This document shows, piece after piece, positions 1 to 35,444 of a stretch of 35,444 bases of DNA (the first letter of the stretch is position 1; each line of letters opens with the position of its first letter). The stretch comes from Planctomycetota bacterium (GTDB lineage: Bacteria; Planctomycetota; Planctomycetia; Planctomycetales; Planctomycetaceae): the NCBI GenBank assembly GCA_016872645.1, contig VGZH01000058.1, positions 1 to 35,444 of the forward strand. Reading direction: 5' to 3'. Below the pieces are notes generated by a model. It was not told where the DNA came from. It made no database searches and saw only the letters and a program-made list of their open reading frames with translations. Position numbers and translations under genes: made by a program.

Positions 1-22
1 CAGGCGATCCGCCTGCCCTTTT
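1..22 (+). terminator. Possible terminator of a gene upstream of the window
   Basis: A 6-bp perfect stem (CAGGCG / CGCCTG) with a 3-base loop at positions 1-15 is followed by CCC and five T residues. This fits a short intrinsic terminator for a plus-strand gene ending left of the window. The upstream gene cannot be seen, so this is tentative. Confidence 0.35.
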
Positions 23-59
23 TCGTTGACTCTCTGCTGATCGACAAGGATTTTCACCG

Positions 60-2138
60 ATGCGACACATGCCACGACGTTTGGGATGCAGTTGTTTGCT
101 GATGGTCGCACTGGCCGTTGGTCTCGCGTCCGCCGACGAAGGGATGTGGGTTTACAACCAACTTCCGACGAAGCTTTTGAAAGATCGATACGGCTTCGAG
201 CCTCCGCCTGGTTGGGCGGAACACTTGATGCGATCTTCGGTGCGATTCAATTCCGGCGGATCCGGTTCGTTCGTGTCGAGCACCGGGCTTGTCTTGACCA
301 ATCACCACGTCGCGGCCGATACGCTCGCGAAAATCTCGACGGCTGAGCGTAACTACTATCGCGACGGTTTCCTCGCCAAGACGCTGGCCGATGAAGTTCC
401 CGCGCCCGACTTGGAACTCAATCAGCTTGTCGAGATCGTGGATGTGACCGATCGCGTCAACAAAGCGGTCGCGGCGGAACCAGCGGACAAGGCGCAAGCG
501 GCGCGGCAGGCGGAGGTCTCTCGGATCGAGAAAGAATCGACTGAGCAAACGAAACTCCGCAGCGACGTCATCACGCTTTATCAGGGTGGGGCGTATCACC
601 TCTATCGCTACAAGAAATACACCGACGTGCGGCTGGCATTCGCGCCAGAGTTCTCGATCGCGTTCTTCGGCGGCGACGCCGACAACTTTGAGTACCCGCG
701 ACACGATCTGGACATGGCCCTCTTCCGCGTCTACGAAAATGGACAGCCGGCAAAGATCGAGCATTTCCTGAGATGGTCCTCCAAAGGCGCAGCGGATGGC
801 GAACTCATTTTCGTCTCCGGTCACCCGGCTCGGACCAGCCGGTTGTTGACGGTCGATGCGTTACATTTTCAGCGCGATGTTCGATTCCCAGCGATGGTGA
901 ATCTGCTGCGTCGTCGCGAGATCACGCTGCAACAGTTTGCAGCCGACGGCGAAGAGTTCGCTCGGCGAGCCAAGAAAGATCTGTTCGGCGTGCAGAACAG
1001 CCGCAAGCGATCTGTCGGCCAAATGCAGTCGCTGCACGACCCGCGATTGTTCGATGCCAAGAAGTCGGCAGAAACGGAACTACGTTTTCGTCGTACCGAT
1101 TCGCCGCGCGAAGCTCTCGCCTACGATCCTTGGGAGCGTATCGCAGCTGCCAACCAGCATCACGCGCACCTTTTCAAACGGCACATGCTGCTCGAAATGG
1201 GAGCGGGATTTTACTCGGAGCTGTTTGCCATCGCGCGATCGCTGGTGCGCATGGCCGCCGAGGACAACAAACCCAATGAAAAACGATTGGCTGAGTACCG
1301 TGACTCTGGACGCGAATCGCTCAAGCGACGAGTTTTTTCGCCCGCTCCAATTTACGAAGACCTCGAACGGGCCAAGCTGACGGATTCGCTATCAATGTTG
1401 CTGGAGGAACTCCAGCACGAGCCGGACGTTTTGCAAAAAGCACTTGCCGGAAAAGGGCCGGTCGCACGAGCGGTGGAACTGGTCAACGGCACGAAGCTCA
1501 AGGACGTCGAGGAACGGAAACGAATCGCGGCCGCTGGTTGGAAAGCGATCGAGTCTTCGACCGACTCGATGATCATGCTGGCTCGTGACATCGACGAGCG
1601 GGCGCGAGTGATTCGCAAAGAGCTCGAAACGTCGGTGGAGGAACCGGAGCGGCAGGCGTATGGCGAGATCGCCAAGTTGCGGTTCGCGAAGTTCGGCACG
1701 TCGGTCTATCCCGACGCGACATTCACGCTGCGGCTGGCGTTCGGAACGGTGAAAGGGGTCGATGATGCCGACACGAAGATTCCCGCATGGACAACGATCG
1801 CCGAAGCCTTCGAGCACGAAGCGGCTCACGGCGGTCAAGAGCCGTGGAAGCTGCCACGCTCGTGGCACGATCACAAATCGAAACTCGACCTCGCGACGCC
1901 GTTGAACTTCGCCGGCACCGCAGATGGAGTCGGCGGAAACAGCGGCAGTCCCGTCGTGAATCGCGCTGGCGAGGTCGTTGGGCTGATTTTCGATTCCAAT
2001 ATACCCGCGCTCGCCAACGAGTTCCGACATTCCTCAGACGTCGGTGGCCGGTCGATCTCAGTCCACTCGGCCGGGATGCTGGAGGCGATGCGGAAGATTT
2101 ACGATGCTGACAAACTCGCGGATGAACTGGGACATTGA
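60..2138 (+). CDS. S46 family dipeptidyl-peptidase, exported
   Basis: This is a 692-residue protein, close to the usual 700-720 of the S46 family (DPP7/DPP11), which removes dipeptides from the N-termini of oligopeptides in the periplasm. A signal peptide covers about residues 1-25 (hydrophobic LLMVALAVG, likely cleavage after ASA). The PA-clan catalytic triad is visible: His83 in TNHHVA, Asp218 in the RHDLDMALFR segment, and Ser628 in GGNSGSPV. The C-terminal RSISVHSAGMLEAM segment aligns with the family's conserved end. The start ATG at 60 has an AAGGA ribosome-binding site about 9 bases upstream; a second in-frame ATG at 69 is possible. Substrate preference cannot be read with confidence. 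It stands alone and converges with a minus-strand gene pair, so it is probably a single transcription unit for peptide scavenging. Confidence 0.93.
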   Translation: MRHMPRRLGCSCLLMVALAVGLASADEGMWVYNQLPTKLLKDRYGFEPPPGWAEHLMRSSVRFNSGGSGSFVSSTGLVLTNHHVAADTLAKISTAERNYYRDGFLAKTLADEVPAPDLELNQLVEIVDVTDRVNKAVAAEPADKAQAARQAEVSRIEKESTEQTKLRSDVITLYQGGAYHLYRYKKYTDVRLAFAPEFSIAFFGGDADNFEYPRHDLDMALFRVYENGQPAKIEHFLRWSSKGAADGELIFVSGHPARTSRLLTVDALHFQRDVRFPAMVNLLRRREITLQQFAADGEEFARRAKKDLFGVQNSRKRSVGQMQSLHDPRLFDAKKSAETELRFRRTDSPREALAYDPWERIAAANQHHAHLFKRHMLLEMGAGFYSELFAIARSLVRMAAEDNKPNEKRLAEYRDSGRESLKRRVFSPAPIYEDLERAKLTDSLSMLLEELQHEPDVLQKALAGKGPVARAVELVNGTKLKDVEERKRIAAAGWKAIESSTDSMIMLARDIDERARVIRKELETSVEEPERQAYGEIAKLRFAKFGTSVYPDATFTLRLAFGTVKGVDDADTKIPAWTTIAEAFEHEAAHGGQEPWKLPRSWHDHKSKLDLATPLNFAGTADGVGGNSGSPVVNRAGEVVGLIFDSNIPALANEFRHSSDVGGRSISVHSAGMLEAMRKIYDADKLADELGH

Positions 2139-2193
2139 TTCCCACCACTGTGCGGCCGAACGGCGTTCGTCCACAAAGTGAATCGATGTGTCG

Positions 2194-3045
2194 CTACTTG
2201 GCGGCGTCACCGGTTTTGGATTCGGGCGGTTCTTCTTTCGTGGATGGTTTTACATCCTCGGTGGAATTCGCATTGGGCTTGGCGGAGTCTCCCTGTTCTG
2301 AGACGGGTTCGGCGCTCTTCACCTCCGGCGACTTGATCGGCGTGTCGTCGGCCGTCGTGTCGCGCATGCGCCGCGCGATCATCAGAATCTGACGCATGTA
2401 GCGCTCTTGCTCATCAAGACTTTTGCCGGCCGACAAGCGTTGGACTCGTTCCGAGAGGTACTGCAATGTCTCCAGCAGATCTTTGGCTTGTGACTTCAAG
2501 TCGGACTTCAATTCTTGCTCCAGCGCACTGACCAGGGCGTTCAAGGTCTCTTCGGAAAGTTTGTCGTTGCTGGAGAGTTCCTTGAATCCGCTTTCCACGA
2601 TTTCCCGATTTTCCTGGAGAGCCTTGCGGAATTGGTCTTCGGTCAGGGTGGACACCTTGTTCATGATTTCGTCGGTGTTCGACAAGACATAGGTTTCCAG
2701 CTTGGTGCGCAAACCGGGAATTTCTTTGCGAGCTTGTACGCTCAATTCCTTGGCCCAGGAGGGAGCGGAGTCGGCGATCTGCTTGACCAACGCTTTGCGA
2801 GCCTCCGGCAAGCGGGATTCCAGCATGCTGGCTCCGTACGGAACCAGACGGTCAGGTTCCAGCAAGCCGGAAATCATCGTGTAGCCAAAGTAAAAATAAG
2901 CAGAGAGCGCGACGAGCGCGATCGCGCCGATAATGTTCGTCATTCGTGACGAGCGGCTGATGGCCGATTCATGGCGGGAAATCTGTTGGGTCAGTTGAGT
3001 CATGCGGTCGGAAAACGTCGCTGCGGGCATATTGGGAGTACTCAT
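2194..3045 (-). CDS. Single-pass membrane protein with coiled-coil domain (pair member 2)
   Basis: I do not recognise a named family. The 283-residue protein has a short polar N-terminus, one membrane segment at about residues 37-58, and then about 160 residues of heptad-rich helix (around 85-230) that probably forms a coiled coil. The last 50 residues are low-complexity Pro/Glu/Lys/Ser-rich and likely disordered. The layout, including the position of the membrane helix, matches the gene immediately upstream at 3102-3830. The two are probably co-transcribed (56-base gap) and may form a hetero-oligomer. The start ATG has an AAAGG motif upstream. No enzymatic motif is visible. Inference only: a structural or scaffolding envelope protein. 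Confidence 0.8.
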   Translation of the reverse strand: MSTPNMPAATFSDRMTQLTQQISRHESAISRSSRMTNIIGAIALVALSAYFYFGYTMISGLLEPDRLVPYGASMLESRLPEARKALVKQIADSAPSWAKELSVQARKEIPGLRTKLETYVLSNTDEIMNKVSTLTEDQFRKALQENREIVESGFKELSSNDKLSEETLNALVSALEQELKSDLKSQAKDLLETLQYLSERVQRLSAGKSLDEQERYMRQILMIARRMRDTTADDTPIKSPEVKSAEPVSEQGDSAKPNANSTEDVKPSTKEEPPESKTGDAAK

Positions 3046-3101
3046 GGTTGAAGCCTTTCAGTCGGCGGAAAAAATCAAACCGAAGAACAAACAAGGAACA
3101 A

Positions 3102-3830
3102 TCAATTGCCGGGAACGGGGGCATTGCGACTGCGCGATACCGTGATCGCAAACAAGTCCATCAATGATCCCTTCAACTGTTCTTCGAGAGATGCTTCTCC
3201 TTCGGCCGGTTGATCGGCCAGAGGGAACTCTTCCCAAGCCGTTTCCATCGACTTTAATTCTCTGATGAATCCATCGACGTAGTACTTCTTCACCAGACGA
3301 TCAAAGGCCAGGCAGATGTTGCCGACCATGCGCTCGCGAACCTCTGCGTTCTGGACTGTCGGGAATTCCTGTTGAAAGAGCTTTTCGTGGCGACGCACCA
3401 AATCGTGATGGTGTCCTTCAAGCTTTTTGGTCATTTGCTCGACGAGCGAATTGACCATTTCTGTTCTTTGCGCGTCGATGACTTGCATGAACAGCGGCAT
3501 GTCTTTCGAGGCCTGCTCAGAAAATGCCGTTTGAATGACGGGCGCTGCACCTTCCACGAGCTTCTGCGCTTCGCTTGCGAAAGTGTCTTGATTACTGGCG
3601 ACCGACTTTTGCAGTTCCGCGACCAACCGCTGTTGGTACTCCGCGCTCTGAATTCGGTTGGCGAGCGAATAGAAGCCCATCAAGGCGACAAACACGAAGG
3701 CGACGAATGCGAGCATGATCATTCGTCGCGAGTTGCGTGAGCCAGCGAGGGCGGCAGTCAGTCCTGCCGTACGACGTTGTAACTCATCCAGCCGAGCGGT
3801 GAGCTGTTCCATTTCGGGAGCGGTGGACAT
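3102..3830 (-). CDS. Single-pass membrane protein with coiled-coil domain (pair member 1)
   Basis: This is a 242-residue protein of unknown function. Residues 1-30 form a short amphipathic helix (MEQLTARLDELQRR). One transmembrane helix lies at about 37-55 (MLAFVAFVFVALMGFY), followed by a long, mostly helical soluble domain with heptad character. It resembles the downstream gene (2194-3045) in size, membrane-helix position and helical content rather than in clear residue identity. The start has a strong AAGGAG site with good spacing. It is the first gene of the pair, and the 235-base gap upstream holds a likely terminator for the GH3-family gene and presumably this pair's promoter. Confidence 0.8.
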   Translation of the reverse strand: MSTAPEMEQLTARLDELQRRTAGLTAALAGSRNSRRMIMLAFVAFVFVALMGFYSLANRIQSAEYQQRLVAELQKSVASNQDTFASEAQKLVEGAAPVIQTAFSEQASKDMPLFMQVIDAQRTEMVNSLVEQMTKKLEGHHHDLVRRHEKLFQQEFPTVQNAEVRERMVGNICLAFDRLVKKYYVDGFIRELKSMETAWEEFPLADQPAEGEASLEEQLKGSLMDLFAITVSRSRNAPVPGN

Positions 3831-4010
3831 GACGGTCTCCTTGGTGAAAGGGGAAAAAAGAACCGACCTGCGCGTTGGCCCGCGTAGTTGCTGAAGGGAA
3901 TTGGAAAAGCAGCCTGTGAACTCTGAGCGTCGAATGACTTCTGAGAAGGCATCACGATAGAACGTGTGATTGACTCTTCAATGGCCACAGGTTGAATTCC
4001 TGCAAAGTTC

Positions 4011-4036
4011 AAAAGCCAAGTCAAATTTGACTTGGC
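4011..4036 (-). terminator. Perfect palindrome, probable terminator of the GH3-family gene
   Basis: Positions 4015-4036 form a perfect 22-bp palindrome: GCCAAGTCA, loop AATT, TGACTTGGC. Read on the minus strand it lies about 30 bases beyond the GH3-family stop codon and is followed by TTTTG, as an intrinsic terminator would be. The T-run is short. A dimeric regulator-binding site for the downstream membrane-protein pair is the alternative reading. Confidence 0.5.
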
Positions 4037-4065
4037 GAACCAGCAATGGAATTGTCAGGCAAATT

Positions 4066-5802
4066 CTAAGGTAACGTCTGGCCAGCAAACGATCGGGCGA
4101 CTGCTTCAAGATCTGGCATGAGACAGGGATGTTTGTACTGCTCAACACTGCCGCCGAGTCGCCCTTGCCGCTGCTCGACGAATCGTCGCCAACTTCCCGG
4201 TTGCAGTCGCGTGACTCGCAGCGGGCCCAATCGACCGGTGGCCCGTTTCTCTTGGTATTCGCAATTGATTTCTCGCAGTTTGGCATCGGTCGCGTCGGCC
4301 AGACGCTCCGCCACTTCAGTCGTCGGAACATCACCCGCTTCGAGTAGCAGCTGATAATACGGAGGCTCACCCCAAACTGGGGTCAACGTGAAGAAGTTGA
4401 CTCGATGTTGGTGCATGTCCAGCGCATGCCGCACTGCGTCAACGGCCTGTGATTCCGAAATCTTCTCTCCGGTGAGGTTGGAGATGTGCGCCCCTTTGTG
4501 GAGGAACCGCAAAACCGGAGTCGTTCCAACGAAGCCAGTGCAACGCACGACGTCGCAGATGTCGTAGCGATAAAAACCGGACGAAGTCGTCAGCAAAATG
4601 TAGTAGTTGTGATCCGGAGATAACTCATGAGCTTCCAGGATTGTCGGGTTCGGCGAGCCATGCTCGGATTCGGGAATAAACTCGAAATAGTGCGAATTGA
4701 CTTCGAGAACTCCATCGGCTGATTCCTCGTCAAACGGAATCGTCATCCGGCCTTCGCTGGCATGTAGACCATGGTCGCGGATTGGGATTTGGCCTCCAAA
4801 ATGCTGGCGCAGTGACGGTAAATAGGCGCCGCAGCTGCCTCCCATCCAAACCGCGAGTTGTTCGAACCGAGGCCACACTTCGTTCAATCGCAACCCGCCA
4901 GATTGGGAAACGATCGCCTCGAGTCGGCGTGCACGCTGTGGTCGGCGGCGCGACAATCGCCGATGGAGGGCCTGCCGTAGTTTCGGATCGATCGCAAATC
5001 TTTCCGACAGTGTGCCATCGGCGATATCTCGGATCAACGACTCCTTTTCGGCATTCGCCAGCGTCGCGAGTTGCAGGACTGTGCTGGGATTCGCCGTGGT
5101 GATGATCCCGATGTTGTCGTCCGCCAGGGCGAGCCGCAGAATCATGTAATATCGGGACAGCGAGTTTTCGATTTTCGAAACGATAAACGGAATGGTGTAC
5201 ATCAGCCGCACGACCGGCCCCTGCATGGCGACTGCCAATCCGCTGATGTTGCCGCAGGGGGTTCCAGCCGGAGTCCGAAAGCGGTTGTAGTCACTGGTGA
5301 CTTGCAGGATGTTTTTGTGATTCATGCCCGGGCGATGGTCGTAGGCATGCACGGCCCAGATCTGCCAGCCGCGACGATAGTCGTTGAGAAACTGCTTGGT
5401 GACCGGAATGAATTTCGATTCTGCGGTTGTTCCACTGCTGAGCGTGAACATCAACAGTTTGTTCTCGGGACCAAGCAATGCCTGAGTGTCACCGACCTTC
5501 AACCGTTCGATGTACGGCCGGAAGTATTCAAAGTCATTGATCGGCAGCCGCGACCGAAATTCCTGGGGAGTGAGCGTCGCCATCAGCCCGTGCTCGTGGC
5601 TGAATCGGCTTTCAGCATTCAAAGCCAGTAGTCGCCTCAGCACCTCCCGTTGAGACTGCTGGCAATCCTGCGTCGCAAGGTGAAATCTCCGCGACTCGCG
5701 GCGGACTCGCGTTCGAAAGAAAGAGCCGGCGAAATCTCGCAGCCGATCCTTCAATCGAAGCCGCAGAGAAGTGGATTCGTGTTGTTCCGCCGTAGCGTGC
5801 AT
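4066..5802 (-). CDS. GH3-family acyl-adenylating / acyl-amido synthetase-like protein
   Basis: This 578-residue protein matches the GH3 (auxin-responsive) family of the ANL adenylating superfamily. Plant members activate a carboxylic acid with ATP and join it to an amino acid; bacterial members are mostly uncharacterised. The ATP-binding motif SSGTTAESKFIPVT is at about residues 122-135. The LHASEG segment (about 346-351) corresponds to the family's GASEG motif. YRYDICDVVRCTGF at about 411-424 matches YRxGDVVxVxGF, with Cys where Gly is usual. GEKISE lies near 445. The C-terminal small domain follows to the end. I chose the ATG at 5800-5802: the longer frame would run into a terminator hairpin, and the added residues do not match the family. 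Substrates cannot be inferred; both neighbours are unrelated. Confidence 0.85.
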   Translation of the reverse strand: MHATAEQHESTSLRLRLKDRLRDFAGSFFRTRVRRESRRFHLATQDCQQSQREVLRRLLALNAESRFSHEHGLMATLTPQEFRSRLPINDFEYFRPYIERLKVGDTQALLGPENKLLMFTLSSGTTAESKFIPVTKQFLNDYRRGWQIWAVHAYDHRPGMNHKNILQVTSDYNRFRTPAGTPCGNISGLAVAMQGPVVRLMYTIPFIVSKIENSLSRYYMILRLALADDNIGIITTANPSTVLQLATLANAEKESLIRDIADGTLSERFAIDPKLRQALHRRLSRRRPQRARRLEAIVSQSGGLRLNEVWPRFEQLAVWMGGSCGAYLPSLRQHFGGQIPIRDHGLHASEGRMTIPFDEESADGVLEVNSHYFEFIPESEHGSPNPTILEAHELSPDHNYYILLTTSSGFYRYDICDVVRCTGFVGTTPVLRFLHKGAHISNLTGEKISESQAVDAVRHALDMHQHRVNFFTLTPVWGEPPYYQLLLEAGDVPTTEVAERLADATDAKLREINCEYQEKRATGRLGPLRVTRLQPGSWRRFVEQRQGRLGGSVEQYKHPCLMPDLEAVARSFAGQTLP

Positions 5803-5835
5803 GAGGCATCGACCCAGGGCGACCAGAATCCGTCC

Positions 5836-5871
5836 GACAAAACAAACGCCCGCACCAAAAGGCACGGGCGT
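5836..5871 (-). terminator. Intrinsic terminator of the small basic protein gene
   Basis: On the minus strand a 7-bp stem (ACGCCCG / CGGGCGT, arms at 5865-5871 and 5846-5852) is followed by a T-rich run TTTGTTTTG. It lies 27 bases beyond the stop of the small basic protein gene and before the start of the GH3-family gene, so it should insulate the two. Confidence 0.65.
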
Positions 5872-5897
5872 CATCCGATTTGATAAGAAGCCAACTA

Positions 5898-6191
5898 CTA
5901 CTTCTTTCCTGGAGCCGCCTTGGCGGCTGGCGCGGCCTTGGCAGCCGGAGCACCCTTTGCTCCTGCGGCCGGAGCGGCAGCAGCAGCAGCTCCTTCTCCT
6001 TCTTCTTCCTTCTTTTCCTTCTTCTTCTTCCGGCCGACGGTCTGAACGGCGACCCGAGTTTTCGGCAGGCCGAAGGGGCTACGACCGTCGATCCACTTTT
6101 CGTCCATTTTCATCTGAAGAATTCGCTCTTCACGAGAGAGAACACTCCGGCGGCGAGCCATACTGCTTTTTCGCCGCAAACTCTTGTGCAT
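5898..6191 (-). CDS. Small basic protein (TIGR04137-like) with Lys/Glu and Ala/Pro tail
   Basis: This is a 97-residue protein. The first 50 residues fit the small basic protein family shared by Planctomycetes, Verrucomicrobia and Chlamydiae: MHKSLRRKSS, then SVLSREERI, then WIDGRSPFGLPKTRV. The role of this family is unknown. Here the core is followed by a Lys/Glu-rich segment (residues 54-67) and then about 30 residues of Ala/Pro/Lys/Gly, like the tails of histone H1-like proteins. I chose the ATG at 6189-6191 because it restores the family N-terminus and has AAGGAG upstream (6205-6210), though with a rather long 13-base spacing. The open frame extends further upstream but without family similarity. 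A terminator follows the gene. A nucleic-acid-binding role is inference from charge and composition. Confidence 0.8.
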   Translation of the reverse strand: MHKSLRRKSSMARRRSVLSREERILQMKMDEKWIDGRSPFGLPKTRVAVQTVGRKKKKEKKEEEGEGAAAAAAPAAGAKGAPAAKAAPAAKAAPGKK

Positions 6192-6240
6192 CGCCACGTC
6201 GCAACTCCTTGGATCTTTCCGCAATTCAATTCGAGCTGAT

Positions 6241-6269
6241 TTGTCAGCCACTCCGGCAGGACGTATAAA
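6241..6269 (+). promoter_or_regulatory. Sigma70-type promoter for nrdR
   Basis: TTGTCA at 6241-6246 and TATAAA at 6264-6269 are separated by exactly 17 bases. This is near-consensus for a housekeeping promoter and points to nrdR, whose start lies about 105 bases downstream. No clear paired NrdR box was seen, so autoregulation is not supported by sequence. Confidence 0.6.
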
Positions 6270-6374
6270 CCGAAATCGGCCAGCCGAAAGCGGGCGGGAG
6301 TTTAGAAGGCGCGCCGGGGCATTGCAACCAGAACGCCTTGACTGGTCAGTAGGTTGGGGAATGGAGTCACTCCC

Positions 6375-6833
6375 ATGATGTGCGTCTTTTGTCGGCACGA
6401 TGAAACCAAGGTCATCGACACACGGATGAGCGATTCCTTTGTGATTCGCCGCCGCCGCGAGTGTCTCAAGTGCCGCCGCCGATTCACGACCCACGAAAGG
6501 GTCGAAGAATCGTCCATGAAAGTCATTAAAAAAGACGGTTCGCGAGTCCCCTATGACCGCGAAAAACTCCGTCGCGGTCTGGAAAAAGCCTGCTACAAGC
6601 GACCGATCAGCGCCGAGCAGATTGACGAACTGGTCCGCGATGTCGAATCCGACGTGAACGATAACTTTGAGCGCGAAGTCCCCTCCCGCTACATCGGCGA
6701 GAAAGTCTTCAACCGCCTGCGAGCGTTGGATCACGTCGCTTTCGTGAGGTTCGCATCGGTCTATCGCGAGTTCCAAGACGTCCGCGATTTCATGCAGCAA
6801 GTCGACAATATCCTTCGCGAGCGGAAGAAGTGA
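6375..6833 (+). CDS. nrdR: Transcriptional repressor NrdR
   Basis: This 152-residue protein is the usual NrdR size. NrdR represses ribonucleotide reductase genes in response to ATP/dATP. The N-terminal zinc ribbon has Cys3, Cys6, Cys30 and Cys33 (CVFC and CLKC), with the conserved [18 protein letters not shown] stretch. An ATP-cone follows from about residue 47 ([16 protein letters not shown]) to 137. I chose the ATG at 6375 (an adjacent ATG is at 6378) because GGAG at 6363-6366 is well spaced and the zinc ribbon then starts at the normal place; an upstream TTG at 6354 would add seven unlikely residues. No ribonucleotide reductase gene lies in the window, so its targets are elsewhere. Confidence 0.96.
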
Positions 6834-6859
6834 GTCGCTGAATCTGTTGACTCAGCGAC
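6834..6859 (+). terminator. Hairpin directly after nrdR
   Basis: An 8-bp perfect stem, GTCGCTGA / TCAGCGAC, begins at the base after the nrdR stop codon with a 10-base loop. It lacks a following T-run, so it may be a weak or factor-assisted terminator between convergent genes. Confidence 0.35.
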
Positions 6860-6928
6860 ATCACCGGTGCAGACCATTCAGACGCAGCGGTGACCAAACT
6901 GGTGGCAAACCAACATCGCGAATCCGGT

Positions 6929-8581
6929 TTAGAAATCGTGAGCCACTCGCAGGCCAAAGCCGTGGATTAGGCCGTCGGCGGCCGGCGTTCCGATCGGCAG
7001 CGTCTGGTTCGAGGCTCGATCGCGTTCGGTCAGGGCGTAGTTGGCCTGCACCTTCATGTTCGGGTTGAGGAACCAATTCACTCCGAACGTGTAACTGTTG
7101 AGCGTTCCACCAAAGACACCATGATCATTGAGGTCGGCATGGTCATAGCGGAAAGCGACTTGCCAAGCTCCCGGCTCGAAACAGCCACCTTTCCAGCGTG
7201 CATTCCGCAGCGGAATCACTCGACCAAACGCACCGCTCTTCTTCTCGTACTCGCGTGTCTCACCGGTCAGGAAGTAGTGAACCTCGGTGTAAAAGTTCTG
7301 GACGTAAACAGTGCCGAGCGGAGTTCCAGTTGCCGCAGACGCCGTCCCCGATTGCGAAACTGCATTCGGGTTCCAAGAGCCGATCCATTCGGCCTGGAAC
7401 GACAACGGCCCGTTGACTCCGACCAATTCCGCACCGGCGAAGTACGCCTGGCTCGCGGCGAAGAATCCCGTGTCGGCGAAAACCGTCGCCAGCGAACCGT
7501 TGCCCCCCTGTCGCATGTCGCGTGTTCGGTAACGCACGCGATTTTGATCCGGGTCTCGCGAACTGCCTGAGAGGCCGATGTGAATCAACTGATGACATTC
7601 CTCGTCGAGCAACGGCAGGTACGTCACGCGACCGGTGACGGCCCCTTCACCATCACCTACGTCAAAGGCAAAGATATTGGCCGTGTTTCTGAACAAACCA
7701 ATGGCCCAAGTGCCACGTTGTTCAGCATAGGTGTTATGAGCCAAGATGCCCGGCGTGAAGCCGTTGTTGAAGGCACCGGTAAACAGGTCCTGGTTGAAGG
7801 ATCGTTCCAAGAAGTTCAGATAGCGGCTACTGGTGAGATGCTCGAAACCGATCGGTTCTTTGATGTTTCCGACTTGGATGTTGCCGACGATCGGAATGTC
7901 TTTGAATCGGAACCACAAATCGGTCGGCGCGGTCACGTTGATGACGGAGTTCTCGTTCGTCGGAGCGGACACACCTGCACCCGGATCAATGGCCAGACCT
8001 TGGTTCGCGTTGACAGTGTTCACAAAGTCAAATTCCACGACGTAGTCGATGGACTCGTACATCGTGCCGTCAGCTCGCAGACGTGCTCGACGAAAACCGA
8101 CGCCGTCCTGACTCCCTGAACCACTGGCACCACTCAATGCCCCTGCCTCCGCTTGGTACCAAACCGAATCGAACTGCGTCCGGCCACCGATGTGAACCTT
8201 GAAAGCCTTGTCGGGCGAGACCCACTCGATTCCGTGATTCCAGCCGGTTTTCCAGTCCCCCTTGCCGTCTTGCGCTGGAGCACAGTTCGGACATTGGCAC
8301 TCAGGGGGACAAGCAGTGTCGGCGGTCCACATCTCGGCATTGGCCGGAGTGACTTCGTGATTCAAGCGAGTCTGCGATTCAAACAGCGACTGCTTGAGTT
8401 GCCCATTTTCGGCTTCGAGCCGATCGAGCCGTTGCTGCAATTGGTCCATGCGTTCTGTGAAGCCCCTGACTTCGGCATGGCTTGGGGGAGTGAGTGAAAT
8501 TGTCGGCTCCGAGCTCAGCAACGGATTGCTCAACAAAATCGCCCAGCACACACCGGCCAGGATTCGCTTCAGGTTGCTCAT
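6929..8581 (-). CDS. OprO/OprP-type outer-membrane porin with Cys-rich N-terminal segment
   Basis: This 550-residue protein follows the phosphate-selective porin OprO/P family layout. It has a signal peptide (about 1-24), a coiled coil at about 41-75 (MDQLQQRLDRLEAENGQLKQ), and then a beta-barrel opening with FKVHIGGRTQFDSVWY. The end, LIHGFGLRVAHDF, finishes in an aromatic residue as outer-membrane barrels do. Between coiled coil and barrel lies a short Cys cluster (Cys91, 95, 97, 100; CPPECQCPNC). I chose the ATG at 8579-8581, which has GAGGA upstream and a clean signal peptide; the longer frame is non-homologous. The transported solute is unknown; phosphate or polyphosphate is the family precedent. 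A divergent M19 peptidase gene lies upstream. Confidence 0.88.
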   Translation of the reverse strand: MSNLKRILAGVCWAILLSNPLLSSEPTISLTPPSHAEVRGFTERMDQLQQRLDRLEAENGQLKQSLFESQTRLNHEVTPANAEMWTADTACPPECQCPNCAPAQDGKGDWKTGWNHGIEWVSPDKAFKVHIGGRTQFDSVWYQAEAGALSGASGSGSQDGVGFRRARLRADGTMYESIDYVVEFDFVNTVNANQGLAIDPGAGVSAPTNENSVINVTAPTDLWFRFKDIPIVGNIQVGNIKEPIGFEHLTSSRYLNFLERSFNQDLFTGAFNNGFTPGILAHNTYAEQRGTWAIGLFRNTANIFAFDVGDGEGAVTGRVTYLPLLDEECHQLIHIGLSGSSRDPDQNRVRYRTRDMRQGGNGSLATVFADTGFFAASQAYFAGAELVGVNGPLSFQAEWIGSWNPNAVSQSGTASAATGTPLGTVYVQNFYTEVHYFLTGETREYEKKSGAFGRVIPLRNARWKGGCFEPGAWQVAFRYDHADLNDHGVFGGTLNSYTFGVNWFLNPNMKVQANYALTERDRASNQTLPIGTPAADGLIHGFGLRVAHDF

Positions 8582-8924
8582 TCTCAGATTCCTCGACTCG
8601 AAATAGGACGTCGAATCTTCCCAAAGAATCGGATGTGCCGGTTGTTCTGACGAACGGAACTCAGCCGAATGAAGCGATTTTAAGATTTCTGTCCCCTCCC
8701 GATCGTCATAACCGGCAAGGTTTAACAGCCGATCCGGCTGCCTTCCGCGTCCGCAACAGCCGCTGTCACAGTCGTTCACGGCCTACGCGAAGACCTCACA
8801 GGCCCTTCACGGAAAACTAACAATTGCCCTCAAAATCTCAGCCAGTGAAGACTGGACTTCGTTCAGAGGCGTTGCGTGTAACGACGGGAAGGTCGGCCTT
8901 CCGCGACAAAACAGGGGCGTTGTG
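8582..8924. other. 343-base divergent intergenic region
   Basis: This gap lies between the porin (-) and the M19 dipeptidase-like gene (+) and should hold both promoters. No convincing -35/-10 pair was found. A small hairpin, GGAAGG-TCGG-CCTTCC, sits at about 8888-8903, close to the M19 start, and may be a single REP-like unit. No open frame here looks like a gene. Confidence 0.5.
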
Positions 8925-10199
8925 ATGGTTCGGTGTCTCGGCGAATTGGTGCGACATTCTTCTCCGCTCGCACTGCTGAGCGGCATTGTTTTGAGCAGCG
9001 TCATCGGTATTGCCGCTGAGCCAACTCGGATGACGGACGAGGCATTGACGCTGCACCGTCAGTCGTTCGTGTTCGATGGACACAACAACCTGGCGATGCA
9101 GCTTCGTAAGCGACCGGACTTGACGGCGGACTCGGTTGATCTGAATGCACCGCAGTCGAAGTTGCACACCGATATCCCGCGTTTGCGTCGCGGGGGCGTC
9201 GGGGCCGAGTTCTTTGCGACATTCGTTTCCGCCGACAGCGTGAAAAAGGGAACGGCCGTACGCGAAACGCTGGAGCAAATCGATCAGGTCGTTCGGCTCG
9301 TGAAACGTCATTCGGACGCGATGGAGTGGGCCGGTTCGACGGCGGATCTTGACCGCATCCACAAGGCCGACAAGGTCGCCGCGCTGATTGCCGTCGAAGG
9401 GGGCAACGCGATCGAGAATTCGCTGGTGGTGCTGCAGACATACTTCAAAGCCGGAGCACGCTGCCTGGCGCTGACTCACGACGACACCACCGAATGGGCC
9501 GACGCCGCGCTCGACAAACCCAAGCACAAGGGGCTTGCGAAATTCGGCGAGCAGGTCGTGACCGAGATGAATCGGCTGGGTATGGTCATCGACCTGTCAC
9601 ATGCCTCGGAAGAAACCGCGCTGGACACTCTATCGCTCAGCACCGCTCCTGTGATCTTTTCGCACACCGGAGCACATCAGCTGGCTCCGCACCCGCGCAA
9701 TGTTTCCGACGACGTTTTGAAGGCGGTCGCAAAGAATGGCGGAGTCGTGATGGTCAACTTCTATTCGGGTTTCCTCACAACCGAGACCGTCAAGGCCTAC
9801 GAGAAACGAACGAAAGCCGCTGCCGATCTTAGGAAATCATTCAAGACGGACGAACAATTTCAAATCGCAATTGTGGCGTGGCTGAAGGAACATCCGCTGC
9901 CAACAACCGGCGTAAAGGATGTCGTCGATCACATCGACTACATCGGAAAAGTGGCGGGCTTTGACCACGTGGGCCTTGGCTCGAACTTCGATGGTGTCGT
10001 GAGCCTGCCGCAGAATCTGGAAGACGTGTCCTGCTTCCCGCATCTCACTCAAGAGATGCTCAATCGCGGCTACTCACGCGAGCAAGTTCAGAAGGTGCTC
10101 GGCGGAAACGCTCAGCGAGCCTTCCGCGAGGTCGAAGCGGTCGCGAAGAGAAATTCCGGCGAGTCAGCGACGACCGCCGCCGCTGGTGGCGGCGAGTAA
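8925..10199 (+). CDS. Membrane dipeptidase family (peptidase M19) protein, exported, with altered active site
   Basis: This 424-residue protein belongs to the M19 renal dipeptidase-like family, binuclear zinc enzymes that cleave dipeptides, including D-amino-acid forms. A signal peptide is present (about 1-31). Metal-site features are His53 (DGHNN), the bridging Glu157 (AVEGG), His225 (DLSHAS) and His246 (SHTGAH). The family signatures NGGVVMVNF and HPRNVSDD are present. Two positions differ: the usual DGHND is DGHNN (Asn55), and the usual GSDFDG is GSNFDG (Asn353). Both codons read clearly as AAC. ATG 8925 has AGGGG upstream; a GTG directly before it is less likely. A strong terminator follows. 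It may be a catalytically altered or inactive paralogue, or it may act on another substrate. Confidence 0.9.
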   Translation: MVRCLGELVRHSSPLALLSGIVLSSVIGIAAEPTRMTDEALTLHRQSFVFDGHNNLAMQLRKRPDLTADSVDLNAPQSKLHTDIPRLRRGGVGAEFFATFVSADSVKKGTAVRETLEQIDQVVRLVKRHSDAMEWAGSTADLDRIHKADKVAALIAVEGGNAIENSLVVLQTYFKAGARCLALTHDDTTEWADAALDKPKHKGLAKFGEQVVTEMNRLGMVIDLSHASEETALDTLSLSTAPVIFSHTGAHQLAPHPRNVSDDVLKAVAKNGGVVMVNFYSGFLTTETVKAYEKRTKAAADLRKSFKTDEQFQIAIVAWLKEHPLPTTGVKDVVDHIDYIGKVAGFDHVGLGSNFDGVVSLPQNLEDVSCFPHLTQEMLNRGYSREQVQKVLGGNAQRAFREVEAVAKRNSGESATTAAAGGGE

Positions 10200-10219
10200 T
10201 TCACTTCGAGAACAAAGAA

Positions 10220-10264
10220 ACGGCGAGCGGTTTGAATGTCCGATCCGCTCGCCGTTTTGTTTTC
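10220..10264 (+). terminator. Strong terminator, probably bidirectional
   Basis: There is a 12-bp perfect stem (AACGGCGAGCGG at 10220-10231, CCGCTCGCCGTT at 10246-10257) with a 14-base loop. It is followed on the plus strand by TTTTGTTTT and flanked by A-rich sequence on the other side. It lies between the convergent M19 gene (+) and second porin (-) and can serve both. Confidence 0.85.
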
Positions 10265-10277
10265 CGACTCAGCTCGA

Positions 10278-11912
10278 TCAGTAGTTGATTTGGAACTGCA
10301 GCCGCAGCGCCTCACCATCGTACTGGCTATACGAGGTCGATCCCGCCTGGCTGTTCGCTGTCGTGTTGGTCCGATCGGTGATGAGGTAGGACATCGTCAG
10401 CTCGGCCGATGGATTGATCTGCCACTCTGTGCCAATTTCCCATTCGTCGATGTTCACGACCGGAGCGTTGCTCTCCGACTTGTAGCCACCCTTGTAGTAC
10501 GAGTACCTGGCAAAAGGGAGAAACGTACCCCAGTTCTCACTGTCGTACTTGTAGATGGCCATCGCGTACCCGCCGTACAGCGATTGGCGTTCGACTCGCG
10601 TCGCGGCGCCGTCCAGAGACAGCCCCGGCCCTTCACCGACGGTCCATTCGGTTTGAAAACCAAACGGTTGGGGATACCAGACAAACGTGCCAGCCAGTCG
10701 CTTATCGGTATGACCTCGACGATCAGCAAGTGCATTCGCACCGGAACCAGCGCCAGATGACGACACCGTTCCGTCGGGAGTCAACGGTGCTATCGCACCC
10801 GCTCCGTCAGGGTCGATTACCGAGCCGATCACGGCGTACTGGCCGGTATAGCCTTGGATGCCAAGCTCCATGTGCTGGCCGTTGCAGAACGTGATCGGCA
10901 ACGCCAGTCGAGCGAACGTGTGCAGCGTGTCGTTGATCTCGTTGAACGAGCCTCCTTGTCCGTTGTAGACACCAGCACTCAGCAAGCCATAGTTGCCGGA
11001 GCCTTTCAGTCCTTTTTCCAGTACATCCTTAAAGAAATCCTGAGCCCAGGTCGGCGTGTAAAACAGGTACACGCCCAAGTCGCGTTCGTTGCGGACGGCA
11101 CTGTTGAGAGCATCTGCTCGGTCCAGTGGCAGTCGGTTCGAGCTGGACTGCATGTTTTCCCAGCCGTAGGGAATCTTCGACTGGCCGATTCTCATGCGGA
11201 GTTCTTTTTCATCGTCGAAGTAGAAGTCCCCGTACCAGTCGCGCATCTGAGCGAACTGGTTGTTGGGATCGGCCGACGAGCCGGGGGACGACGCGAAGTC
11301 GGGCTGCAAGTAGACGTACAACCGCTCGTGAACGTCACCCGAAATGATCACGCGCGCCCGGCGGATCAAGAAGCTCTGGTTGTCGGCGAGAGAACGGTCG
11401 CCGACGTACTGCAACGTCGCCGAGCCTGGCTCGCGGTGCGTCTCTTCGTTCAGGCGGAACTGGGCGTAGCCGCGAATGCTCAGCTTGTCGTACCACTTCT
11501 TGGGCTTAGGAGCCTCCGGCTTCGATGGGTCTTTAGGTGCTTCCATCAAGGATGATGTCGAACTGGTCTGCTCGCGGATGATGCCGATTTCCGGATCGTG
11601 AGCGAAGAACAGCGGAGCCATGTGCAACGGATTGAAACTGGTTTGTTGAATCGGAGACGACGATTCACGCAGCGCTTGATTCTGGGTCTGCAACTCGGCG
11701 ATCTGTGCTTCGGCACGCTCCAATCGCTGCCAATAGTCGGCTGGCTCGACCGGGCGAATTCCCAAAACCGGAGCTTCCGACGCACCTCGCAATCGTGCTG
11801 GTTCTTGTCCCGCAGTATTGGCAGGAGCCGTTGGCTCCGCTCCGTAGACCGACGTGCCGCACCACAAGCCTACTGAACACATCCACGCCAGATGCTTGCG
11901 CAGGTTGATCAT
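10278..11912 (-). CDS. OprO/OprP-type outer-membrane porin
   Basis: This is a 545-residue protein. A signal peptide covers about residues 1-24 (cleavage near VYGA). A short coiled coil follows (about 60-83, RLERAEAQIAELQTQNQALR), then a Pro/Lys-rich linker, and a porin barrel beginning KLSIRGYAQFRLNEE. The barrel includes RRARVIISGDVHERLYVYLQPDF, typical of phosphate-selective porin O/P proteins, and ends LRLQFQINY. I chose the ATG at 11910-11912, which has AAAGGA upstream; the longer frame lacks similarity. It shares fold and layout with the porin at 6929-8581 but lacks its Cys cluster. The two porins bracket an M19 peptidase-like gene, which may hint at peptide or anion uptake; this is weak inference. 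Confidence 0.88.
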   Translation of the reverse strand: MINLRKHLAWMCSVGLWCGTSVYGAEPTAPANTAGQEPARLRGASEAPVLGIRPVEPADYWQRLERAEAQIAELQTQNQALRESSSPIQQTSFNPLHMAPLFFAHDPEIGIIREQTSSTSSLMEAPKDPSKPEAPKPKKWYDKLSIRGYAQFRLNEETHREPGSATLQYVGDRSLADNQSFLIRRARVIISGDVHERLYVYLQPDFASSPGSSADPNNQFAQMRDWYGDFYFDDEKELRMRIGQSKIPYGWENMQSSSNRLPLDRADALNSAVRNERDLGVYLFYTPTWAQDFFKDVLEKGLKGSGNYGLLSAGVYNGQGGSFNEINDTLHTFARLALPITFCNGQHMELGIQGYTGQYAVIGSVIDPDGAGAIAPLTPDGTVSSSGAGSGANALADRRGHTDKRLAGTFVWYPQPFGFQTEWTVGEGPGLSLDGAATRVERQSLYGGYAMAIYKYDSENWGTFLPFARYSYYKGGYKSESNAPVVNIDEWEIGTEWQINPSAELTMSYLITDRTNTTANSQAGSTSYSQYDGEALRLQFQINY

Positions 11913-12311
11913 GCCGCGAGTCCTTTCGCTCCAAATACTGCTTGCGGCGAAGCCCTTCGCAGTTTGAATCAAAGTTGTCGTGAATCGCCAAGTGGTCGCA
12001 ATCGGCGTTCAAGATGCCTGACTTATCGCGAACGCGGATGAGTCCGGAAAAATATCCTCGGTCGCCAATGACGGAAATTAACAATGCGCAGCCGACGAAC
12101 CGGCACAACCGTTACGGCTTCACAGTCGCCGAGCGGTGGGACGTGGGAGCTCCGGCAAAATTTGCCTGGGCCGGCCGTTTCGTCGAGCTCTGAAAGGTAC
12201 ATGGGGGGCAAGACGGCACTTTTCCCGCTCGGCTCATTTTGTATTCATTTGAATTCAAAATCCTCAACAGATCTGCTAGGCTTGGCCGACACACAGACAG
12301 GAGCGTGTCGG
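11913..12311. other. 399-base divergent intergenic region
   Basis: This gap lies between the second porin (-) and lexA (+). It contains the 26-bp palindrome described separately, about 50 bases before lexA, and a small near-palindrome GCGAAG-CC-CTTCGC at about 11947-11960 near the porin start. No gene-like open frame is seen in it, and no confident -10/-35 pair could be assigned. Confidence 0.5.
12236..12261. promoter_or_regulatory. Candidate LexA operator: 26-bp near-perfect palindrome
   Basis: Positions 12236-12261 read the same on both strands at 22 of 26 bases. Outer arms ATTTTG / CAAAAT and inner arms ATTCA / TGAAT surround an AT-rich centre. It lies 50 bases before the lexA-family start codon, where an autoregulatory operator would be. 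The motif differs from the Escherichia coli (CTGT-N8-ACAG), Gram-positive (GAAC-N4-GTTC) and alphaproteobacterial (GTTC-N7-GTTC) boxes. Binding by the adjacent repressor is inferred from position and symmetry. Confidence 0.6.
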
Positions 12312-12905
12312 ATGCAAACCACCAACCCCCTGAGCGAAGATGAAGTCCTGCGGTTTCTGCAACAGCAGCATTTGCAGGGGCGACCGTCACCGACGCTGCG
12401 TGAGATCGCGGCGCATGTCGGGCACAAGGCGACGCTCAGCGTGCAGCGAATTCTCGACCGGCTGGAGCAGCAAGGGTTGATCCGGCGTGAGGCACTGCAG
12501 GCCCGGAACATCCGACTGACGGCTCGGGCTGCACCGCAGCGCGGACTGCTGCTGATGGGACGCATTGCGGCCGGGGCGTTGGCCGAAGCGATCGAGGACC
12601 AGGAACTCTTTGATCTAGGCGAGGAGTACGACCCGGACACGCATCGTGGCCTGCGGGTAAGGGGAAACTCGATGATCGACGCGCATATTCTGGATGGCGA
12701 CATCGCCGTGATCCGTCTGCAGGAAACTTGCGCGGACGGCGAGATCGTCGCGGCCGAGGTCGATGGCGAGGCGACTCTCAAGCGGTTCTTTCAGCGCAAG
12801 GATCATGTGCTGCTCAAGCCGGAGAACAAGCGGATGAAACCGATTCGCGTGTCGGCGGACGTGACGATTCGCGGCGTGCTCGTGGGATTGATCCGGAGAC
12901 TGTGA
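12312..12905 (+). CDS. lexA: LexA-family SOS repressor
   Basis: This 197-residue protein has the two-domain LexA layout. An N-terminal winged helix covers about 1-70, with SPTLREIAAHVGHKATLSVQ as the recognition region and LEQQGLIRRE after it. The C-terminal S24 self-cleavage domain has the Ala87-Gly88 cleavage bond (RIAAG), catalytic Ser120 (RGNSM) and Lys157 (EATLKRF). LexA represses SOS genes until RecA filaments promote its self-cleavage. ATG 12312 has AGGAG at 12299-12303; the frame continues upstream without similarity and through the putative operator. It is the first gene of a tight operon with imuA three bases downstream, so it probably represses this mutagenesis cassette and itself. 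It could be a second, cassette-dedicated LexA. Confidence 0.95.
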   Translation: MQTTNPLSEDEVLRFLQQQHLQGRPSPTLREIAAHVGHKATLSVQRILDRLEQQGLIRREALQARNIRLTARAAPQRGLLLMGRIAAGALAEAIEDQELFDLGEEYDPDTHRGLRVRGNSMIDAHILDGDIAVIRLQETCADGEIVAAEVDGEATLKRFFQRKDHVLLKPENKRMKPIRVSADVTIRGVLVGLIRRL

Positions 12906-12908
12906 ACG

Positions 12909-13613
12909 ATGGCGACTCGCCAAATCATCGCCGAGTTATCTCAGCGAATCCGCACGATCGAGCGGACCAGCCAGCGCGCCGCGCCGCAAACCGATCTCGC
13001 GCTCAACGGCTTGCCGGGCTTGGAACGGTTGCTCGGCGACGCCGGTTGGCCGCGCGGATGTCTGGTCGAGTGGCTGGCGGAGGGACGCGGCGCGGGTTCG
13101 ACCAGTCTCGCGCTGTGGGCCAGTCGAGCGGCCTGGCGCGACAATCTGCTGGTGATGATCGACAGCCAGCGCGAGTGGCACGCTCCGGCCGCGATGTCCT
13201 TCGCGGTGGACTTGAACAAGACCGTGTTCATTCGCCCGGAGCAACCGCTCGATGCATTGTGGTCGCTGGAGCAGACGTTGCGGACGCGCGGCATCGGAGC
13301 GGTCGTGTGCGATGTTGACAAACTCTCGTCACAGGCCTGTCGGAGACTGCAGTTGGCGGCGGAGACCGGCGGCGGACTCGGCATCCTGCTACGACCGGCG
13401 ATGGCTCGCCGTCAGCCGTCATTCGCGGAGTACCGGTTTCTCGTCCAGCCGTTGCCGAACACGTCGGATGCGGCCGTGTCGCGGCGGTGGCGCGTGGAAT
13501 TGTTGCGTGCTCGGAGGCAGTTCGCTCAAAGGTCGATCGTCGTGGAACTCAGCAATGGCTCGGATGGTTTGTGTGTGGCTGCCGAACTGGCCTCTGCAAC
13601 GCCTGCGGCATGA
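12909..13613 (+). CDS. imuA: ImuA, translesion-synthesis accessory protein
   Basis: This 234-residue protein is a RecA/SulA-related protein of the ImuA family. ImuA works with ImuB and DnaE2 in DNA-damage-induced mutagenesis. The GLPGLERLLGDAGWPRGCLVEW opening and the ALWASRAAW helix are family-like. The region matching the RecA Walker A loop (AEGRGAGSTS, about 57-66) lacks the usual lysine, so ATP use is doubtful. It starts three bases after lexA ends and overlaps imuB by about 59 bases, which implies translational coupling. Identification rests on both sequence and its place between lexA and imuB. Confidence 0.9.
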   Translation: MATRQIIAELSQRIRTIERTSQRAAPQTDLALNGLPGLERLLGDAGWPRGCLVEWLAEGRGAGSTSLALWASRAAWRDNLLVMIDSQREWHAPAAMSFAVDLNKTVFIRPEQPLDALWSLEQTLRTRGIGAVVCDVDKLSSQACRRLQLAAETGGGLGILLRPAMARRQPSFAEYRFLVQPLPNTSDAAVSRRWRVELLRARRQFAQRSIVVELSNGSDGLCVAAELASATPAA

Positions 13614-15168
13614 GCGGCCGGAATTGCGAGACCGGCCGGTCGTGTTGTTCTCGAACACCGGAAACCGCGGCCCGCGCGTCACCGCCACCGACGCAACGGT
13701 CGGCCTTACGATCGGCATGCCGCTGGCCGAAGCGGAAGCGTTGCTCGCCGGACAGCCCGGCATCGCCGCGCACATCGAACGGCATGATCCCGCCGCCGAT
13801 GTCGCCGCACTGCGCGAGCTGGCTCGATCGTGCAATGCGTTCTCGCCACTGTTCGGCATCGAAGAAGCGGAGTCGCCGGAGTGCGTGCTGCTCGACGTGA
13901 CCGGCTGCGAGCACTTGTTCGGCAGTGAGCACAACTTGGTCAACACGATCACCAACGATTTCCAGCAGCGCGACTTTCAAGTGCGCGCCGCGCTCGCACC
14001 GACCATCGGAGCCGCATGGGCCATGGCGCATCACCGTAGCCCGACCCCTTGTAGGTCGGTCAATTGCCAAGGGGATTTGAATCGGTCAGGCCACAAGGGC
14101 CTGAGCTACGAAACGCTCGCGCCGCTGCCAGTCACAGCTTTGCGATTACCACCAAAAATCATCGAGACGTTGCACGAATTGGGACTGCGTCGCATCGGCC
14201 AGTTGCGAGCCTTGCCGCGTGAGACGTTGCCGTCGCGATTCGGAGCCGAGTTGCTCAAGCGGCTCGATCAAGCTTTCGGCGACGCCCCCGAGTTGCTCGT
14301 TCCAGAACGGCCGCTTGAACCAGTCGCGACGACGTGGGTCACGGACGAGCCGCTCACCGATCGCGAGTCGCTGAAGTTCGTCGTCGGCCAGTTGCTCGAC
14401 GAGTTGCTCGGCCGGCTCAAGCCGCGGCGCGAAGGAGCACGGCAACTGTTCTGCCAGATCAAAGGGACCGCCGCGCGACCCATCGAGTTCGTTCTGAATC
14501 TCGTCAGCCCCTGCGATGTCGCGAAGCACTTGCTGGAATTGCTCGGCCTGCAAATTGATCGAACCGATCTGCCCGAAGGGATTTCGTTCGTCCGATTGGA
14601 AGCGACCAGCATCGCCTCGCTCGCGACACGTCAGCGCGACCTGTTCGGCTTCGAGACCAACACCGACACACATCGCGAAGTCAGCTCGCTGCTGGATCGC
14701 CTGAGTAATCGACTGGGTGCGAGCGCCGTCGTCCGCGCAATGCCGCTGCCGGACCCTCAACCCGAGTTGTCGGTCACGCACGATTCGGTTGCTCGGGAGT
14801 GCCGTGTGTCAGCACCGATTTCAATTGCTTCCGTCCAGATCCCAAGGCGACCAACAATCCAAAGCGGTGCTGACACACCGCACTCCAAAGAACTTCGTCC
14901 CATCCGTCCGCTGCGGCTGTTCGCGCCGCCGCAGCGGATTGAGGCGACGGACGCCGGGCCGGAAGGGGCACCGATGAACTTTCGCTGGGACCATCGCGAA
15001 CACCGTGTCATCCGCAGTTGGGGCCCCGAGCGCATCGAAACCGGCTGGTGGCGCGAACAATCTATCTGTCGCGACTACTTCCGCGTCGAGACGCAAACCG
15101 GCCAGCACTTCTGGCTGTTCCGCTGCTTCGATCAAGCCGCCTGGTTCCTGCACGGAGCTTTCGACTGA
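13555..15168 (+). CDS. imuB: ImuB, inactive Y-family polymerase-like mutasome hub
   Basis: This 537-residue protein is ImuB, a Y-family polymerase homologue that has lost catalysis and bridges DnaE2 to the sliding clamp. The N-terminus reads VCVWLPNWPLQRL instead of the metal-binding DxDxFF motif. The LLDVTGCEHLFG segment (111-123) is characteristic of the family and lacks the catalytic SxDE. A clamp-binding-like QRDLF motif is at 360-364. Two translated repeat elements interrupt family sequence, at about residues 161-186 and 415-444, making the protein slightly long. I took ATG 13555; ATG 13564 is equally possible. The start overlaps imuA, and dnaE2 begins two bases after the stop. Confidence 0.92.
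   Translation: MARMVCVWLPNWPLQRLRHERPELRDRPVVLFSNTGNRGPRVTATDATVGLTIGMPLAEAEALLAGQPGIAAHIERHDPAADVAALRELARSCNAFSPLFGIEEAESPECVLLDVTGCEHLFGSEHNLVNTITNDFQQRDFQVRAALAPTIGAAWAMAHHRSPTPCRSVNCQGDLNRSGHKGLSYETLAPLPVTALRLPPKIIETLHELGLRRIGQLRALPRETLPSRFGAELLKRLDQAFGDAPELLVPERPLEPVATTWVTDEPLTDRESLKFVVGQLLDELLGRLKPRREGARQLFCQIKGTAARPIEFVLNLVSPCDVAKHLLELLGLQIDRTDLPEGISFVRLEATSIASLATRQRDLFGFETNTDTHREVSSLLDRLSNRLGASAVVRAMPLPDPQPELSVTHDSVARECRVSAPISIASVQIPRRPTIQSGADTPHSKELRPIRPLRLFAPPQRIEATDAGPEGAPMNFRWDHREHRVIRSWGPERIETGWWREQSICRDYFRVETQTGQHFWLFRCFDQAAWFLHGAFD
14035..14110. repeat. In-frame palindromic repeat in imuB (family 1, copy A)
   Basis: This 76-bp element ends in CGTAGC / GCTACG inverted termini. 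It contains two hairpins, GACC-ccttgta-GGTC and CAGGCC-acaag-GGCCTG. Its reverse complement aligns with the intergenic copy at 18573-18654. Both share CAGGCCCTTGTGGCCTGA in one arm and ACAAGGGGTC in the other. It is translated as about 25 residues (PTPCRSVNCQGDLNRSGHKG) between the family segments AAWAMAHH and LAPLPVTALRLPP. Confidence 0.8.
14796..14886. repeat. In-frame inverted-repeat element in imuB (family 2)
   Basis: Arms of 22 bp at 14796-14817 and 14865-14886 match at 21 of 22 positions (GGAGTGC then GTGTGTCAGCACCG). Each arm folds on itself (CGGTG / CACCG). The right border continues as CTTTGGAGTGC when read outward, resembling the border of the element at 20885-21020. It is translated in frame as about 30 residues of ImuB near the clamp-motif side of the protein. 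Confidence 0.8.
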
Positions 15169-15170
15169 TC

Positions 15171-18100
15171 ATGCCCGAACAACCTCCCAGCAAACGCCAA
15201 CCAACGTGTAGCCCAAGCCCTTTTGTCCTGGGCGATTCGCAGCAACACCGGAATCGACCGAGCCACAATATCTCGGGCGACCGTGAGCCGCTGGCAAAGT
15301 GCGGTGATGCTGACTCGCCCCTTGCCTACGCCGAACTGCATTGCCGTTCCAATTTCTCGTTTCTCGAAGGGGCGTCGCACCCGGACGAACTGGTCGCGCG
15401 AGCCGCCGCTCTGGGACTGTCCGCGCTGGCGATCACGGATCGCAACAGTCTTGCAGGGGTCGTGCGAGCTCACGTCGCCGCGAAGGAATCGAAACTCAAG
15501 CTGCTGATCGGCGCAGAGATCGCGCCGCTGGATGCGCCGCCGATCGTGTTGTGGTCGATGCATCGCGCTGGCTACGCGAACCTCTGCCAGCTGATCACTC
15601 GCGGCCGACGGAATGCTCCGAAGGGGGAGTGTCGGCTGATGTTCGCCGACATTGCCGAGCACGCCGCAGGACTGCTGGCGGGAGTCGTGTTGAGTCGCGG
15701 GATGAGGGTCGAGAGTTTGAAAGTCCACTGTGGTTCACCCTCAACCCTCAACTCTCAGCTCTCAACTCTTTCAGCGGCCTTCGGCGACCGAACGTACGCG
15801 ATCACAGAACTGCATCGCGGGCCTGAGGACCGACAGCGGTTGCAGGGCGCGATGCGGCTCGCGCGGGACGCCGGTTTGCCGCTCATTGCGGCAAACGACG
15901 TGTATTGTCACGTGCGCGAGCGGCAGCCACTTCAAGAAGTGCTGACGGCGATCCAGCACGGCTGCACGGTCGCGGAACTGGGTGAGCGACGATTCCCGAA
16001 TGCCGAGCGGCATCTCAAGTCGGCCGCGGAGATGGCCACGCTCTTCGCCGAGTGTCCTGATGCAGTGGCTCGGACAATCGACGTAGCTGCTCGCTGCCAG
16101 TTCTCGCTCGACGAATTGCGGTACGAGTACCCGGAGGAATTGTGTCCGCGCGGGCTGACTCCAATTCAGCATCTCATCAATCTGACGTGGCGCGGAGCCA
16201 AAGACCGCTATCCGCGCGGCGTGCCGGACAAAGTGCAGAGGCTCATCGAACACGAACTGAAATTGATCGATGAGCTGAAATACGCAGCGTACTTTCTGAC
16301 CGTGTGGGATCTCGTTCGCTTCGCACGCGAGCGGGACATCTTGTGCCAGGGACGCGGTTCGGCGGCAAACTCGGCGGTCTGTTTTTGTCTGGGGGTAACG
16401 TCGGTCGATCCCGATCGAATCGACGTGCTGTTCGAGCGGTTTATCAGCCGCGAGCGCGGGGAGGCTCCCGACATCGACGTCGATTTCGAGCACGAGCGGC
16501 GCGAAGAAGTCATCCAGTACCTCTACGAAAAATACGGCCGCGAACGAGCGGGGATGACCGCCGAGGTCATCAGCTATCGGCCTCGCTCGGCGGTGCGCGA
16601 CGTCGGCAAGGCCCTTGGCTTGTCGCTGGATCGCGTGGATGTGCTCGCCAAGCAAGTCGATCATTTGCACGATCGCGACAAACTGGAAGCCCGTTTTCGC
16701 GAGGTCGGATTTCCGCTGGAGTCGCGGCTTGGCCAGCAACTCATCAAACTGGTCGAAGAGGTCTTGGATTTCCCGCGTCACCTGTCGCAGCACGTCGGCG
16801 GAATGGTGCTGACGAATGGCCTGCTGTGCGAACTGGTCCCGATCGAGAACGCCGCCATGCCCGGCCGCACGGTCATCGAATGGGACAAAGATGACCTCGA
16901 TGCGCTCGGCATCCTGAAAGTCGATGTGCTGGCGCTGGGCATGTTGACCGCGATTCGCAAATGCTTCGAGCTGGTGCATCGACATCATGGCCGCGAGCTT
17001 TCACTGGCGAACATCCCGGCTTACGACCACCGCGTGTTCGAGATGATCGGCCGCTCAGACACGATGGGCGTCTTCCAGATCGAGAGTCGCGCACAGATGT
17101 CGATGCTGCCGCGACTCAAGCCACGCTGCTTTTACGATCTGGTGATCGAGGTTGCGATCGTTCGTCCGGGACCGATCCAAGGGGACATGGTCCACCCGTA
17201 TCTGCGTCGTCGCAGCGGCGAGGAAAAAGTCGAGTACCCCGACGATCGCATCCGCGCGGTGCTGGAGAAAACGCTGGGCGTGCCAATCTTCCAGGAGCAA
17301 GCGATGCGGCTGGTGGTTGTCGCCGCCGGCTTCACGCCCGGCGAGGCCGATCAACTCCGCCGCGCGATGAGCGTCTGGCGACGGCGGGGAGTCATCGATC
17401 AGTTTCAAAAGAAACTCATCGATGGCATGACCGCGAACGGCTACTCGGCCGAGTTCGCCGACCGAGTCTTTCGGCAACTGCGCGGCTTCGGCGAATACGG
17501 CTTCCCCGAAAGTCATGCCTGCTCATTCGCGCTGCTGGTCTGGGCCTCGGCGTGGTTGAAGTTTCATTACCCGGCCGCGTTCGCCGCCGCACTGCTCAAC
17601 AGCCAGCCGATGGGTTTTTACGCGCCGGCCCAGCTGGTGGCAGATGCTCGCCAGCATGGCGTCGCGGTACTGCCCGTCGATGTGAACAACAGCGAGTGGG
17701 ACTGTGTTTTGGAGAAACGACAAGGAGAGGGGATGACACGGAGAAGGGGAGACAAGGAGATCGACCGCAGCAAAGAGTCCTTTCCGTCATCTTCGTCTTC
17801 AAGTCTCCTTATCTCCCCTTCTCCTTGTCTCCCTCTCTCCCCTTGCCTGCGACTCGGCTTCCGGATGCTCGCGGGGTTTTCCGCCGCAGACGCCGCACAA
17901 ATCGTCTTGCAGCGGGACTCGCGACCGTTCACGTCGCTGGATGAGTTCGCCGAGCGAACCGGCTTGAGCAACTCAGTGCTGACTCGGTTGTCGCGCGCCG
18001 ATGCGTTTGCTTCGTTGCAGCTTGGCCGCCGTTCGGCGCTGTGGCAGTCGCTGCCCGATCATTCGCCGTCACTGTTGCTGGAAACCGAACCTGTCGGCAG

Positions 18101-18548
18101 CGAACCAACCGTCTCGCTGCCAAAGCTGGGGGCGTTCGGCGAAGTCGTTGCGGACTATCGGACGATCGGCCTCTCATTGCGAGGGCATCCGCTGAAGTTC
18201 TTGCGGCCGCAACTCGACGCGCGCCGCATCACTCCGTCCAATCGGTTGCCTTCCACTAAAGATGGCCGCTTTCTGCGTGTGGCCGGACTGGTCTTGATGC
18301 GTCAGCGGCCGAGTACTGCCAAGGGGATCACATTCGTGACACTCGAAGACGAAACGGGCATCGTCAACTTGATCGTCCGACCGGAAGTCTGGGAACGACA
18401 CCATCAAGCTGCTCACACCGCGACCATGCTGCTGGCTCATGGCATCTTGCAGCGTCACGATTCGGTGATCCACGTCCTGGTCAACAGACTGGAAGACTTG
18501 TCGCGCGAACTGGCTCAAATCGAAATCGCGTCGCGCGACTTTCGCTGA
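15171..18548 (+). CDS. dnaE2: Error-prone DNA polymerase DnaE2
   Basis: This is a 1125-residue C-family polymerase alpha subunit of the DnaE2 type, the catalytic member of the ImuA-ImuB-DnaE2 mutasome. The PHP domain starts with AYAELHCRSNFSFLEGASHPDEL (about 45-66) and ITDRNSLAGV. The catalytic acidic motif PDIDVDFE is at 433-440. The finger region includes RPGPIQGDMVHPYLRR, and ESHACSFALLVWASAWLK leads to the HhH region. An OB fold lies near the end (FLRVAGLVLMRQRPSTAKGITFVTLEDETG). It is longer than most relatives because three repeat-derived segments are translated: about residues 12-41, 178-202 and 851-893. The start ATG lies two bases after the imuB stop, with no alternative start nearer the PHP domain. 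A palindromic repeat and a converging SRAP gene follow. Confidence 0.95.
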   Translation: MPEQPPSKRQPTCSPSPFVLGDSQQHRNRPSHNISGDREPLAKCGDADSPLAYAELHCRSNFSFLEGASHPDELVARAAALGLSALAITDRNSLAGVVRAHVAAKESKLKLLIGAEIAPLDAPPIVLWSMHRAGYANLCQLITRGRRNAPKGECRLMFADIAEHAAGLLAGVVLSRGMRVESLKVHCGSPSTLNSQLSTLSAAFGDRTYAITELHRGPEDRQRLQGAMRLARDAGLPLIAANDVYCHVRERQPLQEVLTAIQHGCTVAELGERRFPNAERHLKSAAEMATLFAECPDAVARTIDVAARCQFSLDELRYEYPEELCPRGLTPIQHLINLTWRGAKDRYPRGVPDKVQRLIEHELKLIDELKYAAYFLTVWDLVRFARERDILCQGRGSAANSAVCFCLGVTSVDPDRIDVLFERFISRERGEAPDIDVDFEHERREEVIQYLYEKYGRERAGMTAEVISYRPRSAVRDVGKALGLSLDRVDVLAKQVDHLHDRDKLEARFREVGFPLESRLGQQLIKLVEEVLDFPRHLSQHVGGMVLTNGLLCELVPIENAAMPGRTVIEWDKDDLDALGILKVDVLALGMLTAIRKCFELVHRHHGRELSLANIPAYDHRVFEMIGRSDTMGVFQIESRAQMSMLPRLKPRCFYDLVIEVAIVRPGPIQGDMVHPYLRRRSGEEKVEYPDDRIRAVLEKTLGVPIFQEQAMRLVVVAAGFTPGEADQLRRAMSVWRRRGVIDQFQKKLIDGMTANGYSAEFADRVFRQLRGFGEYGFPESHACSFALLVWASAWLKFHYPAAFAAALLNSQPMGFYAPAQLVADARQHGVAVLPVDVNNSEWDCVLEKRQGEGMTRRRGDKEIDRSKESFPSSSSSSLLISPSPCLPLSPCLRLGFRMLAGFSAADAAQIVLQRDSRPFTSLDEFAERTGLSNSVLTRLSRADAFASLQLGRRSALWQSLPDHSPSLLLETEPVGSEPTVSLPKLGAFGEVVADYRTIGLSLRGHPLKFLRPQLDARRITPSNRLPSTKDGRFLRVAGLVLMRQRPSTAKGITFVTLEDETGIVNLIVRPEVWERHHQAAHTATMLLAHGILQRHDSVIHVLVNRLEDLSRELAQIEIASRDFR
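15205..15293. repeat. Repeat-derived N-terminal segment of dnaE2 (family 1-like, degenerate)
   Basis: The sequence GTAGCCCAAGCCCTTTTGTCCTGGGCGATTC resembles one arm of the family 1 repeats. It is followed by an imperfect inverted arm ending GACCGAGCC-CTCGGGCGACC; the loop is flanked by CGATTC / GAATCG. It is translated as residues about 12-41 of DnaE2, before the PHP domain begins. The boundaries are approximate because this copy has diverged. Confidence 0.55.
15701..15775. repeat. Purine/pyrimidine-asymmetric inverted repeat in dnaE2 (family 3)
   Basis: A purine-rich left part (GATGAGGGTCGAGAGTTTGA) is followed by a pyrimidine-rich right part with repeated CTCAACCCTCAACTCTCA units, able to pair imperfectly. 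It is translated as RVESLKVHCGSPSTLNSQLS, about residues 178-202 of DnaE2, between the family segments GLLAGVVLS and AAFGDRTYAITELHRG. Confidence 0.65.
17721..17847. repeat. Long purine/pyrimidine inverted repeat in dnaE2 (family 4)
   Basis: The left core GGAGAAGGGGAGACAAGGAG (17741-17761) pairs with TCTCCTTATCTCCCCTTCTC (17805-17825) with one mismatch, inside wider GGAG-rich and CTCC-rich arms. It is translated as Arg/Lys/Glu-rich then Ser/Pro/Leu-rich sequence (about residues 851-893), inserted between SEWDCVLE and RLGFRMLAGF, which are normally nearly adjacent in DnaE2. Confidence 0.75.
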
Positions 18549-18572
18549 GCGTTCCAGAGAAAATCCGAGAAC

Positions 18573-18654
18573 CGTGGCCCAGGCCCTTGTGGCCTGAAGG
18601 ATTTGCCCAAAGCCCGAAGGTGAAATCATTCGACCCACAAGGGGTCAGACTACG
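18573..18654. repeat. Palindromic repeat between dnaE2 and SRAP gene (family 1, copy B)
   Basis: This is an 82-bp element of the same family as the imuB copy at 14035-14110. It has CAGGCC-cttgt-GGCCTG and GACCC-acaag-GGGTC hairpins and a terminal GACTACG. Its right end supplies the TAG stop codon (18650-18652) of the minus-strand SRAP gene. It may also serve as a transcription barrier between the convergent genes. Confidence 0.8.
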
Positions 18655-19312
18655 GGCGCCGCGGATCAACTTCGTTGCGAGCGTTGTTGATAACATCGCT
18701 GACTGGCTCGGCCCGCATCTCATCGGTGGGATACGGTACCAATAACTTGGACAACACTTCGGCGTCATCCAGCTGCGGGTCCAGCCACACGTTGTAGTCC
18801 GACCGTTTGAGGATCACCGGCATGCGATCATGCACCGTCGCCATCAGTTCGTTCGGAGACGTTGTCAGCGTCGCACAGGTTTCGATGGACGTACCATCCG
18901 GAGCCTGCCATTTCTCCCACATGCCGGCGAAGGCAAACAGCCCGCCGCTGCGCAATGCGAACCAGTGCGGAACTTTCTTTTTGCCTTCGCGCTTCCATTC
19001 GTAAAAGCCATCGACCGGAATCAGACATCTCCGCTTTCGAAATGCCGAACGAAACGATGGCTTGTCAGCGACAGTCTCAGCCCGTGCATTGATCAGACTG
19101 GCCGCCAGCTTTGTGTCCGTCGCCCAAAACGGAATCAGCCCCCACCGCAACCGCACCGGCTCACGGCCGCCGCTTATCGCTCGAACGGCCAGAACCGACT
19201 GAGTGGGAGCGATGTTAAACCGAGGCGTGTCCCAATCCACCTGATCACGGATCAGCTCAAAAAAAATCGCGATCTCGCTGGCCGAGGCTCGCAACGTGAA
19301 TCGACCGCACAT
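18650..19312 (-). CDS. SRAP-domain protein (YedK/HMCES), abasic-site cross-linker
   Basis: This 220-residue protein is of the SOS-response-associated peptidase family, which forms a covalent thiazolidine link to abasic sites in single-stranded DNA and shields them. Catalytic Cys2 is exposed after Met1 removal (MCGRFTL). Asn75 (NARAET), Glu105 (DGFYEW) and His161 (VHDRMPV) are in their conserved places, and RWGLIPFWA is present. GGGGTGA lies upstream of the ATG. The gene converges on the lexA-imuA-imuB-dnaE2 operon, which fits a DNA-damage role. Its stop codon lies inside a repeat element, so the last few residues may have been changed by insertion. Confidence 0.95.
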   Translation of the reverse strand: MCGRFTLRASASEIAIFFELIRDQVDWDTPRFNIAPTQSVLAVRAISGGREPVRLRWGLIPFWATDTKLAASLINARAETVADKPSFRSAFRKRRCLIPVDGFYEWKREGKKKVPHWFALRSGGLFAFAGMWEKWQAPDGTSIETCATLTTSPNELMATVHDRMPVILKRSDYNVWLDPQLDDAEVLSKLLVPYPTDEMRAEPVSDVINNARNEVDPRRP

Positions 19313-19539
19313 AGGAAATCACCCCAAGATGCCGGAAAATCACAACCGCCAACTTACGAAAGAGTTTACGAATCTGCGAGAGAAGTCACCTCGAACCCAC
19401 GCTCAAGGGGACAGCCGCGCGAAGCGATGTTCGACCAAAGCCGTCGCGATTGGCCGAACAAACAGAGCGGTGTGTGGAATGGAAAATGTCGCGTGGATAT
19501 GCTCCCCTCCCTTCCGAGAATGACTTGGAGGTGCGGGGA

Positions 19540-19557
19540 CGATTTGTCGGCAAATCG
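19540..19557 (+). promoter_or_regulatory. Small hairpin before the Gfo/Idh gene
   Basis: A 7-bp stem (CGATTTG / CAAATCG) with a TCGG loop lies in the leader, just upstream of the AGGAG ribosome-binding site at about 19571. It could affect translation or stabilise the mRNA, but it may be chance. The rest of the 19313-19581 gap shows nothing recognisable. Confidence 0.25.
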
Positions 19558-19581
19558 ATCATCACGATCAGGAGAGCAGTC

Positions 19582-20880
19582 ATGGCGAACAATGCAATGC
19601 AACTTCCTCGGCGTCGGTTCTTAAAGACGGCCCTTTCAGCGGCGGGTGCCGCGGTGATGGCTCCGACGATTATTCCTAGTTCGGCTTTGGGCCTGGACGG
19701 CAATGTTGCTCCCAGCGAGCGGCTGATTATTGGTGGCATCGGCATCGGCAACCGAGGTCTGTACGACCTCGGCTGTTTCCTCGAACAAAGTGACATTCGG
19801 TTTGCGGCCGTGTGCGACGTCAAGCAGGCTCGGCGAACGCTCGTGAAGAAGATGGTGGACGACAAATACGGCACCACCCTTTGCGACATGCACGTCGACT
19901 ATCGCGAGCTGCTCGACCGCAGCGACATCGACGCGGTGCTGATCGCGACCGGGCCGAACTGGCACTGTACGATGTCGATGGCCGCAGCGAAGGCGGGCAA
20001 GGATATCTATTGCGAGAAGCCCTGCACAAAGAACATCGAACAGAGTCTGATCCTGCGAGACACAATTAAACGGACCGGGCGAATTTTTCAGGCGGGGACA
20101 CAACGGCGCAACTTGCCGCACTTCGCATTTGCGTGCGAACTGGCTCGCACGGGGAAGCTTGGCAAGATGAAAAAGGTGTTCGCGCATCCGGCCGGAATGG
20201 CGTCGATGCTCAGCGGCTGGCTCCCCGCCGAAGAGGAGCCGAAGAAAGAAGAGATCGACTGGAATACCTACCTTGGCCCGGCGGCTTATCGGCCGTTCAA
20301 CAAGGCACTGCTCAACGGCTTCCACTTTGAAAAAGGTGGCGGGTTCATCGGAGCGTTTGGTGCCGGCGGAGTGCTCGAATGGGGCTCGCACTGCGTCGAC
20401 CTCTGCCAATGGGCAATGGGAGATTGCGAACCTCCGATCGAATACAACCCGCCGAAGGACGGCCACCTCATCGCGAAGTACGCGAACGGCACGGAGTTGA
20501 TCTTCCGCGAGAAGGAATGGATCCCGCTCGGCTCATGCCCCGTGCGATTCGAGGGAGAGACCGGTTGGGTCGAAGCAGGTGACAGCGGCAAGATGGTGCT
20601 GAGTTCACCAGAGTTGCTCGCGGGGCGAACGGTCCTGGAGATCGGCGGTTATCCGGCGACGTTCCACGTTCGCGACTTCCTCGACTGCGTGAAGTCCCGT
20701 TCGCAGCCGAAGACGAACGCCCTCGCCGCTTGCAACGCCCACATCGCTTGCCACGCCGCCAACGTCGCCCTGTACCTGGGACGACAAGTCAAATACGACA
20801 ACAAGACCAACACGTTCATCGACGACGAACCTGCCAACCGGATGCGTTCCGAAGCGCTCCGCGAACCGTGGCGGCTGTAA
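19582..20880 (+). CDS. Gfo/Idh/MocA-family oxidoreductase with Tat signal
   Basis: This is a 432-residue protein. Residues 9-13 (PRRRF, then LKTALSAAG) form a twin-arginine export signal with a hydrophobic stretch to about residue 38. The NAD(P)-binding Rossmann motif GIGIGNRG is at 52-59 and the family motif EKPCTKN at 145-151. The C-terminal substrate domain follows. Such exported Gfo/Idh proteins are abundant in planctomycetes and probably oxidise or reduce sugars or polyols; the substrate is unknown. I chose ATG 19582 because it gives an intact Tat signal and has AGGAG upstream; the frame continues further upstream without similarity. A HEAT-repeat gene follows after an inverted-repeat element. 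Confidence 0.92.
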   Translation: MANNAMQLPRRRFLKTALSAAGAAVMAPTIIPSSALGLDGNVAPSERLIIGGIGIGNRGLYDLGCFLEQSDIRFAAVCDVKQARRTLVKKMVDDKYGTTLCDMHVDYRELLDRSDIDAVLIATGPNWHCTMSMAAAKAGKDIYCEKPCTKNIEQSLILRDTIKRTGRIFQAGTQRRNLPHFAFACELARTGKLGKMKKVFAHPAGMASMLSGWLPAEEEPKKEEIDWNTYLGPAAYRPFNKALLNGFHFEKGGGFIGAFGAGGVLEWGSHCVDLCQWAMGDCEPPIEYNPPKDGHLIAKYANGTELIFREKEWIPLGSCPVRFEGETGWVEAGDSGKMVLSSPELLAGRTVLEIGGYPATFHVRDFLDCVKSRSQPKTNALAACNAHIACHAANVALYLGRQVKYDNKTNTFIDDEPANRMRSEALREPWRL

Positions 20881-20884
20881 GATC

Positions 20885-21020
20885 TGGAGTGCTCCGGCTC
20901 GACGGAGCTTTAGTTTCGCCGCGCGGCGGCTTTCTAGGAATTGACTGCGTTTGCGAAGCCATCGTGATTTCAAAGGGCTTCACCCAAAAAAACCAAGCTC
21001 CGCCGAGCCGGAGCACTCCA
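20885..21020. repeat. 136-bp MITE-like inverted-repeat element
   Basis: The terminal arms at 20885-20910 and 20995-21020 are 26 bp and match at 25 positions (TGGAGTGCTCCGGCTCG, then C, then GGAGCTT). Each arm forms its own hairpin (GCTCCG / CGGAGC). The interior holds a GC palindrome (CGCCGCGCGGCG) and a GAAGCC / GGCTTC pair. It encodes no protein and nearly fills the gap between the Gfo/Idh and HEAT-repeat genes. No short target duplication could be confirmed. Confidence 0.85.
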
Positions 21021-21054
21021 AATCACACCGTCCTCAACGATTAGGACCGAAACC

Positions 21055-23196
21055 ATGATTTTGACACAACGATTCGCTCGCACTGCTTTGGTCGCCGCCT
21101 TGCTGTTGGTGGCCGTCACGTCGACCCGCGCCGCCGACGGTTTCAAAGTTTCTGCTGAGAAAGAGAAGGAGCAGATTGCGATTCTTCGCTCAGACGCACC
21201 GCCGCAGGACAAGGCGATTGCTTGCAAGAAGCTGGCGATCGATGGGTCAAGCGAATGCGTGGGCGACCTCGCGAAGTTGCTATCCGATCCACAATTGGCC
21301 TCGTGGTCGCGGATCGCGCTCGAAGCGATTCCGGGAACAGCGCCGGATGAAGCGTTGCGAAAGGCTTCCGAGTCACTCGAAGGAAACCTGTTGGTTGGTG
21401 TCCTGAATTCGATTGGCGTCCGTCGCGACGCAAACTCGATTGATCTCCTGACTGCGCGATTGCAGGAAAAGGATGGCGAAGTTGCATCGGCTGCCGCCGT
21501 GGCCTTGGGACGCATCGGCAATGCCGCCGCCGCGAAGACCCTTCGAGCATCACTGGCCGATTCACGCGTCAATGTTCGCTCAGCAGTCGCCGAAGGCTGC
21601 GTGTTGTGTGCGGAGCGATGGCTCGCTGACGGGCAGGCCGCCGACGCAGTCGCTCTATACGACGAAGTCCGCAAGACAGAACTCCCAAAGCAACGAATTG
21701 TCGAGGCGACTCGTGGGTCGATCCTGGCCCGCAAGGGGGACGGAATCCCGTTGCTGCTCGAACAGCTTCGATCCAACGACAAGAAATTGTTTGAACTCGG
21801 GTTGTACGTCGCTCGTGAGTTTCCCGGCAGCGAAATTGACAAGTCGCTGGCTGCCGAGTTGTCGACCGCAACTCCCGAACGCGCCGCGTTTATCGTTCAA
21901 GCAATGGCAGATCGCAAAGAAACCGTCGTTGTCGCCGCCGTTTCAAAAGCAGCGGCGAGTGGCCCCAAGCCCGTGCGTTTGGCCGCGATCAAAGCTCTCA
22001 GCGCGGTGGGCGATGCTTCGTCGGTGACTCCATTGCTGGAAACCGCCGTCGATGCCGACGAAGACCTGGCCCTCGCCGCCAAAGCGACGCTTGCTGAACT
22101 GCCGGGCGACAAGGTCAATACGCAGATCGCCGCGATGCTGCCGAACGCCAAAGGCAAGACTTATCCGCTGTTAATCGAACTCGTCGGCCAGCGACGGATC
22201 GAAGCGACTCCGGCACTGCTCAAGGCCATTGACAGCTCCGACAAAAACATCCGTCAAGCCGCGCTGCTGGCTCTGGGCGAAACGGTGTCGCTGAGGAATC
22301 TCAACGTGCTCATCGCACAGGCCATTGGCACGAAGAACGCCGACGATACCGCCACTGCTCAACAAGCGTTGAAAACCGCGAGCGTCCGCATGCCTGATCG
22401 TGAAGCCTGTGCGACCGAACTCGCCGCCGCGCTGGAGAAGGCTCCAGCGGCCTCGAAGATCTTGCTGCTCGACATCCTCGGCGACGTTGGCGGTGAGAAA
22501 GCGTTGAAAACTCTCAGCACGGCCGCAAAGAGTAACAACCCGCAACTGCAGGACGCCGGCAGTCGAGTCCTCGGCAAATGGGCCAGCCTCGATGCGGCCC
22601 CGGTTCTGCTCGATCTGGCCAAGACCGGTCCCGCCGCTCAATTCCGAAATCGAGCTTTGAAAGGCTACATCAGTCTCGCCCGCCGCTTCGCCATGCCGGA
22701 CCAAGATCGAGCCGACATGTGCCAAAAAGCATTCGACCTCTGCAAAGATACGACCGAACAAAAACTGATCCTCGATGTCTGTCGAATCCAGCCGAGTACC
22801 GAGACGCTCAAGTTCGCCATCAAGCTCATGAAGGTTCCCGAACTCAAAGAGGACGCGACTCAAACCACGCTGGTGGTCGCTCAAAAGCTCGGAGCCAAGG
22901 GGATCAACGTCGGCGAGCAACTCAGTAAAGCCGGTTTCGAGAAAGTCAAAGTCGAGATCGTCAAAGCCGAGTACGGGGCGGGTGCAACTCAGAAGGACGT
23001 AACAGCGATCGTGAAGAAGCAAGCGGTGGATCTGCCTCTGATAACGCTCGCTGCGGAGGGCTACAACGCCAGCTTCGGTGGCGATCCGGCTCCGAACACC
23101 GTCAAGCAATTGAAAATTCAGTACAAGATCAACGGCAAAGCTGGCGAGGCTACGTTTGCCGAGAATGCTCTCATCGTGCTGCCGATGCCGAAATAA
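21055..23196 (+). CDS. Exported HEAT-repeat protein
   Basis: This is a 713-residue protein with a signal peptide (about 1-26, cleavage near TRAA). Many HEAT/PBS-lyase-like helical repeats follow, such as DLLTARLQEKDGEVASAAAVALGRIGNAAA, ATPALLKAIDSSDKNIRQAALLALGE and ALKTLSTAAKSNNPQLQDAGSRVLGKW. They cover roughly residues 50-620 and form a superhelical protein-binding scaffold. The last 70 residues form a separate domain (YGAGATQKDVTAIVKK, then FGGDPAPNTVKQLKIQYKINGK, then ALIVLPMPK). Its pattern resembles a small beta domain often attached to planctomycete secreted proteins, somewhat like DUF3395. TAGGA precedes the ATG. Its function is unknown; the upstream oxidoreductase may be co-transcribed. 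Confidence 0.88.
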   Translation: MILTQRFARTALVAALLLVAVTSTRAADGFKVSAEKEKEQIAILRSDAPPQDKAIACKKLAIDGSSECVGDLAKLLSDPQLASWSRIALEAIPGTAPDEALRKASESLEGNLLVGVLNSIGVRRDANSIDLLTARLQEKDGEVASAAAVALGRIGNAAAAKTLRASLADSRVNVRSAVAEGCVLCAERWLADGQAADAVALYDEVRKTELPKQRIVEATRGSILARKGDGIPLLLEQLRSNDKKLFELGLYVAREFPGSEIDKSLAAELSTATPERAAFIVQAMADRKETVVVAAVSKAAASGPKPVRLAAIKALSAVGDASSVTPLLETAVDADEDLALAAKATLAELPGDKVNTQIAAMLPNAKGKTYPLLIELVGQRRIEATPALLKAIDSSDKNIRQAALLALGETVSLRNLNVLIAQAIGTKNADDTATAQQALKTASVRMPDREACATELAAALEKAPAASKILLLDILGDVGGEKALKTLSTAAKSNNPQLQDAGSRVLGKWASLDAAPVLLDLAKTGPAAQFRNRALKGYISLARRFAMPDQDRADMCQKAFDLCKDTTEQKLILDVCRIQPSTETLKFAIKLMKVPELKEDATQTTLVVAQKLGAKGINVGEQLSKAGFEKVKVEIVKAEYGAGATQKDVTAIVKKQAVDLPLITLAAEGYNASFGGDPAPNTVKQLKIQYKINGKAGEATFAENALIVLPMPK

Positions 23197-23206
23197 TCGG
23201 CCGGAA

Positions 23207-24172
23207 TCAATGATCTTTCCGGCAGGTCACTCGATAAATCCGTCCCGGCTGATCGTTCGCTTCATGCGAGAAGGTGGCCACGTACAAACTGTCTCCATGC
23301 GGCGTGAGATAGTACGGAACCAGATCGTGCGGCAGCAGACCGCTTAGATCCTCCCAATTCCCGTTCTGGAATTCGTTCCAGGTTTTGAAGCGGATGAATT
23401 TCATCTCGTCGCAGTTCGTCCGCTGGGAATACGTCGGACAGAAGTAGGACGTCACGTACCAGTATCCCTGATGGAACTCGACGTCATTGGGCACGAGTCC
23501 CGTCGTCTGCCAACTTCCGGCCACCGCGTCACGGCGTTTTTTGAAACTTGAATGGACGCGAAACTCGCGGCGCTCAAAGTTGTCCACCTCGACGATCTTA
23601 CCGGCGCTGGAACCAACCACATACAGCCTCTTGCCGACCACCGTCAGAGCACGCGAATAGCTGCCCAGGTGCTCGGACAGGTCGAGCCGACTTTCCTGAT
23701 CTCCGAATCCGCGAAAGCGAAACACTTCAGACTTGTTCGGATTGAGTGCGTACAACCAGCCGTCGGAGTCCACCACGATGTCATGTGGTCGATCCAGCTT
23801 CATCCCGGCCAGCACTGTCGCGCTCTTTTCGATCTGCCCGTCAGTCGGATCTCGAAACGAGAACAGCCGATGATTGGCGGTATCGGTGGCGTAGTACAAC
23901 TGGTCGCGGGCATTGAAGGCGACGGCGTGCGCGTCATCAAACATCGCCAGTGGTGATTCGCGAAACGTGGTGTCCCCTGCGCGACGAATGTGGAACCGCT
24001 TGCCAGTCGTAACGATTTCCAGTTGGTCGCGAATCAAAAGGTGCGTGCAACCTTGGAACGTGCCATCTTTCGGAGCATACTCAGCCACTTCCACGACCGG
24101 GCGGGAAGGCTCATCAACTGCGGCGACCGTGGCCGCGAACAGGCTGAGCCACACGGCGAGGATTTTAGCCAT
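23207..24172 (-). CDS. Exported NHL/SMP-30-like beta-propeller protein
   Basis: This is a 321-residue protein with a signal peptide at about 1-19 (MAKILAVWLSLFAATVAAV). Repeated propeller-blade motifs follow: AHAVAFNARDQLYYATDTANHRLFSF, then RPHDIVVDSDGWLYALNPN, then ALTVVGKRLYVVGSSAGKIVEV and PNDVEFHQGYWYVTSYF. This is an NHL-type or gluconolactonase-like fold with roughly five or six blades; catalytic residues could not be assigned. I chose the ATG at 24170-24172, with GAGGG upstream, because it starts the signal peptide. It is the last gene of a probable four-gene unit, 38 bases after the PhyH-like gene. Its stop is 10 bases from the stop of the converging HEAT-repeat gene. Confidence 0.82.
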   Translation of the reverse strand: MAKILAVWLSLFAATVAAVDEPSRPVVEVAEYAPKDGTFQGCTHLLIRDQLEIVTTGKRFHIRRAGDTTFRESPLAMFDDAHAVAFNARDQLYYATDTANHRLFSFRDPTDGQIEKSATVLAGMKLDRPHDIVVDSDGWLYALNPNKSEVFRFRGFGDQESRLDLSEHLGSYSRALTVVGKRLYVVGSSAGKIVEVDNFERREFRVHSSFKKRRDAVAGSWQTTGLVPNDVEFHQGYWYVTSYFCPTYSQRTNCDEMKFIRFKTWNEFQNGNWEDLSGLLPHDLVPYYLTPHGDSLYVATFSHEANDQPGRIYRVTCRKDH

Positions 24173-24210
24173 CACGTTTTCCCTCATTTTCAACCGTCCA
24201 TCTTCGTGAT

Positions 24211-25146
24211 CTATTGCCGAGCGATCCAGGGTGTTCCCAATGGCTGCGCGGCCTTTTGCTCGCCGTAGCTGCCACCCTTGGCACCCAGCGGATTCGTGCC
24301 GAAGAACCGAGGATCGTCAGCAAGGTCGGCCGCTGGTTGGTAACGGACGTCGACCGACAAGCGGACTCGGCTCAGCGGCGAGTGATTGTCGAGCGAACCG
24401 TGCATCGTGAAGCCACCGAAGATCATCGCGTCACCCGGTTGAAAGTGCGTGGTCAGCAGCCGCGTCTGCCGTGAGCGAGCGAATGCCAACGTGTCGGTCG
24501 TCGATGCCTGATACGCGATGTCTTGCGCGGCGGCGAACGCTCGGGGATCACCCGTCAGTCGCGCCGCACGCATCGGAGCGATCAAATCGTCGAAGCATTG
24601 TGAATGCTCGACAACTACGAGTGGTCCGTCGCAGATCGGAATCTCTCCCAGCGGCAGCCAGCAGGTGACAATCTGCGACGCACCTCCCGCGAAGAACGGG
24701 TAGTCGTAGTGCAGATTGGTCGCATTGCCGGCTGGCGCTGGCCGCAGAAAGAGATAATCGTGCGGCCGAGCCGGCGCATCGAACAACAGTCCCGTCAGTT
24801 CGCGCAGTCGAGGTCCATGCGTCACATGCCGCAGTGCGGCACCTTCGCTGACCGATTTCCAGAACGCTCCCAGATCGGGTGAGCGCTCGCGCCGACGGCT
24901 GGTGCCGGTCGCGATTCCAGCCTCGACCGGGGCCAGTATCTCGTCCATCTCCGCCAACCGAGCGAACACTTCGCGCCGCGCAGCCAAGACATCGTCCTGC
25001 GGCAGCACATCACGCAGCAGTACATAGCCGTTGTCCGCGAATGATCGCCGCAACAACTCCGGTTCGCTCAGGCACGATGTCGCCTCAACAAGCGGTCCCA
25101 GGAGTTCATCGGGGATCGTGTGCTGTTGTGTGATGCCGTCGAGCAT
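24211..25146 (-). CDS. Phytanoyl-CoA dioxygenase (PhyH)-family Fe(II)/2-oxoglutarate oxygenase
   Basis: This 311-residue protein is of the PhyH family, iron- and 2-oxoglutarate-dependent hydroxylases of small molecules. The iron triad is His146 and Asp148 (NLHYDYPF) and the distal His249 (FTMHGSLDNHSPLSRVRLS), with Arg260/262 placed to bind 2-oxoglutarate. RSFADNGYVLLRDVL near the start is typical. I chose the ATG at 25144-25146: it lies four bases after the short-chain dehydrogenase stop codon, and the longer frame overlaps that gene without similarity. No transmembrane segment or signal is seen, so it acts in the cytoplasm. The substrate is unknown, but coupling to a dehydrogenase and a VOC protein suggests a short catabolic route. 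Confidence 0.9.
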   Translation of the reverse strand: MLDGITQQHTIPDELLGPLVEATSCLSEPELLRRSFADNGYVLLRDVLPQDDVLAARREVFARLAEMDEILAPVEAGIATGTSRRRERSPDLGAFWKSVSEGAALRHVTHGPRLRELTGLLFDAPARPHDYLFLRPAPAGNATNLHYDYPFFAGGASQIVTCWLPLGEIPICDGPLVVVEHSQCFDDLIAPMRAARLTGDPRAFAAAQDIAYQASTTDTLAFARSRQTRLLTTHFQPGDAMIFGGFTMHGSLDNHSPLSRVRLSVDVRYQPAADLADDPRFFGTNPLGAKGGSYGEQKAAQPLGTPWIARQ

Positions 25147-25150
25147 CAGA

Positions 25151-25939
25151 TTACTCCGCAGTGATAGCGATGACGTTGGCCGCTCCACCGTCGATGGGGA
25201 TCGTACAGCCGGTGACATACGCAGCGGCATCGCTGGCCAGGAACACGACGACACCCGCCACATCATCGGGTTCACCCCAGCGACGCAACGGTACACGCTC
25301 CAGCACTTTGGCCGAGCGTTTCGCGTCGTTCTGCAACGCTTGAGTCATTGGCGTCCGAATCCAGCCGGGAGCCACCGCGTTGACGCGAATACCCTGCGCG
25401 CCCCACTCGGCCGCGAGATCTCGAGTCAGGGACACGACGCCCCCCTTCGTCATCGCGTAGATCGAACCGCCGCGTCCCAGTCCAACAATGCCGCCACCCA
25501 GGGCCGAGACGTTGATGATGCTGCCTCGCTGCTGAGCCAGCATCACTTTGCCAACCGCGCCCGCAACGTGGTAGCAGCCAACAAGATTCACGGCGAAGAC
25601 GTCGGTCAGGTCCTGTGGCTGATAATCGGTAGGCGTGCCGCGACGATGAATTCCCGCGTTGTTGACGAGGATGTCGATCTGGCCAAACCGATTGACGATG
25701 CTCTGTACGCAGGCTTCGACCTGATCTCTGTCTCGCGTGTCGCATGCCAGTCCCACGACATCTCGTCCGGTGTCACAAGCCAGTTGCTCCGCCGCGGCAA
25801 CGACTGACGCTGCTTGCAGATCGAGCAGCGCGATCTTCGCTCCGTGATCCGCCAACGCGCGGGCGATAGATGCTCCCAGTCCCTGCGCTCCGCCGGTGAC
25901 CAGTGCGACTCGTCCCGTCAAATCGAAGTGATTGGCCAT
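25151..25939 (-). CDS. Short-chain dehydrogenase/reductase (SDR)
   Basis: This is a 262-residue classical SDR. The cofactor motif TGGAQGLG is at 15-22, and Asp40 at the end of the second strand (ALLD) suggests NAD(H). NNAG is at 93-96. The catalytic residues are Ser145 (NVSALGGG), Tyr161 and Lys165 (YAMTK). The SDR hallmark VNAVAPGWIRTPM and a C-terminal VTGCTIPIDGG are present. It oxidises or reduces an alcohol/ketone in the cytoplasm; the substrate is not readable. It lies between the VOC gene (24-base gap) and the PhyH-like gene (4-base gap) and is probably co-transcribed with both. Confidence 0.95.
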   Translation of the reverse strand: MANHFDLTGRVALVTGGAQGLGASIARALADHGAKIALLDLQAASVVAAAEQLACDTGRDVVGLACDTRDRDQVEACVQSIVNRFGQIDILVNNAGIHRRGTPTDYQPQDLTDVFAVNLVGCYHVAGAVGKVMLAQQRGSIINVSALGGGIVGLGRGGSIYAMTKGGVVSLTRDLAAEWGAQGIRVNAVAPGWIRTPMTQALQNDAKRSAKVLERVPLRRWGEPDDVAGVVVFLASDAAAYVTGCTIPIDGGAANVIAITAE

Positions 25940-25963
25940 GTGGAATCGCTTTAGAACAATGGG

Positions 25964-26449
25964 TCAAGGACATCGCGGTGGCTGAAACAGTTCCAGGGTG
26001 TAACCGTCGGGATCGTAGAAGTAGACCACCAGTCCTCCGGCGTTCGGGCCGGCGGTGATTGTGACCGGCTCCGACTTGAAGCGGACCCCCTTAGCGATCA
26101 GATCAGCATGGCACGCGGGCAGATCGTCGACCGTGAGACACAAATGACTGTTCCCCGGCCGATTCGTCGCGGTCTCGGCAGGCGAACCGGAGTGATTCAT
26201 GTATTGCACGACTTCCAGCGACTGTGAGCTTTCGGGGGAGACTTTGAACGAGGCGACGTTCAGCACGACTCCGGGATAACCCGTTTGCAACGCGACATAG
26301 TCGTTGTCGACGTGCGGCCGTCGGCGATGCAGCGTCAGGCCCAACAGGTCGCGATAAAAGGCGATCGAACGCTCGATGTCGGCGACCGTCAAACCGAGAT
26401 GATGCAGATCACCCAGCCGCCAGCCGGATGATGCATTTGCCTGGGCCAT
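25964..26449 (-). CDS. VOC-superfamily (glyoxalase/dioxygenase-like) protein
   Basis: This is a 161-residue protein with two beta-alpha-beta-beta-beta modules. The likely metal ligands are all present: His17 (HHLGLTVAD), Glu79 (LEVVQYMN), His102 (NSHLCLTVDDL) and Glu153 (TLELFQPP). This H-E-H-E pattern is that of glyoxalase I-type or related lyases/dioxygenases. DIERSIAFYRDLLGL and YDPDGYTLEL are standard VOC signatures. AGGAG lies six bases before the ATG. It is the first gene of the VOC-SDR-PhyH-propeller unit. The reaction is unknown. Confidence 0.9.
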   Translation of the reverse strand: MAQANASSGWRLGDLHHLGLTVADIERSIAFYRDLLGLTLHRRRPHVDNDYVALQTGYPGVVLNVASFKVSPESSQSLEVVQYMNHSGSPAETATNRPGNSHLCLTVDDLPACHADLIAKGVRFKSEPVTITAGPNAGGLVVYFYDPDGYTLELFQPPRCP

Positions 26450-26509
26450 GTTGTGCTCCTGAAGTCACTCGGTTCTTGCTCATATTTCATCGGCGTATTT
26501 CAAGCAAAC

Positions 26510-26573
26510 TAGCACGACGCGCAAGCGAGTGATACCCAGGCTGATAGAAACCCCTCGCTTGCGCGTCGGGCTA
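26510..26573. repeat. REP-like inverted repeat (family 5, copy 1)
   Basis: Arms of 20 bp (TAGCACGACGCGCAAGCGAG and its partner TAGCCCGACGCGC, then AAGCGAG) match at 19 positions around a 24-base centre. The right end supplies the TAG stop codon (26571-26573) of the gamma-glutamyltransferase gene. A second member is at 35193-35251. It occupies most of the gap before the VOC gene. Confidence 0.8.
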
Positions 26574-28223
26574 AAATGCAGCGGCGTGACGTCCGGAACG
26601 TATGTCACCGGCCGCCTCGAATTCACCGGAAGTATTGATGCGAATCGCGCTGGGTGCCCACAACGCTCCGGATGATGGTTGGACTTTGTGTCCCAATCGC
26701 TCCAGCGTTTGGATAGTTGCGGGCGGTGCATCGGCGTGGATCAGCAGACTGCCCAGCACGGGAGCAGTCTGGCGGAACGAACCGACATGATGATTAGTGC
26801 CGAACCGCACGGCTTTCATCGACTCGGCCGCCGACAGGCCAAACTCGATGTGATTCAGCACGGCTTGCAAGCCCGCCTGATCCTGACCATCTCCACCGGC
26901 CACACTGACGGCTAATACCGGCTTCGCATCTTTGAGGACCAGCGTCGGTGTCAAAGTAATGCGTGGCCGCTTGCCAGGCGCGATGCAATTGGGATGTCCC
27001 TCCCAAGTGTTGAAACTTTGCAGTCGAGTCCCCAACCAGATGCCGGTCTCACCCGCCTGCACACCGCTCCAGCCGCTTGGAGTCGCCACGACGACGTTGC
27101 CCCAGCCATCGGCCGTGGCGCAGGTTGTCGTGTCGTGAATGGGGCCACCCAGTCCTTTTCGATTTTCGAGGTCGGGCAACAACGCTTTGCCTCGGCGCGG
27201 ATCACCCGGACGCTGTTCGAGCGAAGCACGCTCACGGTCAATCAACGCCCGACGCAGGCTGGCGTACTCTTTTGCCAACAGCGTTTCGATCGGCACATCC
27301 ACGAATAGCGGGTCGGCGTAGTACACATCGCGATCGGCCAGAGCCAACTTCATCGCTTCGAGTGTGACGTGAATTGTCTCTGGCTGGTTATGTCCCAATG
27401 CGGCGAGATCGAAGCCCTCCAGCAACCGGAGCGTTTGCAGCAAGTACGCCCCTTGAGTCCAAGTTCCGCATTTGCAAACCGTGTGACCCCGGTAATCCAC
27501 GGAGAGCGGTTCCTCGACGCGTGTCACATGCGTGGCGAGGTCTTCGTAGCAGATCAAGCCGTCGTGCTGTTCGCACCACTTGGCCAACTCACGAGCAAGC
27601 GGTCCGCGATAGAAATAGTCGCTCGCCAAACGGAGGCCACGACTCCGATCAGCGCCACCCGAAGCTTCGGCGGCAATCATCCGGCGCAGCGATCGGGCCA
27701 GCAGCGGATGCCATTCCACCTCTGCGCGGTCAAGCAGTTTCAACGTCGGTTCTGCGACATCGGCTAGTCGCAGAGTTCCGTATCGATCAAGCAGCGTCAC
27801 GATCGCATCAAATGCCGCTGGCACGGCGGCTGACTGCAATCCTGTTGCCGGAATCCCTCCGAGCTTCACAAAATGTTCGCGCGTTGCCAGTCGCGGAGCA
27901 GTCCCTTGTCCCGAGAGCACTTCGACCACTTTTCGCCGAGCATCGTAAACGAGAATCGGTACCTCACCGCCGAAGCAGAAGCCCCCCGAATCGGTGACGC
28001 TCAACGCGAGAATCGTTGCCGCCGCGGAGTCCGCCGCATTGCCCCCCCGTTTCAGAATCTCGATCCCGGCGGCAACCGCTTCCGCACCCCCGGCACTCAC
28101 GGCCCCTTGACGGCCGGTCGCCTCAGACCCCGGCAACGAATCTGCCGCGTCCAATGGCGATCCCCAAACGATGATCGCGCTGACCAGGCATCTCCAAATC
28201 CAGGTTTGCAATTGGCGAAACAT
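26571..28223 (-). CDS. Gamma-glutamyltransferase family protein, exported
   Basis: This 550-residue protein is of the GGT family, N-terminal nucleophile hydrolases that self-cleave and transfer or hydrolyse gamma-glutamyl groups such as those of glutathione. A signal peptide is present (about 1-27, cleavage near LDAAD). GAVSAGGAEAVAAGIEILKRGGNAADSAAA is the family N-terminal region. The processing site and nucleophile are in HDTTTCATAD, with Thr365 as predicted new N-terminus. PGKRPRITLTPTLVL and VAGGDGQDQ replace the usual PGKRPLSSMSPTIV and GGSRI, marking a divergent subfamily. GGAGGG lies seven bases before the ATG. The stop codon comes from a repeat element. Upstream is the Spy-like gene's terminator. 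Confidence 0.88.
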   Translation of the reverse strand: MFRQLQTWIWRCLVSAIIVWGSPLDAADSLPGSEATGRQGAVSAGGAEAVAAGIEILKRGGNAADSAAATILALSVTDSGGFCFGGEVPILVYDARRKVVEVLSGQGTAPRLATREHFVKLGGIPATGLQSAAVPAAFDAIVTLLDRYGTLRLADVAEPTLKLLDRAEVEWHPLLARSLRRMIAAEASGGADRSRGLRLASDYFYRGPLARELAKWCEQHDGLICYEDLATHVTRVEEPLSVDYRGHTVCKCGTWTQGAYLLQTLRLLEGFDLAALGHNQPETIHVTLEAMKLALADRDVYYADPLFVDVPIETLLAKEYASLRRALIDRERASLEQRPGDPRRGKALLPDLENRKGLGGPIHDTTTCATADGWGNVVVATPSGWSGVQAGETGIWLGTRLQSFNTWEGHPNCIAPGKRPRITLTPTLVLKDAKPVLAVSVAGGDGQDQAGLQAVLNHIEFGLSAAESMKAVRFGTNHHVGSFRQTAPVLGSLLIHADAPPATIQTLERLGHKVQPSSGALWAPSAIRINTSGEFEAAGDIRSGRHAAAF

Positions 28224-28312
28224 GCGATGGCCCTCCGTCAGCCACGATACTTATCCTCCAAAAGACTTGCCAGCGCTTCGCCGTTGCACTCCATAAACAG
28301 CCAACTTGTCTT

Positions 28313-28352
28313 GCCAAAAAAACAAAGCATCCGCTCGACGTGCGGATGCTTT
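28313..28352 (-). terminator. Strong intrinsic terminator of the sigma-factor operon
   Basis: On the minus strand an 11-bp perfect stem (AAAGCATCCGC at 28324-28334, GCGGATGCTTT at 28342-28352, 7-base loop) is followed by GTTTTTTTGG. It lies about 40 bases beyond the stop of the Spy-like gene and ends that operon before the gamma-glutamyltransferase gene. Confidence 0.85.
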
Positions 28353-28392
28353 GCGAGACATTCGAACTGGTAATTGGCCGTCAACTGGACGA

Positions 28393-28914
28393 TCAGTCGA
28401 CCTTTTTCTTTTCCTTTGGCTTCTTGACTTCCGGACGTTTCGGCAATTTCGCTTTTTGCTCCTCGGACAAAAGCGGCCTCACCTTATCCAGAATCTCGTG
28501 ACGCAGAGTGACGATTTGTTTGTTGGTCTCGTCGTAGCGCTTTTGCTGTTCTTCGGACAACTTCATTGCCTCCTTGATCGCCTGAGCCAGCTCTTTGCCC
28601 TTCTTGCCATCTTTCTCTTTTTCGCGATGTTCCTTCATCACATCGAGACGGGCTTTCTTCTGCTCCTCAGTCATCACCTTGTCGAGCTTTTCGCGGAGTT
28701 CCTTCATCTTCGGAGCGTACTCTTTTTCGACCTCCGCGACCTTCGTCTTTTGTTCGTCGGTCAGCGTGATCTCCTTCGGCAGCTGGACGGCAGGTTGCTC
28801 CTTGCGAGTTGCCGTCGGACGGTTCTTCTTGGGCTTCGCGTCCTCAGCGAAGGCTGGCGCGATCAAGAACGCGGCGACGGCGAGCGACAGCAGGCATTTC
28901 CAAAACTTGGTCAT
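28393..28914 (-). CDS. Exported Spy/LTXXQ-like coiled-coil protein
   Basis: This is a 173-residue protein with a signal peptide (about 1-23, cleavage after AFA). An extended charged helical domain follows with LTDEQKTKVAEVEKEYAPKM and later LSEEQQKRYDETNKQ and LLSEEQKAKL. These are LTXXQ-type motifs as in the periplasmic chaperone Spy and the stress regulator CpxP. The C-terminus is very Lys/Pro-rich. I chose the ATG at 28912-28914 because AAGGAG lies eight bases upstream and it starts the signal peptide. It is the last gene of the sigma-factor operon, separated from the DUF1501 gene by an inverted repeat. A role in envelope stress sensing or chaperoning is inference from family and context. 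Confidence 0.8.
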   Translation of the reverse strand: MTKFWKCLLSLAVAAFLIAPAFAEDAKPKKNRPTATRKEQPAVQLPKEITLTDEQKTKVAEVEKEYAPKMKELREKLDKVMTEEQKKARLDVMKEHREKEKDGKKGKELAQAIKEAMKLSEEQQKRYDETNKQIVTLRHEILDKVRPLLSEEQKAKLPKRPEVKKPKEKKKVD

Positions 28915-28987
28915 GGCACATCTCCTTGAGACTGAACGGACATGAAAAACGCAGAGCCACTGGAGCAGCTCTGCGTGGGGAAGTTGC

Positions 28988-29043
28988 AGGTTGGGACTCT
29001 GTCCTAACCGTTTCTCATGCAGATCGGGACAGAGTCCCAACCT
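28988..29043. repeat. Perfect 17-bp inverted repeat between DUF1501 and Spy-like genes
   Basis: AGGTTGGGACTCTGTCC at 28988-29004 is repeated exactly inverted at 29027-29043. Each arm contains a small GGAC-tct-GTCC hairpin, as in REP doublets. It lies 16 bases beyond the DUF1501 stop codon and could attenuate transcription or protect the upstream mRNA. Confidence 0.75.
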
Positions 29044-29059
29044 ACTCCTACTCGATCGA

Positions 29060-30358
29060 CTACGCGAACAGTTCCGGGATCACGTTACCGTCGCGGACGA
29101 TCATGATTGGGCGACCGGTGTCGGTGTGGTATTCCTTCTTGTGGCTGATGCCCAGCGTATGGAACAGCGACGCGGCGACATCGTCCGGTGAGAAGCCCTT
29201 GCTGTCGGGCAGCGTCGCATCGGCGTTGCTCTTGCCGACCACTTGTCCGTTCTTGATGCCGCCACCTGCCATCAGCATGAACATGCAGCGCGGGTAGTGG
29301 TCGCGGCCGTTGCGAGTCGTGTTGATCTTCGGCGTGCGGCCAAACTCACCCGTGACGAACACGGTGGTCGTCTCCAGCAAGCCCTTCAATTGCAGACCTT
29401 GCAACAGGCCAGAGAGTCCACTGTCAAGCGGCGGGGACTTCTTCTTCAACTGATTCCAGTTGTCGTTGTGAGTGTCCCAGCCACCCAATTCGATGGTGAC
29501 GAACCGAGTGCCGGCTTCGACCAAGCGTGACGCTAGCAAACAGCTTTGATCGAACGGAGTTTCGCCAAACAGCTTTTGGAAGTTCGGTGATTCCTTGCTG
29601 ACATCAAACGCCTCACGCGATTTCGGCGATGTAATCATCGCGTGAGCCTGTTGGCCGAACTTATCGAGCCCCCTCACCAGCTGGTTGGTCTCTTCAAAGC
29701 CACGGAACGTCTTGTCGAGGTCGCTCAGCAGTGCTTGTCGCTTCTCGACCGCGTCGATCGTCAAGCCACCGGCAAGCTTCAGGCCGCGCACCGAAAATAT
29801 CGCACCCGGCTTGGGGGTGTCGCCGGTATTGAGCGGCGCGTACTGCACTCCGAGATAGCCGGTTTTCTGGCGGCTGCGGGGAATCGCGACGTTCGGAGGG
29901 ATGTTGCCGTTACCACCAAGTTCCTTCGCGACGATCGCGCTGTAGCCGGGATACTCCAGGGACGGCAGCGGGCGGTTGCCGGCGTTGACGTACTCGGTAC
30001 CGAGTTCGTGAGCGCCGAGTGTGTGAGTCACGCCGCGCAGAATTGTGAACAGGTGCATGTTCTGTGCGAGCTTTGGCAGGTGCTCGCTGATCTGGATGCC
30101 GGGGACTGCGGTGTCGATTGGATTGAACTCGCCACGGTATTCAGCTTTGGCTTCCGGCTTCAAATCGAACGTGTCCATGTGCGTCGGACCGCCGGTCAAA
30201 TTGATGAAGATGGCCGCGTTGGCGGTGGCCTTCGAGGCAACCTCGCCCGCCGATGCGAACTTCATGTAGTTCGCCAGCGTCAAGCCGGTGCCGCCGATCA
30301 CACCGGCCTTGAGGAAATCGCGTCGTCGCACACCGTTACAGGTTATTGTCGTGGGCAT
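29060..30358 (-). CDS. DUF1501 protein with Tat signal
   Basis: This is a 432-residue protein of the DUF1501 family, abundant in planctomycetes and related to the alkaline phosphatase/sulfatase fold. A Tat signal is at about residues 10-35 (VRRRDFLKAGVIGGTGLTLA). Probable metal-site segments are NLTGGPTHMDTFDLKP near the start, ELGGWDTHNDNW, GEFGRTPKIN and GRDHYPRCMFMLMAGGG. It ends RPIMIVRDGNVIPELF. I chose the ATG at 30356-30358, which has AAAGGAA upstream. It lies 64 bases after the DUF1549/DUF1553 gene, a pairing seen repeatedly in planctomycetes. The enzymatic activity is unknown. Confidence 0.93.
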   Translation of the reverse strand: MPTTITCNGVRRRDFLKAGVIGGTGLTLANYMKFASAGEVASKATANAAIFINLTGGPTHMDTFDLKPEAKAEYRGEFNPIDTAVPGIQISEHLPKLAQNMHLFTILRGVTHTLGAHELGTEYVNAGNRPLPSLEYPGYSAIVAKELGGNGNIPPNVAIPRSRQKTGYLGVQYAPLNTGDTPKPGAIFSVRGLKLAGGLTIDAVEKRQALLSDLDKTFRGFEETNQLVRGLDKFGQQAHAMITSPKSREAFDVSKESPNFQKLFGETPFDQSCLLASRLVEAGTRFVTIELGGWDTHNDNWNQLKKKSPPLDSGLSGLLQGLQLKGLLETTTVFVTGEFGRTPKINTTRNGRDHYPRCMFMLMAGGGIKNGQVVGKSNADATLPDSKGFSPDDVAASLFHTLGISHKKEYHTDTGRPIMIVRDGNVIPELFA

Positions 30359-30422
30359 AAAGGTGTTCCTTTCAAAGGGAATTTGAGGGTTCGCAGAATT
30401 TCGCTTAGTGAGCCGTAACAAT

Positions 30423-33188
30423 TTAGTGGTTGATGATGAACTCTTTCGTATTAATCAGCGCCCACAGCAGATCGCGGGCTCCGGTCAGTCGGTCCTCGGA
30501 TTGGGTCAGGAACTTCTTCGAGGTTTCCATCTCCGATTTGCTCGGCAGGCGGCTGAGCGAACGGAGGTAGGCGGCTTTCACCAAGTCTTCCGGTTCCGAG
30601 TGGACGACTTCGGCTGGCTGCGGAGCTTCCTCCGGTTTGGCTTCGACGCTGGCTTCGATCTTCGCGATCTTGGCTTTGAACTCGGCGATGCGGGCTTCGA
30701 TCGCCTTGATCTCGTCCACTTTTTCCGCTTGCCGTGCTTTCTTCAACGTTCGTTCGTTGGCCAGGATTTGAGCTTCCAAACTTCGACGAGCTGCCTTGGC
30801 TTTCGCGACTTCTCCGCGCTTGTCGTCCCGCTCATTTGGAACGACCTTTGGCGAAACGAGCGAATTCACCCAGCCATTCTTATCGGTGAGCAGCTTGATG
30901 ATTTCGTCATCATTCTGCATGTAGACGGTCTGCAGCAGACTGGCTTCTGCCGAGCGATCGCAGTCACAGTTCGTTTCGCGGGTCGAACGGCCAAAGACCG
31001 TCAGTGCGAAGCTGAGGCTGCCATTATTGTTTCCACCACGGCCGTTGGTGCCGGCGATCGCAATGGCTCGGCCCTTGAGATCGTTCTGCAACCGAGCGAT
31101 CTCAGTATCGGAAGACGTGGCTTGCTTGAGCGCATCCAGCGCGATCTCGGCCGGTAGACGGCGCGGAATCGCATGAGAAAAATTCTTCTGGTCGTGCTTA
31201 TTCGTCTCGTTTGGCTTCCAGCTGCGTTGATAGGTCTGGCTGTTGGCGATCTCGCGATGCAGCCACTTCATGTCGAAGTTGTGAGCGATGAATCCTTGCG
31301 ACAAGTGATCCAGCAGAGCGGAGTTACTGGGTGCATTCGCCAAGCTCATGTCGTCGGCCGGATTGACGATGCCGACGTTGAAGTACGTCGCCCATACGCG
31401 GTTCACAAATGCACGGGCGAAGAACCGATTGCTGGGATCGCGCAGCCACTGCATCAACGGAGTGCGGACATCATCGTGCTCCATCAGGCTCACGACTTCA
31501 CCTCCCAGCAACTTGGCCTTCGGGCCGGCGGGAAGGCGGGAATTCTGCTTGCTGTTGTCCTTGTCTTTCTCTTTGTTGCGGTTGTTCGCCGCAGCTTGTG
31601 GCTTAACCGTGTACAACTCATCGACCGGTACTACGGCACCCTTGGCGACACGGGCGGCCAGCTCTTTTCGCAGGTCGTTGCCGTTCTTCTTTTCAATCTC
31701 CAGCTTTTTCAACAGCGCTTGTTGCTCAGCCTTGTCCTTCGGGTTGATGCCGAAGCTGACACCCTGGAAGAAGCCCTTGAACTGATTGAAGTCGTCCTGA
31801 GTCCATTGATCGAACGGGTGCTTATGGCATTGAGCGCACTGGATGCGAAGCCCCAGAAACGTGTAGGCGAACCCGATCACGCGTTCTTCCGGCTGCCGGA
31901 AGTTCTGCCGACCCCAGTAATAGGTCAGGCCACCGGCTTCGGCGTAGGAACCCTTTTTCTCCGGGCCGTAGATTTGACACATGCGTTCGCTGTATTCGGT
32001 GTAGCTCTCGCCGGGCTTGCGGCTGGTGGCGACAACGATCCCTTCCGTCAATTTGTCGTAGGGTTCATTGTCCGCGACCCGTTTGTAAATCCAGTCGTAC
32101 CATTGCTGCGTGGCGGAGTCCCGACCCCCGAGGTTGCCGCCGACGTTGTTGAGGAAACTTGCGTTATTGCCGGTGAAATCGCAGAGCTTGGTCGTCCACC
32201 ACGCAACATAGCCGGGACGTTCCAGCAATTCGTCGATCTTCTTGGCTCGCTTGTCTGAGTCTGGATTCGAGGTGAAATCAACGACCTCTTGCGGGGACGG
32301 CAGCGTACCGGTGATGTCGAGACTGGCCCGACGGAGGAACTCGTGATCGTCACAGACTTCCGACGGCACGATGCCGAGCTTGCGGAGTTTCTCCACGACA
32401 AGCTCATCGACCTTCGTCGCCGTTTCGACCTTCGGATACCTCTGACCGGTTTTGTCGCTGACGGGACGGATGACCGGGACTGGCACGACTCCGGCGTCAT
32501 AGTTCACGACAATGTGCGTGTCGCCCGTTTGCCCCGACTTCACCATGCCATTCGAGTCGATGTTCGCGATCAAATCGTCGTTCGAGTTGAATCGGCAGAG
32601 CGGAGTGACATCTTCGCGAGTTCCATCAGACCAGACCGCCACGGCCTTGATCTGCATTTGCTCGCCATCCTTGCCAAACTGAATCTCGGAGGGAGTCACT
32701 TCCAGCTTCACAAACTTGGGTGAGCCTTCTTCAACGCTCTTCGCACCAGCTTTGATCCAGTTGCGGAAGATGTTGTATTGCCAGCTATCGGCATCCATCC
32801 GCTTGCCGCCACGGTGCGGCGTTTCGAGTGTCGCCTTCAAGAGCGCGAGGCTCTCTTCCGGTTCCTCAATCAGGACGCGCGGTTCCTTGTCTTTGTCTTT
32901 GTCTCCCTTGGTCAGCCCTTCGTGGTCGAGCTTGAAGTCGTAGCCGAACAGCGACAGGCGAAAGCCCCCCTGCCCTTGGAATGATCCGTGGCAGGCTCGA
33001 CCGTTGCAGCCCAGGCGGCTGAATAGCGGCACGATGTGCTGTTGGAAATTCGGGACTTCGCTGGCCTCTTTGCTGGCGAAGCGTTGATCGACCGGCTTGA
33101 TGATTTCGTCGGCCGCGAAGCTCGCCGAGCCGAACGAAAGCGAGGCTGCGGCGGCGGTCAACAACCAAGATCGAATGGATCGAGACAT
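30423..33188 (-). CDS. PSCyt/DUF1549/DUF1553 cytochrome-like exported protein
   Basis: This is a 921-residue protein with a signal peptide (about 1-26). Residues 46-150 form a cytochrome-like region with an unusual heme-type motif Cys61-x4-Cys66-His67 (CNGRACHG). An Ig-like Big_2 domain covers about 165-245 (AVWSDGTREDVTPLCRF). The DUF1549 (PSCyt2) domain follows from about 265 (VDELVVEKLRKLGIVPSEVCDDHEFLRRASLDITGTLP), with a standard CAQCH motif at 451-455. The DUF1553 (PSD1) domain begins near 590 (RTPLMQWLRDPSNRFFARAFVNRVW) and ends AAYLRSLSRLPSKSE. It is interrupted at about 795-855 by a Lys/Glu/Ala coiled coil. AAGGA precedes the ATG. It is the central gene of the sigma-factor operon. 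Heme binding is predicted, not shown. Confidence 0.93.
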   Translation of the reverse strand: MSRSIRSWLLTAAAASLSFGSASFAADEIIKPVDQRFASKEASEVPNFQQHIVPLFSRLGCNGRACHGSFQGQGGFRLSLFGYDFKLDHEGLTKGDKDKDKEPRVLIEEPEESLALLKATLETPHRGGKRMDADSWQYNIFRNWIKAGAKSVEEGSPKFVKLEVTPSEIQFGKDGEQMQIKAVAVWSDGTREDVTPLCRFNSNDDLIANIDSNGMVKSGQTGDTHIVVNYDAGVVPVPVIRPVSDKTGQRYPKVETATKVDELVVEKLRKLGIVPSEVCDDHEFLRRASLDITGTLPSPQEVVDFTSNPDSDKRAKKIDELLERPGYVAWWTTKLCDFTGNNASFLNNVGGNLGGRDSATQQWYDWIYKRVADNEPYDKLTEGIVVATSRKPGESYTEYSERMCQIYGPEKKGSYAEAGGLTYYWGRQNFRQPEERVIGFAYTFLGLRIQCAQCHKHPFDQWTQDDFNQFKGFFQGVSFGINPKDKAEQQALLKKLEIEKKNGNDLRKELAARVAKGAVVPVDELYTVKPQAAANNRNKEKDKDNSKQNSRLPAGPKAKLLGGEVVSLMEHDDVRTPLMQWLRDPSNRFFARAFVNRVWATYFNVGIVNPADDMSLANAPSNSALLDHLSQGFIAHNFDMKWLHREIANSQTYQRSWKPNETNKHDQKNFSHAIPRRLPAEIALDALKQATSSDTEIARLQNDLKGRAIAIAGTNGRGGNNNGSLSFALTVFGRSTRETNCDCDRSAEASLLQTVYMQNDDEIIKLLTDKNGWVNSLVSPKVVPNERDDKRGEVAKAKAARRSLEAQILANERTLKKARQAEKVDEIKAIEARIAEFKAKIAKIEASVEAKPEEAPQPAEVVHSEPEDLVKAAYLRSLSRLPSKSEMETSKKFLTQSEDRLTGARDLLWALINTKEFIINH

Positions 33189-33219
33189 TACCGGGTCCTT
33201 CAGTCAGAGGTTACTTGTC

Positions 33220-33924
33220 TTAATCGCCAATACGTTTCGAAACCGGCTTGGCGGCCGGCTTCTTCCGCATCTCGGCGGATTTCTTGATTCGGTCAAATTC
33301 GCGGTCGATGTTGGTGACTCGATTCTCGACGTGCTCAGCAATTTGCTCGTCCATTTTCTGCAATCGAGTTTTCGACTTGTCTCGTTCATAGGTCAGCAGC
33401 TGCAGCCGAACGTCGTGACGTTCGGTCAGCACTTGGCGGAGTTCGGTTTCGAGTTCCTCGGAAGTGCTCATCGTCAGCCGCGCCGCCAGCAGTCGCACGC
33501 GAGAATCGAGTTGCCATTCGCGGAGCAGAATCGCATAGCGGTCGGCGTCGTTATCCCTGGCCTTTTCCAACCGTTCGCGAGTCTTATCCAGCTCGCGCAA
33601 GGCCTTCGCGTATTGCTCCGTGTGACTGGCCTTCAAACGATTGAGCAGTTCTGCCAGTTCCGAGTGATGCTGTTGAGCGAACTTGATGGCCGCCGCTTCG
33701 CGTTTCGGAGCGATTGGCTCGATATCGTTCTTCACCGCGTCAACGGCGACCGGCTTCTTGGCGGAGCCTTTGTCCGGAGTGGCCGGCTTTTTGTCGGCTG
33801 GAGTTTTCGCGTCGGAGGGAGCTTTGGCTTTCGACGGCTTGTCATCCGCGATCGCACGAATGACGAGCACACTCATCATCACGAGCGTCACAGCGAGCCA
33901 AGTTTTGAGTCGAGCCAGTTGCAT
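33220..33924 (-). CDS. Exported or membrane-anchored coiled-coil protein of the sigma operon
   Basis: This 234-residue protein is of no family I recognise. The N-terminus has a hydrophobic segment (about 8-25, TWLAVTLVMMSVLVIRAIA) that is either a signal peptide or an anchor. Then comes a 45-residue Lys/Pro/Ala-rich linker and a long helical domain (about 72-225) with heptad character, HHSELAELLNRLKASH to NIDREFDRIKKSAEM. It starts three bases after the anti-sigma-like gene ends and is followed 31 bases later by the DUF1549/DUF1553 gene. Position suggests a partner or periplasmic sensor of the module. No enzymatic motif is seen. Confidence 0.82.
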   Translation of the reverse strand: MQLARLKTWLAVTLVMMSVLVIRAIADDKPSKAKAPSDAKTPADKKPATPDKGSAKKPVAVDAVKNDIEPIAPKREAAAIKFAQQHHSELAELLNRLKASHTEQYAKALRELDKTRERLEKARDNDADRYAILLREWQLDSRVRLLAARLTMSTSEELETELRQVLTERHDVRLQLLTYERDKSKTRLQKMDEQIAEHVENRVTNIDREFDRIKKSAEMRKKPAAKPVSKRIGD

Positions 33925-33927
33925 CGG

Positions 33928-34455
33928 TTAGTTCTCTCGCACTTCGTCGGTGCCGGGGAGTTTTTCTTTCACGACCTCGGCCGCCAAAGCCGCGAGCATC
34001 CAATCGGGTGGATCGAGGTTCGCGTCAGCGGCCAGATCTTGAGAGCCATCATCATCAACGTTGTTCCGAGCCGCTTCGCCTGTCGCCCAAGCGGCGACAA
34101 GCCGGTCAGCTCCGTCCTTGCGGACGATGCCGTTCGATGTCGAACCGTGTCCAATCATCAGGGCCACGCCAGCCGCAGCCACTGCCGTCGCCGCCAGCGC
34201 GGTGATGACCGTTGTGCCCCGACAGCTCGGAGCAGACGTTTCCAACTGAAGACTGAGTGTTGCAGGTTGCGAGTCGAACGCGACGGCGATTGCCAAATTC
34301 AGCTCCATCGCGCGAGCGACCTCGCTGCAAGCAGCGACGTCGGACTCCAGGCGAGTCTCGAACGCCGCTGTCTCATCGACCGAGAGTTCGCCTGCAACGT
34401 AGCGGTCCGCCAGCCACGCGAGTTCGTTCTGGGTTGTCGCATCAGAAGTCATCAT
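33928..34455 (-). CDS. Single-pass membrane anti-sigma-factor-like protein
   Basis: This is a 175-residue protein. The N-terminal 60 residues (LAWLADRYVAGELSVDETAAFETRL) resemble anti-sigma domains of planctomycete ECF systems but lack the zinc-binding His-x3-Cys-x2-Cys. A membrane helix is at about 83-102 (TVITALAATAVAAAGVALMIG), with a short acidic, likely periplasmic, C-terminus. It begins four bases after the sigma-factor stop, as cognate pairs do. A second ATG directly follows the first. The role as negative regulator of the adjacent sigma factor is inferred from layout and position. Confidence 0.78.
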   Translation of the reverse strand: MMTSDATTQNELAWLADRYVAGELSVDETAAFETRLESDVAACSEVARAMELNLAIAVAFDSQPATLSLQLETSAPSCRGTTVITALAATAVAAAGVALMIGHGSTSNGIVRKDGADRLVAAWATGEAARNNVDDDGSQDLAADANLDPPDWMLAALAAEVVKEKLPGTDEVREN

Positions 34456-34459
34456 GATT

Positions 34460-35041
34460 TTACTCGTCTAGCTCTGCCAATCGGCCCCGCAGTTTTTCTG
34501 TCGCCAGTCGCATGCGCGTCAGCACAGTTCCGAGAGGCACTTTCAATTCGTTCGCGATGACCGCGAAGGTTTTGTGTTCGTAGATTCGCATTCGAACCAC
34601 TCGTCGCTGGTCGGCCGGCAGGTCGTCCAACGCGAGTCGCACTCGTTCAATCACTTCGGCTTTCAGAGCAAACCCCGCGGGGGATTCATTCCGAGTCACC
34701 GAACCTCCCGCTGACTCATGCCGACGTGCGTCGCCCTGAGCCAACTCGCGGAAGGATTTTTGCTGGATCTTCGCTCGCCGTTTCAGGACCAGCGCTTCGT
34801 TCAAGGCCACTCGGAACAGCCACCCGCGACGGGTCTCCAGCCGAGCCTCATGTCCTCGTTCGACCGCCTTGACCAGCGTGGCCTGCAAAGCCTCACCCGC
34901 CAAGTCGTCGTTGCGGAGCACCCCCAGCAAAAAGGCCCGCAACTCTCCTGAGAATTCGGCAAACCACTCGTTTTCCAGTGGATTCGTCGCATCCGCAGGC
35001 TCGATCCTGTCACCGCCCGTCCTGTCCTTGCCGGTGGCCAA
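34460..35041 (-). CDS. ECF-type RNA polymerase sigma factor
   Basis: This is a 193-residue sigma70-family ECF protein. Region 2 is at about 28-90 (ELRAFLLGVLRNDDLAGEALQATLVKAVE, GWLFRVALNEALVLKRR). Region 4 is at about 137-190 (LDDLPADQRRVVRMRIYEHKTFAVIANELKVPLGTVLTRMRLATEKLRGRL). It directs RNA polymerase to a dedicated promoter set. The open frame starts with TTG at 35039-35041, preceded by GGAG at 8 bases; no in-frame ATG fits better. It is the first gene of an operon with an anti-sigma-like gene and exported effectors, so it probably controls its own module. The promoter upstream was not recognised. Confidence 0.9.
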   Translation of the reverse strand: MATGKDRTGGDRIEPADATNPLENEWFAEFSGELRAFLLGVLRNDDLAGEALQATLVKAVERGHEARLETRRGWLFRVALNEALVLKRRAKIQQKSFRELAQGDARRHESAGGSVTRNESPAGFALKAEVIERVRLALDDLPADQRRVVRMRIYEHKTFAVIANELKVPLGTVLTRMRLATEKLRGRLAELDE

Positions 35042-35150
35042 TCTCCGTTCTCCGTCCGCCAGCGCAGGTCGCAGCCCCCCAAGCGATGCGCGGCACTTCC
35101 CGATTATTTTCCAGGCTTGGAGATTTTCCCAAACCGTGAGCCGGGTAATC

Positions 35151-35177
35151 CTTGCGACTCCGCCTCAGCATCGCAAG
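35151..35177. promoter_or_regulatory. Inverted repeat upstream of the sigma-factor gene
   Basis: CTTGCGA (35151-35157) and TCGCAAG (35171-35177) form a 7-bp inverted repeat with a 13-base spacer. It sits 110 bases before the sigma-factor start. It could be an operator or a hairpin; no T-run follows on either strand. The remaining upstream gap (35042-35150) shows nothing recognisable. Confidence 0.25.
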
Positions 35178-35192
35178 CGGTCGCGACTCAAA

Positions 35193-35251
35193 CAGCACGA
35201 CGCACCAGCCAGTGATCTTCGGCAAAGACCTCTCGCTGGCGCGTCGTGCTA
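35193..35251. repeat. REP-like inverted repeat (family 5, copy 2)
   Basis: The left arm AGCACGACGCACCAGCCAG and the right arm, read inverted as TAGCACGACGCGCCAGCGAG, bracket a centre related to that of the copy at 26510-26573 (both contain GTGAT near the left arm). It lies between the partial DUF1501 gene and the sigma-factor operon. Confidence 0.75.
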
Positions 35252-35268
35252 AATTTCGCAGTCGCCGA

Positions 35269-35444
35269 TCAGATCAGTTCGCGGATCGGAGCGGCGCCGT
35301 CGGGCAACAAGTACTGTGGGCGACCGGACTGGTCGACGTACTGCGTGTTCTGGTCGATCCCCAGAACATGGAAGATCGTCGCCATCAGATGCTTGGGTTG
35401 GATCGGTGTCGACTTCGGCACTTCCGCTTTCGGAGAGGATTCGC
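35269..35444 (-). CDS. DUF1501 protein, C-terminal part (cut by window edge)
   Basis: The last 57 codons of a minus-strand gene are present, with the stop at 35269-35271. The translation includes PKHLMATIFHVLGIDQNTQY, VDQSGRPQYLLPDG and the end APIRELI. This matches the C-terminus of DUF1501 proteins, in which a short helix and VDxxGRPxYLL precede the end. It is a second DUF1501 gene, distinct from that at 29060-30358. It lies upstream of the sigma-factor operon on the same strand, with a 227-base gap that contains a REP-like repeat. The start lies outside the window. Confidence 0.85.
   Translation of the reverse strand, partial: ESSPKAEVPKSTPIQPKHLMATIFHVLGIDQNTQYVDQSGRPQYLLPDGAAPIRELI

Follow-up and report, generated by a model that had tools for sequence, protein, structure and literature searches.

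Short repeats translated in frame in the imuB and dnaE2 genes of a planctomycete and its congeners

Five inserts in two mutasome genes

How do two genes of a mutasome operon keep their reading frames open through five repeat-like segments, and where do such segments come from? These questions are raised by contig VGZH01000058.1 of a Planctomycetota bacterium (assembly GCA_016872645.1, here G000), of which the window, i.e. the whole stretch of DNA analyzed, comprises 35,444 bp. Its relevant features are the following (fold z from comparison of each element with 200 shuffles):

12084..12905, + strand, lexA-like gene for an SOS repressor, located upstream of the mutasome genes (Pfam PF00717, PF01726)
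12909..13613, + strand, imuA-like gene, an ORF of 234 aa
13573..15168, + strand, imuB, start uncertain (PF00817; orthologues in congeners)
14035..14110, + strand, E1, inverted REP-like dimer GTAG...CTAC, in frame in imuB (z -4.45)
14796..14886, + strand, E2, inverted dimer GGAG...CTCC, in frame in imuB (z -8.13)
15171..18548, + strand, dnaE2 (PF07733, PF17657, PF02811, PF14579, PF01336)
15208..15281, + strand, E3, decayed E1-family member with a GTAG start, in the DnaE2 N-terminal tail (z -1.43)
15688..15772, + strand, E4, CTCAACCCTCAAC-type repeat in dnaE2, no significant palindrome (z 0.11)
17719..17843, + strand, E5, palindrome in dnaE2 with a purine-rich first arm and a pyrimidine-rich second arm (z -5.76)
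18573..18655, no strand assigned, E1-related intergenic copy where the dnaE2 and SRAP genes converge (z -2.17)

The imuA-like gene is named from operon order only, and a Pfam search with its product (E 0.001) returned zero matches. The ORFs confirmed the original prediction of five repeat-like segments, two in imuB and three in dnaE2, with both frames open through all of them in the source genome; the intergenic relative that it announced for at least one family is the E1-related copy listed above. The term "palindromic elements" proved apt for E1, E2 and E5, as none of the 200 shuffles of each folded as well, but not for E3 (18/200 equally good, i.e. not significant as a palindrome) or E4 (108/200). 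E3 can be aligned with the E1 family, with which it shares the GTAG start and a similar length, and it is a decayed relative of E1; the "several families" thus number four, E3 being counted with E1.

Segments modelled with low confidence overlap E1, E2, E3 and E5 wholly, and E4 partly. E1 corresponds to ImuB residues about 154-179, counted from position 13576 (pLDDT <50 at 154-181), and E2 to residues 407-437 (<50 at 407-446). In DnaE2, the E3 region falls within residues 1-48 (<50 throughout), E4 corresponds to residues about 174-202 (<50 only at 181-189, the remainder being modelled as helix ends) and E5 to residues about 851-892 (<50 at 854-887). Within the PDIDVD stretch of DnaE2 (434-439), which we take to be part of the active site, P434, D435, I436, D437 and D439 are invariant in 42 sequences.

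Dispersed relatives, transposases and precedents

Unit patterns of the elements were counted in 80 stretches of the source genome, including five (L215, L216, L220, L221 and L241) pre-picked for their hits; these five are excluded from the unbiased counts of an ungapped inverted-repeat scan (score >=13), which is blind to E1, E3 and E4. E2 was the commonest of the patterns tested, with 38 places (32 intergenic, four at an edge and two in genes), 24 of them arranged as two-way pairs. The left unit of E1 was found at nine places (six intergenic, three in genes) and its right unit at seven (five intergenic, two in genes), and the shuffled stretches (one shuffle for each of the 80) gave no hits. 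The strict E4 pattern occurred at eight places, all in genes and none intergenic (six single units on the sense strand and two two-way pairs), and a looser one at 15, of which 12 are in genes and three intergenic; the in-gene preference of E4 is based on these eight strict or 12/15 looser places. In other pieces of the genus, E4 patterns appeared once in a gene and once between genes.

A strict purine/pyrimidine scan yielded one place. The relaxed scan for purine-first arms gave four intergenic places and one in a gene in the source genome, and four intergenic, two in-gene and one edge place in other genus pieces; a preference for genes is therefore absent for the purine/pyrimidine class as a whole. 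The relatives of E4 and E5 were obtained by pattern search, not by BLAST with the whole operon against its own genome, in which 40 of 231 candidates were scored, mostly E2. E1, E2 and E4 units thus occur elsewhere in the genome and are not confined to imuB and dnaE2. The view that the inserts are mobile or dispersed DNA and not native protein sequence is upheld by the dispersed, mainly intergenic copies of E1 and E2; the relatives of E4 lie mostly in genes.

Matches to Y1 transposases are present in 11/12 genus genomes, and in at least three of 30 inspected loci (L184, L186 and L188) a single GTAG hairpin family flanks the transposase gene on both sides. At 30 of the 91 RAYT matches, none of 12 unit patterns of in-gene elements came closer to the transposase than about 0.8 kb; E2 units in L184, and units of the CGCTAGCG type in L185 and L203, were 0.9-1.4 kb off. 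Other GTAG families do occur on the flanks of RAYTs. Because no RAYT flanked by the same REP family was found, E1-E3 are described only as having a REP-like build and are not assigned to any RAYT system.

The closest precedent is the GTAG-tagged REPs and REPINs associated with RAYTs, which are known from Planctomycetes and which, in the relevant sections of PMC3733652, have a GTAG head, a hairpin and inverted dimers, and are mostly intergenic, with some copies in genes and repair genes among the hosts. E1 bears the GTAG tag at both ends and E3 at its left end, E2 has GGAG, and E4 and E5 have neither; inverted dimers are a feature of E1 and E2, which are also dispersed and mostly intergenic, whereas E4 differs in this respect. 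Flanking of a RAYT by its own REP family was not seen for the elements studied here at the 30 matches inspected. The Rickettsia palindromic elements, named as precedent in the original prediction, are alike in that several short palindrome families are translated in frame (as described in parts of PMC10969869 and PMC3733652) and host genes stay open, but their CGTC tag is absent from the ends of E1-E5 (read directly), they belong to another phylum, and E1 and E2 are mostly intergenic. MITEs, as outlined in PMC10969869, are likewise small, dispersed inverted repeats with no transposase gene; E1-E3 differ from them by their REP-like build.

Turnover of the inserts in related genomes

Alignment with congeners gave net gains of +9 residues for E1 (versus G003 and G008; +15 versus G011, which retains a remnant), +16 for E2 (G003), +27 for E3 (G003 and G009), about +11 to +13 for E4 (G003, G008 and G011) and +35 for E5 (G004), i.e. 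about 9-35 residues in place of the 25-45 first proposed. In the open copies the frame survives these differences in length. Two copies are broken, imuB of G004 (a frameshift at an element) and dnaE2 of G008 (one in-frame stop); the others are open over the compared range, which covers G010 and G003 in part only. No DnaE2 orthologue was detected in G001 and G006, and the copies of G010, G003 and G005 are partial.

We observed directly that the same loops hold different elements in the congeners, some nested and some cut to in-frame scars. Up to six distinct elements across the genus occupy imuB at about residue 407, and three occupy dnaE2 at about residue 853; in G009 another element is nested inside E1, and one-arm remnants are present in G011 and G008. 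At these sites the E1-E5 sequences are absent from the ten other genera of the family used for comparison. The imuB and dnaE2 linkers concerned vary in length in other genera as well, and in one of these (G019) a different GTAG palindrome sits in the imuB loop that holds E1 in G000. Filled and unfilled sites were compared by eye; their flanks are too diverged for the recognition of target-site duplications.

The cores of both genes are under purifying selection (G000-G011: dN 0.064, dS 0.525, dN/dS 0.12 for dnaE2; dN 0.093, dS 0.423, dN/dS 0.22 for imuB). The insert codons drift, with ratios of 0.26 to 1.5 (21-90 codons; shared elements for which both rates were estimable). At silent sites some shared inserts are closer than the cores (pS 0.27 versus 0.65 for G004-G009), an outcome not expected from plain neutral descent.

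That REPs can lie within DnaE2 and further repair genes is already known. Sections of PMC3733652 (2013) regard them as hard to attribute to chance in such genes and suggest hypermutators; they also describe two double inserts in the uvrA of one species, a site in recB where two Xanthomonas species carry different REPs at roughly matching positions, and inserts of which more than half encode 20-30 residues. Relative to these sections, what is new is the scale (one whole genus, multiple elements per gene, as many as six different ones in a single loop), the refilling of a loop with one element after another, nested copies, scars and measurement against controls. The 2013 remark thereby becomes a controlled pattern (same genes, same loops, different elements), which makes repeated remodelling of repair proteins by mobile DNA testable and supplies, for a mutagenic polymerase, a natural set of in-frame insertions.

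Distribution among genes and possible explanations

The concentration in one operon, originally judged unusual, is real genus-wide, although the operon is not unique. The imuB and dnaE2 genes of nine other genus members (without G000) contain 32 palindromes in 40.9 kb, representing about 23 distinct events by eye, compared with 16 in 330 kb of other genes of the genus; the 20 control stretches from other genus genomes lie on contigs with RAYT, dnaE or mutasome matches and are thus not a random choice. When every gene of 39 dnaE1 and RAYT loci served as another background, three in-gene palindromes turned up in 102.9 kb of coding DNA, and imuB/dnaE2 of ten other genera gave one (G019) in 44.6 kb. 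Gene calls for the counts came from a simple codon model, with G000 as its training genome. Strong palindromes occur in imuB/dnaE2 of 9/10 genus genomes, G003 having none, and an assembly artefact was rejected on this ground. UvrA is equally affected (29 palindromes in 59.4 kb, about 20 distinct events by eye, 19/30 loci scanned), PolA and Mfd less so. G000 taken alone, with two strong palindromes in 5 kb chosen post hoc, would be unremarkable.

These inserts are probably miniature elements, mobile now or formerly, held as near-neutral passengers in flexible loops of genes that are kept and tolerate longer loops. It is proposed that (i) E1-E3 would be REP/REPIN-like, with hairpins that have a GTAG or GGAG head and form inverted pairs, and E4 and E5 would be repeats with purine/pyrimidine arms, (ii) the elements would insert into genes as well as intergenic spaces, presumably mobilized by Y1 (RAYT) transposases, (iii) in genes, selection would retain only in-frame, stop-free insertions in flexible loops, and (iv) loss may proceed by deletion between arms. 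Mutasome and UvrA genes would accumulate inserts because they are kept yet tolerant. Both the mobilizing enzyme of these families and the effect on protein function, most likely near-neutral, are matters that we infer. E4 and E5, which lack GTAG, fit this account less well, as do the E4 units lying in genes, unlike REPs; being a passenger does not by itself explain why UvrA and the mutasome are so strongly favoured. A more far-reaching proposal, that mobile palindromes favour mutasome and UvrA genes as hosts over the long term, with different elements taking turns in fixed docking loops that tune mutagenesis in the lineage, and with the E4/E5 class mainly in coding sequence, is speculative and has a small chance of being correct.

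It is rather unlikely that the inserts are adaptive, altering translesion and repair enzymes and being favoured for changing the mutation rate, along the lines of the hypermutator idea in PMC3733652. The excess in imuB/dnaE2, uvrA, polA and mfd over other genus genes argues for such a role, as do 80 loci of other taxa, in which 9/11 in-gene palindromes fall in imuB/dnaE2, genes that account for 40% of the coding DNA there (P 0.0055). However, one of these nine (L036) sits upstream of the aligned dnaE2, and with 8/10 the probability is about 0.011. The excess in polA (eight palindromes in 34.7 kb) and mfd (seven in 29.7 kb) reduces by eye to about four distinct events each, little over the expected 1.7 and 1.4, and there are none in RecG-like genes (8.7 kb) or in whole dnaE1 genes of the genus (37.1 kb). 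Repair domains were found in 0/10 host proteins of in-gene elements sampled from the source genome, one of which (L239) was scanned in its C-terminal 1666 residues only, the element not included. Drifting codons and the replacement of one element by another at a site also argue against adaptation.

Less probable still is targeting at the DNA level, by which the mobilizing enzyme or exposed single strands would steer insertion to these genes and loops. The different elements in the same loops of different species, and the GTAG palindrome in the E1 loop of G019, are what it predicts, but the sites match predicted flexible segments, which selection alone accounts for, and no common target motif was evident by eye in the alignments of filled and unfilled sites. 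That these are ordinary variable low-complexity loops with no inserted elements is very unlikely: the folds of E3 and E4 are not clearly above shuffles and linkers vary in other genera, but E1, E2 and E5 far surpass their shuffles in folding, E1 and E2 have dispersed homologues, one element is nested in another, and even E4-type repeats recur at eight places; native loops were rejected for E1, E2 and E5. Decaying pseudogenes gathering repeats, as the broken G004 imuB and G008 dnaE2 might suggest, are scarcely credible given the purifying selection on the cores and the open frames of the other copies over the compared range.

Among further genes of the genus, RecN gave no match in 12/12 genomes and ClpB match spans are almost constant (2583-2604 nt in seven full-length copies). 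The open frames of ValS are variable, which may mean that this protein carries inserts as well.

Inserts in the mutasome operon

In the 5.76-Mb genome studied, the window contig carries lexA, an imuA-like gene, imuB and dnaE2 in this order, with a SRAP gene next to dnaE2 in convergent orientation, and the top-ranking named relatives of DnaE2 (best 80 of 593) are planctomycete assemblies. The frames of imuB (carrying E1 and E2) and dnaE2 (carrying E3 to E5) are open through all five inserts, as had been predicted.

Inserts of the operon, in window coordinates (fold z from folding each element against 200 shuffles of itself)
E1, 14035-14110, GTAG...CTAC inverted dimer, z −4.45
E2, 14796-14886, GGAG...CTCC inverted dimer, z −8.13
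E3, 15208-15281, decayed, aligning with the E1 family and sharing its GTAG start, z −1.43
E4, 15688-15772, CTCAACTCTCAAC-type repeat, non-palindromic, z 0.11
E5, 17719-17843, palindrome with a purine-rich first arm, z −5.76

The original prediction described five palindromes adding 25-45 residues each. E1, E2 and E5 indeed fold far beyond their shuffles, whereas E3 and E4 do not, and the net gain relative to congeners is only ~9-35 residues. Low-confidence segments of the ImuB model (154-181 and 407-446; pTM modest, 0.39) match the positions of E1 and E2, and those of the DnaE2 model (1-48 and 854-887; pTM 0.79) match E3 and E5; E4 overlaps low-confidence DnaE2 sequence at 181-189 only.

Dispersed relatives and a candidate mobilising enzyme

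In 80 stretches of 20 kb from the same genome (five of them chosen for hits), E2 units (up to 4 mismatches) were found at 38 places (32 intergenic, 4 edge, 2 in-gene), E1 right units at 7 (5 intergenic, 2 in-gene) and E1 left units at 9 (6 intergenic, 3 in-gene), and no E1 or E2 unit matched shuffled DNA (one shuffle per stretch). E4 units were in-gene at all 8 places with a strict pattern, and at 12 places, against 3 intergenic, with a looser one. On these counts, relatives of E1 and E2 lie predominantly between genes, and those of E4 do not. The strict CTCAACTCTCAAC matches, in genes of stretches L238, L244, L248, L255, L261, L275 and L276, comprise two two-way pairs and six single sense-strand units; ahead of several of them lies a purine-rich counterpart.

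An intergenic palindrome at 20881-21024 of the window, with an E2-like GGAGTGC head and another stem, possibly represents a second GGAG-headed family. Further intergenic palindromes lie at 28988-29043 (similar to hairpins near a RAYT, a REP-associated Y1 transposase, in L201), 26510-26573 and 35194-35250.

Eleven of the 12 genus genomes contain Y1 transposase matches (91 in total), and in at least three (L184, L186, L188) of 30 loci read, one GTAG hairpin family flanks the transposase on both sides. None of the 12 unit patterns of in-gene elements is close to a transposase in the 30 loci; distances of 0.9-1.4 kb were seen for E2 (L184) and for the CGCTAGCG type (L185, L203). This transposase class is a plausible candidate for the mobiliser of the in-gene elements.

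Enrichment in mutasome and other repair genes

A palindrome scan (ungapped score ≥15) gave 104 palindromes in the 80 stretches plus the window, versus 2 in shuffled DNA. The 75 stretches included without regard to hits contained 66 intergenic, 10 in-gene and 7 edge palindromes. Family hits among the ten host proteins were DUF7133 (two), GntR, PSCyt, polyprenyl synthetase, DUF58, RNB exonuclease and penicillin-binding transpeptidase, with no family assigned to two at E 1e-5; no repair domain was found among the ten (one, of the unassigned pair, scanned in part). The operon of this genome holds two such palindromes within ~5 kb, a count that is not significant alone because the operon was picked after the fact.

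DnaE2 orthologues are present in 10 of the 12 genus genomes, this one included, and their imuB/dnaE2 genes contain 34 palindromes in 45.8 kb (32 in 40.9 kb for the other nine), with nine genomes contributing and G003 as the exception. Ten other genera of the family yielded one in 44.6 kb, a GTAG palindrome of G019 (L176) at imuB residues ~163-207, within the loop that holds E1, and dnaE1 of the genus none in 37.1 kb (11 genes). Other genes contained 16 in-gene palindromes in 330 kb coding, besides 96 intergenic ones (385 kb, eight genus genomes), and, in a second background, 3 in 102.9 kb coding. The mutasome excess is thus ~16-fold over the first background (expected 2.0); the raw count is inflated by shared ancestry, and ~23 distinct events, read by site and sequence, still exceed expectation more than 10 times.

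Palindromes number 29 for UvrA (59.4 kb, 19 scanned loci), 8 for PolA (34.7 kb, 13 loci), 7 for Mfd (29.7 kb, 10 loci) and none for RecG-like genes (8.7 kb, 4 loci). Collapsed by eye, these represent ~20 distinct events in UvrA and ~4 each in PolA and Mfd, so that UvrA alone is on a par with the mutasome. The genus UvrA loci (L327-L336) are palindrome-decorated open frames of ~2300-2450 residues, with two tandem UvrA-type matches per frame in several genomes. Four in-frame palindromes also occur in a 2655-residue kinase/WD40/TPR gene of G003 (L312:11290-19257, minus strand); large multidomain proteins can therefore match mutasome density, and non-repair genes can also be rich in palindromes. 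The concentration in one error-prone polymerase operon, called unusual in the original prediction, is accordingly upheld genus-wide, but neither for this genome alone nor as exclusive to the operon.

In 80 DnaE2 loci of other taxa, imuB/dnaE2 contained 9 in-gene palindromes (363 kb) versus 2 in neighbours (553 kb; P 0.0055), the alphaproteobacterial L061, L072 and L101 being among the carriers. The L036 palindrome, counted in the nine, is located upstream of the dnaE2 alignment, and dropping it gives P ~0.011. According to PMC3733652, GTAG REPs occur in several phyla, Planctomycetes included; those within genes frequently encode 20-30 residues, and many of them sit in DnaE2 or in repair genes, with double inserts in uvrA and different REPs at about one site in recB. 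No closer report was evident from titles and abstract openings in the part of the literature covered; Rickettsia elements are summarised in PMC10969869.

Turnover and selection

Elements occur at ImuB positions ~40, 115, 165 and 407 and DnaE2 positions ~14, 175, 500, 605, 853 and 974, a single site hosting up to six distinct elements. The E1 copy of G009 contains a second GTAG palindrome, that of G011 is reduced in frame to the left unit, the G008 element at dnaE2 ~175 is reduced in frame to one arm, and the E5 site is empty in G004 and G005.

The most probable reading is that the inserts are near-neutral passengers which reading frame and loop flexibility have filtered. The original observation is confirmed in part, and the interpretation originally offered largely stands, with corrections on E3 and E4, gain size and concentration in the operon. 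Insertion may instead be targeted to these genes, or the inserts may alter the mutation rate; hypermutators have been proposed for in-gene REPs (PMC3733652).

Between this genome and G011, the cores of dnaE2 and imuB differ by dN 0.064, dS 0.525 and dN 0.093, dS 0.423 respectively. Shared inserts gave dN/dS ratios of ~0.26 to 1.5, from few codons and partly doubtful alignments. The silent-site likeness of some shared inserts exceeds that of the cores, which may reflect repeated insertion, conversion or hairpin selection. Two gene copies are broken, imuB of G004 and dnaE2 of G008.
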